Positions 1-64,000 of a DNA stretch of 64,000 nucleotides are shown here, in pieces. The notes beneath the pieces are model-generated. The model searched no databases and was not told the DNA's origin. It saw only the letters and a program-made list of their open reading frames with translations. The stretch spans positions 124,001-188,000 of the forward strand of contig NZ_JACHGN010000020.1 of the NCBI RefSeq assembly GCF_014202315.1, written 5' to 3'. This DNA comes from Thermocatellispora tengchongensis (GTDB lineage Bacteria; Actinomycetota; Actinomycetes; Streptosporangiales; Streptosporangiaceae). Position 1 is the first letter of the stretch, and each line of letters opens with the position of its first letter. A program made the translations under genes and the position numbers.

Positions 1-25
1 GGTGCGGATCTCTAGCATCGAGCCC

Positions 26-562
26 ATGACCACTGTGTCCCAGCTTCGCAAGGCGGCGCTCGGCCTTCCCGAGGTCGAGGAAGGCGCCCACTTCGGCATG
101 GTCGCGTTCTCGGTGCGCGGCAAGGGGTTCGCCTCGGTGACGAAGGACGGCCAGGTGCAACTCCACCTGGGGGAGGCCGAGGTCGAGGCCGCGGTGTCCG
201 CGCATCCGAGCGGCGAGCGGCTGTTCCGCAACGGCGCGCTCATCGGCTTCCGGGTGCCGGTGGCCGACATCGACGGCAAAGACCTCAACGCCCTGGTCCG
301 GGTGGCGTGGTTCCACCGTGCTCCCAAGCGGCTGGCGGCGGCGCTCGCCGAGGCCGACGCGGGAACCAAGCCTGCCGATTGCGACCTGCCGGCCGCCATC
401 GGCAGGCCGGCCACGCATGCCCTGCTCGGCGCCGGCCTGACCACTCTCGCCCAGGTCGCCACCCGCACCCGGGACGAACTGCTCGCCCTGCACGGGGTCG
501 GCCCGAAGGCCGTGCGGATCCTGTCCGAGTCACTGGCCCAGAAGGGCATGTCGCTGCGCTGA
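26..562 (+). CDS. MmcQ/YjbR-like protein with C-terminal helix-hairpin-helix domain
   Basis: The first ~110 residues look like the MmcQ/YjbR (CyaY-like) fold, including the phrases GLPEVEEGAHFGM near the start and LVRVAWFHRAPKRL at the end of the domain. The last ~55 residues (GRPATHALLGAGL..LLALHGVGPKAV) form a helix-hairpin-helix of the RNA-polymerase-alpha-C-terminal type, usually a DNA-binding or protein-contact element. The ATG at 26 (MTTVSQLRKAALG) is preferred because it matches the usual family N-terminus. An in-frame GTG at position 2 would add eight residues, and the window edge prevents a check further upstream. It is probably a single-gene unit. The biochemical role of the family is not settled, so no function beyond possible nucleic-acid binding is claimed. 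Confidence 0.75.
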   Translation: MTTVSQLRKAALGLPEVEEGAHFGMVAFSVRGKGFASVTKDGQVQLHLGEAEVEAAVSAHPSGERLFRNGALIGFRVPVADIDGKDLNALVRVAWFHRAPKRLAAALAEADAGTKPADCDLPAAIGRPATHALLGAGLTTLAQVATRTRDELLALHGVGPKAVRILSESLAQKGMSLR

Positions 563-626
563 CGGCGCGAAGGCGACGATGACAGGCGGCGACCCGCCTG
601 AACGCTCTCTCATCGGAGTGAGGGGT

Positions 627-1292
627 ATGACGATCTCCCCCGGGCCGCGGTCTTCCGCGGAGATCCGTGCCTACCTCAGGGCCCGGCTCAACGATGCGCT
701 TCGCCGGTCCGGCATGTACGGCGGTGAGCTCGCCCTGCGCCTGATGATCGATCACCTGGCCTACGCGGAGCACCAGGAGGAGTGGTGGGCGGAGGCGTTG
801 CGGGCGCTGAAATCCCGGGGCGCCTTCGATTCCGCCGGCGTGACCGGGGCGTTCGGCACGGTGCTGCCCGGTTCCTGCGAAAACGACGTCGCCTCGATCT
901 ACGCGGAACTCGCCCACGATCAGGGTTGGCTGCGATCCGACAGAACGCTGACCGCCGGGGAGTACGCGTCCCTGCGCAGGGCCCTCAGCGCCTGGACCGC
1001 GCACGACCGCACACTCACCGAGGTACGACAGACGTTCGGCCCGCCCTCCGTGATCTTCGGCGGCGACAACCCCTTCTACGGCAAGACGCTGGCCTACCTG
1101 ACCGAATCGGCCACGGAACCGATCATCTTCTTTCATCTGTGGAACGGGTCCTCGCGGAAAGCCGGATCGACCTGGTCCCCGATCCACGACGAACCCGTCC
1201 TGTTGGCCGTCCGCTTCGGAAGGGGCGCGTTCGAGGACACCTTCACCTTCACACCGGCCGGCGATCGGCGGCGGTCTGTTACCGGGGAGTGA
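627..1292 (+). CDS. Hypothetical protein
   Basis: A 221-residue soluble protein that I do not recognise. It is coding by composition: GC-rich third positions and no long hydrophobic runs. The N-terminal half contains a helical stretch (AEIRAYLRARLNDALRRSGM, then LALRLMIDHLAYAEHQEEWWAEAL). The C-terminal half has a compact aromatic-rich segment around TFGPPSVIFGGDNPFYGK. The ATG at 627 is chosen because a strong ribosome-binding site (GGAGTGAGGGG) lies directly in front; an upstream ATG at 579 in the same frame lacks one. The conserved-looking GGDNPFYGKTLAY segment could be a good seed for a profile search. It seems to be monocistronic, followed by a ~540-bp stretch without a convincing gene. 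Confidence 0.6.
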   Translation: MTISPGPRSSAEIRAYLRARLNDALRRSGMYGGELALRLMIDHLAYAEHQEEWWAEALRALKSRGAFDSAGVTGAFGTVLPGSCENDVASIYAELAHDQGWLRSDRTLTAGEYASLRRALSAWTAHDRTLTEVRQTFGPPSVIFGGDNPFYGKTLAYLTESATEPIIFFHLWNGSSRKAGSTWSPIHDEPVLLAVRFGRGAFEDTFTFTPAGDRRRSVTGE

Positions 1293-1835
1293 TCGGGCAA
1301 CGGGGCATCTTCCACAAGGCGGGATGGCGGAAACGTGGTCGTTTCACCCCGTCTGCTCACGAACGGGGGCATTCGCCGCTGCCGCGCCGGGCGCGGTCTC
1401 GGGCGCCGGGCCGGTGGCGCTACTCGGCCGGGTTGTTCCGGCGTGGCGGGAGGCGGGGGAGATGGGCATCGGGATCGAGGGGGCCGGGGTGATCCCCAGT
1501 GCCTCCTGGCTGATCGCCTTTCTCCCGGCTGCGCGGTCGAGCGTTCGAGATGGTGGCGGAATTCGTTCTCCGGCCGGCGACTTGGTCGTGTCCTCGCGGC
1601 TCCGCCTGGCCGGGGTGGGGTGACGGCCGGCGGCGGGGAGGTTCATTACGGGGGCGTTACCGGGGGGGCGGGGCGCGTTACTTCCTTCGATCCCGGGCGG
1701 GGGATGTCTTGACTCCGCCGATGGCGGGTGGCAGTCTCCGGAATGTATCCAATTTACCTCTGTAGGCATCCAACCCATGGCGTCCCGCCCATCCGGCGGG
1801 AGTGAGACGGGTTCGCCGGCAGGAGGTGGCCTGGC
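1293..1835. other. Intergenic region, no convincing gene
   Basis: Short overlapping reading frames exist here on both strands, but they have no ribosome-binding sites, no recognisable domains and a proline/arginine/glycine-rich composition typical of GC-rich non-coding DNA. G-rich runs occur around 1445-1490 and 1640-1675. The only structure I can interpret is the putative operator at 1744-1774 just before the cupin gene. Confidence 0.5.
1744..1774. promoter_or_regulatory. Putative GntR operator upstream of the cupin gene
   Basis: TGTATCCAAT (1744-1753) is followed 12 bp later by GCATCCAAC (1766-1774). The same 10-mer occurs at 9724-9733, and its reverse complement minus one base (ATTGGATAC) at 9672-9680, in front of the GntR gene and gamma-glutamyltransferase. 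This suggests one regulator acts on both loci. The site is AT-rich compared with its surroundings and lies ~80-90 bp before the cupin start. Confidence 0.45.
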
Positions 1836-2306
1836 GTGAGTGAGGGCAACATGCGTGAAGGCAGTGGGCACCGTGAAGGCAGTGGGGACAAGGTGTACTC
1901 CGGGGCGCCCGGTGACACGTTGCTGTTCGAGAACGACCGGGTGCGGGTCTGGTCGATGACCCTGGAGCCCGGTCAGGCGGTCGACTATCACCAGCACCAC
2001 CACGACCACGTGGTGCTGTGGCCGGACGCGGGGCAGGCGCAGGCCAACGAGCTGGGCAGTGAGGAGTGGGGCCTGGTGCAGAACGCCGAGCCCGGGTTCG
2101 TGCTGTACCGGACCGTGGGCCACACCGCGCCGCTCACGCCGCACCGGATCAGGAACGTGGGGAGCAACACGGTCACGCACTACATCATCGAGCTGCTGGA
2201 GACGTCGCCCAGCGCCGAGGCGCACCCGTGGGTGTCCAACGGGCGCGGCGTGTTCGGCGCGCTGGAGGACGTCAAGGCCGAGGTGAAGGAGGGGGCCGCG
2301 GGGTGA
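1836..2306 (+). CDS. Cupin-domain protein
   Basis: A 156-residue single-domain cupin. The metal-binding cupin motif 1 is recognisable as DYHQHHHDHVVLW, where several histidines can act as ligands, followed by the second strand set around VGHTAPLTPHRIRNVG. The family includes dioxygenases, isomerases and sugar- or amino-acid-binding proteins, so the substrate cannot be read from the sequence. The start is a GTG at 1836 with an AGGAGGT ribosome-binding site at 1821-1827. The N-terminus carries a small internal repeat (REGSGH/REGSGD). A TGTATCCAAT element upstream, shared with the GntR/gamma-glutamyltransferase locus near 9.7 kb, hints at co-regulation. It precedes an amino-acid permease but is separated from it by ~430 bp. 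Confidence 0.75.
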   Translation: MSEGNMREGSGHREGSGDKVYSGAPGDTLLFENDRVRVWSMTLEPGQAVDYHQHHHDHVVLWPDAGQAQANELGSEEWGLVQNAEPGFVLYRTVGHTAPLTPHRIRNVGSNTVTHYIIELLETSPSAEAHPWVSNGRGVFGALEDVKAEVKEGAAG

Positions 2307-2740
2307 CGCGAGGCTAGCCATCCTCCAGGGGCGCCGGGGTGGCGGCGCGCGGAGGGGTGGAACGGGCGGCGGCGTGAATGTGACGGGGCCGTGGTCCGAG
2401 GAGTGGTCGCCATAGGTGGGCGCCGTCCGCCGGTACGGGCGGGGCGCGCCTGAGGCTGGGGCGCGGACGGCCGTGAGGGCCGGGGTGCGCGCCGGCCGCG
2501 GCGGTCGGCCGACCGCCGAGTTCTCCTGTGCCGGTCGCCGAACAGGCCGGCCGATTCGTTCGATTCACCGTTGTTCATCCTGTGCTGCCGCTGCCCGGCC
2601 GTGTGTCCGTCCGGCGGGCCGGTGGCGCAGGACTGTCTCGTCCCGTTCGTCGTGATCGCTCACATCGCCCGGCGGCGCCCCGTCGTGGCCGCCGGTTTCC
2701 GCTCCGCGTCCGCTCTCGTGGCGTCCACCTGGAGGAAAGC
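2307..2740. other. Intergenic region before the APC permease
   Basis: 434 bp without a supported gene. The permease frame stays open far upstream (to 2528), but that extension is arginine/proline-rich and does not resemble a transporter N-terminus, so it is treated as leader. No riboswitch or clear hairpin terminator was recognised. Confidence 0.4.
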
Positions 2741-4168
2741 ATGACCCTACAAGATCAAAGCGTTGCCGGGCAGGCGCGCGCAGGCCAGTTGCGGAAAGGG
2801 ACGATCGGGGTGTTCGGGATGGTCTTCATGGTCATCGCGGCCACCGCGCCGCTGACCGCGATGGCCTCCAACATGTCCCTGAGCCTCGGCTTCGGCGTCG
2901 GCGCGGGCAGCGTCGGGCTGCTGCTGCTCACCGGGGCGCTGCTCGCGGTGTTCGCCGTCGGGTACGTCGTGCTGACCAGGTACGTCACCAACGCCGGCGC
3001 CTACTACGCCTTCATCGGCTTCGGCCTCGGCCGGGAGACCGGGGCGGCGGCCGCGTTCGTCGCCACGCTGGCCTACAACCTCGCGGCCGGCGGGATGATC
3101 GCGGCGACCGGCTACTTCGCCGACATCGCCGTCACCTCCTACCTGGGCGTGGACCTGCCCTGGTACGCGTACGGGGCGGTGGCGCTGGTGATCACCTTCT
3201 TCCTGGGGCTGCGCGGGGTGGAGATGGCCCAGCGGGTGACCAGCGTCATCTCGGTCGCCCAGTTCGGCATCATCCTGCTGCTCGGCCTGGCGATCCTCGT
3301 GGGCAGGCCCGGCGGATGGTCGCTGTCGGTGCTCTCGCCGGGCGAGATGTTCTCCGGCAACGTGGCGATGACCCTGGTGTTCTGCCTGCTGTGCTTCGGC
3401 GGGTTCGAGGCGACGGCGATCTACGGCGAGGAGGCGCACGCGCCGCGCCGGGCGATCAGGGTCGCGACGTACCTGGGGCTGGCCCTGCTGGTGGTGGTCT
3501 TCGCCTTCTCCACCTGGTCGCTGGCCGCCGCGTACGGGGATGTGAAGTCCGCGGCCGGCGAGGACCCCGGGTCGTTGGTCTTCCGCGCCGCGAACCTCTA
3601 CCTCGGCGAGTGGTCCGGCCCGCTGTTCAGCGCGCTGGTCGCCTTCAGCTTCCTGGCCGCGGCGGTGGCCTTCCACAACATGTCCACCCGGTACATGTTC
3701 GCCCTGGGCCGCGCCCGCCTGCTGCCCGTCTTCCTGGCGCGGGTGCACGACCGGCACGGCACCCCCTACCTGAGCACGTACGTGCAGGTGGCGATCACCC
3801 TGGTGATGCTGGTCCCCTTCGCGGCGAGCGGCGCGGACCCGATCGTGAACCTCTTCCCCGCGGTCTCCGGGATCACCTCGCTGTCGCTGCTGACGCTGAT
3901 GCTCGGCTGCTGCGTCAGCGTCGCGGTGGCCGCGCTGCGCGGCAAGGTCACCGAGCGGTGGTGGGAGACGGTGCTGGCGCCGGCGGTCGCCGGGAGCGGG
4001 GTGCTGGCCATCACGGTCATCGTGGTGGCGAACTACCAGGCCGTCACCGGCAGCGACTCGCCCTTGGTGGCGCTCATGCCGGCCCTCCCCGTCCTCGCGG
4101 CGCTGTACGGGGTGCTGGTGTCCCGGCGCAGGGGTCAGGCGCTGCTGGACGACGTGCCGGCCGCCTAG
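2741..4168 (+). CDS. APC-family amino-acid/amine permease
   Basis: A 475-residue integral membrane protein with about twelve hydrophobic segments. It has the amino-acid/polyamine/organocation superfamily N-terminal signature (GVFGMVFMVIAATAPLTAMASNM in the first helix) and the conserved cytoplasmic segment GFEATAIYGEEAHAPRRAIRVATY between helices 6 and 7. It would import an amino acid or amine with proton or sodium coupling; specificity cannot be told from the sequence. The ATG at 2741 follows GGAGG at a good distance. It lies ~130 bp upstream of the flavin monooxygenase operon in the same direction, so it may supply that operon's substrate (inference). Confidence 0.85.
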   Translation: MTLQDQSVAGQARAGQLRKGTIGVFGMVFMVIAATAPLTAMASNMSLSLGFGVGAGSVGLLLLTGALLAVFAVGYVVLTRYVTNAGAYYAFIGFGLGRETGAAAAFVATLAYNLAAGGMIAATGYFADIAVTSYLGVDLPWYAYGAVALVITFFLGLRGVEMAQRVTSVISVAQFGIILLLGLAILVGRPGGWSLSVLSPGEMFSGNVAMTLVFCLLCFGGFEATAIYGEEAHAPRRAIRVATYLGLALLVVVFAFSTWSLAAAYGDVKSAAGEDPGSLVFRAANLYLGEWSGPLFSALVAFSFLAAAVAFHNMSTRYMFALGRARLLPVFLARVHDRHGTPYLSTYVQVAITLVMLVPFAASGADPIVNLFPAVSGITSLSLLTLMLGCCVSVAVAALRGKVTERWWETVLAPAVAGSGVLAITVIVVANYQAVTGSDSPLVALMPALPVLAALYGVLVSRRRGQALLDDVPAA

Positions 4169-4297
4169 CCGCGGAGCGCAGGCCCGCCCCTGGCGGGCCA
4201 GCGCCCCACTAAATCCGGATAAAACCCTTCAAAACTGCATAAGTCTCTGTATATCGTCAAAACCGAATGCGGATTCGCGTTCGCGAGAGGACAGCCC

Positions 4298-5515
4298 ATG
4301 GAAAGCACCGACACCCGTACGCTGCCCGCCACCCCACAGGAAGTCGTCGAGCGCGCCAGGATGCTGCGGCCGGTCCTGGCCGAGGACGGCCCCGAGATCG
4401 ACGCGACCGGCTGCGACCCGGCCCGGAACATGAGGCTGCTCGGCGAAGCCGGGCTGCACGCGATCAACGTGCCCGTCGAGTACGGCGGCCTGTGGGACGG
4501 TCCCCCCTACGGAGGCTGGCGTCACTTCGTCGAGGCGCTGATCGAGGTGTCCGCCGCCGACGGCTCTACCGGCCAGTGCTGGTCCACCACCGGCCTGGTG
4601 GCCCGCGAGATCTTCCACAACGACGAGCTGGACAAGGAGACCAAGGCCCGGCTCGCCCACGAACTGCTGTACGAGGGCCGCCGCCTGGTCGCCTCGAACG
4701 CCGAGACCGGCGCAAGCGGGCGGGTGGTGGGCCGCAGGGTGCCCGGTGGCGTGGTGGTCAGCGGTGTCAAGACCTTCAACAGCAACAGCGGCGGCGGTGG
4801 CCGCGACCTGAGCTGCGTCAGCTTCGCGCTGCTCGGTGAGGACGGGGACACCGCCGCCGCGCCGCGGCACCACGCGCTGATCCGGCTGGACGATCCCGCC
4901 CTGGAACTGGGGCACGACTGGGACAACATGGGACAGCGCGGCACCTACAGCCAGACCATCACCTACCGGGACGTGTTCGTACCGGACGGGTGGCACTTCC
5001 CCTCGCACGGGCTGACGCCGTACTTCGTCGGCTCGGCCCTGCAACTCCACGGGGCGCTGCTCCAGGGGATCGGCGAGGGCGCCCTGGCCGCCGCCATCGC
5101 GTACCTGCGCGAGCTGAACCGGCCGAGCATGCCCTCCTTCCCCTCCGCCGCCGAGGACCCGTTGATGCACCGGCAGATCGGCGAGATGTCCAGCGAGCTG
5201 GCCGCGTCACGGGCGCTGCTGCTGGCCACCGCCGCCGAGCTGGACCATCCGGAGCTGATCGACCCCGCCGAGGAGGTCATGGTGCGCGGGTTCCGGGCCA
5301 AGGTGGCCGGCACCCGGGCCGGGCTGGACGTGACCGCCAGGATCTTCGACCTCACCGGGGCGCGCAGCACGGCGAACAAGTACCGCTTCGACCGCTTCTG
5401 GCGCAACGCCCGCACCTTCGGCAGCCACGACTCGCTGGACGCCAAGAACGCCTTCATCGGCGCGGCGGAGCTGACCGGCACCGTGCCCCCGCTGTCGGCG
5501 TACATGCGGGCCTGA
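4298..5515 (+). CDS. Acyl-CoA-dehydrogenase-like flavin-dependent monooxygenase
   Basis: A 405-residue protein of the acyl-CoA dehydrogenase fold: helical N-domain (1-120), central beta domain (120-230, including the flavin-contact stretch GVKTFNSNSGGGG) and C-terminal four-helix bundle (ending FWRNARTFGSHDSLDAKNAFIG). It lacks the catalytic Glu context and CoA signature of true acyl-CoA dehydrogenases and resembles the two-component group C/D monooxygenases (DszC, HsaA, isobutylamine N-hydroxylase types) that use free reduced FMN/FAD. A flavin reductase of the HpaC type is encoded at 7156-7641 in the same operon, which supports a two-component monooxygenase. Substrate unknown; the nearby amino-acid dehydrogenase and permease suggest an amine or amino-acid derivative. 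The ATG at 4298 starts the first gene of the operon. Confidence 0.78.
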   Translation: MESTDTRTLPATPQEVVERARMLRPVLAEDGPEIDATGCDPARNMRLLGEAGLHAINVPVEYGGLWDGPPYGGWRHFVEALIEVSAADGSTGQCWSTTGLVAREIFHNDELDKETKARLAHELLYEGRRLVASNAETGASGRVVGRRVPGGVVVSGVKTFNSNSGGGGRDLSCVSFALLGEDGDTAAAPRHHALIRLDDPALELGHDWDNMGQRGTYSQTITYRDVFVPDGWHFPSHGLTPYFVGSALQLHGALLQGIGEGALAAAIAYLRELNRPSMPSFPSAAEDPLMHRQIGEMSSELAASRALLLATAAELDHPELIDPAEEVMVRGFRAKVAGTRAGLDVTARIFDLTGARSTANKYRFDRFWRNARTFGSHDSLDAKNAFIGAAELTGTVPPLSAYMRA

Positions 5516-5540
5516 ACCGGTGCCGGGAAGGGAGGAATCG

Positions 5541-6503
5541 ATGCACCCCAGCGAGCTGCTGGCGCCGATGGACTACGCCGCGCTGGCGCCCCGGGCGCTC
5601 ACCGAGCCGCCGCCCGTCTCGGTGCTGCCGGGTGCGCGCAGCCACCTCAACGTGCCGTACGCGACCGTGATCGGTTGGCGGCCGCTCCAGCTCGACCTGC
5701 ACCTGCCGGACGCGGGCGAAGGCCCGTTCCCGGTGGTGGTGTACGCGCACGGCGGCTCCTTCCTGGGCGGCATCAAGGCGCTGGGCTGCTGGTACGACCT
5801 GCCGGCCCGGGGCATAGCGGTCGCCTCGGTGGCGTACCGGCTGGCCGGGGAGGTGCGCTTCCCGGACCCGGTCGAGGACCTGCGGGCCGCGATCCGCTGG
5901 CTGCGCGCGCACGCGGGCCGGTACGGGCTGGACCCGGGGCGGGTCGCCGGGTGGGGCGGTTCGGCGGGCGCGTACCTGATGATGATGGCCGCGCTGACCT
6001 GGGACGAGCCGCTGGGCCGGGTGGTCGGCGAGCACACCGGCGAGTCCGCCGCGCTGTCGGCCGTGGTGGACCACTACGGGGTCGCCGACCTGGCCCGGAT
6101 CAGAGAGGACGCGTCCGGCGGCCCGGAGGAGGAGATCCTGGCGGCCGAGCGCATCCTGCGGCACTTCCTGGGCTTCGACCCGAGGGCCGAACCGGACCTG
6201 TGGGCCGGCGCCGACCCGGTGCGCCGTGCGGAGCGGCTGGTGGCCCGGCACGGCGGCGGGCCGCCGTTCCTGATCATGCACGGCGACGCGGACCGCCGGG
6301 TGGGCCTGGCGCAGAGCCGCCGCCTGCACGCCGGGCTGACCGCCGCGGGCATCGACGCGGAGCTGGTCGTGCTGCCCGGGGCCGACCACGCCGGGCCGGA
6401 GTTCGCCGCGCCGGAGTCGGTGGACCGGGTGGTGGACTTCCTGTGGCGGACCTGGAGGGCCGCGCCCGCCGGGACGCCGGCCGTGCCGGGGGCGGCGCGA
6501 TGA
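5541..6503 (+). CDS. Alpha/beta hydrolase (esterase/lipase, HSL-like)
   Basis: A 320-residue alpha/beta hydrolase. The oxyanion-hole motif YAHGGSFLGG, the nucleophile elbow GWGGSAGAY, an acidic residue in MHGDADRRV and the final His in GADHAGPEF give a complete catalytic triad arrangement. The family hydrolyses small carboxylic esters. The ATG at 5541 has GGGAGGAATCG in front; an in-frame upstream ATG at 5520 is less well placed. The gene lies 25 bp after the monooxygenase, and its stop overlaps the TetR start (ATGA), so it is co-transcribed. An esterase next to a monooxygenase of this type often opens an ester or lactone, but here that is only inference. Confidence 0.82.
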   Translation: MHPSELLAPMDYAALAPRALTEPPPVSVLPGARSHLNVPYATVIGWRPLQLDLHLPDAGEGPFPVVVYAHGGSFLGGIKALGCWYDLPARGIAVASVAYRLAGEVRFPDPVEDLRAAIRWLRAHAGRYGLDPGRVAGWGGSAGAYLMMMAALTWDEPLGRVVGEHTGESAALSAVVDHYGVADLARIREDASGGPEEEILAAERILRHFLGFDPRAEPDLWAGADPVRRAERLVARHGGGPPFLIMHGDADRRVGLAQSRRLHAGLTAAGIDAELVVLPGADHAGPEFAAPESVDRVVDFLWRTWRAAPAGTPAVPGAAR

Positions 6504-7159
6504 GCGGCGGGCCCGCGGCGCCGCAGCAGGAGCGCAGCCGGCGCTCCGCGCAGCAGATCCTCGCCGCCGCGGTGGACGTGCTGACGGCCGACGGCATCGC
6601 CGACTTCACCATGTCCAGCGTCTCCGAGCTCGCCGGGCTGTCCGTGGGCGGCGTCTACGGGCGCTTCCCGAACAAGCAGAGCCTGCTCCGCGAGGTCAAG
6701 AACGAGGTGCTGACCGAGCTGGAGGAGGCCATCGCCGAACGCCTCGCCGCCGTCGGCGAGAGCGGCGGCGGCCCGGCCGAGGTGCTGGAGGCGTTCGTCA
6801 CCGGCCTGTCGGAGCACCTGTACGCCCGCACCCGGCTGTTCGCCTTCGTCTTCCTGCAGAGCGCCGACGACGCGGTGATGCGGCGCCGCGGGTTCGACTT
6901 CCACCAGCGGATGAAGGACGCGCTGCGCGACGCGCTCGCCCCGTACCCGATCGAGCCGGCCGGGCCGGGGGAGGCGGACCGGATCGACGTCGTCTACGAG
7001 GTCGTGGTGCAGAGCATCACCATCCGCGCCGTCTCGGCCGGCACCATCGCCGACGGCGAGCGCACCTACCGCTCGGTCCCCGGCTGGCGCCAGTACGCCG
7101 CGGAGCTGACCGAGATCGCCCTGCTCTACCTGACCAGCCCGCCCCGGAGGTCATCATGA
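6500..7159 (+). CDS. TetR-family transcriptional regulator
   Basis: A 219-residue regulator. The N-terminal ~50 residues form the TetR helix-turn-helix (QILAAAVDVL..FTMSSVSELAGLSVGGVYGRFPNKQSLL); the rest is an alpha-helical ligand-binding domain of typical length. Start and stop both overlap neighbours by four bases (ATGA with the hydrolase and with the flavin reductase), so it is embedded in the operon it probably controls. The operator is expected in the 4169-4297 gap, where a short AT-rich stretch and the inverted repeat CGAAT-N4-ATTCG (4263-4276) occur; this assignment is tentative. Confidence 0.88.
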   Translation: MSGGPAAPQQERSRRSAQQILAAAVDVLTADGIADFTMSSVSELAGLSVGGVYGRFPNKQSLLREVKNEVLTELEEAIAERLAAVGESGGGPAEVLEAFVTGLSEHLYARTRLFAFVFLQSADDAVMRRRGFDFHQRMKDALRDALAPYPIEPAGPGEADRIDVVYEVVVQSITIRAVSAGTIADGERTYRSVPGWRQYAAELTEIALLYLTSPPRRSS

Positions 7160-7641
7160 TCCTCACCGAGCCGACCGACACGACGGTGCTGCGCGCGGCC
7201 TTCGGCTGCTTCCCCAGCGGGGTCACCGCCATCTGCGCCGTGATCGACGGCGAGCCGGCCGGGATGGCGGTCAGCTCGTTCACCTCGGTGTCGCTGGAGC
7301 CGCCGCTGATCTCGGTGTGCATCCAGAACACCTCCCGCACCTGGGTGCGGCTGCGCCGCGCGGCCCGCATCGGGGTCAGCGTGCTGGCCGACCGGCACGG
7401 CGACCACTGCCGGCGGCTGTCCCGCCGCACCGGCGACCGCTTCGGCGGCATCCCGTGGGACATCGCGGACAGCGGCGCGATGTTCGTGCGGGGCGCGCCC
7501 GCCCAGTTCGACTGCTCGCTTCACCGCGAGGTGGAGGCGGGCGACCATTCCATCGCGCTGCTGCGGGTGCACGCCCTGGCGGCGTGCCCGGCCAGCGCCC
7601 CGCTGGTGTTCCACGGCAGCACGTTCCGCAGGCTCGCCTAG
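7156..7641 (+). CDS. Flavin reductase domain protein (HpaC-like)
   Basis: A 161-residue flavin reductase-like FMN-binding domain protein. Family hallmarks are the N-terminal FPSGVTAICAV segment, GMAVSSFTSVSLEPPLISVCIQ (flavin-binding beta barrel) and a late FDCSLHREVEAGDHSI segment. It would use NAD(P)H to reduce free FMN or FAD and hand it to the monooxygenase at 4298-5515; that pairing is normal for two-component systems and is supported here by operon membership. The start overlaps the TetR stop (ATGA). Length is normal for the family. Confidence 0.87.
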   Translation: MILTEPTDTTVLRAAFGCFPSGVTAICAVIDGEPAGMAVSSFTSVSLEPPLISVCIQNTSRTWVRLRRAARIGVSVLADRHGDHCRRLSRRTGDRFGGIPWDIADSGAMFVRGAPAQFDCSLHREVEAGDHSIALLRVHALAACPASAPLVFHGSTFRRLA

Positions 7642-7663
7642 GCGGGGCCGGTAAGGAGATCAG

Positions 7664-8674
7664 ATGGACGACTTCGAGTGGTCCGGAGAGCAGGTCGTGC
7701 TCTGCAAGGACGACGCCCTCGGACTGCGCGCCGTGATCGCGGTGGACAGCACGGTGCTCGGCGGCGGACTCGGCGGGGTGCGCTTCAAGCACTACCCGTC
7801 GTACGGGGCCGGCATCCGCGAGGCGCAGCGGCTGGCCGCCGCCATGACCCTGAAGAACGCCGCCGCCGGGCTGGGCTACGGCGGCGCCAAGGCGGTCATC
7901 TTCGCCACCGAGCCGGGCGACCGCCGGGCCTTCATGCGGGCGTTCGGCGAGTTCACCGCGCGGCTCGGCGGCAGCTACCTGCCCGGGGTGGACATGGGCA
8001 CCACCATGGACGACCTGCGCTGGATGGCCGAGGGCGGCGCCCCGGTCATCTCCGGCGAGGAGAACCCGTCCCCGTCCACGGCGGTGGGCGTGCACCACGC
8101 CATCCGGGCGGCGGTCGCGCACCGGTTCGGCGCGGACACCCTGGACGGGCGGACCGTGCTGGTGCAGGGCGTGGGCCATGTCGGGGCGTCGCTGGCCCGG
8201 CTGGCCGCCGCGGACGGGGCCCGCCTGCTGCTGTCGGACCTGGACGGGGAACGCGCCGCCGCGCTGGCCCGCGAGCTGGGCGGGCGGGTCGTGCCGCCGG
8301 AGGAGGTCACCGCCACCCCCTGCGACGTGTACGCGCCGTGCGCGGCGGCCCGGGTGGTGCACCCGGGCTCGATCGCCACCCTGCGGTGCGACATCATCGC
8401 GGGGGCGGCGAACGACACGCTGGCCCACCCCTCCTGTGCCGATCTGCTGCACGCCCGGGGCATCACCTACGTGCCCGACTTCGTGGCCAACGCCGGCGGA
8501 GTGATCCAGATGGACGCCGTGCACCGCGGGCTGAGCCAGGGCGAGCTGGACGACGCCCTCGCCGCCATCGGCACCCGGGTGGCCCGGCTGCTGGCCGAGT
8601 CGGACGCGGAGGGCATCACCCCGCTGGCCGCCGCCGAGCGCGCCGCCCGCGCCCGGCTGGCCGGCGCGGCGTGA
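7664..8674 (+). CDS. Glu/Leu/Phe/Val dehydrogenase
   Basis: A 336-residue NAD(P)-dependent amino-acid dehydrogenase. The substrate domain has the family signature GGGLGGVRF and LAAAMTLKNAAAGLGYGGAKAV, which holds the catalytic lysines. The coenzyme domain has GVGHVGASLARLAAADGARLLLSD. The best resemblance is to leucine/valine/phenylalanine dehydrogenases that interconvert L-amino acids with 2-oxo acids and ammonia. It is the last gene of the operon, 22 bp after the flavin reductase, with a GGAG-type ribosome-binding site. Its final codons and stop lie inside a 41-bp tandem repeat (8661 onward), so the extreme C-terminus (RLAGAA) may have been shaped by that duplication. Confidence 0.87.
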   Translation: MDDFEWSGEQVVLCKDDALGLRAVIAVDSTVLGGGLGGVRFKHYPSYGAGIREAQRLAAAMTLKNAAAGLGYGGAKAVIFATEPGDRRAFMRAFGEFTARLGGSYLPGVDMGTTMDDLRWMAEGGAPVISGEENPSPSTAVGVHHAIRAAVAHRFGADTLDGRTVLVQGVGHVGASLARLAAADGARLLLSDLDGERAAALARELGGRVVPPEEVTATPCDVYAPCAAARVVHPGSIATLRCDIIAGAANDTLAHPSCADLLHARGITYVPDFVANAGGVIQMDAVHRGLSQGELDDALAAIGTRVARLLAESDAEGITPLAAAERAARARLAGAA

Positions 8675-8757
8675 GGCGCGGCGTGACCGTTACCCGGCGG
8701 ACCGGCGCGGCGTGAGGCGCGGCGTGACCGTTACCCGCCGGACCGGCGCGGCCTGAC
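8661..8757. repeat. 41-bp tandem repeat covering the dehydrogenase stop codon
   Basis: Two almost identical 41-bp units start at 8661 and 8702 (CCGGCGCGGCGTGAGGCGCG and so on, one G/C difference near the end), followed by a partial third unit from 8743. The first unit includes the stop codon of the upstream dehydrogenase. This is consistent with slippage or local duplication. Confidence 0.8.
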
Positions 8758-8805
8758 CGGGGCCGCACCCCCCGACCCCTCGGGCGCCCGTCACCGCCCG
8801 GGGAC

Positions 8806-8850
8806 GCCGCCGCCGTCCCGGGACCACCACCACCCCGGGACGGCGGCGGC
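8806..8850. terminator. Strong hairpin between convergent genes
   Basis: Perfect 17-bp inverted repeat (GCCGCCGCCGTCCCGGG at 8806-8822, complement at 8834-8850) with an 11-base CAC-rich loop. It lies between the 3' ends of the convergent dehydrogenase (+) and GntR (-) genes, so it probably terminates both. No U-tract follows, as is common in actinomycetes. Confidence 0.75.
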
Positions 8851-8885
8851 CCTGACTTCGGGGCGCCGTGGGCCGCGGGAGCGGG

Positions 8886-9608
8886 TCACGGCTCCTGGAA
8901 GCGGAGCAGGATCAGCTCCTGGGCCCGCTGGGTGTGCGCCATGATGAGCTCGCGGGCCCGCTCGCCGTCGCGCCTGTCGATGGCGTCGGCGATCCGGACG
9001 TGCTCCTCGGCGTTCTCCTCCAGCAGCCGGGGGTCGCCGTCCAGCGCCGACCAGGTGAGGTTGCGCGGCATGCGGTGGTGCAGGGTCTCCAGGGTGAGCT
9101 GGAGCTGGCGGTTGCCGCAGGCGGTGACGATGGTGGCGTGGAAGGCGTCGTTGGCCCGGTACCACAGGGCGCGCGACTCGGCCCGCGAATCCTCGCCGCC
9201 GGATCGCGCGTGCCGCACGGCCTCGCGGAAGATCCCGTCGGTCTCGCGCAGCACGTCGAGCTGGGCCTGGGTGATGTTGCGGGCCGCGAGGCAGGCGGCG
9301 TGCCCTTCGAGCACCCCGCGCACCTCGAACGCCTCGGTGATGTCGCGAATCGACGGGAGCTTCACCCGGGCGCCACGGTTGGCGACGATCTCGACCACGC
9401 CGAGGGCGTCGAGCTGGCGCAGGGCTTCGCGGACCGGGGTGCGGCTCACGCCGTACTCCTGCGCGATCCGCTCCTGCCGGATCCAGGAGCCGATCTTGAT
9501 GTCCCCCGTGCTGATCCGGTCTTGCAGCGCGTTCACCAGGCCGGCGACCAGGCGGTCCTGATCGCGGGGCGACGAGGACGCGGCCGGCACTGGGCCGGGC
9601 TTCGGCAC
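8886..9608 (-). CDS. GntR-family regulator, FadR subfamily (FCD domain)
   Basis: About 240 residues. The N-terminal winged helix is clear (LQDRISTGDIKIGSW..IAQEYGVSRTPVREALRQLDALGVVEIVANRGARV), followed by an all-helical FCD ligand domain with metal-ligand positions such as NDAFHATIV and EEHVRIAD. The GTG at 9608, preceded by a GGAAG-type site, is preferred. The frame is open to 9764, but that extension would translate the presumed operators at 9672-9753 and is basic and disordered. The gene is divergent from gamma-glutamyltransferase. Shared TGTATCCAAT elements here and before the cupin gene suggest it represses itself, the transferase and the cupin gene. Confidence 0.85.
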   Translation of the reverse strand: MPKPGPVPAASSSPRDQDRLVAGLVNALQDRISTGDIKIGSWIRQERIAQEYGVSRTPVREALRQLDALGVVEIVANRGARVKLPSIRDITEAFEVRGVLEGHAACLAARNITQAQLDVLRETDGIFREAVRHARSGGEDSRAESRALWYRANDAFHATIVTACGNRQLQLTLETLHHRMPRNLTWSALDGDPRLLEENAEEHVRIADAIDRRDGERARELIMAHTQRAQELILLRFQEP

Positions 9609-9671
9609 CGTCGGCTTCCCTTCTGCGGCGGGCGAGCCGGTCGCCCGAGGGTGGGATGCGGAGCTTTCTCG

Positions 9672-9753
9672 ATTGGATACTAACGAGGATCGCGGGACCC
9701 GGCACATTCCAGTGCGCTCGATTTGTATCCAATCTGGATTGATCGGATGCAAT
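9672..9753. promoter_or_regulatory. GntR/gamma-glutamyltransferase divergent operator region
   Basis: Three related elements: ATTGGATAC at 9672-9680, TGTATCCAAT at 9724-9733 and GGATGCAAT at 9745-9753. The first two are inverted copies of the same word, the same as at 1744-1753 before the cupin gene. The region is markedly AT-rich for this DNA and separates the regulator from the transferase. Confidence 0.5.
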
Positions 9754-9882
9754 ATGCTATCCATGGATCAGACGAACGATCTCCCCCTGACCCGGCGTGC
9801 CTCCGCCTGCCGCCCGGCGATCGAGCGCCGGGCGCCACGAGCGTGACCGTCCGGCCGGCCCCGAAGGAGTTCCGGAGAGACC

Positions 9883-11697
9883 ATGGGATGGACCAGGCCC
9901 GCGCCGTTCACCACCCGCCCGACACTGGAGGGCACCGTGGGCATGGCGGCCTCGACGCACTGGGCGGCCTCGGCGACCGCGATGGGCGTGCTGGAGCGCG
10001 GCGGCACGGCGTTCGACGCCGCCGTGGCCGCCGGGTTCGTGCTCCAGGTCGTCGAGCCGCACCTCAACGGCCCCGGCGGCGACCTCGTCGCCCTGTTCAC
10101 CACGGCGGGCGACCCCACTCCGCGCGTGCTCGACGGTCAAGGCCCGGCCCCGGCGGGAGCGAGCGCGAAGCGGTACCGCGAGCTGGGCCTGGACCGGGTG
10201 CCGGGCGCGGGGGCCCTGGCCGCGGCGATCCCCGGAGCCGTGGACGCCTGGCTGATGCTGCTGCGCGACCACGGAACCTGGGAGGTCGCCGACGTGGTGG
10301 GGCCCGCGATCGGCTACGCCCGCCACGGGTTCCCGGCGGTGACGGGGCTGTGCACCACGATCTCGGCCGTGGCCGGTCTGTTCCGCGAGCACTGGGCCGA
10401 CTCCGCCGCCCTGTGGCTGCCCGGCGGCCGGCCGCCCGTGCCGGGGCAGGTGCTGCGCAACCCGGTCTGGGCCGGCACGCTGGAACGCCTGGCCGCCGCC
10501 GCGACCGGGCCGACCAGGCAGGCCCGGGTGGACGCGGTGCGCAGGGCCTGGGCCGAGGGCTTCGTCGCCGAGGCGGTGGAGAAGTTCTGCGTCGTGCCGC
10601 ACCGGCATTCCTGCGGCACCGACCACGCGGGCGTCCTGACCGGCGCCGACATGGCCGGCTACCGCGCCCGGATCACCGCCGCGGCGGTGGGCGGGTTCCG
10701 GGGGTACCGGATCGCCAAGACGCCCCCGTGGGGGCAGGGCCCGGCGCTGCTCGCCGCGCTGGCCACCCTCGACGGGTTCGACGACTGCGACCTCGACCCG
10801 TCCACCGAGCGCGGCGCGCACCTCGTACTGGAGGCGATGAAGCTCGCCCTGGCCGACCGCGACGCCTGGTACGGCGAGAGCGACGGCGCCCTCCTCGACG
10901 TCGAGGATCTGCTGGACCCCGGCTACGTCGCCGAGCGGCGAAGCCTGATCGGCGAGGAGGCGTCGGCGGACCTGCGCCCGGGACGCCTCGGCGGCCTGGT
11001 CCCGCGCCTGCCCGACCTCGCCCGCGTGGAGGCGCCGGAGCAGGCCGGGGAAGAGGCCGATGAGGGGGCGGTGGGCGAGCCGACGGTGCGGATCGGCGGG
11101 GAGGTCCGGGGCGACACCTGCCATCTGGACGTCGTGGACCGCTGGGGCAACCTCGTCTCGGCCACGCCGTCGGGCGGCTGGCTGCAGTCCTCGCCGGTGA
11201 TCCCGGCGCTGGGCTTCGCCCTCGGCACGCGGCTGCAGATGACCTGGCTGCAGGACGGCCTGCCCGCCACGCTCACCCCGGGCCGCCGCCCGCGTACCAC
11301 ACTGACCCCGACACTGGTGCTGCGCGAGGAGACCCCGATCGCGGCGCTCGGCTCTCCCGGCGGCGACCAGCAGGACCAGTGGCAGCTGCTGTACCTGCTG
11401 CGCACCATCGTCGGGGGTTACACGCCGCAGCAGGCCATCGACGCCCCCGCCTTCCACACGACCTCGGCGCCCAGCTCCTTCTGGCCGCGCCACCGCACCC
11501 CGGCCGGGGCCGTGGTCGAGGACCGGCTCGGCGAGCGGGTCATCGCCGCCCTGGAACGCCGCGGCCACCGCGTCACCCGCGCCGGCGACTGGGCCCTCGG
11601 CCGCCTGTCGGCCGTCGGCCGCGACCCGGCCCGCCCGGGCGTCCTGTGGGCCGCCGCCAACCCCCGCGGCATGCAGGGCTACGCGGTGGGCCGCTGA
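9883..11697 (+). CDS. Gamma-glutamyltransferase family protein
   Basis: A 604-residue protein of the Ntn-hydrolase gamma-glutamyltransferase family. The large-subunit start is typical (GMAASTHWAASATAMGVLERGGTAFDAAVAAGFVLQVVEPHLNGPGGD). The small subunit begins at the autocleavage Thr, which I place at Thr412 in GDTCHLDVVDRWGN; classical enzymes have TTH here, so the second Thr is a Cys. The later LTPGRRPRTTLTPTL and GSPGGDQQDQWQ segments match the family's small subunit. No signal peptide is visible, so it may act in the cytoplasm, as in the GGT-like amidohydrolases of catabolic clusters. A GGAG site precedes the ATG at 9883. It is transcribed divergently from the GntR gene. Confidence 0.85.
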   Translation: MGWTRPAPFTTRPTLEGTVGMAASTHWAASATAMGVLERGGTAFDAAVAAGFVLQVVEPHLNGPGGDLVALFTTAGDPTPRVLDGQGPAPAGASAKRYRELGLDRVPGAGALAAAIPGAVDAWLMLLRDHGTWEVADVVGPAIGYARHGFPAVTGLCTTISAVAGLFREHWADSAALWLPGGRPPVPGQVLRNPVWAGTLERLAAAATGPTRQARVDAVRRAWAEGFVAEAVEKFCVVPHRHSCGTDHAGVLTGADMAGYRARITAAAVGGFRGYRIAKTPPWGQGPALLAALATLDGFDDCDLDPSTERGAHLVLEAMKLALADRDAWYGESDGALLDVEDLLDPGYVAERRSLIGEEASADLRPGRLGGLVPRLPDLARVEAPEQAGEEADEGAVGEPTVRIGGEVRGDTCHLDVVDRWGNLVSATPSGGWLQSSPVIPALGFALGTRLQMTWLQDGLPATLTPGRRPRTTLTPTLVLREETPIAALGSPGGDQQDQWQLLYLLRTIVGGYTPQQAIDAPAFHTTSAPSSFWPRHRTPAGAVVEDRLGERVIAALERRGHRVTRAGDWALGRLSAVGRDPARPGVLWAAANPRGMQGYAVGR

Positions 11698-11719
11698 CGG
11701 GCGCGGTGTGACGGTGACG

Positions 11720-12487
11720 TCATCTCCCCCCGGCGGCCGGGCCGGCGCCGGTCAGCAGGGCGCCGGCACCCGGGATCGAGGGGCGGTGGCCGAGGGCGGT
11801 CAGGACCTCGTACGCGGTCGCCGTCGCCGCCGTGATCACGGGCAGGCCGAGCTCGTCCTCCACCGGTTGCACGGCCGCCAGCGAGGGCATCTGCACGCAG
11901 GCCGACAGCACGATCGCCTCGGCGCCCTCGCGGCGCAGCCCGCGGGCCAGGTCCGGCAGGCGCGCCGTGTCCAGGCGGCCGACGGCGAGGTTGTCGTCCA
12001 CGCCCAGTGCGACCGCGTCGAGCACCGTGATCCCCTCGCCCTCCAGGTACTCGCGCACCATCTGGGTCAGCGCCGGGACGTAAGGGGTGACGATCGCGAC
12101 CCGGCGGGCGCCCAGCGAGCCCAGCGCCCGGACCAGGGCTCCGGCGCTGCTGACCACGGCCGCGGGGTGGCCGTTGCGCTCGGCGGCCTCGGCGATGACC
12201 TTCTCGGAGTGGCGGTGGGCGCCGGGGCCCTGCGCCATCACCGCGACCAGGCACGCGTAGGCGATGACGTCCACGTCGGCGTCGGACACCGCGCTCGCGC
12301 ACTCGGCCGCCCTGCCGACCATCGCCAGCAGTTCGGCGGTGTTGACGTTCTTCATCGTGGCGCGGGCGGAGTGGAAGGTGTAGCGGTGCCCGGTGGCGGC
12401 GCTCTGCCGCCGGAACAGCTCGGGCAGCTCGGTCTCCATCGTGGTGTTGGAGCTGGGCACGATGAGCCCGACCCGGGACGCGTTCAT
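11720..12487 (-). CDS. Maleate cis-trans isomerase (NicE/HpdE-like)
   Basis: A 255-residue member of the Asp/Glu racemase superfamily (maleate isomerase/arylmalonate decarboxylase group). It begins GLIVPSSNTTMETELP, the usual maleate isomerase start, and keeps the two catalytic cysteines at Cys79 (IAYACL) and Cys197 (VLSACVQMPSL). It would convert maleate to fumarate, the last step of the maleamate pathway of pyridine ring breakdown. The ATG overlaps the stop of the molybdenum hydroxylase large subunit (ATGA), making it the last gene of an eleven-gene operon that also holds dioxygenase, deformylase and amidase genes of the same pathway. It is convergent with gamma-glutamyltransferase, with only 22 bp between the two stops. 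Confidence 0.88.
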   Translation of the reverse strand: MNASRVGLIVPSSNTTMETELPELFRRQSAATGHRYTFHSARATMKNVNTAELLAMVGRAAECASAVSDADVDVIAYACLVAVMAQGPGAHRHSEKVIAEAAERNGHPAAVVSSAGALVRALGSLGARRVAIVTPYVPALTQMVREYLEGEGITVLDAVALGVDDNLAVGRLDTARLPDLARGLRREGAEAIVLSACVQMPSLAAVQPVEDELGLPVITAATATAYEVLTALGHRPSIPGAGALLTGAGPAAGGR

Positions 12488-14874
12488 GGGGCCTCCTGGC
12501 CTGTGGCGGCGCGCATGGCGCGCCAGATCGACTCGGGGGTGATCGGAAGGGTGAACAGCTCCACGCCCCACGCCGAGAGCGCGTCGCAGACCGCGTTGGC
12601 CACCGCGGCGGCGGGCGGGATGGTGCCCGCCTCGCCGACCCCGCGCACGCCGAAGGGGGTGACCGGGGAGGGCACCTCGGTGTGCAGCAGCTCGACCGGC
12701 GGGACGTCGGCGGCCGTGGGCACGAAGTAGTCCATCATCGAGCCGTTGACGAGCTGGCCGGTGCCGGGGTCGTAGCGCAGCTCCTCGCCCAGGGCCGCGC
12801 CGAATCCCTGCGCGAGCGCGCCGCGGATCTGGCCCTCCACCACAGCCGGGTTGACGAGCGTGCCGCCGTCGTGCGCCAGGACGAACCGCTCCACGTCGAA
12901 CTCGCCGGTCACCGGATCGACGCTCACCACGGCCGCCGCGGTGCCGAAGGAGTAGGCCGCGTCCATGGGCTCGAAGTGCGCGGTGCACTCCAGCCCGGGT
13001 TCCTCCTCCGGCGGGATGCCCTGGCCGGTCAGCGCGCGGGTGAAGACCTCCGCGAGCGGCACCGTACGGCCGTCGGCGCGGGCCTCGCGGCCCTCGATGC
13101 GGACCTCCTCCGGCGCGCACCCCAGCGCGTACGCCGCGATCCGCCGCGTCTTGGCCGCGAACTCCTCGCCCGCGGCCTTCAGGGCCCCCGAGGCGGCGAT
13201 CATCGTGCGGGAGGCGAAGGCGCCGGTGTTCAGCGGCGAGGCCGCGGTGTCGCCCCCGTGCACCCGGACCGCGTCGTAGGCGATGCCGGTGACGTGCGAG
13301 ATCACCTGGGCGAAGGCCGTCTCGCTGCTCTGCCCCATCGAGGACACGCCCGTGTACGCGTCCACGCCCCCGCTCCGGTTGGCCCGCAGCGTGACGCTCT
13401 CGTGGGCGCCGAACCTGGAGCCGCGCCTGGCCAGGAACCGGGAGCTGGCGTACCCGGTCCGCTCCACGAAGGAGGAGAACCCGATGCCCACGATCCGCCC
13501 GTCCTCTCGAAGCGTGCGGGGCGCGTCGCGGTGCCGGGACCAGCCCACCGCCTCGGCGGCCATGCGCAGGCAGCGCTCGTAGTCGCCGCTGTCGTAGACC
13601 GCGCCCGCCGGGTTCTCCCACGGCAGCTCGGCCTGCGTGACCATGTTGCGGGCGCGCAGCTCCACCGGGTCGGCGCCCAGTTCGCGCGCGAGCATGTCCA
13701 TGAGACGCTCGTAGGCGAAGTTGACCTCGGGCTGCCCGTAGCCGCGGTAGGCCCCGATCGGGGTCTTGTTGGTGAGCGCGACCCGCCGCTCGACCAGCCC
13801 GTCGTGCACCTTGTACGGCCCGTTGAACACCACGCTGGACAGTTGGGCGGACCCGAACGGGGAGTTCCAGCCGCCGAGGTCGGTGACGTACCGGTCCATC
13901 ATCGCCACGATCCGGCCCTCGGCGTCGGCGCCGATGGTGTAGTCGTGCACCGATTCGCGCGCGTGCGTGGATCCCCGGAAGTGCTCGCCCCGGTCCTCCA
14001 CCCACTTGACCGGGAGCCGCAGCGCCATCGCGTGCACGCACGCCAGCACGTCCTCGGGGAAGACGCCCAGCTTCAGCCCGAAGCCGCCGCCGACGTCGCC
14101 CGCCACGGTTCGGATCTCGCTCTCGTCCAGGCCCAGGGTCTCGGCGAGCTGCTTGCGCACCAGGTGCGGGACCTGGGTGGAGGCGTGCACGGTGAGCATC
14201 CGGGCGCCCGGCCGCCACTGCGCCACCACGGCGCGGGGCTCCATGGGCAGCGCGGTGACCCGGTTGATCCGGAACCGGGCGCCGACCACCACGTCCGCCT
14301 CCCGCAGGCGTGCCTCGGGGTCGCCGCGCCGGTCGGTCTGCGCGGCCAGGAGGTTGGAGTCGAGCACGGCGGGCTGCAGCACCGGGGCGCCGGGGCCGAG
14401 CGCCTCCATCGTGTCCACGACGTGCGGCAGCGGCTCGTACTCGATGTCCAGCAGGTCCAGCGCGTCCTCGGCGATGTGCCTGCTCGTCGCGACCACGCTG
14501 ACCACCGGCTGGCCCTCGTGCGTGGCGACGCCGTCCGCGAGCGCCCGGTACGGCAGCTCCGGCGCGCCCGGGACCGGGCGCAGCACGGTCAGCGGCCCGG
14601 TGGTCTCCCTGATGTCGGCGCCGGTCAGGATGTGCAGCACGCCCGGCAGCCGCTCGGCCCGCGAGGTGTCGATGGAGACGATCCGGGCGTGCGGGTAGGG
14701 GCAGCGGGCGACCGCCATCTGCGCCGCCCGCGCGGGCTGGACGTCGTCGGTGAACGCCCCGTCGCCGCGCAGCAGGCGGTGGTCCTCCTTGCGCGGCGCC
14801 GACGCGCCGAGCACGCCCCGCGCTGGCAGGTCGGGCCGGTCCATCTCGGAGCGGCTCAGGTCGGCAACGGTCAT
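12484..14874 (-). CDS. Xanthine-dehydrogenase-family molybdenum hydroxylase, large subunit
   Basis: A 796-residue molybdopterin-binding subunit. The N-terminal a/b hammerhead domain (GASAPRKEDHRLLRGDGAFTDD) is followed by Mo-cofactor segments GDVGGGFGLKLG, TPIGAYRGYGQPEVNFAYERLMD and the C-terminal GVRGVGEAGTIPP, whose Glu is the expected catalytic base. It lacks the AYxCSFR loop of CO dehydrogenase, so it is a hydroxylase of an N-heterocycle or aldehyde rather than CoxL. Together with the small subunit (14871-15419), FAD subunit (18527-19384) and CoxG-like protein it would form a membrane-associated hydroxylase that puts OH next to the ring nitrogen. By context it makes 2,5-dihydroxypyridine from 3-hydroxypyridine. 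The ATG at 14874 overlaps the small-subunit stop. Confidence 0.9.
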   Translation of the reverse strand: MTVADLSRSEMDRPDLPARGVLGASAPRKEDHRLLRGDGAFTDDVQPARAAQMAVARCPYPHARIVSIDTSRAERLPGVLHILTGADIRETTGPLTVLRPVPGAPELPYRALADGVATHEGQPVVSVVATSRHIAEDALDLLDIEYEPLPHVVDTMEALGPGAPVLQPAVLDSNLLAAQTDRRGDPEARLREADVVVGARFRINRVTALPMEPRAVVAQWRPGARMLTVHASTQVPHLVRKQLAETLGLDESEIRTVAGDVGGGFGLKLGVFPEDVLACVHAMALRLPVKWVEDRGEHFRGSTHARESVHDYTIGADAEGRIVAMMDRYVTDLGGWNSPFGSAQLSSVVFNGPYKVHDGLVERRVALTNKTPIGAYRGYGQPEVNFAYERLMDMLARELGADPVELRARNMVTQAELPWENPAGAVYDSGDYERCLRMAAEAVGWSRHRDAPRTLREDGRIVGIGFSSFVERTGYASSRFLARRGSRFGAHESVTLRANRSGGVDAYTGVSSMGQSSETAFAQVISHVTGIAYDAVRVHGGDTAASPLNTGAFASRTMIAASGALKAAGEEFAAKTRRIAAYALGCAPEEVRIEGREARADGRTVPLAEVFTRALTGQGIPPEEEPGLECTAHFEPMDAAYSFGTAAAVVSVDPVTGEFDVERFVLAHDGGTLVNPAVVEGQIRGALAQGFGAALGEELRYDPGTGQLVNGSMMDYFVPTAADVPPVELLHTEVPSPVTPFGVRGVGEAGTIPPAAAVANAVCDALSAWGVELFTLPITPESIWRAMRAATGQEAP

Positions 14875-15419
14875 GTCCGAGCGTTCTCCTCCTCTTCGCC
14901 GGTCTCGGGCAGGCCGGCGAAGTACTCCTCGATCGCCGTGACGATCGGCTCGTAGCCGGTGCACCGGCACAGCACCCCGGCGATCTCCTCGCGTACGGCC
15001 TCACGGTCCGGCCGGCCACCCTGGTAGGCCAGCGCGGTGGCCGTCATCAGCAGACCCGGGGTGCAGAACCCGCACTGCAACGCGCCCCGCGCGGCGAACG
15101 CCTCCTGGAGCGGGCCGAGCCGGTCGCCCTCGGCGAGCGACTCGACGGTGCGCACGGCCCGCCCGTCGAGCTGGCAGGCCAGCATCAGGCAGGACTTGAC
15201 CGCCTCGCCGTCCACGATCACCGTGCACATGCCGCACACGCCCTGCTCGCACCCGACATGCGTGCCGGTGAGGCCGAGCCGCTGGCGCAGGAAGTCGGCG
15301 GCGTGCATCCGCACCGGCACCCGGCCGGTGACCTCGGCGCCGTTGACCGACACGGTGACCACGGCCGTCGGCTCGGCGTCCTGGTCCAGGGAGCCGGGGG
15401 AGTCGTGCACGGCCGTCAC
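14871..15419 (-). CDS. Molybdenum hydroxylase 2Fe-2S subunit
   Basis: A 182-residue iron-sulfur subunit. The plant-ferredoxin-like N-domain has the cysteines of the first cluster in GCEQGVCGMC and the later KSCLMLACQ. The C-terminal helical domain has the second cluster in CGFCTPGLLM and LCRCTGYEPIV. Length and layout are standard for xanthine dehydrogenase/CoxS-type small subunits. It passes electrons from the Mo centre to the FAD subunit. The start is a GTG overlapping the dioxygenase stop (GTGA), and its stop overlaps the large-subunit ATG. The order small-large with the FAD subunit several genes upstream is unusual, because other pathway genes are inserted between them. Confidence 0.92.
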   Translation of the reverse strand: MTAVHDSPGSLDQDAEPTAVVTVSVNGAEVTGRVPVRMHAADFLRQRLGLTGTHVGCEQGVCGMCTVIVDGEAVKSCLMLACQLDGRAVRTVESLAEGDRLGPLQEAFAARGALQCGFCTPGLLMTATALAYQGGRPDREAVREEIAGVLCRCTGYEPIVTAIEEYFAGLPETGEEEENART

Positions 15420-16459
15420 GGCCTTCCCCCGCGGCGTGAGAGCGGCCGCATCTCCGGCACGGTGATCTCACCGGCATCGACGATCAGCTCGTCGTCGAGG
15501 TACAGGCTGTTGCCGCGCATGGGGATGTCGAAGTGGCAGGGCGTGTCGTTGGGGCCGCCCAGCTCGTTGTTCGGGCCGATGGAGAACATGACGTTGCCGT
15601 AGAAGCTGCGCAGTTCCATGCCCATGCCGCCGCCGAACTGGGTCAGCCCGTGCCAGTGGGCGCGCTCGTCCAGGCCCCAGCCGACGTGGGACATGCCGTA
15701 GCCGCGCGGGTCGTCGAAGCTCCTGATGTAGGAGTCGAGCAGCTCGGCGTCGAGCCCGCCGCGGATGTCGCGGATGAAGCCCTCCTCGATGGTCAGCTCG
15801 ACCGGGGTCTGCACATAGGTGTTGAACGGCAGCAGCACGTCGCCGGGCGCGAGCACGATCCTGCCGTCCACTCCGTCGTCGGCGCCGCCGGTGAACACGA
15901 ACGCGGCCGGCCAGTGGTCCCAGCGGCCGGGCTGGTCGGTGTAGCCGTACTCGCTCATCGTGGGGTAGACGCCCAGCCTGTAGGTGACGTCGGTGCCATG
16001 CGGGCTGGTGATCCGCATCGTCTTGGCCTTGGCCAGCAGCTCCGCCCCGACCTCCACCCGCTCGCGCAGCTCCTTGGTCGGCATCAGCCGGGCCAGCAGC
16101 GGCGGCGGCTCGACCGCGGTGAGGATGCGCGTGCCCGCGCCCTGGATCTCGAACTGCTCGGGGGAGAACAGCAGGAAGGTGCAGTCCACCACCATGTCGA
16201 CGCTCTTGAGCGCCTCCACCGCGCGGCGGTTGCCGGCCAGCCCGGAGTCGCCGACCGCCCACGCGCCGGACGTGCTCGCCGGCGGGGGCAGGCGCAGGTG
16301 GAACGCCTGCGCGCCCAGCTTCTGCGCGGCCCACAGGAACGCGTCGGCGTACTCGGCGCGGTCGGCGCCGCGGGTCAGCACGGCCACCGTCTCGCCCTCG
16401 TGCACCGCCGAGAGCGTGAGCTGCCGCAGGCAGATCTCGTTGAACAGGTTCTGGTCCAT
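15416..16459 (-). CDS. nicX: 2,5-dihydroxypyridine 5,6-dioxygenase (NicX-like)
   Basis: A 347-residue protein closely resembling Pseudomonas NicX/Hpo, an extradiol-like Fe(II) dioxygenase built on a leucyl-aminopeptidase (M29)-type fold. Recognisable family segments are TRILTAVEPPPLLARLMPT, EYGYTDQPGRWDHWPAAFVF and FYGNVMFSIGPNNELGG. The iron ligands expected from NicX fall at His258 (MSHVGWG), His309 and Asp311 (TPCHFDIP). It cleaves 2,5-dihydroxypyridine to N-formylmaleamic acid. It follows the deformylase by 12 bp and overlaps the 2Fe-2S subunit start, so ring hydroxylation and cleavage are translationally linked. This gene is the strongest single indicator that the operon handles a pyridine that enters through 2,5-dihydroxypyridine. 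Confidence 0.9.
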   Translation of the reverse strand: MDQNLFNEICLRQLTLSAVHEGETVAVLTRGADRAEYADAFLWAAQKLGAQAFHLRLPPPASTSGAWAVGDSGLAGNRRAVEALKSVDMVVDCTFLLFSPEQFEIQGAGTRILTAVEPPPLLARLMPTKELRERVEVGAELLAKAKTMRITSPHGTDVTYRLGVYPTMSEYGYTDQPGRWDHWPAAFVFTGGADDGVDGRIVLAPGDVLLPFNTYVQTPVELTIEEGFIRDIRGGLDAELLDSYIRSFDDPRGYGMSHVGWGLDERAHWHGLTQFGGGMGMELRSFYGNVMFSIGPNNELGGPNDTPCHFDIPMRGNSLYLDDELIVDAGEITVPEMRPLSRRGGRP

Positions 16460-16471
16460 GATCTCTCCCGT

Positions 16472-17284
16472 CTATCGGGCGGGGGCGGCGAACGGCCGCA
16501 CGGCGTCCAGGAAGCCGGCGAGGTTGTCCCAGGGCACCATGTGCCCGGCCGCCGGAACACTGACGATGGGGATGTCGGGGCGCAGCCGGCTCAGCTCGGC
16601 GGCGTCCTCGTCGCGGAGCACGGGGCTGTCGGCGCCGCGTACGAGCACCGCGGGCGCGGCGAGCGCGGCGTAGTGCGGGTGGAACTCCTCGGTCTCGAAA
16701 CCGCGGTGGGTCTCCACGACCGCGGTCTCGTCGCAGGACGCGAGGACCTGGGCCCGGATCCGCAGCTCGCGCTCCGGCCAGCGCGGGTAGAACCGGCGCA
16801 CGGCCTCGGCGTCGGTCCCGGCCTTCGCCTCGTGGAGCTGCCGCAGGAACTGCTCCCGCGTCGTCGGGTACGGCCTGCGCCCGGGCCCGGATACCGGCGG
16901 ATCGACCAGGATCACCGGCCCGGCGCCGGGCAGGGCGGGCGAGGCGGCGGCCACGATCCTGGCGCCCATCGAGTGGCCCAGCAGCACCGGGTCGCGCAGA
17001 CCCAGCGCCCTGATCACGCCCACCGCGTCCTCGGTGTAGTCGGCAAGCGTGTACCCGCCGGAGGGTGCGACGTCGCTCCCGCCCCGGCCGCGCACGTCGG
17101 GCACCGCCACGCGCAACCCCATCGCGGCCAGCTCCACCGCCACGAAGTCGGCGGTGACGGCGGGGCTGGTGATCCCCGGCACGAGGTACAGGTCGCGATC
17201 GGCGTCCTCGTTGTAGAGCAGGACCTCGTGCCGCAGGCCGTTGGCGTGGACCGCGGTACGCCGCCCGCGCTCGCAGGCGCTCAC
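16472..17284 (-). CDS. nicD: N-formylmaleamate deformylase (NicD-like)
   Basis: A 270-residue alpha/beta hydrolase. It shares diagnostic stretches with Pseudomonas NicD: LVPGITSPAVT (oxyanion region), VPDVRGRGGSD, the nucleophile elbow GHSMGAR with Ser105, VDPPVSGPGRRPYP with the likely acid Asp128, and the C-terminal AGHMVPWDNL carrying the catalytic His. It removes formate from N-formylmaleamate to give maleamate. It starts with GTG overlapping the stop of the HD-domain gene and is followed 12 bp later by the dioxygenase whose product it uses. Other alpha/beta hydrolases could be considered, but the PPVSGPGRR block and the dioxygenase neighbour make this assignment strong. Confidence 0.9.
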   Translation of the reverse strand: MSACERGRRTAVHANGLRHEVLLYNEDADRDLYLVPGITSPAVTADFVAVELAAMGLRVAVPDVRGRGGSDVAPSGGYTLADYTEDAVGVIRALGLRDPVLLGHSMGARIVAAASPALPGAGPVILVDPPVSGPGRRPYPTTREQFLRQLHEAKAGTDAEAVRRFYPRWPERELRIRAQVLASCDETAVVETHRGFETEEFHPHYAALAAPAVLVRGADSPVLRDEDAAELSRLRPDIPIVSVPAAGHMVPWDNLAGFLDAVRPFAAPAR

Positions 17285-17901
17285 GCGTCCTCCTCCTCTT
17301 CCGGCGGAAGCTGGGCGACGGCCCAGTCGAACAGGGCGCGGGCGGGCTCCACCGCCTCCGGCACGCGGATGCGGTCCACGCTGTAGCGGAGCTTGGCCGC
17401 CGCCACGGCCCGGGTGCAGGTGCCGGAGGTCACCCAGTCGCGGGCCAGCCCGGCCAGCGTCTCCAGGAACGACAGCGAGTCGGCCGCCTGGACCAGGTCC
17501 GCGCCGCGCAGCCCGCCGACCTCGTGCAGGGCGACCAGCCGGCGCACCTCGGCGGCGTCCACGCCCTCCGCCCGGGCCTCGCGACCGGCGAGCCAGACGC
17601 CCACGATCTCGGCGGAGCGGAGCTGGTGGGCGTACAGGTAGACGGGGTCGTCCCAGGAGGCGACCGTGAAGTCGACCCGGGGGCCGCCGGGGAACATGCG
17701 CTCGATGTCGTGGGTCATCGCGGCCAGCCGCATCTCGACGGTGGCGGCGGGGTCGAGATGCATCAGCCAGTCACGCGTGCGCAGCAGGTGCCACGCCTGG
17801 CCGTACGGCGCGATCCACTCCGCCGCCGCCTTCTCCGCCTCGGTCGCGAACTCCGCCCGCGGCGGCACCCAGGGCAGCGTGGCCGTCGGCCCCCCGGTCA
17901 T
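17281..17901 (-). CDS. HD-domain (DUF4202-like) putative phosphohydrolase
   Basis: A 206-residue helical protein with an HD-type metal-site pattern: His in YGQAWHLLRTRDWLMHL, the HD pair in AAMTHDIERMFPG, later His residues in LYAHQLRSAEI and VALHEVGG, and an Asp in QAADSLSFLE. The family is mainly metal-dependent phosphohydrolases or phosphomonoesterases. It lies between the CoxG-like gene and the deformylase, with stop-start overlaps on both sides, so it is a genuine pathway member. The same operon encodes a phenylphosphate-synthase-like pair, and a phosphatase acting on a phosphorylated hydroxypyridine would fit (inference). The closest functional alternative is a nucleotide- or signal-related HD protein with no catalytic role in the pathway. 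Confidence 0.72.
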   Translation of the reverse strand: MTGGPTATLPWVPPRAEFATEAEKAAAEWIAPYGQAWHLLRTRDWLMHLDPAATVEMRLAAMTHDIERMFPGGPRVDFTVASWDDPVYLYAHQLRSAEIVGVWLAGREARAEGVDAAEVRRLVALHEVGGLRGADLVQAADSLSFLETLAGLARDWVTSGTCTRAVAAAKLRYSVDRIRVPEAVEPARALFDWAVAQLPPEEEEDA

Positions 17902-18530
17902 GAGCGGCACCTCCATCCCCGGATCAGGATCAGGACGCCCAGCACCACCGAGGCCCCGCTGAGCGCGACCGCCGCCTTGACCCAGCGGTCGGAGACGGGG
18001 ACGGGGACGGAGACGGGCGCCTCCGGCTCGTCCTTTCGGGCCGCAGGACGAGCCGGAGGCCGCGCCGTCGGCGTCGCCGGCGCCGCGCCGCCGAGGGCGG
18101 ACTCCAGCCTGCGGGCGAACTCCGCGGCGACCCTGCCGGCCTGCTTGGCCACGACCTTCTGCCCCACGCTGCCGAGCGCCCCCGCGAGCGCGACGTCCCC
18201 GGCGACGGTGACGAGGGTGCCGGTCGCGGCCGGGGCCAGGCCCACGACCGCCGAGGCCCGGACGTTGCCGATCGCGCCGCGCACGCTCTTGCCCGTCACC
18301 GTGAACGCGATCCGCTTCTCCGGCTCGCGCTCGGTGATCCTCACGGTGGCGGCGAAGGTCGCCGTCATCGGGCCCACGTTCTGGGTGACCCGCACGCCGA
18401 TGTCCTCGGCCGCCCGCACGTCGATCTCCTCGACGCCCGGCACGCAGCCCGCGACGGCCTCCGGGCGGTCGAGGAGGGACCACACGTCCGCGACCGGCCG
18501 CGCGACCACGAACTCTTCCCGCAGTTTCAC
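17898..18530 (-). CDS. CoxG/SRPBCC-family protein with C-terminal membrane anchor
   Basis: A 210-residue protein: SRPBCC lipid/ligand-binding fold (residues 1-150, MKLREEFVVARPVADVWSLLDRPEAVAGCVPGVEEI), a Pro/Ala-rich linker, and one C-terminal hydrophobic helix (VKAAVALSGASVVLGVLILI). CoxG proteins recruit molybdenum hydroxylases such as CO dehydrogenase to the membrane and help electron delivery to quinones. Here it is a separate polypeptide, as reported for the four-component 3-hydroxypyridine dehydrogenase of Ensifer adhaerens HP1 (recalled literature). The GTG start has a strong GGAAGGAGAGAA site. The start overlaps the FAD subunit stop and the stop overlaps the HD gene start. Confidence 0.87.
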   Translation of the reverse strand: MKLREEFVVARPVADVWSLLDRPEAVAGCVPGVEEIDVRAAEDIGVRVTQNVGPMTATFAATVRITEREPEKRIAFTVTGKSVRGAIGNVRASAVVGLAPAATGTLVTVAGDVALAGALGSVGQKVVAKQAGRVAAEFARRLESALGGAAPATPTARPPARPAARKDEPEAPVSVPVPVSDRWVKAAVALSGASVVLGVLILIRGWRCRS

Positions 18531-19384
18531 TTCTCTCCTTCCGCTCGCAGGCGGCCGAGCACCCGCATCACCTGTACGCCCGTCAGGTGGCGCCGATACT
18601 CCGCGCTCGCGCGTACGTCATCCGGCGGGTCGATGGCGCCCTCGACCTCCCCGGCGGCGGCCCGCAGGTCCTCCTCCGCGAGCCGGGTGCCTTCCAGCGC
18701 CCGCTCGGCGGCCGGTATCCGAAGCGGCGTGTCGGCCACGCCGCCGACGCCGAGCCGCACGTCGTGCCAGGTGCCGTCCGGGCGCCGGTCACCCGCCGCG
18801 GCGACGGCGACGACCGCGAAGTCGTTGTGCCTGCGGCAGATCTCGCCGAACGCGTGGTGCGCCGGCGGCCTGGGGAACTCGGCGGCGACCACCATCTCGG
18901 CCGGGCCGAGCACGGTGGCGTACGGCCCCTCGTAGAACTCGCGCACCGGTATGCGCCGCACGCCGGCGGCGCCCCGCACCACGACCACGGCGTCCAGGAC
19001 CAGGCAGGCCAGCGGCAGCTCGCCGGTGGGGTCGCCCTGGGCGAGCGCGCCCCCGACGGTGCCGCGGTTGCGCACCTGCCGGTCGCCGACGTGCGTGATC
19101 GCCTCGGCGAGCAGCGGCAGCCGGGCCGCGAGCGTGCGCTCGACGGTGGTGTAGCGCACCAGCGCCCCCAGCACGGTCCGGTCGCCCTCCAGCAGGACCT
19201 GGTCCAGGTCGTCGATGTCGTTGATGTCGATCAGGGCCTCGGGCCTCAGCAGCCGCATGTTGAGCAGCGGCATCAGGCTCTGCCCGCCGGCGAGCACCCG
19301 CGCCTGCCCGCCGTACGCGTCCAGGATCGCCAGCGCCTCCGCGACCTCGGTGGGGCGGTGGTAGGCGAAGACGGCGGGCTTCAT
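18527..19384 (-). CDS. Molybdenum hydroxylase FAD-binding subunit
   Basis: A 285-residue CoxM/CutM-type FAD subunit of the vanillyl-alcohol-oxidase fold. FAD motifs are ARVLAGGQSLMPLLNMRL near the start and GDRQVRNRGTVGGALAQGDPTGELP in the middle; the C-terminal CO-dehydrogenase flavoprotein domain follows. It moves electrons from the 2Fe-2S subunit to the acceptor. It is separated from the other two hydroxylase subunits by CoxG, HD, deformylase and dioxygenase genes, all overlapping. The ATG overlaps the stop of the PPDK-like gene. Confidence 0.92.
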   Translation of the reverse strand: MKPAVFAYHRPTEVAEALAILDAYGGQARVLAGGQSLMPLLNMRLLRPEALIDINDIDDLDQVLLEGDRTVLGALVRYTTVERTLAARLPLLAEAITHVGDRQVRNRGTVGGALAQGDPTGELPLACLVLDAVVVVRGAAGVRRIPVREFYEGPYATVLGPAEMVVAAEFPRPPAHHAFGEICRRHNDFAVVAVAAAGDRRPDGTWHDVRLGVGGVADTPLRIPAAERALEGTRLAEEDLRAAAGEVEGAIDPPDDVRASAEYRRHLTGVQVMRVLGRLRAEGEK

Positions 19385-20457
19385 GCGCGTCCTGGCCCGC
19401 GGGTGACGCCGATCCCGGCGAACCGGGCCACGACCTGGTCGATGGCCCTGGCCGGGGACGACACGAGCCGTTCCCTCGCCCGGTTGCTCCAGACCGTCTC
19501 CGGGCGGACCTGCAGCACCCGCAGGCCGCCGTCCGGCCCGAGCGCCCACTCGATGTCCTGCGCCGCGCCGCGGTGCCGCTCGATCCGCTTGGCCAGGCCG
19601 GCCAGCTCGCGGATCTGGTCGTCGGTCAGGCACGACTGCTCGCGCAGCTCCGCGGGCACGTCCACCAGGCCCGTGGTCCCGGTCCCCGGATCGAGGGCGA
19701 ACATCGTCTCCTGGACGGCGACGGACGAGCCGACCCGTTCGAAGGTCACCTTGTCCACCACGAACCTGCTGGGCGTGATCGCGCCGCTCACGACGCCCTC
19801 GCCGAGCCCCCAGCAGCCCTCGATGACCACCTTGGAGCGGTCGCCGGTCACCGGGTCGAGCGTGAACACGACCCCGGCGCAGCGGGCGGGCACCATCTCC
19901 TGCACGCCGACGCAGATGGCGAAGTCGGTCTCCTCCTCCTGGCCGGCCGCGGGCCGGTAGGTGAGGACCGCGGGGCCGAACATGCCCGCCCAGCAGCGGC
20001 GTACGTGGGCGAGCACCTGGTCCGCGCCGGACACCCACAGGTAGGTGTGGTACTGCCCGGCGAAGCTCGCCCCCGCGAGGTCCTCGGACTCCCCGCTGGA
20101 GCGCACCGCGACCGGCGCCGCCGGGTCGCCCGCGCGCTCGGCGAGGGCGGCGTACGCGCCGCGGATCGCGTCCTCGACCTCGGCCGGCATCGGCGCGGAC
20201 TCCACGGCCCGGGTCATCGCGGCGCTGAGGGACTCCACGGTCTCCAGTCCGGCGCCGCGGGCTCGCCGCCGCGTCTCGCGCGCCTGCTCGGCCAGGCCCG
20301 CCGCGGCCAGGAAGGCGCGGTAGGCGTCGGTGGTCACCCCGAAGCCGCCCGGTACGGTGAACCCGGCGGCCGTCATCTCGGCGAGGCTGGCGAACTTCCC
20401 GCCGAGCCGGGGGTCTCCGGCCGAGTCCGGGGAGTCCAGCCACAGGATGTACGTCAT
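19381..20457 (-). CDS. PEP-synthase/PPDK N-terminal (ATP-grasp) protein, PpsB-like
   Basis: A 358-residue stand-alone ATP-binding half of a PEP synthase/pyruvate phosphate dikinase. It has the family's segments in order: GGKFASLAEMTAAGFTVPGGF (N-terminal lid), VAVRSSGESEDLAGASFAGQY, VQEMVPARCAGVVFTLDPVTGD and DIEWALGPDGGLRVLQVRPE (ATP-grasp core). It lacks the phosphohistidine and PEP/pyruvate domains. The phosphohistidine domain is on the adjacent gene, exactly the split seen in phenylphosphate synthase (PpsA/PpsB) of anaerobic phenol degraders, including the ~40 kDa size. It would transfer phosphate from ATP to the histidine of its partner. Location inside a hydroxypyridine operon is notable. 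The ATG overlaps the partner stop (ATGA). Confidence 0.88.
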   Translation of the reverse strand: MTYILWLDSPDSAGDPRLGGKFASLAEMTAAGFTVPGGFGVTTDAYRAFLAAAGLAEQARETRRRARGAGLETVESLSAAMTRAVESAPMPAEVEDAIRGAYAALAERAGDPAAPVAVRSSGESEDLAGASFAGQYHTYLWVSGADQVLAHVRRCWAGMFGPAVLTYRPAAGQEEETDFAICVGVQEMVPARCAGVVFTLDPVTGDRSKVVIEGCWGLGEGVVSGAITPSRFVVDKVTFERVGSSVAVQETMFALDPGTGTTGLVDVPAELREQSCLTDDQIRELAGLAKRIERHRGAAQDIEWALGPDGGLRVLQVRPETVWSNRARERLVSSPARAIDQVVARFAGIGVTRGPGRA

Positions 20458-22400
20458 GCGCCCACCGCCGCGATCCCGGCGTCCTCGGCCGCCTCGGGCT
20501 CCTCCAGGACGCGGACCGTCCCGGTGTCCCCGTCCACCTCCAGGAGCTCGCCGGTCCGCACGGTCGTGGTGGCGAAGCCGGTGCCCACGACCGAGGGGAG
20601 GCCGTACTCGCGGCACACGATCGCGGTGTGGGCCATGATCCCGCCGACGTCGGAGACCGCGGCGGCCAGCCGGGAGAACACCGGGGCCCAGCTCGGCGCG
20701 GTGATGCGGCAGACCAGGATCTCGCCGTCCCGGACCTCGTGGAGCTGCTCGGGGTCCAGGATCACCCGGGCCCGCCCGACGGCCCTGCCCGGCGAGGCCG
20801 CGACGCCGCGCAGCACCCGCTCGCCGGAGTCGGCCACGCCGAGCCAGTCCTGGACCGCCTCGGGCGTGATGCCCCACAGCATGATCGTCAGCGGCTCGGT
20901 GAGGAACTCCGGCGGCACGCCCAGCGCGGGCGCGGGCGAGTGGGCCTTGAGCGCCTCGCGGATGCGGCGGCGCCGGGCGATCTCGGGACGCCAGTAGGTC
21001 ACGCCGCGCGGCTCGATGCCGGTCCCCCAGCCGATGAGGAGGTCGTACAGGGCCGACTGCACCTCCGTGCGGTGCAGGTAGAAGATGTCCTCCTCGTCGT
21101 CGAAGAAGCCATGGGCCACGAAGACCCGGCCGAGCGAGCGCACCTTGCTCCAGAACATCGAGTGGTGCCAGTGCTCGACGTAGAAGTTGTGGTTCTCGAC
21201 GAACGGGAACACCTTCCTGGCCAGTGCGACCAGCCCGTCGAAGCTCTCGCGGTCCTCGTCGGTGGGCAGGTAGGAGCGGTACTCGGCGGTGACCCTCTCG
21301 CGCTCCTCGGTGATCGCCTCAAGCGGGCGGCGGATGTCCTCGCCGGCGCGCAGGCCCGCGATGTAGCCGCGCAGGGCGCGGAACGGGAGCCGCAGGTCGT
21401 CGATCCACGCCCGGTCGCTGTGCTGGTAGCCGGCGCCGGTGGAGAACCAGAACCACGGGTCCTTGGCGGCCTCGAACGCCGCCAGCCAGCGGGCGCCCGG
21501 GTCCCCGGCGCCCGCCACCGCGGCCAGGGCCTCGTCCGGGTCCTCGCTGGAGAGCAGCGCCCGGTCCAGGCCGAGCTCCACGGCGAGGGCGGCGAGCTTG
21601 CGCACCTCGTCGTCGGGGCGGAACAGCATGATGTCGATGCCGGAGACCATCGAGGCGATGGTCTGGTCGCTGATGCCGGGGAACGCCGCCTGGCAGAACT
21701 CGCGGAAGGTCAGGTAGGCCCCGTAGCCGAGATTGAGCATCTCGAAGTGGTAGGAGCCCATCTCGAAGAAGTTGTTGATCAGCGTGGTGTAGCGGGTCAG
21801 GAGGTCGTAGCTGGAGTACAGGCCCCTGCCGCCGGTGACGCTCTCCAGCGGCTCCAGGTCCGGCAGCGGCGCGAAGTCGATGGCCTTGAGCCGCTCGATG
21901 CAGTCCCTGGCCTTGGCCTCCCACCCGGCGTAGATCTCATCCCAGTTCTCGTAGTAGTGGCCCGCGCGCTCGGCGAAGTGCCGGGCCCGCGCGGCGATCT
22001 GCTCCTGGTCGGTGACCGCGGTCGGGCTGACGTACAGGTAGCCGTTGACGATGCGGTGGTCGATGCCGCCGGCGAGCGGGATGGGCCACACGCGGGTGGA
22101 CATCTGGCTGACCGCCACCCACCAGTTCTCCGTGGCGATGGTGTCGAAGGGGTACAGGGGCTCGGGGTTGTGCATCCCGTCGAAGAACCAGAACCGCGCG
22201 TCCTCGTCCTTGCGGCGGTCCTCGCTCAGCAGCGCGTAGTAGGGGTACATCGACTCCCAGCCCTCGGCGCCGGGGGGCGTGGGGACGGCGAAAGGGCTGG
22301 CGAACCGCACGCCGGGGACGGCCGCGGCGGCGGGCTGGGGGGTGGGCTCGGAGGTGGGCGGTGTCGGCGGGGGTGGGGACTGGGGGCTGGTCGCTGTCAT
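20454..22400 (-). CDS. PEP-utilizing phosphohistidine protein, PpsA-like
   Basis: A 648-residue protein. The C-terminal swivelling domain has the phosphohistidine motif GGIMAHTAIVCREYGLPS (His591) followed by GELLEVDGDTGTVRVL. The N-terminal ~500 residues are a large helical region rich in aromatic residues (ENHNFYVEHWHHSMFWSKVRSLGRVF) that is not the ATP-grasp domain; that function sits on the neighbouring gene. The ~70 kDa size and layout resemble PpsA of phenylphosphate synthase, where the N-terminal part binds the phenol and the histidine carries the phosphate. Here the acceptor would be a hydroxypyridine hydroxyl (inference). The first ~30 residues are a Pro-rich tail. The ATG at 22400 follows GGCGGAGATGAC. 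A PEP-utilizing protein and a PPDK are reported to be needed for 3-hydroxypyridine dehydrogenase activity in E. adhaerens HP1 (recalled literature). Confidence 0.85.
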   Translation of the reverse strand: MTATSPQSPPPPTPPTSEPTPQPAAAAVPGVRFASPFAVPTPPGAEGWESMYPYYALLSEDRRKDEDARFWFFDGMHNPEPLYPFDTIATENWWVAVSQMSTRVWPIPLAGGIDHRIVNGYLYVSPTAVTDQEQIAARARHFAERAGHYYENWDEIYAGWEAKARDCIERLKAIDFAPLPDLEPLESVTGGRGLYSSYDLLTRYTTLINNFFEMGSYHFEMLNLGYGAYLTFREFCQAAFPGISDQTIASMVSGIDIMLFRPDDEVRKLAALAVELGLDRALLSSEDPDEALAAVAGAGDPGARWLAAFEAAKDPWFWFSTGAGYQHSDRAWIDDLRLPFRALRGYIAGLRAGEDIRRPLEAITEERERVTAEYRSYLPTDEDRESFDGLVALARKVFPFVENHNFYVEHWHHSMFWSKVRSLGRVFVAHGFFDDEEDIFYLHRTEVQSALYDLLIGWGTGIEPRGVTYWRPEIARRRRIREALKAHSPAPALGVPPEFLTEPLTIMLWGITPEAVQDWLGVADSGERVLRGVAASPGRAVGRARVILDPEQLHEVRDGEILVCRITAPSWAPVFSRLAAAVSDVGGIMAHTAIVCREYGLPSVVGTGFATTTVRTGELLEVDGDTGTVRVLEEPEAAEDAGIAAVGA

Positions 22401-22449
22401 GTCATCTCCGCCAGGCGAGAAACGGACGAATGGGGACTTATTCTCGGGG

Positions 22450-23109
22450 TCAGGGGTGGCCGATGGACACCCTTCGCGGGAGATCGTTGAGGTAGGAGGC
22501 CACGTCGGCGGCCGTGACGACGTCGCCGTACTTCTCGTCGATGTCGAACAGGCTCGCCTCGTGCGGGCCGCGCGCCCGGTCGCCGACGCACTCGCGGGGC
22601 ACGAGCACGGGGTAGCCGCTCTGGACCGCGTCCACCGCCGTGGCGCGTACGCAGCCGCTGGTGGTGGCCCCGGTCACGATGACGGTGTCCACCCGGCGCG
22701 AGGCGAGGATCGCGGCCAGGCCGGTGCCGAAGAACGCCGAGGCGCCGTGCTTGACGACGAGGTGCTCCCCGTCGCGGCGGCCGAGCCGCGCGTCCACCTC
22801 GGCCAGGCGCGACCCGGCCCTCAGCGCCCGCAGGCCGGTCGCCTTGCGCACCCAGGCCGAGGCCGCGACCGCCCCCTCGTCGTAGGCGATCGTGGTGAAG
22901 ACGACCGGCGTGCCGCCCGCGCGCGCCACGTCGATCAGCTCGCGGGTCGCCCGCACCACGTCGCCGAGATCGGCGCCGGTGGGCTGCGCCGGGTCGGTGA
23001 AGCCGTAGGTGAGGTCGACCACGACGACGGCGGGGCGCGCGCCGCGCTCCACCCTGCGTCCGAAGCCGGCCCGGTCGTAGATGGCGGTCGTGTCCTCAGG
23101 TGCCGGCAC
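22450..23109 (-). CDS. nicF: Maleamate amidohydrolase (NicF-like, isochorismatase family)
   Basis: A 219-residue cysteine hydrolase. The isochorismatase-family triad is visible as Asp in VVVVDLTYGF, Lys in LVVKHGASAFFGT and Cys in TGATTSGCVRATAVDAVQ. The SAFFGT and TTSGCVRAT blocks match Pseudomonas NicF, which hydrolyses maleamate to maleate and ammonia. It is the first gene of the operon, with a GTG start at 23109 preceded by GAGGAG. It is divergent from the Amt-fold transporter across a 320-bp control region carrying two operator-like repeats. With the deformylase, dioxygenase and isomerase it completes the route from 2,5-dihydroxypyridine to fumarate. Confidence 0.88.
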   Translation of the reverse strand: MPAPEDTTAIYDRAGFGRRVERGARPAVVVVDLTYGFTDPAQPTGADLGDVVRATRELIDVARAGGTPVVFTTIAYDEGAVAASAWVRKATGLRALRAGSRLAEVDARLGRRDGEHLVVKHGASAFFGTGLAAILASRRVDTVIVTGATTSGCVRATAVDAVQSGYPVLVPRECVGDRARGPHEASLFDIDEKYGDVVTAADVASYLNDLPRRVSIGHP

Positions 23110-23149
23110 CGGTCGCTCCTCATGCTTGCCAGGGGGTGGGCGCTGCGTT

Positions 23150-23309
23150 GGTATACCACCATACCGACGTCGGCCATTCTGGCAAGAGGGTGCGCCGGTT
23201 CACATTGCCGACACATATCACCAGGTCAGAAACGTCCATGACACACGGGTGAGTGGTCGCACGTCATCTTCGCGCGATGTCTTGTCCTGACTGGAATACC
23301 GGTATACCG
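23150..23309. promoter_or_regulatory. Divergent control region with two 17-bp operator-like sites
   Basis: Two similar words, GGTATACCACCATACCG (23150-23166) and GGAATACCGGTATACCG (23293-23309), match at 13 of 17 positions. Each contains an ATACC repeat and overlaps a palindrome (TGGTATACCA at 23149-23158, CGGTATACCG at 23300-23309). One lies next to each divergent gene. The GntR gene at 24932-25639 is the likely partner. The rest of the 320-bp gap (23110-23429) contains nothing else I recognise. Confidence 0.55.
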
Positions 23310-23429
23310 TCCAGCCTCACGAGGCGGACCCGGCCGGCCGACGCGCGGCCACGGGGTCCCACGGGGGTCGTGCCAACCATCCATCTCAAGCCGCGCGCCT
23401 CTGCCGCTGCTCACCCACAGGAGACCGCC

Positions 23430-24791
23430 TTGGAGCAGTTCCCAGAACAGGCGTCCATCGCCTGGATCATGTCCGCCTTCATCTACACCGTCGGCGCCGT
23501 CGCCGTGGTCCTCGTCCTGCTCGGCCTGGTCTTCATCGACATGGGCATGGTCCGCGAGCGCAACGTGCTCGACACCGTCGTGCAGAAGATCGGCGGCGCG
23601 ATGCTCGCCGGCCTGGGCACGCTGCTGATCGGCTACCCGATCTGGCAGTGGCAGTTCAACCAGGCGTTCGGCCTGGACGCCCCGCTGTGGCGGGCGGTCA
23701 AGGACTGGTGGCTCGGCGGTGGGTACACCACCACCGCCTCGCGCCACATCGACCCGGCCGCGCTGCCCGAGGCGGACGTGCTGCAGATCTTCCTGGTCTT
23801 CTTCGTCACCTTCAGCATGGCCACCGCGGGCCTCATCCACTCCGGCGTGGTCGAGCGGATCAGGTCGCTGCCGTTCTACGTGATGTCGTTCGTCCTCGGC
23901 GCCGTGCTCTCGCCGGTGGTCGGCTACCTGTGCTGGGGATCGCTCTCGCCGCTGACGCTGCGCGGCACGCACGACTTCGAAGGAGTCTTCCCGCTCTACA
24001 TCACGGCCGGGACGTTCGCCCTGGTGCTCGCCTGGCGGGTGGGCCCGCGCCTCGGCGCCTTGACCCCGCACGCCGGCGGCGCCGCGCCGGCCCCGCACCG
24101 GCCGGCGTACCTGGCCGCCGGCTCGCTGCTGATCGTCTTCGCGCTGCCGTTCGTCACCATCGGCAGCGGCTACATCGTGCCCGACGCCGGGTTCTTCGGC
24201 ATCTCCTTCACCGAGAGCGGCATCGGGCTGGTCATCGTCAACCTGTTCGCCGCGCTCCTCGGCGGCGCCGTCTCCGGCCTGGCGCTGGCCCACCGCCGCC
24301 GCGAGGCGAGCTGGGCGCTGCTGGGCCCGATCGCCGGCGTGGTGATCTGCGGCACCCTGCTCGACATCGGCACCGCCTGGGCCTGCCTGCTCCTGGGCGC
24401 CGCCGGCCCGCTGGTCGCCGCGGCCACCGCCGCGCTGGTGCGCCGCCTCGGCGTGGACGACCCCAAGGTGGCGCCGCTCGCCCTGGGCCCCGGCGTGGCC
24501 GGCGCCGTCGCCACCGGCTTCATCGAGTGGGGCACGGCCACCGGCGGGTACATCGGCCTCAAGGGCGAGTACGCCGTGGGCGTCGCGGAGATCACCCCGT
24601 GGTGGCAGCTCATCGGCGTCGGCGCGACGATCGTGGTCGTGGGGGTGCCCGCGCTCCTGATGTGCCTGATCTTCGAGCGTTTCGGCGGGCTGCGGATCAG
24701 CGAGGCGGCCGAGCTGGACGGCATCGACGCCCACCACTGGGGCGTCCCGGCCGCGGCCGGCCGCGGCGAGAGCGAGCCCGCGCTGACCTGA
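23430..24791 (+). CDS. Amt/Rh-fold transporter lacking both pore histidines
   Basis: A 453-residue protein with about eleven membrane helices. Alignable Amt landmarks are MGMVRERNVLDTVVQ (Amt GGLIRGKNVL), FSMATAGLIHSGVVERIRS (Amt GLIVGALAERIRF), HDFEGVFPLYITAG (Amt DFAGGTVVHINA), LGVDDPKVAPLALGPGV (Amt RVDDP..VFGVHGV) and the C-terminal GLRISEAAELDGIDAHHWG. By this hand alignment the first twin histidine (E. coli AmtB His168) is Tyr and the second (His318) is Leu. A TTG at 23430 is chosen because CAGGAG lies in front and it begins just before the first helix. Divergent from the pyridine operon; it could move ammonia released by the pathway or, given the altered pore, a larger substrate. Confidence 0.75.
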   Translation: MEQFPEQASIAWIMSAFIYTVGAVAVVLVLLGLVFIDMGMVRERNVLDTVVQKIGGAMLAGLGTLLIGYPIWQWQFNQAFGLDAPLWRAVKDWWLGGGYTTTASRHIDPAALPEADVLQIFLVFFVTFSMATAGLIHSGVVERIRSLPFYVMSFVLGAVLSPVVGYLCWGSLSPLTLRGTHDFEGVFPLYITAGTFALVLAWRVGPRLGALTPHAGGAAPAPHRPAYLAAGSLLIVFALPFVTIGSGYIVPDAGFFGISFTESGIGLVIVNLFAALLGGAVSGLALAHRRREASWALLGPIAGVVICGTLLDIGTAWACLLLGAAGPLVAAATAALVRRLGVDDPKVAPLALGPGVAGAVATGFIEWGTATGGYIGLKGEYAVGVAEITPWWQLIGVGATIVVVGVPALLMCLIFERFGGLRISEAAELDGIDAHHWGVPAAAGRGESEPALT

Positions 24792-24931
24792 CCGTACGGG
24801 TGCGGGCGGGCGCGATGCGGCCCCGCCCGCACCCTGGGCCTCACCTGATCACCTGGGCGGATATCCTGGCATCGGGCGCGTACCGGGGCGTGGCGCCAGA
24901 TCGTGCCGACGTGCCGACCATAGGGAGACAC

Positions 24932-25639
24932 ATGGAAGCCTGGGGGCGGGAACCCCTTCCCCTCGCCCAGCGGACCAGCGAGGGTGTGGCTCGCGTTCTT
25001 CGTTCCGAGATCTTCGCCGGCAAGCTGAGGGCCGGGGAGGCGCTGCCCGAGCGCGCCCTGGCCGCCCGGCTGCGGGTCAGCCGGACCCCGGTGCGGGAGG
25101 CCCTGTTCATACTGCAGAGCGAGGGCCTGGTCGAGCTGGTGCCCAACCGCGGGGCCTCGGTGCGCAGGATCACCGCCGACGATCTCACCGAGATCTACAG
25201 CATCCGCGGCCTGCTGGAGGGCCACGCGGCCGAGCTGGCGGCCGAGCGCTGCTCCGAGGAGCAGCTCGACGCGATGGAGGACGCGCAGATCCGGCTGCGC
25301 CGCATGGTGTCCCGCGGCTCCGCGGCCGACCAGGCCGCCGCCGACCTCGCCTTCCACACCGCCCTGAGCGAGGCCACCGGCAGCCCGCTGCTGACCAGCC
25401 TGTTGTCACAGGTGCTGGCCTTCACCGTCAGCTTCCGCGCCAACTACCGATACCCCGAGGCCCGCAGCCAGACCGCCCTCGCCGAGCACCAGGACATCTT
25501 CGAGGCCATCCGCTCCCGCGACGCCGCTCTCGCGGGCCGCCTGATGCGCGCCCACGTCGAGTCCTCCTGCCGGTTCGCGCTGGAGCAGTTCCACGCGGGC
25601 GACCAGGAGGAGACCGCCACCGACGCGGCCCTGCTGTAG
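24932..25639 (+). CDS. GntR-family regulator, FadR subfamily (FCD domain)
   Basis: A 235-residue regulator. The winged helix is at residues ~15-80 (VLRSEIFAGKLRAGEALPERALAARLRVSRTPVREALFILQSEGLVELVPNRGASVRR); the FCD domain shows its helical metal-binding pattern (DLAFHTALSEATGS, AEHQDIFEAI, MRAHVESS). The ATG at 24932 has AGGGAGACAC. It follows the Amt-fold gene by 140 bp in the same direction and probably controls both that gene and the divergent pyridine operon through the GGWATACC-type sites. Ligands of FCD domains are usually small carboxylic acids, so a pathway acid such as maleamate or fumarate could be the effector (inference). Confidence 0.85.
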   Translation: MEAWGREPLPLAQRTSEGVARVLRSEIFAGKLRAGEALPERALAARLRVSRTPVREALFILQSEGLVELVPNRGASVRRITADDLTEIYSIRGLLEGHAAELAAERCSEEQLDAMEDAQIRLRRMVSRGSAADQAAADLAFHTALSEATGSPLLTSLLSQVLAFTVSFRANYRYPEARSQTALAEHQDIFEAIRSRDAALAGRLMRAHVESSCRFALEQFHAGDQEETATDAALL

Positions 25640-25680
25640 CCGCCCGGCGAACGCGCCGGGTCCTCCTCGCCGATACCCCG

Positions 25681-25748
25681 TGACCCCGCCTGTTTCGTGA
25701 CCGCGCCTGTCACGTGACCGCGCCTGTCACGTGATCGCGCCGCGATGA
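25681..25748. repeat. 17-bp tandem repeat
   Basis: Units of 17 bp, TGACCGCGCCTGTCACG, occur exactly at 25698 and 25715, with a diverged copy before (25681) and a partial copy after (25732). It lies between the GntR gene and the acetoin operon. Function unknown; each unit contains TGAC..GTCA, so a protein-binding role is possible. Confidence 0.7.
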
Positions 25749-25771
25749 CACCGGGGCACGGTGCCGTCGCC

Positions 25772-25793
25772 CATCGCTATGCCGATGCAACCC
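25772..25793. promoter_or_regulatory. Operator-like site before the acetoin operon
   Basis: An inverted repeat CATCG-N6-CGATG followed by CAACCC. The same 22-bp word, 19 of 22 bases identical, lies at 31767-31788 in front of the GAF-domain regulator. Distance to the E1alpha start is 64 bp, right for a promoter-proximal activator or operator site. Confidence 0.6.
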
Positions 25794-25857
25794 GGACGAA
25801 CGTAGCGTCACGGGCACTTCGCTGTGGCTTCGGTCACGTTCCGCAAGGAGTATCGGC

Positions 25858-26853
25858 ATGAGGACGGACCTGCACGTGTCGGGAAGGGCTCTCGCCAAGG
25901 AGGACCTGCTTCGGCACTACCGCGTGATGCGCACCATCCGGGAATTCGAGGAGAGGCTGCACCTGGAGTTCGCGACCGGCGAGATCCCCGGATTCGTCCA
26001 CCTGTACGCGGGGGAGGAGGCCATCGCCGCCGGGTTCTGCGCGAACCTTCGCGACGACGACTACATCGCCAGCACCCATCGCGGCCACGGGCACGCCATC
26101 GCCAAGGGCTGCGACGTCAAGGGCATGATGGCCGAGATCTACGGCAAGGCCACCGGGATCTGCCACGGCAAGGGCGGGTCCATGCACATCGCCGACCTGG
26201 CGGTCGGCATGCTGGGCGCCAACGGTATCGTCGGCGGCGGCCCGCCCCTGGTCTGCGGCGTCGGGCTCAAGGCCAGGGTGACCGGCACCGACCAGGTGGC
26301 GGTCTCGTTCACCGGTGACGGGGGCTCCAACCAGGGCACGTTCCTGGAGAGCCTGAACCTGGCGGCGGTCTGGCGCCTGCCGGTCGTCTTCGTGGTGGAG
26401 AACAACGGCTACGCCGAGTCCACCGCGCCCCGGTTCCACCAGTCCGGGATCGACGTCGCCAAGCGGGCCGACGGCTTCGGCCTGCCCGGAGTGGTGGTGG
26501 ACGGGCACGACTTCTTCGCCGTGTACGAGGCGGCGCGGGAGGCGATCGAGCGGGCGCGCGCGGGCGGCGGGCCGTCGCTGATCGAGTGCAAGGTCCTGCG
26601 GTACTACGGGCACTTCGAGGGCGACCAGCAGTCCTACCGGGAGCCGGGCGAGGTCGAGAACGCCCGCGCGACCAAGGACTGCCTGCTGCTGTTCGAGCGG
26701 AGCACGGTGAACGCGGGGATCGTCGGCGAGGACGAGCTGCGGGCGATCGACAAGCAGGTGCTCGCGCTGATCGACGAGGCGGTCGCCGAGGCCAAGCAGG
26801 CGCCCGATCCCGTCCCCGCCGACCTTCTGACCGACGTCTACGTCTCGTACTGA
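25858..26853 (+). CDS. acoA: Acetoin dehydrogenase E1 alpha subunit
   Basis: A 331-residue thiamine-diphosphate E1 alpha subunit. The TPP/Mg motif is GDGGSNQGTFLESLNLAAVWRLPVVFVVENNGYAES (GDG..NN). Upstream lie the typical HLYAGEEAIAAGFCANL and STHRGHGHAIAKGCD segments. It decarboxylates acetoin (or a related 2-oxo compound) and passes the two-carbon unit to E2. The assignment as acetoin rather than pyruvate or branched-chain dehydrogenase rests on the E2 with fused hydrolase, the butanediol-type dehydrogenase and the GAF regulator next door. The ATG at 25858 has AAGGAG. E1 beta follows 12 bp later. Confidence 0.88.
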   Translation: MRTDLHVSGRALAKEDLLRHYRVMRTIREFEERLHLEFATGEIPGFVHLYAGEEAIAAGFCANLRDDDYIASTHRGHGHAIAKGCDVKGMMAEIYGKATGICHGKGGSMHIADLAVGMLGANGIVGGGPPLVCGVGLKARVTGTDQVAVSFTGDGGSNQGTFLESLNLAAVWRLPVVFVVENNGYAESTAPRFHQSGIDVAKRADGFGLPGVVVDGHDFFAVYEAAREAIERARAGGGPSLIECKVLRYYGHFEGDQQSYREPGEVENARATKDCLLLFERSTVNAGIVGEDELRAIDKQVLALIDEAVAEAKQAPDPVPADLLTDVYVSY

Positions 26854-26865
26854 CCGGAGGACCCG

Positions 26866-27882
26866 ATGGCACGCACCATCTCATACCAGCAGGCGATCAA
26901 CGAGGCGCTCGCGCAGGAGATGCGCCGCGACCCGGCCGTCGTCGTGTTCGGCGAGGACGTCGCCGGCGGCATGGGCACCGAGCAGGACAAGGACGCCTGG
27001 GGCGGCGTGCTCGGCGTCACCAAGGGGCTGTGGCCGGAGTTCCCCGACCGCGTCCTGGACACGCCGATCAGCGAGTCCGCCTACATCGGGGCGGCGGCGG
27101 GAGCGGCCTCGGCCGGGCTGCGGCCGGTCGCGGAGCTGATGTTCGTCGACTTCATGGGCGTGTGCTTCGACCAGATCTTCAACCAGGCCGCGAAGTTCAA
27201 GTACATGTTCGGCGGCAAGGCGAAGACCCCCATGGTGATCCGCACCATGTACGGGGCGGGCATCCGCGCCGCCTCGCAGCACTCGCAGACCCTGTACCCG
27301 CTGTTCACGCACATCCCGGGGCTCAAGGTCGTCGTCCCCGCCACTCCTTACGACGCCAAAGGGCTGCTGATCCAGGCGATCCGCGACGACGACCCGGTGA
27401 TCTTCTTCGAGCACAAGGTCCTCTACACGCTGCAGGGCGAGGTGCCCGAGGAGGCGTACACGATCCCGTTCGGGGAGGCGGAGATCGTCCGCGAGGGCGA
27501 CGACGTCACCATCGTGGCCCTGGGGCGCATGGTGCACATGGCGGCGCAGGCCGCCGACACGCTGGCGGCCGAAGGCGTGGGCTGCGAGGTGATCGACCCG
27601 CGCACCACCTCGCCGCTGGACGAGGAGACGATCCTGGAGAGCGTCGAGCGCACCGGCCGGCTGGTGGTCGTGGACGAGTCCGGCCCGCGCTGCGGCATGG
27701 CGGCCGACATCGCCTCGCTCGTCGCCACCCGGGCCTTCGGCGCGCTGCGCGCCCCGATCCGCACCGTGACGCCGCCGCACACCCCGGTGCCGTTCAGCCC
27801 GGTCCTGGAGGACGCGTACGTCCCCGGCGCCGCCCGCGTGGCCGAGGCCGTCCGCTCGATCGCCGTGAAGGAGTCCGTGTGA
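26866..27882 (+). CDS. acoB: Acetoin dehydrogenase E1 beta subunit
   Basis: A 338-residue E1 beta subunit with the transketolase pyrimidine-binding domain (ISYQQAINEALAQEMRRDPAVVVFGEDVAGGMGTEQ) and C-terminal transketolase domain (EVIDPRTTSPLDEETILESVERTGRLVVVDE). It pairs with the alpha subunit to form the alpha2beta2 E1. Length is standard. The stop overlaps the GTG of the E2 gene (GTGA), so translation is coupled. Start ATG at 26866 with GGAGG. Confidence 0.9.
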   Translation: MARTISYQQAINEALAQEMRRDPAVVVFGEDVAGGMGTEQDKDAWGGVLGVTKGLWPEFPDRVLDTPISESAYIGAAAGAASAGLRPVAELMFVDFMGVCFDQIFNQAAKFKYMFGGKAKTPMVIRTMYGAGIRAASQHSQTLYPLFTHIPGLKVVVPATPYDAKGLLIQAIRDDDPVIFFEHKVLYTLQGEVPEEAYTIPFGEAEIVREGDDVTIVALGRMVHMAAQAADTLAAEGVGCEVIDPRTTSPLDEETILESVERTGRLVVVDESGPRCGMAADIASLVATRAFGALRAPIRTVTPPHTPVPFSPVLEDAYVPGAARVAEAVRSIAVKESV

Positions 27883-28997
27883 CCGAGATCCACCCCGTGG
27901 GCATGCCCAAGTGGGGGCTGTCCATGACCAAGGGCCAGATCATCGACTGGATCGCCGAGGTGGGCGACGAGATCGCCGCCGGTGACGACCTCGTGGAGAT
28001 CGAGACCGAGAAGATCAACGGGGTGCTGGAGTCGCCGGTGGGCGGGGTGCTGCGGCGCCGCCTGGTCGAGAAGGGCTCCTGGGTGCCGGTCAGCGGGCTG
28101 GTCGCCGTCATCGCGGACCCGTCGGTGCCGGAGGAGGAGATCGACCGGTTCGTCGAGGAGTACCGGGCGTCCTGGGTCCCGGAGGAGGAGGGCGAGGAGC
28201 CCGCCGAGGCCGGTCCGGAGACCGTCGAGGTGGGCGGCCGCACCATCTCCTACGTCCGGCAGGGCGAGAGCGGCGATGCGGTCGTGCTGCTGCACGGCTT
28301 CGGCGGCGACCTCGGCAACTGGCTGTTCACCATGCCCGCCCTGGCGGAACGGCACCGCGTCTACGCGCTCGACCTGCCCGGACACGGCGGGTCCGACAAG
28401 AGCGTGGAACCCGGCGACCTGAACTCGCTGGCGCGCACGCTGCTCGGCTTCCTCGCGGTGCACGGGATCGACCGGGCCCACCTGGTCGGGCACTCCATGG
28501 GCGGCCTGGTGGCGATGGCGGCGGCGCTGCGCGATCCGCGGTGCGTCGCCTCGCTCGCCCTGATCGCGACCGCGGGCTTCGGCACGGAGATGAACGCCGC
28601 CTACATCGACGGCTTCGTCCGCGCCACCGGCCGGCGCGACCTCACGCCGGTGCTGCGGCTGCTGTTCGCCGATCCGGACGCGGTCACCCGCCGGCTCGTG
28701 GACGACGTGCTGAAGTACAAGCGGCTCGACGGGGTGGACGCGGCGCTGCGGCTGCTGGCCGGCGAGCTGTTCCCCGGCGGCGCGCAACGGCACGTGCCGG
28801 TGGACGAGGTGGCGCGGCTGGAGATCCCGACCCTGGTCCTGTGGGGCGACCGCGACCAGATCATCCCGCCGTCGCACGCGTCCCGCGCCCCCGCGCACGC
28901 CCGGATCGACCTGATCGAGGGCGCCGGTCACTCCCCCCACATCGAAAAGCCCGCCGACGTCAACCGCCTGCTCGCGAGTTTCCTGGCCGGCGAGTGA
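27879..28997 (+). CDS. acoC: Acetoin dehydrogenase E2: lipoyl domain fused to alpha/beta hydrolase
   Basis: A 372-residue protein. Residues 1-80 are a lipoyl domain (MPKWGLSMTKGQIIDWIAEVGDEI..) with the lipoylated Lys in EIETEKINGV. After an acidic linker (~90-115) an alpha/beta hydrolase begins, with nucleophile elbow GHSMGGLV, oxyanion segment LLHGFGGDLGNW, acid in LWGDRDQIIPP and His in GAGHSPHIEKP. This lipoyl-hydrolase fusion, without the usual acyltransferase core, is the known AcoC architecture and is the best evidence that the operon uses acetoin. The start is a GTG at 27879 overlapping the E1 beta stop. Confidence 0.88.
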   Translation: MTEIHPVGMPKWGLSMTKGQIIDWIAEVGDEIAAGDDLVEIETEKINGVLESPVGGVLRRRLVEKGSWVPVSGLVAVIADPSVPEEEIDRFVEEYRASWVPEEEGEEPAEAGPETVEVGGRTISYVRQGESGDAVVLLHGFGGDLGNWLFTMPALAERHRVYALDLPGHGGSDKSVEPGDLNSLARTLLGFLAVHGIDRAHLVGHSMGGLVAMAAALRDPRCVASLALIATAGFGTEMNAAYIDGFVRATGRRDLTPVLRLLFADPDAVTRRLVDDVLKYKRLDGVDAALRLLAGELFPGGAQRHVPVDEVARLEIPTLVLWGDRDQIIPPSHASRAPAHARIDLIEGAGHSPHIEKPADVNRLLASFLAGE

Positions 28998-29022
28998 CGT
29001 CGCCGAGAGGAGGAGGATCACG

Positions 29023-30078
29023 ATGAGAGCCGCCAGGTTCCACGGCCGGGGGGACATCCGCGTCGAGGAGGTCCCCGAACCGCGGGTCCGGCCCGGGACG
29101 GTGAAGATACGCGTCGAGTGGTGCGGCATCTGCGGCACCGACCTGCACGAGTTCCTCGAAGGACCGATCTTCGTCCCGGCGCCTGGCAGCCCGCACCCGC
29201 TGACCGGCGAGGAGCCGCCGGTCGTCATGGGGCACGAGTTCGCCGGCGTCGTCACGGAGACCGGGCCCGGGGTCACCGGCCTGGCCGAGGGCGACCGGGT
29301 GGCGGTGGAGCCCTACCACACGTGCGGGAAGTGCCCGGCGTGCCTGGCGGGCCGGTACAACGTCTGCCACCACCTCGGCTTCATCGGGCTCTCGGGCGGG
29401 GGTGGCGGGTTCGCCGAGTACTGCGTGGTGGACGCCCTCAGGGCGCACCCGCTCGGCGACATCCCCACCCATCTGGGCGCGCTCGTCGAACCGCTCGCCG
29501 TCGGCCGCCACGCGGTGCGGATGTCGGGCGTACGGGCCGGGCAGAGCGCCGTCGTGTTCGGCGCGGGACCGATCGGGCTGGTGACCACGGCCTGCCTGCG
29601 CGCGGCCGGGGCCGGTCCCATCGTCGTCGTCGAGCCCGCGGCGGCGCGCAAGGCCAAGGCGCCCGCCGCGGGGGCGGACGTCGTACTGGACCCGGCCGAG
29701 ACCGCCGTGCCCGAGGCGGTCGCCGACCTGACCGGCGGCGCGGGCGCGGACGTGGCGTTCGAGTGCGCCGGCATCGACAGCGTGCTCGCCCAGGCGATCA
29801 CGTCGGTACGGGCCGGCGGCACGGTGGTGAACGTCGCCATCTGGGGGCGCCCGGCGGCGGTCCAGATGAACGACCTGGTGATGAAGGAGGTGAACGTGCT
29901 CGGGGTGCTCGCCTACTGCGACGACCACCCCGACACGATCCGGCTGCTCGCCGACGGGAAGATCGACGCCGAGCGGTTCATCACCGGCCGCGTCCGGCTG
30001 GAGGACATCGTAGAGCGGGGCTTCCGCGAGCTGATCGGCAACAAGGACGAGCACGTGAAGATCCTCGTCCGGCCGTAG
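29023..30078 (+). CDS. Zinc-dependent 2,3-butanediol dehydrogenase-like protein
   Basis: A 351-residue medium-chain dehydrogenase. The catalytic zinc ligands are in VEWCGICGTDLHEF and GHEFAGVV, the structural zinc cysteines in CGKCPACLAGRYNVC, and the NAD fold in AVVFGAGPIGLVTTACLRAAGAGPIVVVE. The HEFLEGPIFVPAPGSPHPLTGEEPPVVMGHEF insertion is characteristic of (R,R)-butanediol dehydrogenase, which interconverts 2,3-butanediol and acetoin. It directly follows the acetoin dehydrogenase genes (25 bp gap, GAGAGGAGGA site), so the operon would allow growth on butanediol via acetoin. It converges with the regulator gene, with 24 bp between stops. Confidence 0.87.
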   Translation: MRAARFHGRGDIRVEEVPEPRVRPGTVKIRVEWCGICGTDLHEFLEGPIFVPAPGSPHPLTGEEPPVVMGHEFAGVVTETGPGVTGLAEGDRVAVEPYHTCGKCPACLAGRYNVCHHLGFIGLSGGGGGFAEYCVVDALRAHPLGDIPTHLGALVEPLAVGRHAVRMSGVRAGQSAVVFGAGPIGLVTTACLRAAGAGPIVVVEPAAARKAKAPAAGADVVLDPAETAVPEAVADLTGGAGADVAFECAGIDSVLAQAITSVRAGGTVVNVAIWGRPAAVQMNDLVMKEVNVLGVLAYCDDHPDTIRLLADGKIDAERFITGRVRLEDIVERGFRELIGNKDEHVKILVRP

Positions 30079-30102
30079 CCGGCCTCGTCCGGCCCTGGCC
30101 GG

Positions 30103-31680
30103 TCAGGGGAGGCGGCGGACGCGCGGCGGGACGGCGCGGGGCCCGGCCTGGGCGCGGCGCAGCCGCAGCAGGCGGGCCTCGTGCTCGGCCTGGGCCGACA
30201 GCCGGTCGTGCCGGGCGATGAGCGCGGCCCGGCGCGGGTCGGCCTGCGGCAGCCGCGACAGCAGCCGCGACAGCGCCTCCAGGTCCTCCCGGCCGTCCTT
30301 CAGCTCCGTCCACCGCAGCAGGGCCGCCGGGTCGCCCCGGTCGATGACCGCCCGCCGCACCGCGGCCGTCAGCTCCTCCCGCTCGGCGCGGACCGCGGGC
30401 GCGTCCGACATCGGCAGCAGGGCGCCGCGGTACGCGGCCATCACCTCCGTGACCCGGCCCTCGTCGAGCAGGCGGCGGACGGTGACGAAGTCCGCCTCGA
30501 CGTCCGCCGCCAGCCGGTACGGCTTGGCCTCGACCAGGCCGCCGAGCAGCCCGCGCAGCCGGTGCATCTCCGCGCGTACCGTCACCGGGTTGCCGGCGTC
30601 GCCGTACAGGTGGGCGGCGAGCTGGTCGGCGGTGAGCCCGCGCGGATACAGCGCCAGCATCGTCAGCAGCTCGGCGTGCCGCAGCGTCAGCGGCCGGGAC
30701 CGCCCGGCGAACACGGCCGTCGGCGGGCCGTCGCCCAGGAAGGCGAGCGTCAGGGCGGGCCGGTACCCCCGCGGACGCCCCGGCTCCGCCGGGCGCACCA
30801 GGAAACCGCCCGGGACGGGCTCGGCGACCGCGAGATCACCGGTGGGCAGCAGGCATTCCCCGCCTTCCTCGGGAACGGCCAGGCGGCCGTCGATCCACCC
30901 GGCCGGCGACGTGGCGAGGACCCGTCCCGACGGGCTCAGCAGCGCGCCCGGCGCGCCGCCCAGCCGGTCGAGGTGGGGCATGTTCCGCCGGCGCAGCCCT
31001 TCGTCCCGGGCGAGCATGCGGATGCGCAGGTGCTCCTCGGCGAGCCGGGCCGCGCCGGTGACGAGCGTGGACGTGGCCGGGTGGATCGTCTGGAACGGCC
31101 CGCTGACGTCCACCACGCCGAGCAGGGCGTCGGTCTCGGGGTCGCGGATGGGCGCCGCCGCGCACGTCCAGACGTGCTGACCGCTGGCGTAGTGCTCGTG
31201 GGCGTAGATCTGGACGGGCCCGCCGATCGCCAGCGCGGTCCCGATCGCGTTGGTCCCCACGGTGTCCTCGGTCCACGTCACGCCCTCGACGAACTGGAAG
31301 CGGTCGGCCAGCTTCCGCACCTCTCGCTGCCCGTCCATCCACAGCACGTGGCCCTCGGCGTCCGTGATCACCATGACGTGCAGGGACTCCTCGGCGACGC
31401 ACAGGAGCGTGGAACGCAGCAGCGGGAGCACCTGGGCGAGCGGGTGGGCGGCCCGTATCTCCAGAACCGTCTTGGGATCGACCAGGCTCAGCGACTGCTG
31501 CCGGTCGGGGTCGAGCCCGGCGCGCAGGCACCGCAACCAGGACTCGGAGACCACGGACCGGGGGACCGCGGGCGCCCGGTCCCCGCTGAGGACGGCGTGC
31601 CGGACCTCGGCCAGGAGGGGGGCGAAACCCGCGGTGTCGGTCGCGATCTGGGTGGTGGACAACTGCTGGCCGGCGTCCAT
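30103..31680 (-). CDS. GAF-domain regulator with C-terminal winged helix (AcoR-like, no sigma54 module)
   Basis: A 525-residue regulator. The N-terminal region matches AcoR: ESWLRCLRAGLDPDR, HVMVITDAEGHVLWMDG and the GAF domain with GVTWTEDTVGTNAIGTALAIGGPVQIYAHEHY and AAPIRDPETDALLGVVDVSG. Instead of an AAA+ sigma54-interaction domain and Fis helix, the C-terminus carries a winged-helix-like segment (LTLRHAELLTMLALYPRGLTADQLAAHLYGDAGNPVTVRAEMHRLRGLLGG). The ATG at 31680 follows GGGGAGG; an in-frame GTG lies six bases upstream. It likely senses acetoin or butanediol and acts through the 22-bp site found before its own gene and before the acetoin operon. Confidence 0.85.
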   Translation of the reverse strand: MDAGQQLSTTQIATDTAGFAPLLAEVRHAVLSGDRAPAVPRSVVSESWLRCLRAGLDPDRQQSLSLVDPKTVLEIRAAHPLAQVLPLLRSTLLCVAEESLHVMVITDAEGHVLWMDGQREVRKLADRFQFVEGVTWTEDTVGTNAIGTALAIGGPVQIYAHEHYASGQHVWTCAAAPIRDPETDALLGVVDVSGPFQTIHPATSTLVTGAARLAEEHLRIRMLARDEGLRRRNMPHLDRLGGAPGALLSPSGRVLATSPAGWIDGRLAVPEEGGECLLPTGDLAVAEPVPGGFLVRPAEPGRPRGYRPALTLAFLGDGPPTAVFAGRSRPLTLRHAELLTMLALYPRGLTADQLAAHLYGDAGNPVTVRAEMHRLRGLLGGLVEAKPYRLAADVEADFVTVRRLLDEGRVTEVMAAYRGALLPMSDAPAVRAEREELTAAVRRAVIDRGDPAALLRWTELKDGREDLEALSRLLSRLPQADPRRAALIARHDRLSAQAEHEARLLRLRRAQAGPRAVPPRVRRLP

Positions 31681-31766
31681 CGGCACCTCCCCACGTGAAT
31701 ACGGTCGAAGCAGGGCGCGCGCGCCCGATCAGTCGATGATGGATGCCCGTAACGTCCCGGACAAGG

Positions 31767-31788
31767 CATCGCAACTCCGATGCAACCC
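31767..31788. promoter_or_regulatory. Operator-like site before the GAF regulator
   Basis: A CATCG-N6-CGATG inverted repeat followed by CAACCC, matching 19 of 22 bases of the site at 25772-25793 in front of the acetoin operon. At this copy the arms extend to GCATCG/CGATGC. It lies ~90 bp upstream of the regulator start, consistent with autoregulation. Confidence 0.6.
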
Positions 31789-31866
31789 TTACGGGCTTAC
31801 CCAACTGCCATGACCGTTACCGTCAGGGGCGGATCGGACTGGGCGCCGGCTCTCGGCGGGAGGGGA

Positions 31867-32922
31867 TCAGGCGGATGCGCGGACGACCAGGGCGGGCTCG
31901 AAGATGACCGAGGTCGGCGGGCGCCCCGGCTGGTCGATGTGCTCCAGCAGGAGGCGGGCCATCTCGGCGGCCATGTCCTCCACCGGATGGCGGACCGTGG
32001 TGAGCGGAGGGCGGCAGGCCGTCGCGGCGCTGCTGTCGTCGAAGCCGACCACGGCGACGTCGCCCGGCACCGCCCGGCCGTGGTGCCGCAGCACCAGCAG
32101 GGCCCCCTGGGCCATCAGATCGTTGGCCACGAAGACGCCGTCGAGATCGGGATGCTCGGCCAGCAGGCGCTCCATGGCCGCCTCGCCGCTGTGGTAGGTG
32201 AAGCCGCCCTCGGCGCAGGGGATGTACGGGTGGCCGTGCGCGGCCATCGCGTCCTGGAAACCGGCCAGGCGGGCCTGGCTGGCGGGCACGTCCAGCGGGC
32301 CGGAGATCGTCGCGATCCTGCGGCGCCCCTGGGCGACGAGGTGGTCGGCGGCCAGCTTCGCGCCGGCTCGGTGATCGACGTCCACGTAGCTGATCGGGAT
32401 CGCCCGCGCGGGCCTGGCGAACAGCACGGCCGGCAGTTTCGCCTCGGCGAGGAGCGCCGGGAGCGGGTCCTCGGCGTGGGTCGAGACCAGGAGCGCGCCG
32501 TCGGCGTCGCCCTGCCGCAGGTAGGTGAGCACCTGCGCCCGGGTCTCGGCGGTCTCGGCGAACATCAGGACCGGATGGATGCCCCGGGGACGCAGGAAGC
32601 CCACGATGCCGCCGGCGACCCGGCCGAAGAAGGGGTCGGTGAACACCTGGCTGGGGAAGGGATCGTCCTGGCTCCCGCCGCCCGCGCCGGAGACGACCAG
32701 GGCGACGGTCCCGGTGCGGCGCGTGACCAGTGAGCGGGCCGCCCGGTTGGGGACGTAGCCGGTGGCGGCGATGGCCCGCCTGACCGTCTCCTGGATCGCG
32801 GGATCCACGTTGCGGATGCCGTTGATCACCCGGGAGACGGTGGCGCGGGAGACCCCCGCCGCCCGGGCCACGTCCTCCAGAGTGGGCGATGATCCCGATG
32901 ACGGCGGGAGACCTTGCCTCAT
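31867..32922 (-). CDS. LacI-family repressor of the beta-1,3-glucan regulon
   Basis: A 351-residue LacI/GalR regulator. The helix-turn-helix and hinge are complete (TLEDVARAAGVSRATVSRVINGIRNVDPAIQETVRRAIAATGYVPNRAARSL), followed by a periplasmic-binding-protein-like sugar domain (DGVFVANDLMAQGALLVLRHHGRAVPGDVAVVGFDD). The ATG at 32922 is preferred over an upstream alternative start at 32940. The palindrome GGAGAGCGCTCTCC, typical of LacI-family operators, lies at 32946-32959 directly upstream (autoregulation) and recurs before GH3 and between the divergent DUF1996 and GH16 genes. The inducer is probably a short beta-1,3-gluco-oligosaccharide (inference from the target enzymes). Confidence 0.9.
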   Translation of the reverse strand: MRQGLPPSSGSSPTLEDVARAAGVSRATVSRVINGIRNVDPAIQETVRRAIAATGYVPNRAARSLVTRRTGTVALVVSGAGGGSQDDPFPSQVFTDPFFGRVAGGIVGFLRPRGIHPVLMFAETAETRAQVLTYLRQGDADGALLVSTHAEDPLPALLAEAKLPAVLFARPARAIPISYVDVDHRAGAKLAADHLVAQGRRRIATISGPLDVPASQARLAGFQDAMAAHGHPYIPCAEGGFTYHSGEAAMERLLAEHPDLDGVFVANDLMAQGALLVLRHHGRAVPGDVAVVGFDDSSAATACRPPLTTVRHPVEDMAAEMARLLLEHIDQPGRPPTSVIFEPALVVRASA

Positions 32923-32945
32923 TGCGCCTTTATAGCACATCGACC

Positions 32946-32959
32946 GGAGAGCGCTCTCC
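32946..32959. promoter_or_regulatory. LacI operator, copy 1 (lacI autoregulation)
   Basis: Perfect 14-bp palindrome GGAGAGCGCTCTCC, 23 bp upstream of the LacI start and just after the GH3 stop. Identical to three other copies in the window. Confidence 0.85.
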
Positions 32960-32982
32960 CGCAGGTCGGCGCGCCGATCGCT

Positions 32983-35900
32983 TCACCCGCCGAGGCGTGT
33001 GGTGGCCCGCAGCGGCAGGTCGGCGGCCGAGCGGCCGGCGAGCACCGCGAAGACGCCCGGTTCGGTGCGCCAGGCGCCGTCCCCGGCCGACCAGTGCTGG
33101 AAGGCCCGTGCCGGGAGGTCGAGCGCGACCTCGACGCTCTCGCCCGGCGCCGCGTCCGCCAGGGCGTATCCGGCCAGCCACCGCGTGGGGCGGGCGACGG
33201 CCGTGTCCGTCCGCGACAGGTAGACCTGGACGACCTCGCGCCCGGCGCGCCCGCCGGTGTTGCGCACCCGCACCCGGACCCGCAGCGGAGTGCCCGGCGC
33301 CGCCTCCCCGGGCACGGACAACCCCTCGTAGGACCAGGACGTGTAGCCCAGCCCGTGCCCGAACCAGTACGCGGGCGCCTCGGCCTCCCGCAGCCAGGCG
33401 CGGTAGCCGATGTCCAGCCCCTCGGCGTAGGCCAGCACGCCGTCCTCGGGGACGGTGGTGGCGAGCGCCCGCCCGCCCCAGGTGGTGGGCAGCCGGCCGC
33501 CGGGTTCGGCACGGCCGAACAGCACGTCGGCCAGCCCGTGCCCGGCCTCCTGCCCCGGAAACCAGCTCAGCAGCAGCGCGGGCACCTCCTCCCGCCACGG
33601 CAGCGTGACCGGGCCGCCCGAGTTGACGACCACGACCGTGGCCGGGTTGGCCGCCGCCACCGCCCGGACGAGCTCGTCCTGACGGCCCGGCAGGTCCAGG
33701 CTCTCCCGGTCCACGCCCTCGCTCTCGACCGCGCCGGTGGTGCCCACCACGACGACGGCCACGTCGCAGGAGCGCGCGAGCTCGACCGCGGCGGCCAGTT
33801 CCACCTCCTCGCCGCGCCGGGGCGGGTCGGCGGCCAGGATCGAGGCCACACCGGTGCCCGGGGCGAGCCGCCGCCGGAAGACGAGCTCCACGTCCCGGCC
33901 CGCGGCCATCTCCAGACGGGCGCGCCGATACGGCGGGGACAGGTGCACCGTGGCGGGGTCGTCGGTGTCCCGCTCCACCTCCTCATCGACCAGGACACGG
34001 CCGCCGGCCTCCAGGGTGAGGCGCCCCCATCCGGCGACGGCCACGTCCCATGGGCCATCGGCGTCCGGGCGCAGGACCGCCCGGATCTCCACGACGGCGG
34101 CGCGGGCCACCCGGGCCGGCTCCAGGATGCGGCCGGTCAGCCGGTGCTCGGCGTGCACCTCCGCACCGGCGGCGTCCAGCAGCCGGACCAGCACCCCCGG
34201 CTCGCCGGTGCGGGGGTCGCGCGCGTTGCCGGTGCCCAGCGGGGTGGGATGGTCGCCGGCGTGGACACCGGGGGAGTGGAGCACCTCCGCCGCGCCGGAG
34301 AGCGCCTCCCGGACCCCGTCGAGCGGGGACACGACGCGGACCGGGTACACGCCCGCGCTCCCGCCGCCCTGGATCCGGGCGGTGGCCGCGTTCGGCCCGA
34401 GCACGGCGACCCTGCGCAGCCGCGCCGGGTCCAGAGGGAGCAGCATGCCCTCGTTGCGCAGCAGCACCGTCCCGGCGGCGACGGCCCGGCGCAACAGCGC
34501 ACGCGCGGCGTCATGACCGTCGCCGTCCAATGGGCCGGCACACGCAGCCGCCCCGCCGACCCCGGCGACTGGCGTGGGCCCTGCGGCAGGCGCAGGCGCA
34601 GGCGCAGGTGCGGCGTCATGACCGTCGCCGTCCAATGGGCCGGCACACGCAGCCGCCCCGCCGACCTCGTCGACTGGCGTGGGCCCTGCGGCAGGCGCAG
34701 GCGCAGGTGCGGCGTCATGACCGTCGCCGTCCAACGGGCCGGCACACGCAGCCGCCCCGCCGACCCCGGCGACTGGCGTGGGCCCTGCGGCAGGCGCAGG
34801 TGCGGGTTGGGTGGGGGGTATGGAGTGGGTTGGTGCGTCTTGGGTTGGGGGTGTGGCTTGGGTGGCTCGTGCCGCTTGGGTTGATGGTGCGGGTTTGGTC
34901 GACGGTGCCGGTTGGGTGGGGGGTGCCGGTTGTGCCGGTGCCCGTTGGGTCAGTGGTGCCGGTTGGGTCTGTCGTGCCGCTTGGGTCGGGGTCGCTGGCT
35001 GGGCCGCAGGCGCGGGCTCGGCCCCAGCCACAGGCACGGGCTCGGCCGCAGGCACGGGCTCGGCCGTAAGGGCGAAGCCGAGCGCTGGTACGGCCGGTCC
35101 GGCCGGTGCCGTTGGTGCCGCCGGTGCCGTCGCTGCGGTCGGTGCGGTCGCTGCCGCCGCTGCCTCCGGTACGCCCGGAGCGGGCGGACCGGGGGAGTGG
35201 GCGGGGCCGTCGGGGTTGGGGGCGTCGCCGGTGAGGTCCAGTGCGCCGACCCGGGCGGCCAGCCGGAGCAGGCGGCGGACCTTGTCGTCGATGGCGGCCT
35301 CCGGCACCTCGCCCGCGCGCACCGCGGCGACCAGTGCCTCCCCCCAGGGGCCGTGCGGGCCGGGCATGGCCAGGTCCTGCCCGGCCCGGGCGGCCGGGCC
35401 GGTGGAGCGCACGCCTCCCCAGTCCGACACCACGACCCCGTCGAAGCCCCACTCTCCCTTCAGCGGCTCGGTCAGCAGCGGGCTCTGCGACATCGTGGTC
35501 CCGTTCACCGCGTTGTAGGCCGACATGACGACCCAGACGCCCGCTTCCACCGCGGCCTCGAAGGGCGCGAGGTACACCTCGCGCAGGGTCCGTTCGTCGA
35601 TGCGGACGTCGAGCGTGAGGCGTTCGGTCTCGGAGTCGTTGGCGACGTAGTGCTTGGCGGTGGCCGCCACCCCGCCCGCCTGGACGCCGCGGATGAGCGC
35701 GGCGCCGATCCGGCCGGTCAGCAGCGGGTCCTCGGAGAAGCACTCGAAGTGGCGCCCGCCGAGCGGCGAGCGGTGCAGGTTGAGCGTCGGGGCGAGCACG
35801 ACGTGGACGTTCTTGCGCCGCGCCTCGGCGGCGAGCAGTCCACCCAGCCTGCCGACGAGATCCTCGTCCCAGGTCGCGGCGAGCGCGGTCGCGGAGGGCA

Positions 35901-36090
35901 GGGTCAGCGAGGTGCTGCGCTCGTCCCAGCCCTCTCCGCGCACGCCGGCGGGGCCGTCGGAGGTCACCATGGCCGCCAGTCCGATGTCCGGCTCGGCGTG
36001 GGTGCGCCAGACCGTCGCTCCGGTGAGCAGCCTCACCTTTCGTTCCAGGTCCAGTTTCTCCACCAGGCGGTCGAGGTCGTCGGTACGCAA
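32983..36090 (-). CDS. GH3 beta-glucosidase with PA14 domain and a ~240-residue low-complexity insertion
   Basis: A 1035-residue GH3 enzyme without signal peptide. Order: catalytic barrel (1-285) with nucleophile Asp223 in VVVSDWGG and the substrate loop AKHYVAND; an Ala/Pro/Thr/Gln-rich insertion (~290-530); the GH3 C-terminal domain, interrupted by a PA14-like module (ILEPARVARAAVVEIRAVL..); and a fibronectin-III-like end (TPLRVRVRVRNTGGRAGREVVQVYLS). Typical PA14-containing GH3 enzymes are ~800 residues, so the insertion explains the excess. It would split terminal glucose from intracellular beta-glucosides. The TTG at 36090 has AAGGGAA; the frame also opens at a TTG inside the operator (36126), which is rejected. 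The operator at 36111-36124 places it under the LacI regulator. Confidence 0.85.
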   Translation of the reverse strand: MRTDDLDRLVEKLDLERKVRLLTGATVWRTHAEPDIGLAAMVTSDGPAGVRGEGWDERSTSLTLPSATALAATWDEDLVGRLGGLLAAEARRKNVHVVLAPTLNLHRSPLGGRHFECFSEDPLLTGRIGAALIRGVQAGGVAATAKHYVANDSETERLTLDVRIDERTLREVYLAPFEAAVEAGVWVVMSAYNAVNGTTMSQSPLLTEPLKGEWGFDGVVVSDWGGVRSTGPAARAGQDLAMPGPHGPWGEALVAAVRAGEVPEAAIDDKVRRLLRLAARVGALDLTGDAPNPDGPAHSPGPPAPGVPEAAAAATAPTAATAPAAPTAPAGPAVPALGFALTAEPVPAAEPVPVAGAEPAPAAQPATPTQAARQTQPAPLTQRAPAQPAPPTQPAPSTKPAPSTQAARATQATPPTQDAPTHSIPPTQPAPAPAAGPTPVAGVGGAAACAGPLDGDGHDAAPAPAPAAGPTPVDEVGGAAACAGPLDGDGHDAAPAPAPAPAAGPTPVAGVGGAAACAGPLDGDGHDAARALLRRAVAAGTVLLRNEGMLLPLDPARLRRVAVLGPNAATARIQGGGSAGVYPVRVVSPLDGVREALSGAAEVLHSPGVHAGDHPTPLGTGNARDPRTGEPGVLVRLLDAAGAEVHAEHRLTGRILEPARVARAAVVEIRAVLRPDADGPWDVAVAGWGRLTLEAGGRVLVDEEVERDTDDPATVHLSPPYRRARLEMAAGRDVELVFRRRLAPGTGVASILAADPPRRGEEVELAAAVELARSCDVAVVVVGTTGAVESEGVDRESLDLPGRQDELVRAVAAANPATVVVVNSGGPVTLPWREEVPALLLSWFPGQEAGHGLADVLFGRAEPGGRLPTTWGGRALATTVPEDGVLAYAEGLDIGYRAWLREAEAPAYWFGHGLGYTSWSYEGLSVPGEAAPGTPLRVRVRVRNTGGRAGREVVQVYLSRTDTAVARPTRWLAGYALADAAPGESVEVALDLPARAFQHWSAGDGAWRTEPGVFAVLAGRSAADLPLRATTRLGG
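34505..34803. repeat. Three ~100-bp tandem repeats inside the GH3 gene
   Basis: Copies begin at 34505, 34610 and 34709, with spacing of 105 and then 99 bp. They are nearly identical and in frame, encoding AAGPTPVAGVGGAAACAGPL-type units followed by a variable number of Ala-Pro pairs. The copies differ mainly by six-base Ala-Pro steps, as expected from slippage. Confidence 0.9.
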
Positions 36091-36110
36091 GCGGGTTCCC
36101 TTCGATCGTT

Positions 36111-36124
36111 GGAGAGCGCTCTCC
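36111..36124. promoter_or_regulatory. LacI operator, copy 2 (GH3 promoter)
   Basis: GGAGAGCGCTCTCC, here extended to the 18-bp palindrome TTGGAGAGCGCTCTCCAA (36109-36126), 20 bp upstream of the chosen GH3 start. Position fits repression of GH3 transcription. Confidence 0.85.
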
Positions 36125-36135
36125 AAGCGGCGTCG

Positions 36136-36828
36136 TCAGCCCAGCCGGAGGGCGTCGAGCAGGGCGCGCTGGGTGGTGCGGGACCGCTCGACGGCGGCGG
36201 CCAGGGCCCTGGTGGCGGGGTCGGCGCCGGCGGCCTGTTCCGACCGGGCGACCGCGGCCGACCGGTCCAGGTGCTCGCGCAGGTGCCCGGCGAAGAGCCG
36301 GTCGAAGGCGGGGCCCGTGGCCGCCTTCAGCTCGGCCAGGCCGGCGGCGGTGACCATCCCCGGCATGTCGTGCCCCTCGTGCTCGCCGGACGGGGGCAGG
36401 CCGGTGCGGCCCAGTGCCTCCCTCAGGCGCGCGAGCTCGGCCAGGTGGGCGTGCCGGAACCGGGCGGCCAGCCGCCGTACGGCCGGATCGTGCCCGCGCC
36501 CGGCACCCAGGTCGAGCAGGGGCAGCACCCGTTCGTCCATCGGGATCATGAGCTGGAGCCACGCGACGTCGGTGGCGTTGAAGCCGCCCGGCGCCGTGGC
36601 GGGAGCGGCGGTCGCGGTGGGGGACCCGTGCCGAGCGCCCGGCCCGGCCGGGGCCGTCCGGGCGGCACAGCCGGAGCCCAGCCCGATCACCAGGGCGATC
36701 ACCAGGCCGGACGTGAGGAGCACGGCGAGCGCCGTGCGGGGGTGTCCCGCCGTCGCCCTGTCCGGGACCGCGGCGGTCTTCCCCGCGCCGCCGGGGATGT
36801 GGCGCCGGTCGCTGTCGGCTTCTCCCAT
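36136..36828 (-). CDS. DUF305-domain protein, membrane-anchored
   Basis: A 230-residue protein with a cytoplasmic basic start, one hydrophobic segment (TALAVLLTSGLVIALVIGLGSGCA, which may also serve as a lipobox with Cys), a Pro/Ala linker, and an extracytoplasmic DUF305 domain: NATDVAWLQLMIPMDERVLPLL, HAHLAELARLREALGR and HDMPGMVTAAGLAELKAATGPAFDRLFAGHLREHLDRS. DUF305 is a four-helix bundle family common in actinomycetes and near copper genes; its function is not established. The His/Met-rich HEGHDMPGM stretch would suit metal binding. The ATG at 36828 has GGAGAAAGG. It lies 93 bp downstream of the CBM32-DUF1996 gene on the same strand and may be co-transcribed. Confidence 0.8.
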   Translation of the reverse strand: MGEADSDRRHIPGGAGKTAAVPDRATAGHPRTALAVLLTSGLVIALVIGLGSGCAARTAPAGPGARHGSPTATAAPATAPGGFNATDVAWLQLMIPMDERVLPLLDLGAGRGHDPAVRRLAARFRHAHLAELARLREALGRTGLPPSGEHEGHDMPGMVTAAGLAELKAATGPAFDRLFAGHLREHLDRSAAVARSEQAAGADPATRALAAAVERSRTTQRALLDALRLG

Positions 36829-36921
36829 GGGGCCTTTCTCCGCAGGTGAGCGCGATGCCCGGCCCGGCCGGCGGGTTCCGGCGCGGGTGCCGGGCATCGC
36901 GGGGTCAGGACGAGCCGGAGG

Positions 36922-38280
36922 TCAGGGCAGCTCGAAGTCCTCGGTGAGGGCGGCGCCGCGGTGCGGCTTGTACTGGTCGTAACCGCGAGGGTCGCACTGG
37001 AGGCCGCCGTTGATGCAGTGGGTCACCAGCGCGTCGAGGATCGCGGGATCGTCCCAGGCGTTGAAGAAGTCGTAGTGCCAGGAGTAACCCCGGCCACTGG
37101 ACAGCCGGGCCTGGGACAGGTCGCCGTCGGCCGGGAAGGCGATCTTGAATTCCAGCATCGGCACCGCCACCGGGTGGCTCGCCGGGCAGTAACCGGCCAC
37201 GGGGTAGGACATGTGGCTCTTGTGGTCGGGGCTGTCGAGGCGGACGCCGTCCCAGCAGCTCGGCGCCTGGTAGCGGACGTTCACCTGGGTGCCCGCCGGG
37301 CACGTGCGCGGGATGTCCCAGCTACGGGAGATGTCCCCGCACTCGAAGCCCTCGACGGCCCCGGGGGAGTCGCGGAACTGCTCCAGGGTCGCCGTCGGGC
37401 TGCCCACGACGAAGCGCAGGCCCTGCGGGAAGGGCTGCACCCGCCAGTACTCCAGGATGCCGGACTTGTAGTAGATGACCTGAGGGCCGGTCGGCTGGAT
37501 CAGCTCGTCGCCCTTGTAGAAGCTCGGGAACCAGTAGGCCGACCGGTCGTGCGGATTGGTGCAGGAGGTGCCGCCGGCGAGGAGCGACGACGCGGTGCTG
37601 TTCGCGTCGGTCGTCCGGTTGCCGACGAAGGTGTGCATGTGGGAGGCGCCGGGCAGGCCCGGATAGACGATCGGGTCGTCGGGCCGGTTCGCCGTCACCG
37701 AGCAGTTGGCCTGGAACTCGTGGTGCGTCACCTCGTCGGTGAAGGTCGGCTTCGGCCTCGGCGTCGTCCCGGCGCCGCCGGTGCCGTAGACCTGGAACTC
37801 CCACAGCGAGTAGCCGTAGCCGGTGGCGCGCGCGGTGCCGTACATGCGGACGTAGCGGCCGGTGCCGCTCACGTCGAGGGTCTGGACGCCGCCGGCGCCG
37901 GTCGTGGTGGAGTACACGCCGGTCCAGTTCGCGCCGTCCGCGGAGACCTGGATCGTGAAGGCGGTGGCGTACGCGCCCTCCCAGTCCAGGACGACGCGGG
38001 AGATCGTGGCGGTGCCGCCGAGGTCGACCTGGAGCCACTGCGGGTCGGCGGCGGCGCTGGACCAGCGGGTGGCGCGGCTGCCGTCGAAGGCCGCTCCGGC
38101 GCCGTACGCCCCTCCTTCGACGGAGGAGGCGGTCGCGGGCCGGCCCTGGGAGAGCGGCGTGTCGGCCGCGGCGACGGGGACGACGGTGGCCAGGACGGTC
38201 GCGATCAGCGCGGCGACGGTGGCCAGCGCGACGATCGCCGGCCGTGAGCGGAGCCTGACGGGACTTCGGGAGGAGTGCAT
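36922..38280 (-). CDS. Secreted CBM32-DUF1996 protein
   Basis: A 452-residue secreted protein: Sec signal peptide (residues 1-38, ending VVPVAAADT), F5/8 type C (CBM32) domain (40-165) and DUF1996 (~180-450; EFQANCSVTANRPDDPIVYPGLPGASHMHTFVGNRTTDANSTASSLLAGGTSC, then CDGV-type Cys and HKSHMSYPVAGYCPASHPVAVPMLEFKIAF). DUF1996 proteins are extracellular, conserved in fungi and actinomycetes and linked to polysaccharide-degrading secretomes, without an assigned reaction. The conserved His and Cys pattern suggests metal or disulfide stabilisation. It is divergent from the CBM32-GH16 gene, with two LacI operators between them. Its CBM32 shares a near-identical 126-bp DNA segment with that neighbour. 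Confidence 0.87.
   Translation of the reverse strand: MHSSRSPVRLRSRPAIVALATVAALIATVLATVVPVAAADTPLSQGRPATASSVEGGAYGAGAAFDGSRATRWSSAAADPQWLQVDLGGTATISRVVLDWEGAYATAFTIQVSADGANWTGVYSTTTGAGGVQTLDVSGTGRYVRMYGTARATGYGYSLWEFQVYGTGGAGTTPRPKPTFTDEVTHHEFQANCSVTANRPDDPIVYPGLPGASHMHTFVGNRTTDANSTASSLLAGGTSCTNPHDRSAYWFPSFYKGDELIQPTGPQVIYYKSGILEYWRVQPFPQGLRFVVGSPTATLEQFRDSPGAVEGFECGDISRSWDIPRTCPAGTQVNVRYQAPSCWDGVRLDSPDHKSHMSYPVAGYCPASHPVAVPMLEFKIAFPADGDLSQARLSSGRGYSWHYDFFNAWDDPAILDALVTHCINGGLQCDPRGYDQYKPHRGAALTEDFELP
37784..37909. repeat. Arm 1 of a 126-bp inverted repeat within CBM32 coding DNA
   Basis: Inverted copy of 38934-39059. By direct comparison the two arms differ at only two adjacent bases, which change one codon from Val to Thr. 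Both encode the C-terminal part of a CBM32 domain in divergent genes. Confidence 0.9.
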
Positions 38281-38327
38281 GGGTCTCTCCTTCGACGGGG
38301 GGATCGCCGTGCGGGGACGACGGCGTA

Positions 38328-38341
38328 GGAGAGCGCTCTCC
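38328..38341. promoter_or_regulatory. LacI operator, copy 3 (DUF1996 side)
   Basis: GGAGAGCGCTCTCC, 48 bp upstream of the CBM32-DUF1996 start. One of two copies in the 287-bp divergent region. Confidence 0.85.
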
Positions 38342-38503
38342 GAGAGCGTGACCCCTCGCGTACGCGGTTGTCAACCGGGGAAACCCGCCGATCAGGGGCG
38401 GCAGCGGACACCCGATCCTGTTTCGGCCCTGTGAGCAGCAGGTTTCGAACCGGTGAAGAAACGGGTCTTGACGCCGTCCGACGCCCGGAGGACCCTCGGG
38501 TGC

Positions 38504-38517
38504 GGAGAGCGCTCTCC
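38504..38517. promoter_or_regulatory. LacI operator, copy 4 (GH16 side)
   Basis: GGAGAGCGCTCTCC, extended to a 16-bp palindrome with flanking C/G (38503-38518), 51 bp upstream of the CBM32-GH16 start. The spacing mirrors copy 3 on the other side, which would allow looping between the two. Confidence 0.85.
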
Positions 38518-38567
38518 GAATCCCCGCCGCCCCGCGCGGCGGACACCCCCCGCTTCCAGGAGAGGTC

Positions 38568-41573
<3,006 letters not shown>

Positions 41574-41611
41574 AGCCTCCGCATGTCACCCTGCGACAGA
41601 AGTGGACGACC

Positions 41612-43762
41612 ATGAGAATCAGACGAACAGGGACCGCGCTCGCGGTCCTGGCCGGCCTGCTGGCCGTGCCCGTGGCCGGCGTTCCGGCGCACGCCCGCGC
41701 CGAGTGCGGGGCCGCGAACGCCGCGCTGGGCAGGCCCGCCACGGCCTCCTCCGCCGAGGGCGCCGCCTTCTCGGCCGGGAACGCCTTCGACGGGAACACC
41801 GGCACCCGCTGGTCCAGCGCCTTCAGCGACCCGCAGTGGATCCAGGTCGACCTCGGCTCGGTGAAGGAGATCTGCGCGGTCGAGCTGAGCTGGGAGGCCG
41901 CCTACGGCCGGGACTTCACCATCCAGGCGTCGGCCGACGGCGCCGCCTGGACCACCCTGAAGACGGTCACCGGCGCCACCGGCGGCACCGCCTCCTACGA
42001 GGTGGCCGGCTCCGGCCGCTACCTGCGCGTCCACGGCACCGCCCGCGGCACCGGCTACGGCTACTCACTGTGGGAGATCGGCGTGCGCACCGGCGGCGGC
42101 GACGGCGGAGGGCAACTGCCCGGCGGCGGTGACCTCGGCCCCAACGTGAAGATCTTCGACCCGTCCATGCCGGCGGCCGCGATCCAGGCCCAGATCGACC
42201 AGATCTTCACCCAGCAGGAGGCCGCCCAGTTCGGCACCGGCCGCTACGCGCTGATGTTCAAGCCCGGAAGCTACGACGTCAACGTCAACACCGGCTTCTA
42301 CACCTCGGTCCACGGTCTCGGCCGCGATCCCGGCGCCGTCACCGTCAAGGGCGTGAGCGTGGACGCGGGCTGGTTCAACGGCAACGCCACGCAGAACTTC
42401 TGGCGCTCCACCGAGAACCTGTCGGTGGCGCCCTACGACGGCACCAACCGGTGGGCGGTCTCCCAGGCCGCGCCGTTCCGCCGCATGCACATCAAGGGCT
42501 CGCTCAACCTGGCGCCGTCCGGATACGGCTGGGCGTCCGGCGGCTACATCGCCGACAGCAAGATCGACGGCCAGGTCGGGCCGTACTCGCAGCAGCAGTG
42601 GTACACCCGAGACAGCAGCGTCGGAGGCTGGATCAACAGCGTCTGGAACATGACCTTCTCCGGCGTGGAGGGGGCTCCCCCCACCGGCTTCCCCGAGCCG
42701 CGCTACACCACGCTGGACACCACCCCGATCAGCCGGGAGAAGCCGTACCTGTTCCTGGACGGCGGTGACTACAAGGTGTTCGTGCCGGCCAAGCGCACCT
42801 CCGCCCGCGGCGTGAGCTGGGCGAACGGCTCCACTCCCGGCACGTCCATCCCGCTCGCCGGCTTCTACGTCGCCAAGCCGGGCGTCACGGCCGAGACCCT
42901 GAACCGGGCGCTCGCCCAGGGCCTGCACCTGCTGTTCACCCCGGGCATCTACCACCTCGACCGGACGATCGAGGTCGATCGCGCCGGCACCATCGTCATG
43001 GGCCTCGGCCTGGCGACGCTGGTCCCGGAGGGCGGGATCACCGCGATGAGGGTGGCCGACGTGGACGGGGTGAGGCTGGCCGGCCTGCTCATCGACGCCG
43101 GAACGGTCAACTCGCAGACCCTCCTGGAGATCGGCAGGCAGGGCGTGCACACCGACCACTCCGCCGACCCCATCAGCGTGCAGGACGTGTTCATCCGGAT
43201 CGGCGGCCAGTTCGCCGGGAAGGCCACCAGCAGCATGGTGGTGCACAGCGATGACACGATCATCGACCACACCTGGATCTGGCGCGCCGATCACGGCGAC
43301 GGCGTCGGCTGGAACGTCAACACCGCCGACTACGGCCTGCGGGTCCACGGCGACGACGTGCTGGCCACGGGCCTGTTCGTGGAGCACTTCCGCAAGTACA
43401 ACGTGGAGTGGTTCGGCGAGCGCGGACGGACGATCTTCTTCCAGAACGAGTTGCCCTACGACCCGCCGAACCAGGCCGCGTACATGAACGGCACCGTCAA
43501 GGGCTGGGCCGCCTACAAGGTGGACGACTCCGTCGATGCGCACGAGGGCTGGGGCATGGGCAGCTACTGCGTCTTCACCAGCGACCCCGGTATCGAGGTG
43601 GACCGGGGCTTCGAGACCCCGGTGAAGCCGGGCGTGAGGTTCCACAGCCTCCTGGTCGTCTCCCTCGGCGGCAAGGGCCGCTACAACCACGTCATCAACG
43701 ACACCGGCGCCCCGGCGTACGGCGTCGAGACCATCCCGTCCATGGTCGTCTCCTATCCCTGA
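41612..43762 (+). CDS. Secreted CBM32-GH55 exo-beta-1,3-glucanase
   Basis: A 716-residue secreted protein: signal peptide (1-30), CBM32 (33-165), Gly-rich linker, and a twin beta-helix GH55 domain (~180-716). The GH55 part follows the Streptomyces laminarinase pattern closely: FDPSMPAAAIQAQIDQIFTQQEA, GYGWASGGYIADSKIDGQV, RADHGDGVGWNVNTADYGL, FVEHFRKYNVEWFGERGRT, with the likely catalytic acid Glu613 in FQNELPYDPP. It releases glucose from non-reducing ends of beta-1,3-glucans. Related proteins are often mislabelled adenylyl cyclase. It follows the GH16 gene by 38 bp and is probably co-transcribed from the LacI-controlled promoter. The ATG at 41612 precedes a typical signal peptide. Confidence 0.87.
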   Translation: MRIRRTGTALAVLAGLLAVPVAGVPAHARAECGAANAALGRPATASSAEGAAFSAGNAFDGNTGTRWSSAFSDPQWIQVDLGSVKEICAVELSWEAAYGRDFTIQASADGAAWTTLKTVTGATGGTASYEVAGSGRYLRVHGTARGTGYGYSLWEIGVRTGGGDGGGQLPGGGDLGPNVKIFDPSMPAAAIQAQIDQIFTQQEAAQFGTGRYALMFKPGSYDVNVNTGFYTSVHGLGRDPGAVTVKGVSVDAGWFNGNATQNFWRSTENLSVAPYDGTNRWAVSQAAPFRRMHIKGSLNLAPSGYGWASGGYIADSKIDGQVGPYSQQQWYTRDSSVGGWINSVWNMTFSGVEGAPPTGFPEPRYTTLDTTPISREKPYLFLDGGDYKVFVPAKRTSARGVSWANGSTPGTSIPLAGFYVAKPGVTAETLNRALAQGLHLLFTPGIYHLDRTIEVDRAGTIVMGLGLATLVPEGGITAMRVADVDGVRLAGLLIDAGTVNSQTLLEIGRQGVHTDHSADPISVQDVFIRIGGQFAGKATSSMVVHSDDTIIDHTWIWRADHGDGVGWNVNTADYGLRVHGDDVLATGLFVEHFRKYNVEWFGERGRTIFFQNELPYDPPNQAAYMNGTVKGWAAYKVDDSVDAHEGWGMGSYCVFTSDPGIEVDRGFETPVKPGVRFHSLLVVSLGGKGRYNHVINDTGAPAYGVETIPSMVVSYP

Positions 43763-43776
43763 CCCGCCTGACGCGC

Positions 43777-43809
43777 GCCCGCGCCGGGGGTGCCGCCCCC
43801 GGCGCGGGC
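43777..43809. terminator. Bidirectional hairpin terminator
   Basis: Perfect 14-bp arms (GCCCGCGCCGGGGG at 43777-43790, complement at 43796-43809) with a 5-base loop, between the convergent GH55 (+) and ROK (-) genes. Confidence 0.8.
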
Positions 43810-43829
43810 CGCAGGGCCGGAGGCGGGCC

Positions 43830-45140
43830 TCAGGGCCGGAGGCCGGCCGCGGCCCGCCATCCCGCCCGCTCGGGCACCACGCCGTCCTCGCCCTCCGGTT
43901 CGTCCCGGCGCCCGCCGCGGGCGAAGAAGTCGGCGAGCGGCAGTGTGGCGGCGCCGACCGTGACGGCGTCGGGGCCGAGCCGCCCCGGCTCGATCACGAC
44001 CCGCTCGGCCGGGTGCCGCAACGCGTAGGAGGTCGCGTGCCGCCGCACGGAGTCCATGATGTACGGCGCGAGCTGCAACCCGGCCCAGCCGCCGAGGAGG
44101 ATGCGCTCGGGGTTGCACAGGTTGATCAGGTCGGACAGGCCCGCGCCCAGGTATTCGGCCGTCTCCTCCAGGACGGCCACGGCCACCGGGTCGGGCGCGA
44201 CGCCGGGATCGTCCGGGTACGCGGCGGCGATCAGGGCGGTGAGCGCCGTCTCCTCGTCGGCGCCCGGGTCGAGCCGCGCGCCGGCCTCGCGCCAGCGCTG
44301 GATCAGCGCCTCGGCCCCGGCGTACGCCTCCAGGCAGCCCAGCGCGCCGCAGCGGCAGCGCCGGCCGCGCACGTGGACGGTGGTGTGCCCCCACTCCGAC
44401 GCGCTGCTGTGCGTACCCTCCAGGACGGTCCCCCCGATGACGACGCACGCGCCGACGCCGGACCCGAACAAGACGATGGCCGCGTCGCTCACCCCCCTCC
44501 CTCCGCCGAACCACATCTCGGCCCGGCCGAGGGTCTTGGCGCCGTTCTCGATGAACAGGCGCGCCCCGTCGGGGAGGGCGACCGCGGAGCGCAGCAGCGC
44601 CTCCAGGGGGACGGCGTCCCAGCCGAAGGTCTGCCCGTGCACCACCGCGCCGCCGGGGGAGCCGCGGTCCACGATGCCGGGGACGCCGACGCCGACGCCG
44701 AGGAGCGGGCCGGCCGGGACGTCCGCGCGGGCGAGGACGTCCGCCACGCCCTCGCTGATGTGCCGGACGACCGAGGCGACGTCGCGGCCTCCCCGCTCCA
44801 GGGGGTGCTCGCAGCGTGCGAGCTCGGTGAGGCCGAGGTCGAACAGCTCGACCCTGACCCGGGTCTCGCCGACGTCTACGCCGATCAGGTGGGCCCAGCC
44901 GGGGGAGACGCGCAGGAGGTTGCGCGGGCGGCCCCCGTCGGAGCCGACCGTGCCGGCGTCCTCCACCAGTTCCTCGCTGACCAGCTCGGCCACGATGGTG
45001 CTGATCGAGCCCGAGCTCAGCCCGGTGGCCGGGCCCAGCGCCTGCCGGCTCATCGGACCGTTGAAATACAACTGTTGCAGCACGGCCCTGCGGCTGTTGC
45101 GCCGCAGGTCGCGGACGGTCTGTCTGTTCGGCTTGGCCAT
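43830..45140 (-). CDS. ROK-family transcriptional regulator
   Basis: A 436-residue NagC/XylR-type ROK regulator. The N-terminal MarR-like winged helix (RRAVLQQLYFNGPMSRQALGPATGLSSGSISTIVAELVSEELVED) precedes a sugar-kinase-like domain with the ROK zinc motif (GCxCGxxGCxE form: CRCGALGCLEAY) and GVDVGETRVRVELFD. The ATG at 45140 has GGAAAGGAG; an upstream in-frame start at 45191 lacks one. It is divergent from an ABC sugar importer plus GH1 beta-glucosidase, which it most likely represses; a TTAA-type inverted repeat sits in the shared promoter. The effector should be a beta-glucoside or glucose (inference). Confidence 0.88.
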   Translation of the reverse strand: MAKPNRQTVRDLRRNSRRAVLQQLYFNGPMSRQALGPATGLSSGSISTIVAELVSEELVEDAGTVGSDGGRPRNLLRVSPGWAHLIGVDVGETRVRVELFDLGLTELARCEHPLERGGRDVASVVRHISEGVADVLARADVPAGPLLGVGVGVPGIVDRGSPGGAVVHGQTFGWDAVPLEALLRSAVALPDGARLFIENGAKTLGRAEMWFGGGRGVSDAAIVLFGSGVGACVVIGGTVLEGTHSSASEWGHTTVHVRGRRCRCGALGCLEAYAGAEALIQRWREAGARLDPGADEETALTALIAAAYPDDPGVAPDPVAVAVLEETAEYLGAGLSDLINLCNPERILLGGWAGLQLAPYIMDSVRRHATSYALRHPAERVVIEPGRLGPDAVTVGAATLPLADFFARGGRRDEPEGEDGVVPERAGWRAAAGLRP

Positions 45141-45181
45141 GGGGCTCCTTTCCGTAGCGAAACCTATCGCCGTACCGGCCC

Positions 45182-45225
45182 TTGACGCCAACTTTGCTCA
45201 GGTATTAACTCATGCCTTGAATTAA
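45182..45225. promoter_or_regulatory. ABC-operon promoter with ROK-like operator
   Basis: A plausible -35 TTGACG (45182-45187) and -10 TTAACT (45205-45210) are 17 bp apart. Overlapping the -10 is an imperfect inverted repeat TTAACTCA-N5-TGAATTAA (45205-45225), of the AT-rich TTAA...TTAA form often bound by ROK repressors. The position would block transcription of the importer operon. Confidence 0.5.
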
Positions 45226-45301
45226 GTCGCGAAGAACTTGATGCGCAGCTCCACAGGTTGCCGCCACCCCCCACAGGACTCCCGGAAAGGGACCACCCGC
45301 C

Positions 45302-46612
45302 ATGCACAGAATGCGAGCCGCAGCAGCCGCCGTCGCTCTCACCGCCCTCGCCGCCACCGCCGCCTGCGGGGGCGGCACCCCCACCGGCGGCGGGGCGGGC
45401 GACGAGTCACCGAAGACGCTGACCTACTGGGCGTCCAACCAGGGGCCGAGCATCGAGGCGGACAAGGAGATCCTCACGCCCGAGCTGAAGAAGTTCGAGC
45501 AGCAGACCGGGATCAAGGTGGAGCTGGAGGTCGTGCCCTGGGCGGACCTGCTCAACCGGATCCTGGCCGCCACCACCTCCGGCCAGGGACCGGACGTTCT
45601 CAACATCGGCAACACCTGGTCGGCGTCCCTGCAGGCCACCGGCGCCCTGCTGCCCTGGGACGCGCAGAACTTCGCCAAGATCGGCGGCAGGGACCGGTTC
45701 GTGGAGTCGGCCCTCGCCTCCGCCGGCGCCCCCGGCAAGGACCCGGCCGCGGTGCCGCTGTACTCCATGGCGTACGCGCTCTACTACAACAAGAAGATGT
45801 TCGCGGACGCGGGGATCGGCAAGCCGCCCGCGACCTGGGACGAACTGGTCGCCGCGGGCAAGACCCTGTCCAAGGACGGCAAGTGGGCCCTCGGCGTGGA
45901 GGGTTCGAACCTGTCCAACAACATCCACCAGGTCTTCGTCCTCGCCAAGCAGCACGGCGCCGACTTCTTCGACGCCTCCGGCGAGCCCGACTTCACCTCC
46001 GACGGCGCCGTAGCGGCCGTGAAGCAGTACGTCGGCTTCATGGCCGAGCACAAGATCGTCGCCCCGGGCAACGCCGAGTACGCCCAGAACCAGTCGCTGC
46101 AGGACTTCGCCAACGACAAGACCGCCATGATCCTGTGGCAGACGGCCGCCACCACCCTCGCGTCCCACGGTATGAAGCCGGACGAGTGGGGCATCGCCCC
46201 CGTCCCGGTCCCCTCCGGCACCCCCGGCACCGGCCAGAACGTCAACTCCATGGTCGCCGGCATCAACATGGCCGTCTTCAAGAACACCGACAACCTCGAC
46301 GGCGCGCTGCGGTTCGTGAAGTTCATGACCAGCGACGAGGAGCAGAAGATCCTCAACAAGACCTACGGCTCCATCCCGCCGGTCAAGTCCGCCCAGCAGG
46401 ACCCGGCGTTCGACAGCCCCGACCTCGCCGTGCTGCGCGACACCCTCGCCACCAGCGCCGCCCCGCTCCCGCAGGTCCCCGCCGAGTCGCAGTTCGAGAC
46501 CGCGGTCGGCACCGCCGTCAAGGAGCTCTTCGCCGACGCCGCCGCCGGGCGCCCCATCACCACCGAGCTGGTCAGGGAGCGGCTGACCAAGGCCCAGCAG
46601 CAGATGCCGTGA
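45302..46612 (+). CDS. Sugar ABC transporter substrate-binding lipoprotein
   Basis: A 436-residue family-1 solute-binding protein. The lipoprotein signal peptide ends at the lipobox ATAAC (Cys24), followed by a Gly-rich linker. The mature part carries the usual start KTLTYWASNQGPSIEADKEILTPELKKFEQQTGIKVE and the late segment GINMAVFKNTDNLDGALRFVKFMTSDEEQKIL. It would capture an oligosaccharide at the membrane and deliver it to the two permeases that follow. GH1 in the same operon suggests cellobiose, laminaribiose or a related beta-glucoside. The stop overlaps the permease GTG. Confidence 0.9.
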   Translation: MHRMRAAAAAVALTALAATAACGGGTPTGGGAGDESPKTLTYWASNQGPSIEADKEILTPELKKFEQQTGIKVELEVVPWADLLNRILAATTSGQGPDVLNIGNTWSASLQATGALLPWDAQNFAKIGGRDRFVESALASAGAPGKDPAAVPLYSMAYALYYNKKMFADAGIGKPPATWDELVAAGKTLSKDGKWALGVEGSNLSNNIHQVFVLAKQHGADFFDASGEPDFTSDGAVAAVKQYVGFMAEHKIVAPGNAEYAQNQSLQDFANDKTAMILWQTAATTLASHGMKPDEWGIAPVPVPSGTPGTGQNVNSMVAGINMAVFKNTDNLDGALRFVKFMTSDEEQKILNKTYGSIPPVKSAQQDPAFDSPDLAVLRDTLATSAAPLPQVPAESQFETAVGTAVKELFADAAAGRPITTELVRERLTKAQQQMP

Positions 46613-47628
46613 GCGGCTCGGAGATGACCATCGCCACCGAGGGCCACGCCCCGCCGGCCCGCCCCGCGCGGCCCGGCGGGGCCGGCGGGCGGCGCGGCGG
46701 GGCGCCCCGCCTGCCCGCGCGGCTGCGCCGCCTCGGCCTGCCGTACCTGCTGTTGCTCCCCGCCGTGCTGCTGGAGCTCCTCGTCCACCTCGTGCCGATG
46801 CTCATCGGCATCATGATGAGCTTCAAGGAGCTGACCCAGTTCTACATCCGCGACTGGGGCTCGGCCCCCTGGCGCGGGCTGGAGAACTACCGCGTCTCGA
46901 TCGACCTCAACGCGCCCGTCGGCCAGGACCTGCTCAACTCCTTCCTCGTCACCTGCGCCTTCAGCCTCCTGGCGGTCGGCCTGTGCTGGCTCCTCGGGAC
47001 CACGGCCGCGATCTTCATGCAGGAGGACTTCCGGGGCCGCGGCCTGCTGCGCGCCGTCTTCCTCACCCCGTACGCGCTGCCCGTCTACGCCGCGGTGATC
47101 ACCTGGGCGTTCATGTTCCAGCGGGACAACGGCATGGTCAACCACGTCCTGCACGACCAGCTCGGGCTGACCGGCGAGCGTCCCTTCTGGCTGCTGGGCG
47201 GCAACAGCTTCGCCGCGCTCGCCGTCGTCGCCGTGTGGAAGACCTGGCCGTTCGCGTTCCTGATCGTCATGGCCGCCCTGCAGAACATCCCCCGCGAGCT
47301 GTACGAGGCCGCCTCGATCGACGGAGCCGGGATCTGGCAGCAGATCCGGAAGATCACCCTGCCGTCGCTGCGCCCGATCAACCAGGTCCTCGTCCTGGTG
47401 CTGTTCCTGTGGACGTTCAACGACTTCAACACGCCGTACCTGCTGTTCGGGGAGGCGGCGCCGGCGTCCGCGAACCTGATCTCGGTGCACATCTACCAGT
47501 CCTCGTTCGTCACCTGGAACTTCGGCACGGGATCGGCCATGTCGGTCCTGCTGCTGCTGTTCCTGCTCGTGGTGACGGCCGCCTACCTCCTGGCCACCTC
47601 ACGCGGAAGGAAGACCGCCGATGTCTAG
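46609..47628 (+). CDS. ABC sugar permease (MalF type)
   Basis: A 339-residue inner-membrane permease with six or more hydrophobic segments, starting after a basic, Pro/Gly-rich cytoplasmic tail. The coupling-loop motif EAA---G is present as ELYEAASIDGAGIWQQIRKITLPSLRP. The GTG at 46609 overlaps the binding-protein stop (GTGA); an ATG at 46624 is an alternative. It partners the MalG-type permease that follows with an eight-base overlap. Confidence 0.88.
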   Translation: MSGSEMTIATEGHAPPARPARPGGAGGRRGGAPRLPARLRRLGLPYLLLLPAVLLELLVHLVPMLIGIMMSFKELTQFYIRDWGSAPWRGLENYRVSIDLNAPVGQDLLNSFLVTCAFSLLAVGLCWLLGTTAAIFMQEDFRGRGLLRAVFLTPYALPVYAAVITWAFMFQRDNGMVNHVLHDQLGLTGERPFWLLGGNSFAALAVVAVWKTWPFAFLIVMAALQNIPRELYEAASIDGAGIWQQIRKITLPSLRPINQVLVLVLFLWTFNDFNTPYLLFGEAAPASANLISVHIYQSSFVTWNFGTGSAMSVLLLLFLLVVTAAYLLATSRGRKTADV

Positions 47629-48493
47629 CCCGGCCTCCGCGCGGCGCTCGCCGTCCGCGCCTCCCCGGTCCTTCCTGTGGGCCCGCCGCGTGTTCCTGAC
47701 CCTGCTGGCCGGGTTCGTGCTGCTGCCGGTGTACGTCATGGTCAGCAGCTCCCTCAAGCCGCTCCAGGACGTATCGGGCCGGTTCCGCTGGCTGCCCAGC
47801 GGCCTGACGATCCGCCCGTACTTCGATATCTGGCAGACCGTCCCGCTCGCCCGCTACTTCGCGAACTCCCTGATCGTGGCGGGTGCGGCCACGGTCTGCT
47901 CGGTGGCCATCGCGGTCTTCGCGGCCTACGCGGTCAGCCGCTACCGCTTCCCCGGCAAGCGGATCTTCACCGTCACCGTCCTGTCCACCCAGATGTTCCC
48001 GGGCATCCTCTTCCTGCTGCCGCTGTTCCTGATCTACGTCAACATCGGGAACGCGACCGGGATCGCGCTGTACGGCTCGCGCGGGGGCCTCATCCTGACC
48101 TACCTCACCTTCTCGCTGCCCTTCTCCATCTGGATGCTGATCGGGTACTTCGAGTCGATCCCGCGCGCGCTGGACGAGGCGGCGGCCGTCGACGGGTCCG
48201 GGCCCGTCGGCACGCTCTTCCGGATCGTCATCCCCGCCGCGATCCCCGGGATCGTCGCCGTCGCCGTCTACGCGTTCATGACCGCGTGGGGCGAGGTGCT
48301 GTTCGCCTCCATCATGACCAACGACACCACCCGGACGCTCTCCGTCGGCCTGCAGGGATACGCCACGCAGAACGACGTCTACTGGAACCAGGTCATGGCC
48401 GCCTCGCTGGTCGTCAGCGTGCCGGTCGTCGCCGGGTTCCTCCTCCTGCAGCGCTACCTGGTCACCGGGCTCACCGCCGGTGCCGTCAAGTGA
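47621..48493 (+). CDS. ABC sugar permease (MalG type)
   Basis: A 290-residue permease with about six membrane segments and the coupling motif [29 protein letters not shown]. It ends in TGLTAGAVK, typical of MalG-like subunits. No ATP-binding gene is present in the operon; sugar importers of actinomycetes often share one MsiK-type ATPase encoded elsewhere. GH1 follows 29 bp later. Confidence 0.9.
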
Positions 48494-48522
48494 CGCCCGC
48501 GCCCCCTCTCGAAAGGACCGCC

Positions 48523-49917
48523 GTGACCCAGCCCATCGACCTCACCGCCCTGCCCCGGGACTTCACCTGGGGCGTGGCCACCTCGGCGTACCAGATCGAG
48601 GGAGCCGTGGCGGAGGACGGCCGATCCCCGTCGATCTGGGACACCTTCTGCCGCATCCCCGGCAAGATCGACAACGGTGACACCGGCGACGTGGCCTGCG
48701 ACCACTATCGCCGCTGGCCGGAGGACATCGCCCTGATGAGGGAGCTCGGCGTCGGCTCCTACCGGTTCTCCGTCGCCTGGCCGCGCGTCGTCCCCGGCGG
48801 TGACGGCGCGGTCAACCGGCGGGGCCTGGACTTCTACTCCCGGCTCGTGGACGCCCTCCTGGAGGCCGGGATCACCCCGAACGTCACCCTCTACCACTGG
48901 GACCTGCCGCAGAACCTCCAGGAACGCGGCGGCTGGCCCGCCCGCGAGACCGCCGAGCGCTTCGCCGCCTACGCCGCGATCGTCGCCGGCGCCCTCGGCG
49001 ACCGGGTGCGGCAGTGGGCCACGCTCAACGAGCCGCTCTGCTCGGCCTGGATCGGCCATCTCGAAGGCACCATGGCCCCCGGCCTCACCGACGTCACCGC
49101 CGCGGTCCGCGCCTCCTACCACCTGCTGCTGGGCCACGGCCTGGCCGTCCAGGCCGTACGGGCCGCCGCGCCCGGCGCGCGGATCGGCATCGTCAACAAC
49201 CTGTCCACGGTCGAGCCCGCCTCCGGCTCCGACGCCGACGCGGCCGCCGCCCGCCGCATGGACGGCCACACCAACCGCTGGTGGCTCGACCCCGTGCACG
49301 GCCGCGGATTCCCCGCCGACATGCGCGAGGTGTACGGCGTGGACCTGCCCGAACGCCCCGGCGACCTCGCCGCCATCGCCGAGCCCCTGGACTGGCTGGG
49401 CCTCAACTACTACTTCCCGGCCCTGATCGCCGACGACCCCGGCGGCCCGCCCCCCTTCGCCCGCCAGATCCGCCGGCCGGGCGCGCCCCGCACCGGGATG
49501 GACTGGGAGGTCGATCCCGGCGGCCTGGAGACGCTGCTCATGCGGCTCACCGACGAGTACGGCGCCCGCCGCATCTACGTCACCGAGAACGGCTCCGCCT
49601 ACCCCGACACCGTCGCCTCCGACGGAACCGTCCACGACCCCGAACGCACCCGGTACCTGGAGGAACACCTGTCCGCCTGCGCCCGCGCGGCCCGCCGGGG
49701 CGCGCCCCTGGCCGGCTACTACGCCTGGTCGCTGCTGGACAACTTCGAATGGGCGTACGGCTACGACAAGCGGTTCGGCCTCGTCCACGTGGACTACGCC
49801 ACCCAGCGCCGCACCATCAAGACCAGCGGCCGCCGCTACGCCGCCATCATCCGCGACCACCGCCTCCACGCCCGTGCCACACCCGCCCCGCCGGCCGAGC
49901 GCCTCGGCGCCCTCTAG
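48523..49917 (+). CDS. GH1 beta-glucosidase
   Basis: A 464-residue cytoplasmic GH1 enzyme. The N-terminal signature [15 protein letters not shown], acid/base Glu170 in TLNEP and nucleophile Glu355 in YVTENG are intact, as is [21 protein letters not shown]. It hydrolyses imported beta-glucosides (cellobiose, laminaribiose) to glucose. GTG start at 48523 with GAAAGGA. Last gene of the ROK-controlled importer operon; GH3 at 33-36 kb may act on overlapping substrates under a different regulator. Confidence 0.93.
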
Positions 49918-49990
49918 GGACGCCGCACGCGGTCCCGGGGCGCCGGGCATCCTCCACTCGCCGTACGGCCCGGATGATGACGCGGCGGGG

Positions 49991-50710
49991 TCAGCGGGGC
50001 GCGGGCTTCTTGCGGGCGCGGCGGTCGGGCACGGGGGAGCGGCCGGCGGCGTGGTCGGCGAACGCGTCGGCGGCCTTGCCAGCGTCGCCGTCGCGCAGCA
50101 GCGAGACCAGGCGCCCGTGCTCGTCGGCCATCGCCCGCCAGTCACCCTCGAAGAGGGGGTCGGCGATGGCGCGCAGCGCGCGCAGGTTCGGTTCGAGGAC
50201 CTCCCACATGCGGGTCAGGAACGGGTTTCCGGCGATCTGGACGACCCGGGTGTGGAAGGCGATGTCGGCGTCGCGGAACTTGCCGACGTCGTTGACCGCC
50301 ACTGCCCGGTGCATCTGGTCCACCAGCTCCCCGAGCTCGCCGAGCTGCTCGTCGGTGATGCGTTCTGCGGCCATCGTGGCGGCCAGCCGTTCGAGCGGCT
50401 CGCGCACCTGGCGGGCGTGTTCGGCGTCCTGGGCGGAGATCTCGACGACGAAGTTGCCGCGCCGCGGCACGTGCACGAGCAGCCCTTCACGCGCGAGCTG
50501 CTTGACGGCTTCGCGAACCGGCGCTTGACTCACACCGAGGCGGCGTGCGATCTCCGACTCCACCACGCGGTCGTTCGGCGCGAGGTCGCCCTCGACGATG
50601 GCCTGGCGGAGCAGTTCGTACACCCGATCGGAGATCAGGGTGGGGCGAACCGAATCCTTGCTCGTGGCCAACCTGGAGGCGAAGTCACTCGCTTGCCGTG
50701 TCGATGCCAT
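49991..50710 (-). CDS. GntR-family regulator (FCD) of the fucoside regulon
   Basis: A 239-residue FadR-subfamily regulator. Winged helix: YELLRQAIVEGDLAPNDRVVESEIARRLGVSQAPVREAVKQLAREGLLVHVPRRGNFVV. FCD domain: DADIAFHTRVVQIAGNP and ADEHGRLVSLL. The ATG at 50710 follows GGGGAG. It is the last gene of the run amidohydrolase-esterase-GntR. The repeated word ATCG(C/G)(C/T)TATCGAT at 51776, 52704, 56455 and 57838 is the best operator candidate, and this is the only regulator encoded among those four sites. The effector is likely an acid of L-fucose breakdown such as L-fuconate (inference). Confidence 0.87.
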   Translation of the reverse strand: MASTRQASDFASRLATSKDSVRPTLISDRVYELLRQAIVEGDLAPNDRVVESEIARRLGVSQAPVREAVKQLAREGLLVHVPRRGNFVVEISAQDAEHARQVREPLERLAATMAAERITDEQLGELGELVDQMHRAVAVNDVGKFRDADIAFHTRVVQIAGNPFLTRMWEVLEPNLRALRAIADPLFEGDWRAMADEHGRLVSLLRDGDAGKAADAFADHAAGRSPVPDRRARKKPAPR

Positions 50711-50758
50711 GTACTCCCCATCGTGCGCTGTCGCGTCCCCCCAGTAGATGATACGCGC

Positions 50759-51763
50759 TCATCGTTTAGCAGGTATCGATTGTGAATCGTTCAGGCGCCC
50801 GGCCAGCCATGCCAGCTTGACCACCTCGTGCTCGGGGCCGCCGCCCTCGTGGTCGTTGAACGGGTACACGCTGATGTGCTTGCCGGTCGCCGGCATCTCG
50901 CAGCGCGCTCCGTAGTGGTTGAACGCCGCGTACACGGTGGACGGCGGGCAGATGCGGTCCATCAGGCCGACCGAGAAGAGCGCCGGGGCCGTGGCCCGTC
51001 GGGCGAGGGTGGCGCCGTCGAAGTAGGACAGCGTGCGCATCACGGTGCCGGCGTGCCCGCGGTGGAGCTTGGCGTACCTGGTGATCTCCGCGTACGGCGG
51101 CTGGTCGGTGAACGTGGCGGCGCGCGGGAAGTCGCACAGGAACGGCACGTCGGGCATGACGGCCAGCAGGTCCGGGACGAGGCCGGCCACGGCGAGGGCG
51201 ATGCCGCCGCCCTGGCTGGTGCCGGTGACCGCGACCTTGGACGCGTCCACCGCCGGGTGGGCGCGGATCGCCGCCACCGCGCGCACCGCGTCGGTGTACA
51301 GGCGGCGGTAGTAGTACCGCTCCGGGTCGAGCACGCCGCGGGTGAGGAAGCCGGGCGCCGCGACGTCGCCGGTCGCGGGGTGGGGGTCGGGCGTCTCGGT
51401 CCCCTGGCCGCGGGTGTCCATGACGAAGTGCGCGTAGCCGGCGCACGCCCACAGCCGCTTCTCGTGGGGCACGCCGCGCCCGCTGCCGTACCCCAGGTAC
51501 TCCACGACGGCGGGCAGCGGGCCGGTCCTGGTCACCGGCAGGTGCAGCCATCCCCGGACGGGGTGGCCGCCGAAGCCGGCGAACGTGACGTCGAAGGTGT
51601 CGATCGTCGCCAGCCCGTTCGCCACCGGCTCGGCCGTCGTCGCCAGGCCGAAGCCGTCGTTCTCGGCGAGCGTCTTCGCCCAGAACGCGTCGAGATCCGC
51701 CGGCTCCGGCAGGGCCGGCAGGTACTGCTCGAGCCGGTCCTGGGGGAGGTCGAATTGCGCCAT
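50759..51763 (-). CDS. Acetylxylan esterase / cephalosporin-C deacetylase family (CE7)
   Basis: A 334-residue CE7 esterase. It starts MAQFDLPQDRLEQYLP and keeps the family's RGQG motif (DTRGQGTETPDP), the nucleophile elbow GTSQGGGIA, the acid in GLMDRICPPST and the His in NDHEGGGPEH. No signal peptide, so it removes acetyl groups from imported oligosaccharides or small acetylated substrates in the cytoplasm. In this cluster the target may be acetylated fucosides (inference). An operator-like word overlaps its upstream region (51776-51788) and the stop codon of the preceding gene. Confidence 0.88.
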   Translation of the reverse strand: MAQFDLPQDRLEQYLPALPEPADLDAFWAKTLAENDGFGLATTAEPVANGLATIDTFDVTFAGFGGHPVRGWLHLPVTRTGPLPAVVEYLGYGSGRGVPHEKRLWACAGYAHFVMDTRGQGTETPDPHPATGDVAAPGFLTRGVLDPERYYYRRLYTDAVRAVAAIRAHPAVDASKVAVTGTSQGGGIALAVAGLVPDLLAVMPDVPFLCDFPRAATFTDQPPYAEITRYAKLHRGHAGTVMRTLSYFDGATLARRATAPALFSVGLMDRICPPSTVYAAFNHYGARCEMPATGKHISVYPFNDHEGGGPEHEVVKLAWLAGRLNDSQSIPAKR

Positions 51764-51775
51764 CGTCCACCAATC

Positions 51776-51788
51776 ATCGCTTATCGAT
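51776..51788. promoter_or_regulatory. Fucoside operator, copy 1
   Basis: ATCGCTTATCGAT, 12 bp before the esterase start and overlapping the amidohydrolase stop codon. Matches the consensus ATCG(C/G)(C/T)TATCGAT. Confidence 0.6.
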
Positions 51789-52641
51789 CAGAGCATCGAA
51801 GCAAGGGCTCCGGACCGTTGTCAACCGGAGCCGCCAGGCCGTAGACGCGCTCGGCGGTCGTGCGCAGCACGCGCAGGCGCTCGGCGTCGCTCAGCGCGGC
51901 CAGCCCGCGCCGCGCGAGCCGCAGCGACTCGCCCCGCGATCCCCGGGGCAGGCAGATCGGCCAGTCGGAGCCGATCACGCACCGGTCCGGGCCGAACGCC
52001 TCGGCCGCGTACGCGACCAGGTCTGCCACCCGCTCCTCCGGCACGCCGTGCTGCTGGGTGAGCAGGCCGGAGATCTTCATGATCACGTTCGGTACGCGGG
52101 CCGCCCGCCGCACCTGCTCGCGCCACTCGCCCGGGTCGGCGGTGCCGAGGTTCGCGGGGTTGCCGAGGTGGTCCACGATCACGGTCAGCGCGGGATGCCG
52201 GGCGGCGACCTCGGCGGCCACCCGGACGGCGGCGTGGTGGAGGTTGAGTCCGAGCGCCACGCCGAGACCGGCCAGCGTGGGGACGAGCGACCGGGCCGAG
52301 GGCGGCGTGGCGTCCCAGGACGCCCCGCCGAGGCGCATCCCGTTCGGGCGTGTCTGTGCCAGGAACTCCGCGAAGCGCGCCGGGCCGAGGCCGGCGCAGG
52401 AGTTGAGGTTGCCGACGTGGCCGGCGATCAGGTCCGGGTGGCGCAGGCGCAGGTCGCGCAGCAGCACGTTCTCGCCGCGGTCGCCGCGAGAGGACTCGAC
52501 CAGGATGGTGCCGGTCAGCTCCAGGTCCGCGCCCGACTCGGCCAGGTCCTCGGCGGTGAACGTCCGGTGGTACGGCGTCCCCGGCCGGATCCAGGGATAT
52601 CCGCCATCGAGATCCCACAGGTGGGCATGGCAGTCGATCAC
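51781..52641 (-). CDS. Amidohydrolase (L-fuconolactonase-like)
   Basis: A 286-residue amidohydrolase-2 (TIM-barrel) protein. The metal/active-site start DCHAHLWD, EGSR-like LVESSRGDRGEN, the central VIVDHLGN and the late IGSDWPICLP are typical of the group containing L-fuconolactonase and 2-pyrone-4,6-dicarboxylate lactonase. With a fucosidase and an L-fucose dehydrogenase-like reductase in the cluster, opening of L-fucono-lactone to L-fuconate is the best fit. The GTG at 52641 has GGAGACGAC in front; an in-frame GTG at 52674 would add 11 residues but lacks a site. Divergent from the 630-residue gene across operator copy 2. Confidence 0.82.
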   Translation of the reverse strand: MIDCHAHLWDLDGGYPWIRPGTPYHRTFTAEDLAESGADLELTGTILVESSRGDRGENVLLRDLRLRHPDLIAGHVGNLNSCAGLGPARFAEFLAQTRPNGMRLGGASWDATPPSARSLVPTLAGLGVALGLNLHHAAVRVAAEVAARHPALTVIVDHLGNPANLGTADPGEWREQVRRAARVPNVIMKISGLLTQQHGVPEERVADLVAYAAEAFGPDRCVIGSDWPICLPRGSRGESLRLARRGLAALSDAERLRVLRTTAERVYGLAAPVDNGPEPLLRCSDR

Positions 52642-52703
52642 GTCGTCTCCACGGGGTTTCTCGTGTATTGACACACCGATTGGGGCTTATGAAGATTCTA
52701 GTC

Positions 52704-52716
52704 ATCGGCTATCGAT
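52704..52716. promoter_or_regulatory. Fucoside operator, copy 2
   Basis: ATCGGCTATCGAT in the divergent gap between the amidohydrolase and the 630-residue gene. Only 17 bp precede the + strand ATG, so it may overlap that promoter. Confidence 0.65.
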
Positions 52717-52733
52717 GAACGATTGGTGTTCGC

Positions 52734-54626
52734 ATGCACATCTCACACCCGCCGGCAGTGCGGGCGAGCCGCGTCCTGACGTCCCCGCCACGGTGGGCGG
52801 GCCTGCAACGGGAGCTGTTCGCCGCTCAGGACAAGGCGTGGCGGATCTTCTCCGACCGCTACACCGAGGGCGACGGGCGGCTGGTGTTCCGCGACACGCT
52901 GGGGCAGGGGCTCGACGGCCGCGACGGCGTGGACGACTTCTACGAGGCGTTCTTCAACTGGCCGACCCTCTACCTGCTCGGCGGCAGCGCGGACGTGCTC
53001 GCCGCGGCGCGCCGGCACTGGCGGGGAGTCACCCGCCAGTTGACGGAGATGGGCATGCTCGTGGACGGGTTCGAGCGCGGCTACGACTGGTTCCACCAGG
53101 GCGAGGGCATGCTGCTGTTCTACGGGCTCTGCATGGCCGAACCGGACGACGGCGAGCTCAGGGAGCTCGCCGGGCGCTTCGCCGACCTCTACCTGCCCGG
53201 CGGACCCAACTACGACCCCGGGCACCGGATCATCCGGGCCCCGCACAACGGCGCCGCGGGGCCCCGCTGGGGCTTCAGCGACCACGACGTGTACTTCCCG
53301 TGGAGCCTGGCGCTGCGCCCGTACGGGCTGCCGCTCGACTGGATCGCCGAGGCCGCGCCCTTCGACGAGCTGGCCGCCGACCCCGAGCGGGCGCGCGCGT
53401 ACGGCCGGGTCATGTGGGACCGCATGGGACGCGGCGACACGATCGTCAACCTGGCCGCGACCGGCCTCGTCACCAACGCCTACCTTCTCGGCGGCGACCC
53501 GCGCCACGCCGCGTGGGTGGTGGAGTACACCGGCGCCTGGCGGGAGCGCCTGGACGGCCGCGAGGTCGTGCCGGACAACGCCGGGACGCACGGGATCGTG
53601 GGGGAGCACCTGGACGGCCGTTGGTACGGCGGGCACTACGGCTGGTCGTGGCCGCACGGGCTGCCGCCGGTGGGCACCGCGGCGATCGTCGGCGCGGTCA
53701 ACGCGACGCTGCTGACCGGCGACCGGTCGTACCTGGAGCTGGCGCGCAACCCCCTGGACGTGGTGCTCCGCCACGCCGCGCCGATGCGGCCCCGCGAGGT
53801 GTCCACGATCACCAAACGCTGGCGGCCCCACCTGCGCGGGCTGGAGGGCGAGCCGACCCTGCTGGCCCCGATGCGCCGCGACGACTCCGGCTGGTTCGAC
53901 CACAACGTCATGCCGACGCAGTTGCCCGTCGCCCTGTGGCAGTTCAGCCGGGACCCCGCCGACCGGGAGCGCATCGACCGGCTGCGCGTGGGGTCGAGCT
54001 GGGACTGGACGGCGGTGCACACCCAGCGGACCAAGGAGGAGTCGGGCCACGAGGAGCCCTGGTACGAGTACCTCGCCGGCCGCAACCCCGGCTTCCCCGA
54101 GCGCATGCTGCAAAGCGCCATCGACACCTGCGCCGAGCGGGTCGAGTCGATCGAGAACGACCCGGTGGACCCGGCCGTCGGCCCCGACGCGTTCGGCATC
54201 CACGACTGGCAGGACCGCAACCCGGTCGTCACCGAGGCGCTCCTGCAACTGACCACCGGCTCCCCGCAGGTGCTCTACAACGGCGGCCTGGCCCAGATGC
54301 ACGTGCGCCACTTCGACGCCGATCATCGCCGTCCCGGGCTGCCCCCCGGCGTGGCGGCGCTCGTCTCCGCCATCGACCCGGACCACACCGTGGTCGAGCT
54401 GGTCAACCTCGGCGCCGCGCCGTGCTCGCTCGTGGTGCAGGCCGGCGCGTTCGCCGAGCACCGCATCCACACCGTCCGCGCCGACGACGAGGCGCCCCGG
54501 CCGGTCGAGGGGCCGTACGTCGGCGTGCGGCTGCCGGGCGCGACGCAGGTGCGGCTGACGCTGACCATGACGCTCCGCGCCGGGAGACCCACCTACGCGG
54601 CCCCGCCGTGGGAGATCGCGCGATGA
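52734..54626 (+). CDS. Uncharacterised 630-residue protein of the fucoside cluster
   Basis: I do not recognise a named family with confidence. The protein is soluble, without signal peptide, Trp- and His-rich and mostly helical, with segments such as YDWFHQGEGMLLFYGLCMAEP, WGFSDHDVYFPWSLALRPYG, DGRWYGGHYGWSWPHGLPPVG and EESGHEEPWYEYLAGRNPGFPERML, followed by a C-terminal beta-rich ~90 residues. Repeated helical aromatic hairpins and the C-terminal beta part resemble (alpha/alpha)-barrel glycoside hydrolases or lyases, so a sugar-active enzyme is likely (inference). Its stop overlaps the aldo/keto reductase ATG, and operator copy 2 lies just upstream, so it belongs to the regulon. No clear ribosome-binding site precedes the ATG; leaderless translation is possible. 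Confidence 0.6.
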   Translation: MHISHPPAVRASRVLTSPPRWAGLQRELFAAQDKAWRIFSDRYTEGDGRLVFRDTLGQGLDGRDGVDDFYEAFFNWPTLYLLGGSADVLAAARRHWRGVTRQLTEMGMLVDGFERGYDWFHQGEGMLLFYGLCMAEPDDGELRELAGRFADLYLPGGPNYDPGHRIIRAPHNGAAGPRWGFSDHDVYFPWSLALRPYGLPLDWIAEAAPFDELAADPERARAYGRVMWDRMGRGDTIVNLAATGLVTNAYLLGGDPRHAAWVVEYTGAWRERLDGREVVPDNAGTHGIVGEHLDGRWYGGHYGWSWPHGLPPVGTAAIVGAVNATLLTGDRSYLELARNPLDVVLRHAAPMRPREVSTITKRWRPHLRGLEGEPTLLAPMRRDDSGWFDHNVMPTQLPVALWQFSRDPADRERIDRLRVGSSWDWTAVHTQRTKEESGHEEPWYEYLAGRNPGFPERMLQSAIDTCAERVESIENDPVDPAVGPDAFGIHDWQDRNPVVTEALLQLTTGSPQVLYNGGLAQMHVRHFDADHRRPGLPPGVAALVSAIDPDHTVVELVNLGAAPCSLVVQAGAFAEHRIHTVRADDEAPRPVEGPYVGVRLPGATQVRLTLTMTLRAGRPTYAAPPWEIAR

Positions 54627-55528
54627 CCGTCGTCCTGCCCCGGCTGGGCCTCGGCACCGCCCCCATCGGCAACCTCTTCCGCGAGGTGAGCGAGGAGGAC
54701 GCCGCCGCCACGGTGGCCGCGGCCGCCCGCGAGGGCCTCACGTACTTCGACACCGCGCCGCGCTACGGCCACGGGCTGGCCGAGGACCGGCTCGGCCGGG
54801 CCATCGAGACCGCGGGCGTCGCCGAGCCGGTGATCTCGACCAAGGCCGGCTGGCTGCTGCGGCCGGGGGAGCGGGTCGTGACCGACTGGACCGAGCGCGG
54901 CATCCGCGAGTCGCTGGAGTCGAGCCTGCGGCGGCTGCGCCGCCCGGCCGTCGACATCCTGTACCTGCACGACCCGGACGACTTCGCCGACGAGGTCCGC
55001 CGTACCGGCTATCCCGCGGCGCGCAGGCTCCGCGAGGAAGGTCTGGCCGGGGCCGTCGGATTCGGTATGAACCACTGCGAACCGCTGGCGGCGTACGTGG
55101 CCGAGTTCGAGGTGGACGTGGTCCTCATCGCCGGACGGTTCTCGCTGCTCGACCACGACGCGCTGACGACCCTGCTGCCGCTGTGCCTGAAGACCGGCAC
55201 GGCGGTGGTCGTGGGCGGGGTGTTCAACACCGGCCTGCTGGCCGACCCCCGTCCCGGCGCCATGTTCCACTATCGCGAGGCACCCGCCGGCGTTCTCGCC
55301 CGCGCGCAGCGGTGCCGCGCGGTCTGCGCCGAGTTCGGGGTTCCGCTCGCGGCGGCGGCGATCCGGTTCCCCTACCTGCATCCGGCCGTACGCTCCGTCG
55401 TGGTCGGCTGCCGGTCGGCGGACGAGGTGAGCCGGAACGCGGAGTCGGCGCGGACGGAGATCCCGCCGGAGCTGTGGCACCGCCTCGCCGAGGAGGGCTT
55501 CGTCCCGCCGGAACTGCTGGAGGCGTAG
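54623..55528 (+). CDS. Aldo/keto reductase (L-fucose/D-threo-aldose 1-dehydrogenase-like)
   Basis: A 301-residue aldo/keto reductase. The catalytic tetrad is visible: Asp and Tyr in FDTAPRYGHGLAEDRLG, Lys in VISTKAGWLL and His in ILYLHDPDD. The GLGTAPIGNLF start and GGVFNTGLLADP segment resemble D-threo-aldose 1-dehydrogenase/L-fucose dehydrogenase, which oxidises L-fucose at C1 to the lactone. That reaction fits between GH29 and the lactonase of this cluster. The start overlaps the 630-residue gene stop (ATGA), and a strong hairpin follows. Confidence 0.85.
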   Translation: MTVVLPRLGLGTAPIGNLFREVSEEDAAATVAAAAREGLTYFDTAPRYGHGLAEDRLGRAIETAGVAEPVISTKAGWLLRPGERVVTDWTERGIRESLESSLRRLRRPAVDILYLHDPDDFADEVRRTGYPAARRLREEGLAGAVGFGMNHCEPLAAYVAEFEVDVVLIAGRFSLLDHDALTTLLPLCLKTGTAVVVGGVFNTGLLADPRPGAMFHYREAPAGVLARAQRCRAVCAEFGVPLAAAAIRFPYLHPAVRSVVVGCRSADEVSRNAESARTEIPPELWHRLAEEGFVPPELLEA

Positions 55529-55567
55529 AAGACCCGCCGGGCGGCCACGCGTCGCCCGGCGGGTCTT
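55529..55567. terminator. Bidirectional hairpin terminator
   Basis: Perfect 15-bp arms, AAGACCCGCCGGGCG at 55529-55543 and its complement at 55553-55567, 9-base loop, between the convergent reductase (+) and RraA-like (-) genes. The AA/TT ends resemble classical terminator tails on both strands. Confidence 0.85.
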
Positions 55568-55581
55568 GCGTCCGGGGCCCG

Positions 55582-56424
55582 TCAGCCCGCGTCGCGGGCG
55601 GCGAGGTACTCCTCCAGGCCGGCCCCGGTCAGCGGGTAGTAGTCGGACAGCCGGCCGCCCTCGTCCAGACGGCGGCGGGCGAACTCCTCGCGGTCCTGGT
55701 GCAGCAGGGAGTCCTCGGCCAGCGCCAGGGCGCTGCGCTGCGGCACGACGACCGCCCCGTCCTCGTCGGCGACGATGAGATCGCCGGGTGTCACCAGCGC
55801 GCCGCCCACCCCGACCGGGACGTTGAAGGCCGAGGGGAACAGCTCCGTCTGCGAGGCGTAGTGCGGCGTCACGCCGGTGCACCAGATCGGCACGCCCAGG
55901 GCGCGCACCCGCGCGGCGTCGCGCACCCGGCCGTCGACCACGATGCCCGCGCCGCCGCGCAGCTTGAAGTAGCGGACCAGCATGTCGCCGAGGCAGCCGG
56001 TGAAGTGGCTGGCCTGGGCCGACACGACGAGCACGTCGCCCGGCCTGATCGACTCCAGCACCGCCCACAGCGCGGTCTTGCGCTCGGCGTCCTCCTGCTC
56101 GCCGCCGGAGAAGACGTCCTCGCGCTGCGGCAGGAACTGCAGCGTCACCGCGCCCCCGGTGATCCGCACGTCGGGCTCCCGGTGCAGCGGCACGGGGCCG
56201 TCGATGAAGGTGCGGGTGATGCCCATCTGGTGGAGCTTGGCGCAGGCGGTGGCCGCGCTCACGCCGGCGAGCGCCTCCACCATGCGAGCGGCCGGCCGGA
56301 CGAAGGGCGAGGACTGCGCCGGCCCCAGCATCGTCTCGTACGTCTCCGTCCCTCTCTCTGGTTCCGTCCCCGTCTCTGGCTCCGTCTCCGGCTCCGTCTC
56401 CGCGCCGTGCCCGTTCGTGTTCAT
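55582..56424 (-). CDS. RraA/4-hydroxy-4-methyl-2-oxoglutarate aldolase family protein
   Basis: A 280-residue RraA-fold protein. The core keeps the family features: GDVLVVSAQASHFTGCLGDMLVRYFKLRGGAGIVVDGRVRD (Gly-Asp loop and the conserved Arg-Asp pair) and GDLIVADEDGAVVVP. These Mg-dependent proteins include class II pyruvate aldolases and decarboxylases. In a non-phosphorylating fucose route such a member could cleave or process a keto-deoxy acid (inference). The N-terminus contains a Glu-Thr-Glu-Pro repeat coded by a pyrimidine-rich stretch (56341-56400), an odd flexible tail. The ATG at 56424 has a GGTGAGG site; the frame extends upstream through the operator and is rejected there. Confidence 0.82.
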   Translation of the reverse strand: MNTNGHGAETEPETEPETGTEPERGTETYETMLGPAQSSPFVRPAARMVEALAGVSAATACAKLHQMGITRTFIDGPVPLHREPDVRITGGAVTLQFLPQREDVFSGGEQEDAERKTALWAVLESIRPGDVLVVSAQASHFTGCLGDMLVRYFKLRGGAGIVVDGRVRDAARVRALGVPIWCTGVTPHYASQTELFPSAFNVPVGVGGALVTPGDLIVADEDGAVVVPQRSALALAEDSLLHQDREEFARRRLDEGGRLSDYYPLTGAGLEEYLAARDAG

Positions 56425-56454
56425 TCGATGCCTCACCCAACAACGTCGACAATT

Positions 56455-56467
56455 ATCGCCTATCGAT
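56455..56467. promoter_or_regulatory. Fucoside operator, copy 3
   Basis: ATCGCCTATCGAT between the divergent RraA-like and GH29 genes, ~30 bp from the first and ~54 bp from the second start. Confidence 0.65.
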
Positions 56468-56520
56468 GGTAGATGTAACTGCCGACCGGCGAGGGCTGTC
56501 AACCGTGGGAGGAGACGCCA

Positions 56521-57780
56521 GTGTCAGCTAGGTCGACCCAGTGGTTCGAGGCGGCGCGGTTCGGATTGTTCGTCCACTTCGAGCTCTACAGCCTCGCCGC
56601 CCGGCACGAGTGGGTGCGCAGCCGCGAGGCGATGCCGGACGCCGACTACGACCGCTACCTGGAGCGGTTCGATCCCGATCTGTTCGACGCCGCGGCGCTG
56701 GCCAGGGCGGCGCGCGACGCCGGGATGCGTTACGCGGTGCTGACCGCCAAGCACCACGACGGCTTCTGCCTGTTCGATTCCGAGCTGACCGGCTACACCT
56801 CGGCCCGGGTGGCCGGGCGGGACCTGGTGGCCGAGTTCGCCGAGGCGATGCGGGCGGAGGGGCTGCGGGTGGGCCTGTACTACTCGCTGCTGGACTGGCG
56901 GCACCCCGACTTCACCATCGACCGCTACCACCCGCTGCGCGACAGCGTGCCGCCGGAGGAGGCCGCCGGGCGCGACATGGCGCGCTACCGCGCGTACATG
57001 CACGGGCAGGTGCGGGAGCTGCTCACCGGCTACGGCCCCATCGACCTGCTGTTCTTCGACTTCACGTACGCGGAGAAGGGGCCCGCCGACTGGGGCGCGG
57101 AGGAGCTGATGGCGATGGTCCGCGACCTCCAGCCGCGGATCATCGTCAACGACCGCCTCGGCATCCCGGGCGACTACGTCACGCCGGAGCAGTACCAGCC
57201 CGACCGGCCGCTCACCAGGGACGGCGCCGAGGTCATGTGGGAGGCGTGCCACACGCTCAACGGCTCGTGGGGGTACGACCGCGACAACCACGACTACAAG
57301 GATCCGGCCCTGCTGGTGCGGATGCTCGTGCAGTCGGTCGCCTGCGGCGGCAATCTGCTGCTCAACGTCGGGCCCACGGGACGGGGCGCGCTGGAGCCGC
57401 GGGCCGCGCACACGCTGCGCGCGATCGGCGCGTGGACGTCCCTGCACGCGCGGACCGTGCACGGCGCCGGTCCGAGCGCGTTCGAGGCCCCGCCGAACAC
57501 CCTCTACACCCAGCGGGGCGACCGCCTCTACCTCCACCTGCTCACCTGGCCGCTCAAGCACGTCCACCTGCCCGGCCTCGCCGGGCGCGTACGGTACGCG
57601 CAACTGCTGCACGACGGCTCGGAGGTGCGCTTCCACGAGCTGGACGGCGGCGACCACGAGCACAACAACCTCGCCCCGCCCGGCCGGCCGCCGGGGACGC
57701 TCACCCTGACCCTGCCCGTCGTCCAGCCGGAGGTGACGCTCCCGGTGGTCGAGCTGGTGTTGCGCGACGAGGGGCGCTGA
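56521..57780 (+). CDS. GH29 alpha-L-fucosidase
   Basis: A 419-residue GH29 enzyme without signal peptide. Family landmarks: WFEAARFGLFVHFELYS, YAVLTAKHHDGFCLFDSELT, GLYYSLLDWRHPDF, the nucleophile segment IDLLFFDFTYAEKG (Asp180 likely) and ACGGNLLLNVGPTGRGALEPRA. It removes alpha-linked L-fucose from imported oligosaccharides. GTG start at 56521 with GGGAGGAGA. It is divergent from the RraA-like gene, and the fucoside importer follows ~270 bp downstream. GH29 members differ in linkage preference, which cannot be read here. Confidence 0.92.
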   Translation: MSARSTQWFEAARFGLFVHFELYSLAARHEWVRSREAMPDADYDRYLERFDPDLFDAAALARAARDAGMRYAVLTAKHHDGFCLFDSELTGYTSARVAGRDLVAEFAEAMRAEGLRVGLYYSLLDWRHPDFTIDRYHPLRDSVPPEEAAGRDMARYRAYMHGQVRELLTGYGPIDLLFFDFTYAEKGPADWGAEELMAMVRDLQPRIIVNDRLGIPGDYVTPEQYQPDRPLTRDGAEVMWEACHTLNGSWGYDRDNHDYKDPALLVRMLVQSVACGGNLLLNVGPTGRGALEPRAAHTLRAIGAWTSLHARTVHGAGPSAFEAPPNTLYTQRGDRLYLHLLTWPLKHVHLPGLAGRVRYAQLLHDGSEVRFHELDGGDHEHNNLAPPGRPPGTLTLTLPVVQPEVTLPVVELVLRDEGR

Positions 57781-57810
57781 CGTCGCCGGGCGGGGCGCAC
57801 GAAATGGCTC

Positions 57811-57855
57811 TTGAACAAGTGAGGTCGGCGAAATAACATCGCCTATCGATAGGCG
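57811..57855. promoter_or_regulatory. ABC-operon promoter with fucoside operator copy 4
   Basis: A -35 TTGAAC (57811-57816) and -10 TAACAT (57834-57839) are 17 bp apart. The operator ATCGCCTATCGAT (57838-57850) overlaps the -10 and lies within the perfect 16-bp palindrome CGCCTATCGATAGGCG (57840-57855). The layout is that of a repressor site. A ~200-nt leader without other recognisable signals follows to the gene at 58051. Confidence 0.65.
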
Positions 57856-58050
57856 TTAGACGCTAGGAATTCGGCGTGGCGCCCGGAGAGGACGGCGGAT
57901 GAGGTCCACGCAGATCTCCGCCGGTGTCAGCGCCGCCACCGCCTCGCCGGCGACACGACCCTGAGCCGGTGCGGGTCACGGAGCGAGTCCGAGGACGACA
58001 ACTCGATCATCTGTCCGATCTACGCGACGCAAGGAACGAAAAAGAGGCAC

Positions 58051-59295
58051 ATGAACAGGTGGCGATTGCTGGCGGCCGCGGCGACGGCCCTGGTGTTATC
58101 GGCGACGACGGCGTGTGGCGGCGCCGGCGGCACAGGCGGCGAGCCCGGAAAGACCACGCTGCGCATGATCGTCAATATCACCCCCAACCTCACGGAACAG
58201 TTCTGGACCGGGCTGTTCGACCTCTACGAGGCCAAGAACCCGGGCGTGACGGTGCAACTGGAGCTCACCGGCACGATCGAGGCGGAGGCCAAGCTGCGGC
58301 AGGACCTGGCCGCCGGCGACCCGCCGGACATCGCGCAGCACGTGGTGCCCACCCCGGAGACGGCCGAGCTCTTCGTCGACCTGTCCGGGGAGGCGTGGGC
58401 GGCCAAGACCCCGCTGTACGAGGAGTACGCCATCGGCGGCAAGCACTACGTCGTCGGTGTCGGCGAACAGATCCAGTCGCTGGTCTTCTACAACAAGAAG
58501 GCCTTCGCCGAAGCCGGCGTGGATGCCACGAAGATCCGCACGATCGCCCAGTTCGAAGAGGCGATGGGCAAGCTCAAGAAGGCCGGCTACGTGCCGTTGC
58601 AGACGGCCGGCCAGTGGGTCACCGGGGCGCAGTTCACCATGCTCGCCGATGCCGGTGTGCTCACCGCGGACCCCGAGTGGACGGTCAAACGCAAGAAGGG
58701 CCAGACGACGTTCGCCGGCAGCGGCTACATGCGCTACTACCAGCTGTACGAGTCGTGGCTCGACAAGGGGTTCATCGACAAGAGCTCGCTCGGGCTCCAG
58801 TACCCCGACGGCCAGGCCGCCTTCCTCAAGGGCGACTCGGCCATGTACATCATGGGCTCGTACTTCGTGCCGGCGGCGGACGATGCGGGCAAGAGCGACG
58901 ACATCGGGGTCTTCCCGGTGCCGTCCGACGGCGCCTACCCGCCCGGCCAGTTCGGCAACATGGCGCAGCCGTACACGGTGGTCGGCCAGTCCGAGAACCG
59001 GGAGGCGGCGATCGACCTGGTCGAGTGGCTGGTGACCGACGAGGAAGCCATCAAGATCCAGCTCGCGGCCGACGGCAACCTGCGCAAGGGGTTCGCCTAC
59101 GACGTCTCCAGCCTCGGAGACGGCGTGCAGGCGATCCTCGACGAGGCGCCGTTCGTGATCGTCAAGCAGGGCGAGCGCCAGCCGGTTCAGGGCTACGCCG
59201 AGGAACTGAACACGCGGATCCAGTCCCTGTTCACGGGCTCCTCGGCCGGTGACGTCGCGACGAAGCTGGATCAGTGGTGGGACTCGCAGGGCTGA
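58051..59295 (+). CDS. Sugar ABC transporter substrate-binding lipoprotein
   Basis: A 414-residue family-1 solute-binding protein. Lipoprotein signal with ATTACGG (Cys22), then the mature domain TTLRMIVNITPNLTEQFWTGLFDLYEAKNPGVTVQLELTG and late MYIMGSYFVPAADDAGKSDDIGVFPVP. It probably binds fucosylated oligosaccharides or L-fucosides, judged by its neighbours and shared operator. AGAGG precedes the ATG. The first permease overlaps its 3' end by 22 bp. Confidence 0.88.
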   Translation: MNRWRLLAAAATALVLSATTACGGAGGTGGEPGKTTLRMIVNITPNLTEQFWTGLFDLYEAKNPGVTVQLELTGTIEAEAKLRQDLAAGDPPDIAQHVVPTPETAELFVDLSGEAWAAKTPLYEEYAIGGKHYVVGVGEQIQSLVFYNKKAFAEAGVDATKIRTIAQFEEAMGKLKKAGYVPLQTAGQWVTGAQFTMLADAGVLTADPEWTVKRKKGQTTFAGSGYMRYYQLYESWLDKGFIDKSSLGLQYPDGQAAFLKGDSAMYIMGSYFVPAADDAGKSDDIGVFPVPSDGAYPPGQFGNMAQPYTVVGQSENREAAIDLVEWLVTDEEAIKIQLAADGNLRKGFAYDVSSLGDGVQAILDEAPFVIVKQGERQPVQGYAEELNTRIQSLFTGSSAGDVATKLDQWWDSQG

Positions 59296-60236
59296 GCGCG
59301 GACCCGGTGCGGACGCCCGCACCGGGTCCCGAATCCGGCCGCCGGACGCCCACCGGCCGGCGCCGCCGCTTCCGTGGCGCGGCGGTGAGCGCGGGCATGC
59401 TCGCCCCGGCCGTCGTGGTGTACACCGTCATGACCATCGTCCCGGTCATCGTCGCGGTGTACCTGAGCCTCACCGACTGGAACGGCTTCTCGACGGCGAC
59501 GTTCATCGGCCTGGAGAACTACGCGCGCCTGTTCGACGACCCCGACACCACCCGGGCCGGGCTGGTGACCTTGGTGGTGGCCTTCTTCGGGGCCGTGGGG
59601 ATGCTCGGGCTCGGCCTGGTCTACGCCCTGCAGCTCAAGGAGAGGCGCTGGTCCAACTCCTTCTTCCGTACGCTCGCGTACTACCCGCACGTCATCAGCG
59701 CGCTCATCCTGGGCTTTCTGTGGAGCGCCATCCTCGGCACCAACGGCGCGATCAACAACACCCTCCGCGATCTCGGGATCGGCCCCGTCGGCTTCCTCTT
59801 CGACGAGAACCTGGCCGTGATCACCCTGGTGGGCGTCATCGTGTGGGCGGGATTCGGCTTCAACGTGGTGTTGTTCGTCGCCGGCCTGCAGACCGTGCCG
59901 CGCGAGCTCATCGAGGCCGCGCAGATCGACGGCGCGTCACAGCGGCAGATCAACCGCCGGATCGTCATCCCGATGATCTCACCGGTGGTCACCGTGGCCA
60001 TGGTGCTCAACCTCGTCGGACTGATCAAGGTGTACGACATCGTCGTCAGCCTCACCGACGGCGGTCCGGCCGGGTCCACCGAGACCATCGCCTACTTGAT
60101 CCTCAGCCGGTCGTTCGCCGGCACGGACGTCGGGTTCGCCACCGCCCAGGCCGTGGGGCTGATGGTGGTGTCCGCGGCGCTCTCGGTCGTCGTCACCGCC
60201 CTGCGGAACCGGCAGGACCGGGCGGCGGCGAGCTAG
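59274..60236 (+). CDS. ABC sugar permease (MalF type)
   Basis: A 320-residue permease with about six membrane helices and the coupling motif ELIEAAQIDGASQRQINRRIVIPMISP. The N-terminal extension is basic and Pro-rich. GTG at 59274 overlaps the binding-protein gene; GTG at 59307 in the same frame is an alternative start without overlap. Confidence 0.87.
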   Translation: MVGLAGLSADPVRTPAPGPESGRRTPTGRRRRFRGAAVSAGMLAPAVVVYTVMTIVPVIVAVYLSLTDWNGFSTATFIGLENYARLFDDPDTTRAGLVTLVVAFFGAVGMLGLGLVYALQLKERRWSNSFFRTLAYYPHVISALILGFLWSAILGTNGAINNTLRDLGIGPVGFLFDENLAVITLVGVIVWAGFGFNVVLFVAGLQTVPRELIEAAQIDGASQRQINRRIVIPMISPVVTVAMVLNLVGLIKVYDIVVSLTDGGPAGSTETIAYLILSRSFAGTDVGFATAQAVGLMVVSAALSVVVTALRNRQDRAAAS

Positions 60237-60253
60237 CCACCCCAGGAGCACCC

Positions 60254-61225
60254 ATGAGCCTGAACATCTTCGGCGGCGCCGCCCGCGCCGTCCGGCCGGC
60301 GTCGCAGCCGCCGGCCGACACACCGGCCGATGCACATGCCGATACACCGGCCGATCCGCCTGCGGGGCAGCAGGCCGACGCGCCGCGGGCCAGGCGCCGG
60401 CGCCCGTCGCCGATCCGCATCGCGCTGCTGACGCTGCTGTTCGTCGTCATGACGGCGCCGGTCTACCTTCTGCTGGTCAACAGCTTCAAGTCGCAGCAGG
60501 ACATCCAGAACAGCCCGTTCTCGTTGCCGCTGACCAGGATCTCGCTGGAGTACCTCGAAGCCGCGATCCACAGCCCGCAGTACAACGTGCTGCGGAGTTA
60601 CGGCTTCACGCTCCTTCTGGTCGTGTCCGTCGACATCCTGTGCATCCTGTTCGCCGGACCGGCCGCCTACGTGATCGCGCGCAGCCTCAAGCGGCGCACC
60701 CAGATCCTGTTGCTGTTCTTCCTCGCCGGCACCTTCATCCCCTCGGCGGCCCTCATCGTGCCGCTGATCTACGTGCTGCGCGCCATCGGGCTGGGGAACA
60801 CCGTGACCGGGCTGATCCTGCACGACGTCGCCATGACGCTGCCGGTGAGCATCTTCCTGTTCGTCGGCTTCATCCGCACCGTCCCCCGGGACATCGACCA
60901 CGCCGCCGCGATCGACGGAGCCGGCCGGCTGCGAACGTACTGGCAGGTCATCTTCCCCCTGACGCGCCCGGCCGTCGTCACGGTGCTGATCCTCAACTCC
61001 ATCGGCATCTGGAACGACTTCATCAGCCCGCAGATCCTGTTGAGCCCCGGGTCCGGCAACTACACGGTCACCACCGCCATCTACGCCGGCATCAGCCAGT
61101 ACTCGACCGACATGACCAAGGTCTTCCCCAACCTCCTGCTGGCCGTGGCACCGGTGATCATCTTCTTCATCTACATGCAGCGTCACATCATCAGCGGGCT
61201 GACGGTCGGCGCGATCAAGGGCTGA
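60254..61225 (+). CDS. ABC sugar permease (MalG type)
   Basis: A 323-residue permease, coupling motif RDIDHAAAIDGAGRLRTYWQVIFPLTRPAV, ending SGLTVGAIKG. The cytoplasmic N-terminus has a PADTPADAHADTPADPPA repeat before the first helix. CAGGAGCACCC precedes the ATG. As in the other importer, no ATPase gene is present. Confidence 0.89.
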   Translation: MSLNIFGGAARAVRPASQPPADTPADAHADTPADPPAGQQADAPRARRRRPSPIRIALLTLLFVVMTAPVYLLLVNSFKSQQDIQNSPFSLPLTRISLEYLEAAIHSPQYNVLRSYGFTLLLVVSVDILCILFAGPAAYVIARSLKRRTQILLLFFLAGTFIPSAALIVPLIYVLRAIGLGNTVTGLILHDVAMTLPVSIFLFVGFIRTVPRDIDHAAAIDGAGRLRTYWQVIFPLTRPAVVTVLILNSIGIWNDFISPQILLSPGSGNYTVTTAIYAGISQYSTDMTKVFPNLLLAVAPVIIFFIYMQRHIISGLTVGAIKG

Positions 61226-61306
61226 GACGCCCCGGCCGCCGGACTCCACCTCCCACCCGGCTCATCCCGACCCCGTACCGACCCCGGAAAGGCGGGAATC
61301 GTCTCC

Positions 61307-64000
61307 ATGAAACGACGGCTGCGAGCCACATTGGTGGCTTGCCTCCTCCTCGCGGCAACGCCCGCGGTGGCGCAGGCCGAGACCGCGTCAGGGCAACCCG
61401 GAGCGGTGCTCTATGTCGCGCCCGACGGGAACGACTCGAACAAAGGGACGAGAGGCAAACCCCTTCGCACGCTCGAAGGGGCCAGGGACGCGATCAGGGA
61501 ACTGAAGGCCCGCCGTGGCCTGCCCCCCAGGGGAGTGACCGTCTACCTGCGGGAAGGGACCTACGAACGCACCGCGTCGTTCGCCCTGGACCGGCAGGAC
61601 TCCGGCACGGCCAAGGCGCCGGTCGTCTACCGCTCCTACCCCGGGGAGACCGCCCGGCTCACCGGCGGACGGCGGTTGGACCACGACAGCTTCACCCCCG
61701 TGACCGACGACGCCGTGCTGCGGCGGATCATCGACGAGCCGGCGCGCGGCAAGGTCCTCCAGGCCGACCTGGCGGCCCTGGGCATCACCGACTACGGGCA
61801 GCAGAGCCGCCACGGTTACTGGAAGGCCAACGACGTCAGCCTCGTGCCGCCCATGGAGCTCTACGTGGCGGGCCAGGGCATGACCCTCGCCCGGTGGCCG
61901 AACCGCGGCACGGTCCAGATGGGCGAGATCATCGACGCCGGGCCCACCGTGAAGGACCCCGACCTGCAGGATCGCGGCGGCACGTTCGGCTACACCTACG
62001 ACCGGCCGCGGTACTGGACCCAGGCCGAGGACATCTGGCTGGACGGCATCTTCGGCTACAGCTGGGAGTGGTCGTACAACAAGATCGCCTCGATCGACAC
62101 CGAGGCGAAGCGGATCACCCTGCGGTACGGCGAGATGTCCGGGCTCATGAAGACCTGGTACCCCGACTTCCATTTCGCCACGAACCTGCTGGAGGAGCTC
62201 GACGCGCCGGGCGAGTACTACATCGACCGCAAGAAGGGCGTGCTGTACCTGGTGCCCAACGCCGCCTTCCGCGGCAGGCAGGGCGACGTCACCGTCACCA
62301 TGCTCAAGGAGCCGATGATCCGGGCCACCAACGTCTCGCACGTCTCCTTCAGGGAACTGGTGATGGAGTACGGGCGGAGCCTGCCCGCCGTCATCCTCGG
62401 CGGCAACGACGTCACCATCGAGCGCAGCGACATCCAGAACTTCGCCGACGGCGGCGTGTACATCAACTCGTCGGGCCGGTACGTCTACGACGGCATCCCG
62501 GACAAGGGGAAGGGCCGGAACCACGCCGTCGTGTCCTCCACCATCCGCCACGTCGGCGGCGTGGGCGTCGTCCTCAACGGCGGCGACGAGAAGACCCTGG
62601 AGCCGGGCGGCAACCGCGTGGAGAATTCCCACATCCACGACTTCGCCTACTACCACAAGGCATACAACCCGGGCGTGATGTTCGACGGCGTGGGAAACCA
62701 GGCTCGCGGCAACGAGATTCACGACGCGCCGCACCCGGGCATCATCGTCCACGGGAACGATCACTTGATCGAGTACAACGAGATCTACGACATCTGCAAG
62801 GACTTCCAGGACCTCGGCGCCATCTACATGAACGCCGGCATGACGCCGCACGAGCGGGGCACCGTGATCCGGCGCAACTACTTCCACCACATCGGCGAAG
62901 GACGGGGCGGTGTCGAGGGCGTCTACGCGGACAACCTCACGATGGGCCTGACCATCGACGAGAACGTCTTCTACCGGATGGGCAACGACGCCATCAAGAG
63001 CGGCTCCGGTGACCACATCAAGGCCAGGAACAACATCTTCGTCGACACCCACGTCCCCTACGACAACTACGAGATGTGGATGGGCGACCAGCCGGGCAAC
63101 ACGGTGGACAAGAACTACATGCCGGCCTGGAAGAAGCTGTTCGAGGAGAACAACGGGTTCGTCGGCACGCCGTACGCGAAGAAGTATCCCGAGCTGCTGA
63201 CCTTCTTCGAGGAGAACCACTACTACCCGGCGAACAACTTCTTCGAGCGGAACCTGGTCTGGAACCCCGAGGTCGGCAGGGCCGCGAGCGTGAACGAGCA
63301 CGGCGCGCGAGACGTCAAGAACCTGCTCAACTACGCCGGCAACTGGGTCGCGGATCGAAACCCCGGATTCGCCGACTGGAAGGCCGGAGACTTCTCCCTG
63401 ACCGAGGACGCCGAGGTCTTCGACCGCATTCCCGGATTCACGGCCATCCCGTTCGACCGGATCGGCACCCAAGGCAAGATCGGGCTGCCCCACGGGCCGG
63501 ACCACATCGAGCTGACGGGCCTCCACCTTCCCGATGACAAGCTCACCGTCCAGCTCGGCCGGACCGTGTCCTTCCCCGCCGAGCCGGTGCCGTGGAACGC
63601 CACGGACCAGGCGGTGACGTACACGAGCGGCGACACCTCGGTCGCCACCGTCGACGGCGACGGCTCGATCACCGCGCTGGCACCGGGCGAGACGACCATC
63701 TCGGTGGTGTCCAAGGCCGATCCGAAGATCGCCGACGAGGCCACCGTCACCGTGGCCGAGGGTGACGGCATCATGCACGCCACCGATTTCGAGTCCGGCG
63801 GCAACGGCTGGCCCGTGGACCCCAACCGCAGCATCGTGGCCGACGGCTCCGGCAACCACTGGTACCGGATCGTCAACGGCGCCAACGGGCTGCTCGACCG
63901 CACCTTCACCGACTACGCGCTGGACTACCGGCTCAAGACCCCGGCGCAGGTGCCCGACGGCGCCGTCCTGATCATGTACGACCGCCACACCCCGACCGGC
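61307..64000 (+). CDS. Secreted right-handed beta-helix protein with BIG2 domain (GH141-like?), 3' end outside the window
   Basis: The frame is open from the ATG at 61307 to the end (898 codons, no stop), so the gene is partial. Order: signal peptide (1-25, ending AVAQAE); an N-terminal block typical of secreted beta-helix glycosidases (VLYVAPDGNDSNKGTRGKPLRTLEGARDAI, VTVYLREGTYERTASFAL, ARLTGGRRL); parallel beta-helix repeats (~340-620, e.g. NRVENSHIHDFAYY, NHLIEYNEIYDICKDFQDLGAIYMNAG); a BIG2-like domain (~740-820, TYTSGDTSVATVDGDGSITALAPGETTISVV); then the start of another beta domain. The N-terminal pattern resembles GH141, which includes alpha-L-fucosidases and xylanases, and fits the fucoside cluster. 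It follows the permease by ~80 bp with GGAAAGG upstream. Confidence 0.8.
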   Translation, partial: MKRRLRATLVACLLLAATPAVAQAETASGQPGAVLYVAPDGNDSNKGTRGKPLRTLEGARDAIRELKARRGLPPRGVTVYLREGTYERTASFALDRQDSGTAKAPVVYRSYPGETARLTGGRRLDHDSFTPVTDDAVLRRIIDEPARGKVLQADLAALGITDYGQQSRHGYWKANDVSLVPPMELYVAGQGMTLARWPNRGTVQMGEIIDAGPTVKDPDLQDRGGTFGYTYDRPRYWTQAEDIWLDGIFGYSWEWSYNKIASIDTEAKRITLRYGEMSGLMKTWYPDFHFATNLLEELDAPGEYYIDRKKGVLYLVPNAAFRGRQGDVTVTMLKEPMIRATNVSHVSFRELVMEYGRSLPAVILGGNDVTIERSDIQNFADGGVYINSSGRYVYDGIPDKGKGRNHAVVSSTIRHVGGVGVVLNGGDEKTLEPGGNRVENSHIHDFAYYHKAYNPGVMFDGVGNQARGNEIHDAPHPGIIVHGNDHLIEYNEIYDICKDFQDLGAIYMNAGMTPHERGTVIRRNYFHHIGEGRGGVEGVYADNLTMGLTIDENVFYRMGNDAIKSGSGDHIKARNNIFVDTHVPYDNYEMWMGDQPGNTVDKNYMPAWKKLFEENNGFVGTPYAKKYPELLTFFEENHYYPANNFFERNLVWNPEVGRAASVNEHGARDVKNLLNYAGNWVADRNPGFADWKAGDFSLTEDAEVFDRIPGFTAIPFDRIGTQGKIGLPHGPDHIELTGLHLPDDKLTVQLGRTVSFPAEPVPWNATDQAVTYTSGDTSVATVDGDGSITALAPGETTISVVSKADPKIADEATVTVAEGDGIMHATDFESGGNGWPVDPNRSIVADGSGNHWYRIVNGANGLLDRTFTDYALDYRLKTPAQVPDGAVLIMYDRHTPTG

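Follow-up and report, generated by a model that had tools for sequence, protein, structure and literature searches.

The described systems that come closest to the gene studied here, referred to as FAM, are enzymes with (alpha/alpha)6 barrels and the fucosyllactose utilisation locus of bifidobacteria. GH88 and GH105 enzymes have such a barrel with acidic residues on the second and third inner helices, as is predicted for FAM, and a GH88 gene is found within an importer operon in Rhizobium, as FAM is found with importers. FAM differs from both families in having a C-terminal beta-sandwich and, between residues 152 and 216, a long insertion. The alpha-L-fucosidases of GH95 and GH139 share with FAM the (alpha/alpha)6 barrel and C-terminal beta domain predicted for it and the fucoside context, whereas the N-terminal beta-sandwich of GH95 is missing in the FAM model. 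The AGE/cellobiose 2-epimerase superfamily has the same barrel fold. On the other hand, AGE epimerases need two catalytic His residues, while FAM has one invariant His and an extra C-terminal domain. In the bifidobacterial locus, a 6HUR-like binding protein and permeases stand beside a sugar-releasing position, as in FAM operons, and lactonase and mutarotase-type genes are common to both; FAM presumably occupies the place held by GH29/GH95 fucosidases in bifidobacteria.

The window is the whole 64,000-nt stretch of DNA that was analysed, and FAM lies in it among the following genes and operators:

49991..50710, minus strand, GntR/FCD regulator (Pfam search)
50759..51763, minus strand, AXE1-family acetyl esterase (Pfam PF05448, E 2e-101)
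51776..51790, no strand, operator upstream of AXE1
51781..52674, minus strand, amidohydrolase, L-fuconolactonase-like (NCBIfam NF052480, E 4e-27, below cut-off; PDB 4dlf group, E 4e-18)
52704..52718, no strand, operator ATCGGCTATCGATGA upstream of FAM, also within the promoter region of the amidohydrolase
52734..54626, plus strand, FAM, the gene under study (630 aa, open frame with ATG start), an unmodelled protein with a predicted (alpha/alpha)6 barrel
54623..55528, plus strand, aldo/keto reductase, AKR (Pfam; nearest PDB relatives L-galactose dehydrogenases)
55582..56424, minus strand, RraA-like protein (Pfam/NCBIfam and PDB searches)
56455..56469, no strand, operator between the RraA-like gene and GH29
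56521..57780, plus strand, GH29 alpha-L-fucosidase (Pfam; N-terminus without signal-peptide likeness by hydrophobicity)
57838..57852, no strand, operator upstream of the importer genes
58051..61225, plus strand, ABC sugar importer, binding protein and two permeases
61307..64000, plus strand, secreted right-handed beta-helix protein with Big_2 domain, extending beyond the window

The 630-residue ORF listed by the first-pass annotation at 52734-54626 proved to be a real gene: its frame is open, and as homologues from several phyla align with it end to end, it is far beyond chance. Its start codon is supported by the copies of N. gerenzanensis (L021, 87% identical) and N. indica (L025, 93%), whose ATG is at the same position. 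The ATG of the AKR gene, at 54623, overlaps the FAM stop by 4 nt, and the two genes overlap in 14 of the 15 loci that have AKR as the next gene, in agreement with the co-translation proposed earlier; FAM also overlaps rhaM in all 21 loci at which rhaM is next. By hydrophobicity, a signal-peptide-like N-terminus was absent from 125 of 126 family rows, the exception (L020) being a truncated fragment, and, judged from the sequence, FAM is probably intracellular. At L046:9998-12619, the FAM ORF has 874 aa, about 240 aa more than the others, which may be an extension, a fusion or a frame error.

The operator at 52704-52718, 30 bp upstream of FAM, is one of only four copies of ATCGNYTATCGATNR in the 11,649,915-base genome, every copy being in the FAM cluster, and the reversed control pattern had 0 matches in the same number of bases. 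With one mismatch allowed, 6 matches were found in the window against 0.03 expected. Since the pattern was built from the four cluster sites themselves, the test is its absence elsewhere and its conservation in other species; a shorter pattern was detected within 250 bp upstream of the FAM homologue in 15 of 18 same-clade loci and in none of the 108 other loci. These operators tie FAM to the GH29 and importer genes. Together with the GH29, fuconolactonase-like and L-galactose-dehydrogenase-like neighbours, they bear out two earlier statements, that an operator is present just upstream of FAM and that the gene belongs to a fucoside regulon, the evidence for which is strong in the window's clade. 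The GntR/FCD protein is the likely reader of the four operators.

By PDB sequence search, the nearest solved relatives of the window's AKR, the neighbour formerly called L-fucose dehydrogenase-like, are L-galactose dehydrogenases, which are plant enzymes. The 4dlf group, to which the amidohydrolase is closest among solved structures, is presumably the Burkholderia L-fucono-1,5-lactonase, with Hobbs 2013, which PMC12370193 cites, as the lactonase paper. In PDB, 5x15 ("putative transferase") matches the RraA-like protein very closely (E 5e-96), and RraA-like genes turned up as FAM neighbours in at least 12 of the 81 loci surveyed; this closeness and recurrence suggest a fuconate-pathway aldolase, possibly acting on 2-keto-3-deoxy acids. 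The AKR and RraA-like genes converge on a near-perfect inverted repeat with 12-nt arms (55534-55562), probably a terminator. The beta-helix/Big_2 protein forms the end of the importer operon.

FAM had been reported to fit no family, and none of the Pfam (E ≤ 10), NCBIfam (E ≤ 1) and PDB searches, the last with FAM as a single sequence, returned a match. An 18-member FAM set gave nothing in Pfam/NCBIfam beyond weak matches at E ≥ 0.02, confined to one or two of its sequences. Against PDB chains, the FAM profile found nothing but a maltose transacetylase at E 0.5, and the best PHROGs match (E 0.004) was to a family of unknown function. FAM was absent from the viral and phage collections searched, and no description of the family surfaced in literature titles and abstract openings, which does not prove that none exists. 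The protein is no orphan, though: while no model recognises it, it belongs to a broad, unmodelled family that spans actinobacteria, Chloroflexota, haloarchaea and alphaproteobacteria. A species-level genome collection contains at least 583 stretches that match it. In separate searches, FAM was found in 16 of 296 sampled actinobacterial genomes (its own counted), in 13 of 151 Chloroflexota genomes and on 17 plasmid records, among them 12 haloarchaeal and two alphaproteobacterial. The same genome carries a second copy with 54% identity (G000:C2:347987-349726, L162), in a paralogous operon of GntR, binding protein, permeases, the FAM paralogue, RraA-like and GH141-like genes, upstream of which an MR/MLE dehydratase gene is found.

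The AlphaFold2 model of FAM (pLDDT 92.1) consists of an (alpha/alpha)6 barrel and a C-terminal beta-sandwich, and together with the fold comparison it confirms, at the level of a prediction, the (alpha/alpha)-barrel with a C-terminal beta part that had been guessed; as in six-hairpin glycosidase-like folds, six hairpins close the predicted barrel. Conservation was examined in 126 rows from four lineages (FAM and 125 of the 171 matches, namely those of 480-760 aa after removal of identical cores), a few of which come from the same gene (L009/L020). The domains and motifs are as follows:

52785..54293, plus strand, predicted (alpha/alpha)6 barrel, residues about 18-520 (secondary structure and fold search on the predicted model)
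52923..52946, plus strand, motif D64-G-x-D67-D68-x-x-E71, first inner helix (123-125 of 126 rows per residue; G65 121)
53085..53105, plus strand, motif D118-x-x-H121-x-x-E124, second inner helix (D, H and E 126 of 126)
53436..53450, plus strand, motif D235-x-x-x-N239, third inner helix (D 126 of 126, N 123 of 126)
53622..53645, plus strand, loop W297-Y-G-G-H-Y302-G-W304 before the fourth inner helix (Y302, G303 and W304 126 of 126)
54303..54572, plus strand, predicted C-terminal beta-sandwich, residues about 524-613 (predicted model)

D118, H121, E124, D235, Y265, W269, Y302 and W304 are invariant in all 126 rows, and D64, D67, D68, E71, N159, D161 and R272 are changed in at most 3, gaps counted. 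In the model, the conserved motifs precede the inner helices, as the active site of this fold would. The acids of the invariant set may perform the chemistry, with D118, E124 and D235 as candidates. The earlier designation of FAM as an enzyme can be kept as what its fold, invariant residues and operon position together suggest.

Although the fold class is clear, none of its families can be singled out as the nearest; no relative was clearly above the others. The best Foldseek PDB matches of the whole chain, cellobiose 2-epimerases, GH127 and GH88, have E-values of about 1e-4 and low TM-scores, and the best E-values are those of the epimerases (7e-5 for the whole chain and 3e-5 for the barrel alone); GH127/GH146 were present among the Foldseek matches. 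VIA gave Z 15-16 to GH76, GH88, GH47 and AGE-type barrels/epimerases, all within about 1, and for the barrel folded alone Z 12.7-14.8 among the 50 matches listed, none of which stood out. GH95, GH127/GH146 and GH139 were not among the 50 matches listed in either VIA comparison, an absence that excludes nothing.

PF07470 (GH88/GH105) was neither matched by FAM at E ≤ 10 nor listed for the 18 members. GH95 (PF22124) and its N-terminal domain (PF14498) were matched by neither FAM nor the 18 members, with hhalign at 0.5% against GH95. The comparison with GH139 was made through its description in a paper and through the profile search of PDB chains, a set in which the presence of GH139 is uncertain. 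DUF2264/GH154 was rejected (PF10022 not matched, hhalign 1.7%). The profile comparisons with DUF2264, GH95 and GH88 were all weak, and so was one made with a single sequence. An ulvan oligosaccharide dehydratase, P29_PDnc, was set aside on its description rather than its sequence, as it is tied to PL37 in the part of PMC8511951 consulted. A role as the missing fuconate dehydratase was rejected as well, enolase-superfamily (MR/MLE) genes being found beside FAM in Chloroflexota and small actinobacterial genomes.

Neighbours were surveyed within six genes of FAM at 81 loci (80 loci from genome contigs and N. gerenzanensis); all counts are raw lower bounds without a random-locus baseline, as the genes were called with our own caller and many of the contigs stop short of the full flank. 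An ABC permease was detected in at least 72 of 81 loci, and in at least 53 immediately upstream of FAM on the same strand; a binding protein was near FAM in at least 67 and a GntR regulator in at least 65. Lactonase-like amidohydrolases (at least 43), rhaM-family mutarotases (at least 27) and AKRs (at least 25) were also found, with any of the three in at least 51 loci. GH29 was identified in at least 16 of 81 loci, GH95 in at least 6 and beta-helix (GH141-like) proteins in at least 34, any of them being present in at least 43. The labelled gene arrangements track the clades of a quick tree: the 7 groups need 7 changes, where shuffled labels need 37.9.

In a sister clade, FAM is placed after ABC importer genes, whose binding protein has 6HUR as its best solved match (E 4.9e-21; next 1.8e-12), the fucosyllactose-binding protein of B. 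infantis according to the part of PMC8106489 consulted. As a control, 6HUR was not among the best 60 of 126 matches of the window's own binding protein, which is closest to the chito-oligosaccharide protein NagB2. Some sister-clade operons continue with a zinc ADH, a KduD-like SDR, a KDPG aldolase and a KDG-kinase-like PfkB. In Streptomyces (L064, L070, L076, L083 and L095), FAM, rhaM, lactonase, zinc ADH, KduD-like SDR, KDPG aldolase and PfkB kinase genes occur together, and this set looks like a route from L-galactose, not L-fucose, to pyruvate. The anhydro-L-galactose pathway takes 2-keto-3-deoxy-L-galactonate to KDG and pyruvate, and by analogy the sister-clade set would do the same, while the window's set with its RraA-like protein would suit the cleavage of 6-deoxy L-fucose to pyruvate and lactaldehyde. 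FAM is common to both sets, beside the importer or in the regulon, and therefore its role would lie before the pathways split, most simply in sugar release.

An alternative is that FAM is active on uronides, as an unsaturated uronyl hydrolase like GH88/GH105 or as an exo-lyase, on uronic-acid residues found alongside fucose in polysaccharides of plants or microbes. At the 10 haloarchaeal loci fetched, out of 12 plasmid matches, annotated pectate lyases were found at 4 and GH28 at 2, along with MR/MLE enzymes at 5 and dihydrodipicolinate-synthase-type proteins at 5; these haloarchaeal copies (L022, L023, L105-L112) are on megaplasmids, several amid pectin/uronate genes. Since alphaproteobacterial copies are likewise in such loci, with kdgD near FAM in Asticcacaulis and Sphingobium, a uronide substrate is likely for at least part of the family, and substrates probably differ across it. 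GH88 structures rank with the best in the fold comparisons (2fv0, E 2e-4 by Foldseek with the barrel; 1vd5, Z 15.8 by VIA), and the KduD-like SDR, KDPG aldolase and KDG-kinase-like PfkB of the sister clade would fit uronide use. In aligned GH88 proteins, the second inner helix carries HD-x-G, seen in 8 of 10 rows, and the third carries D-x-x-x-N or a similar motif, where FAM has D118 and D235-x-x-x-N239; this correspondence with the GH88 catalytic Asp residues is by helix order, not residue alignment, and is suggestive only, as hhalign gave just 24% with one hairpin out of register. Genuine GH88 genes are present on 7 of the 11 FAM-bearing plasmids, so FAM is no simple GH88 replacement, and no uronate pathway genes were found in the window's regulon. 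Thus, of the fucoside or uronide activity first suggested, the fucoside context is supported here and the uronide option is kept alive by the haloarchaeal and alphaproteobacterial loci, although for FAM itself we consider it unlikely.

It is less probable still that FAM, with its AGE/cellobiose 2-epimerase type of barrel, is an epimerase, isomerase or similar enzyme which prepares free sugar for the AKR/lactonase route. The cellobiose 2-epimerases have the best Foldseek E-values, and a rhaM-family mutarotase and sugar-oxidising genes adjoin FAM; but the whole-chain TM-scores to epimerases are low (0.20-0.36 by query length), H121 is the single invariant His in 126 rows, and FAM holds the glycosidase position after the importer while the pathway genes change. 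There is also a slender chance that FAM frees fucose without being a fucosidase, by cleaving glycosyl-L-fucose disaccharides (with fucose at the reducing end) delivered by secreted GH141-like enzymes. BT1002, the founder of GH141, releases 2-O-methyl-xylosyl-fucose according to the part of PMC10154630 consulted, beta-helix (GH141-like) proteins were found near FAM in at least 34 of 81 loci, and at one locus (L045) the GH141_M domain is above cut-off. However, the link is by analogy, and a GH141 domain was not found in the window's beta-helix protein, unlike its relatives at some other FAM loci.

FAM represents a genuine, conserved, unmodelled enzyme-like family within a known fold superfamily. 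Our preferred reading, which we put at an even balance of probability, is that it works inside the cell as a carbohydrate-active enzyme, most probably a glycoside hydrolase, with imported L-fucose/L-galactose oligosaccharides as its substrates. Secreted enzymes would trim fucose-bearing glycans, of plants or others, and the ABC importer would take up short oligosaccharides, which AXE1 may deacetylate. FAM, with GH29 in this genome, would then cut them in the funnel that forms the active site of its barrel; the co-translated AKR would oxidise the freed L-fucose or L-galactose, and the lactonase would open the product. As an intracellular GH29 is already present in this genome, FAM need not be the fucosidase. 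With moderate confidence, we regard FAM as a good candidate founder of a new family of glycoside hydrolases. More tentatively, it may found a third lineage of L-fuco-configured glycosidases with an (alpha/alpha)6 barrel, beside GH95 and GH139. Such enzymes would be intracellular and importer-coupled, would lack the N-terminal beta domain, would use DxxHxxE and DxxxN in the active site, and in haloarchaea would have diversified to act on uronides; this we regard as possible but doubtful.

The operator unique to the cluster defines a regulon, so that the inducing sugar could be found directly. If the proposed role is true, hundreds of "hypothetical proteins" from soil actinomycetes, Chloroflexota and haloarchaea would become a testable carbohydrate-active enzyme family, and the missing intracellular step of fucose/L-galactose glycan use outside the gut would gain a gene.
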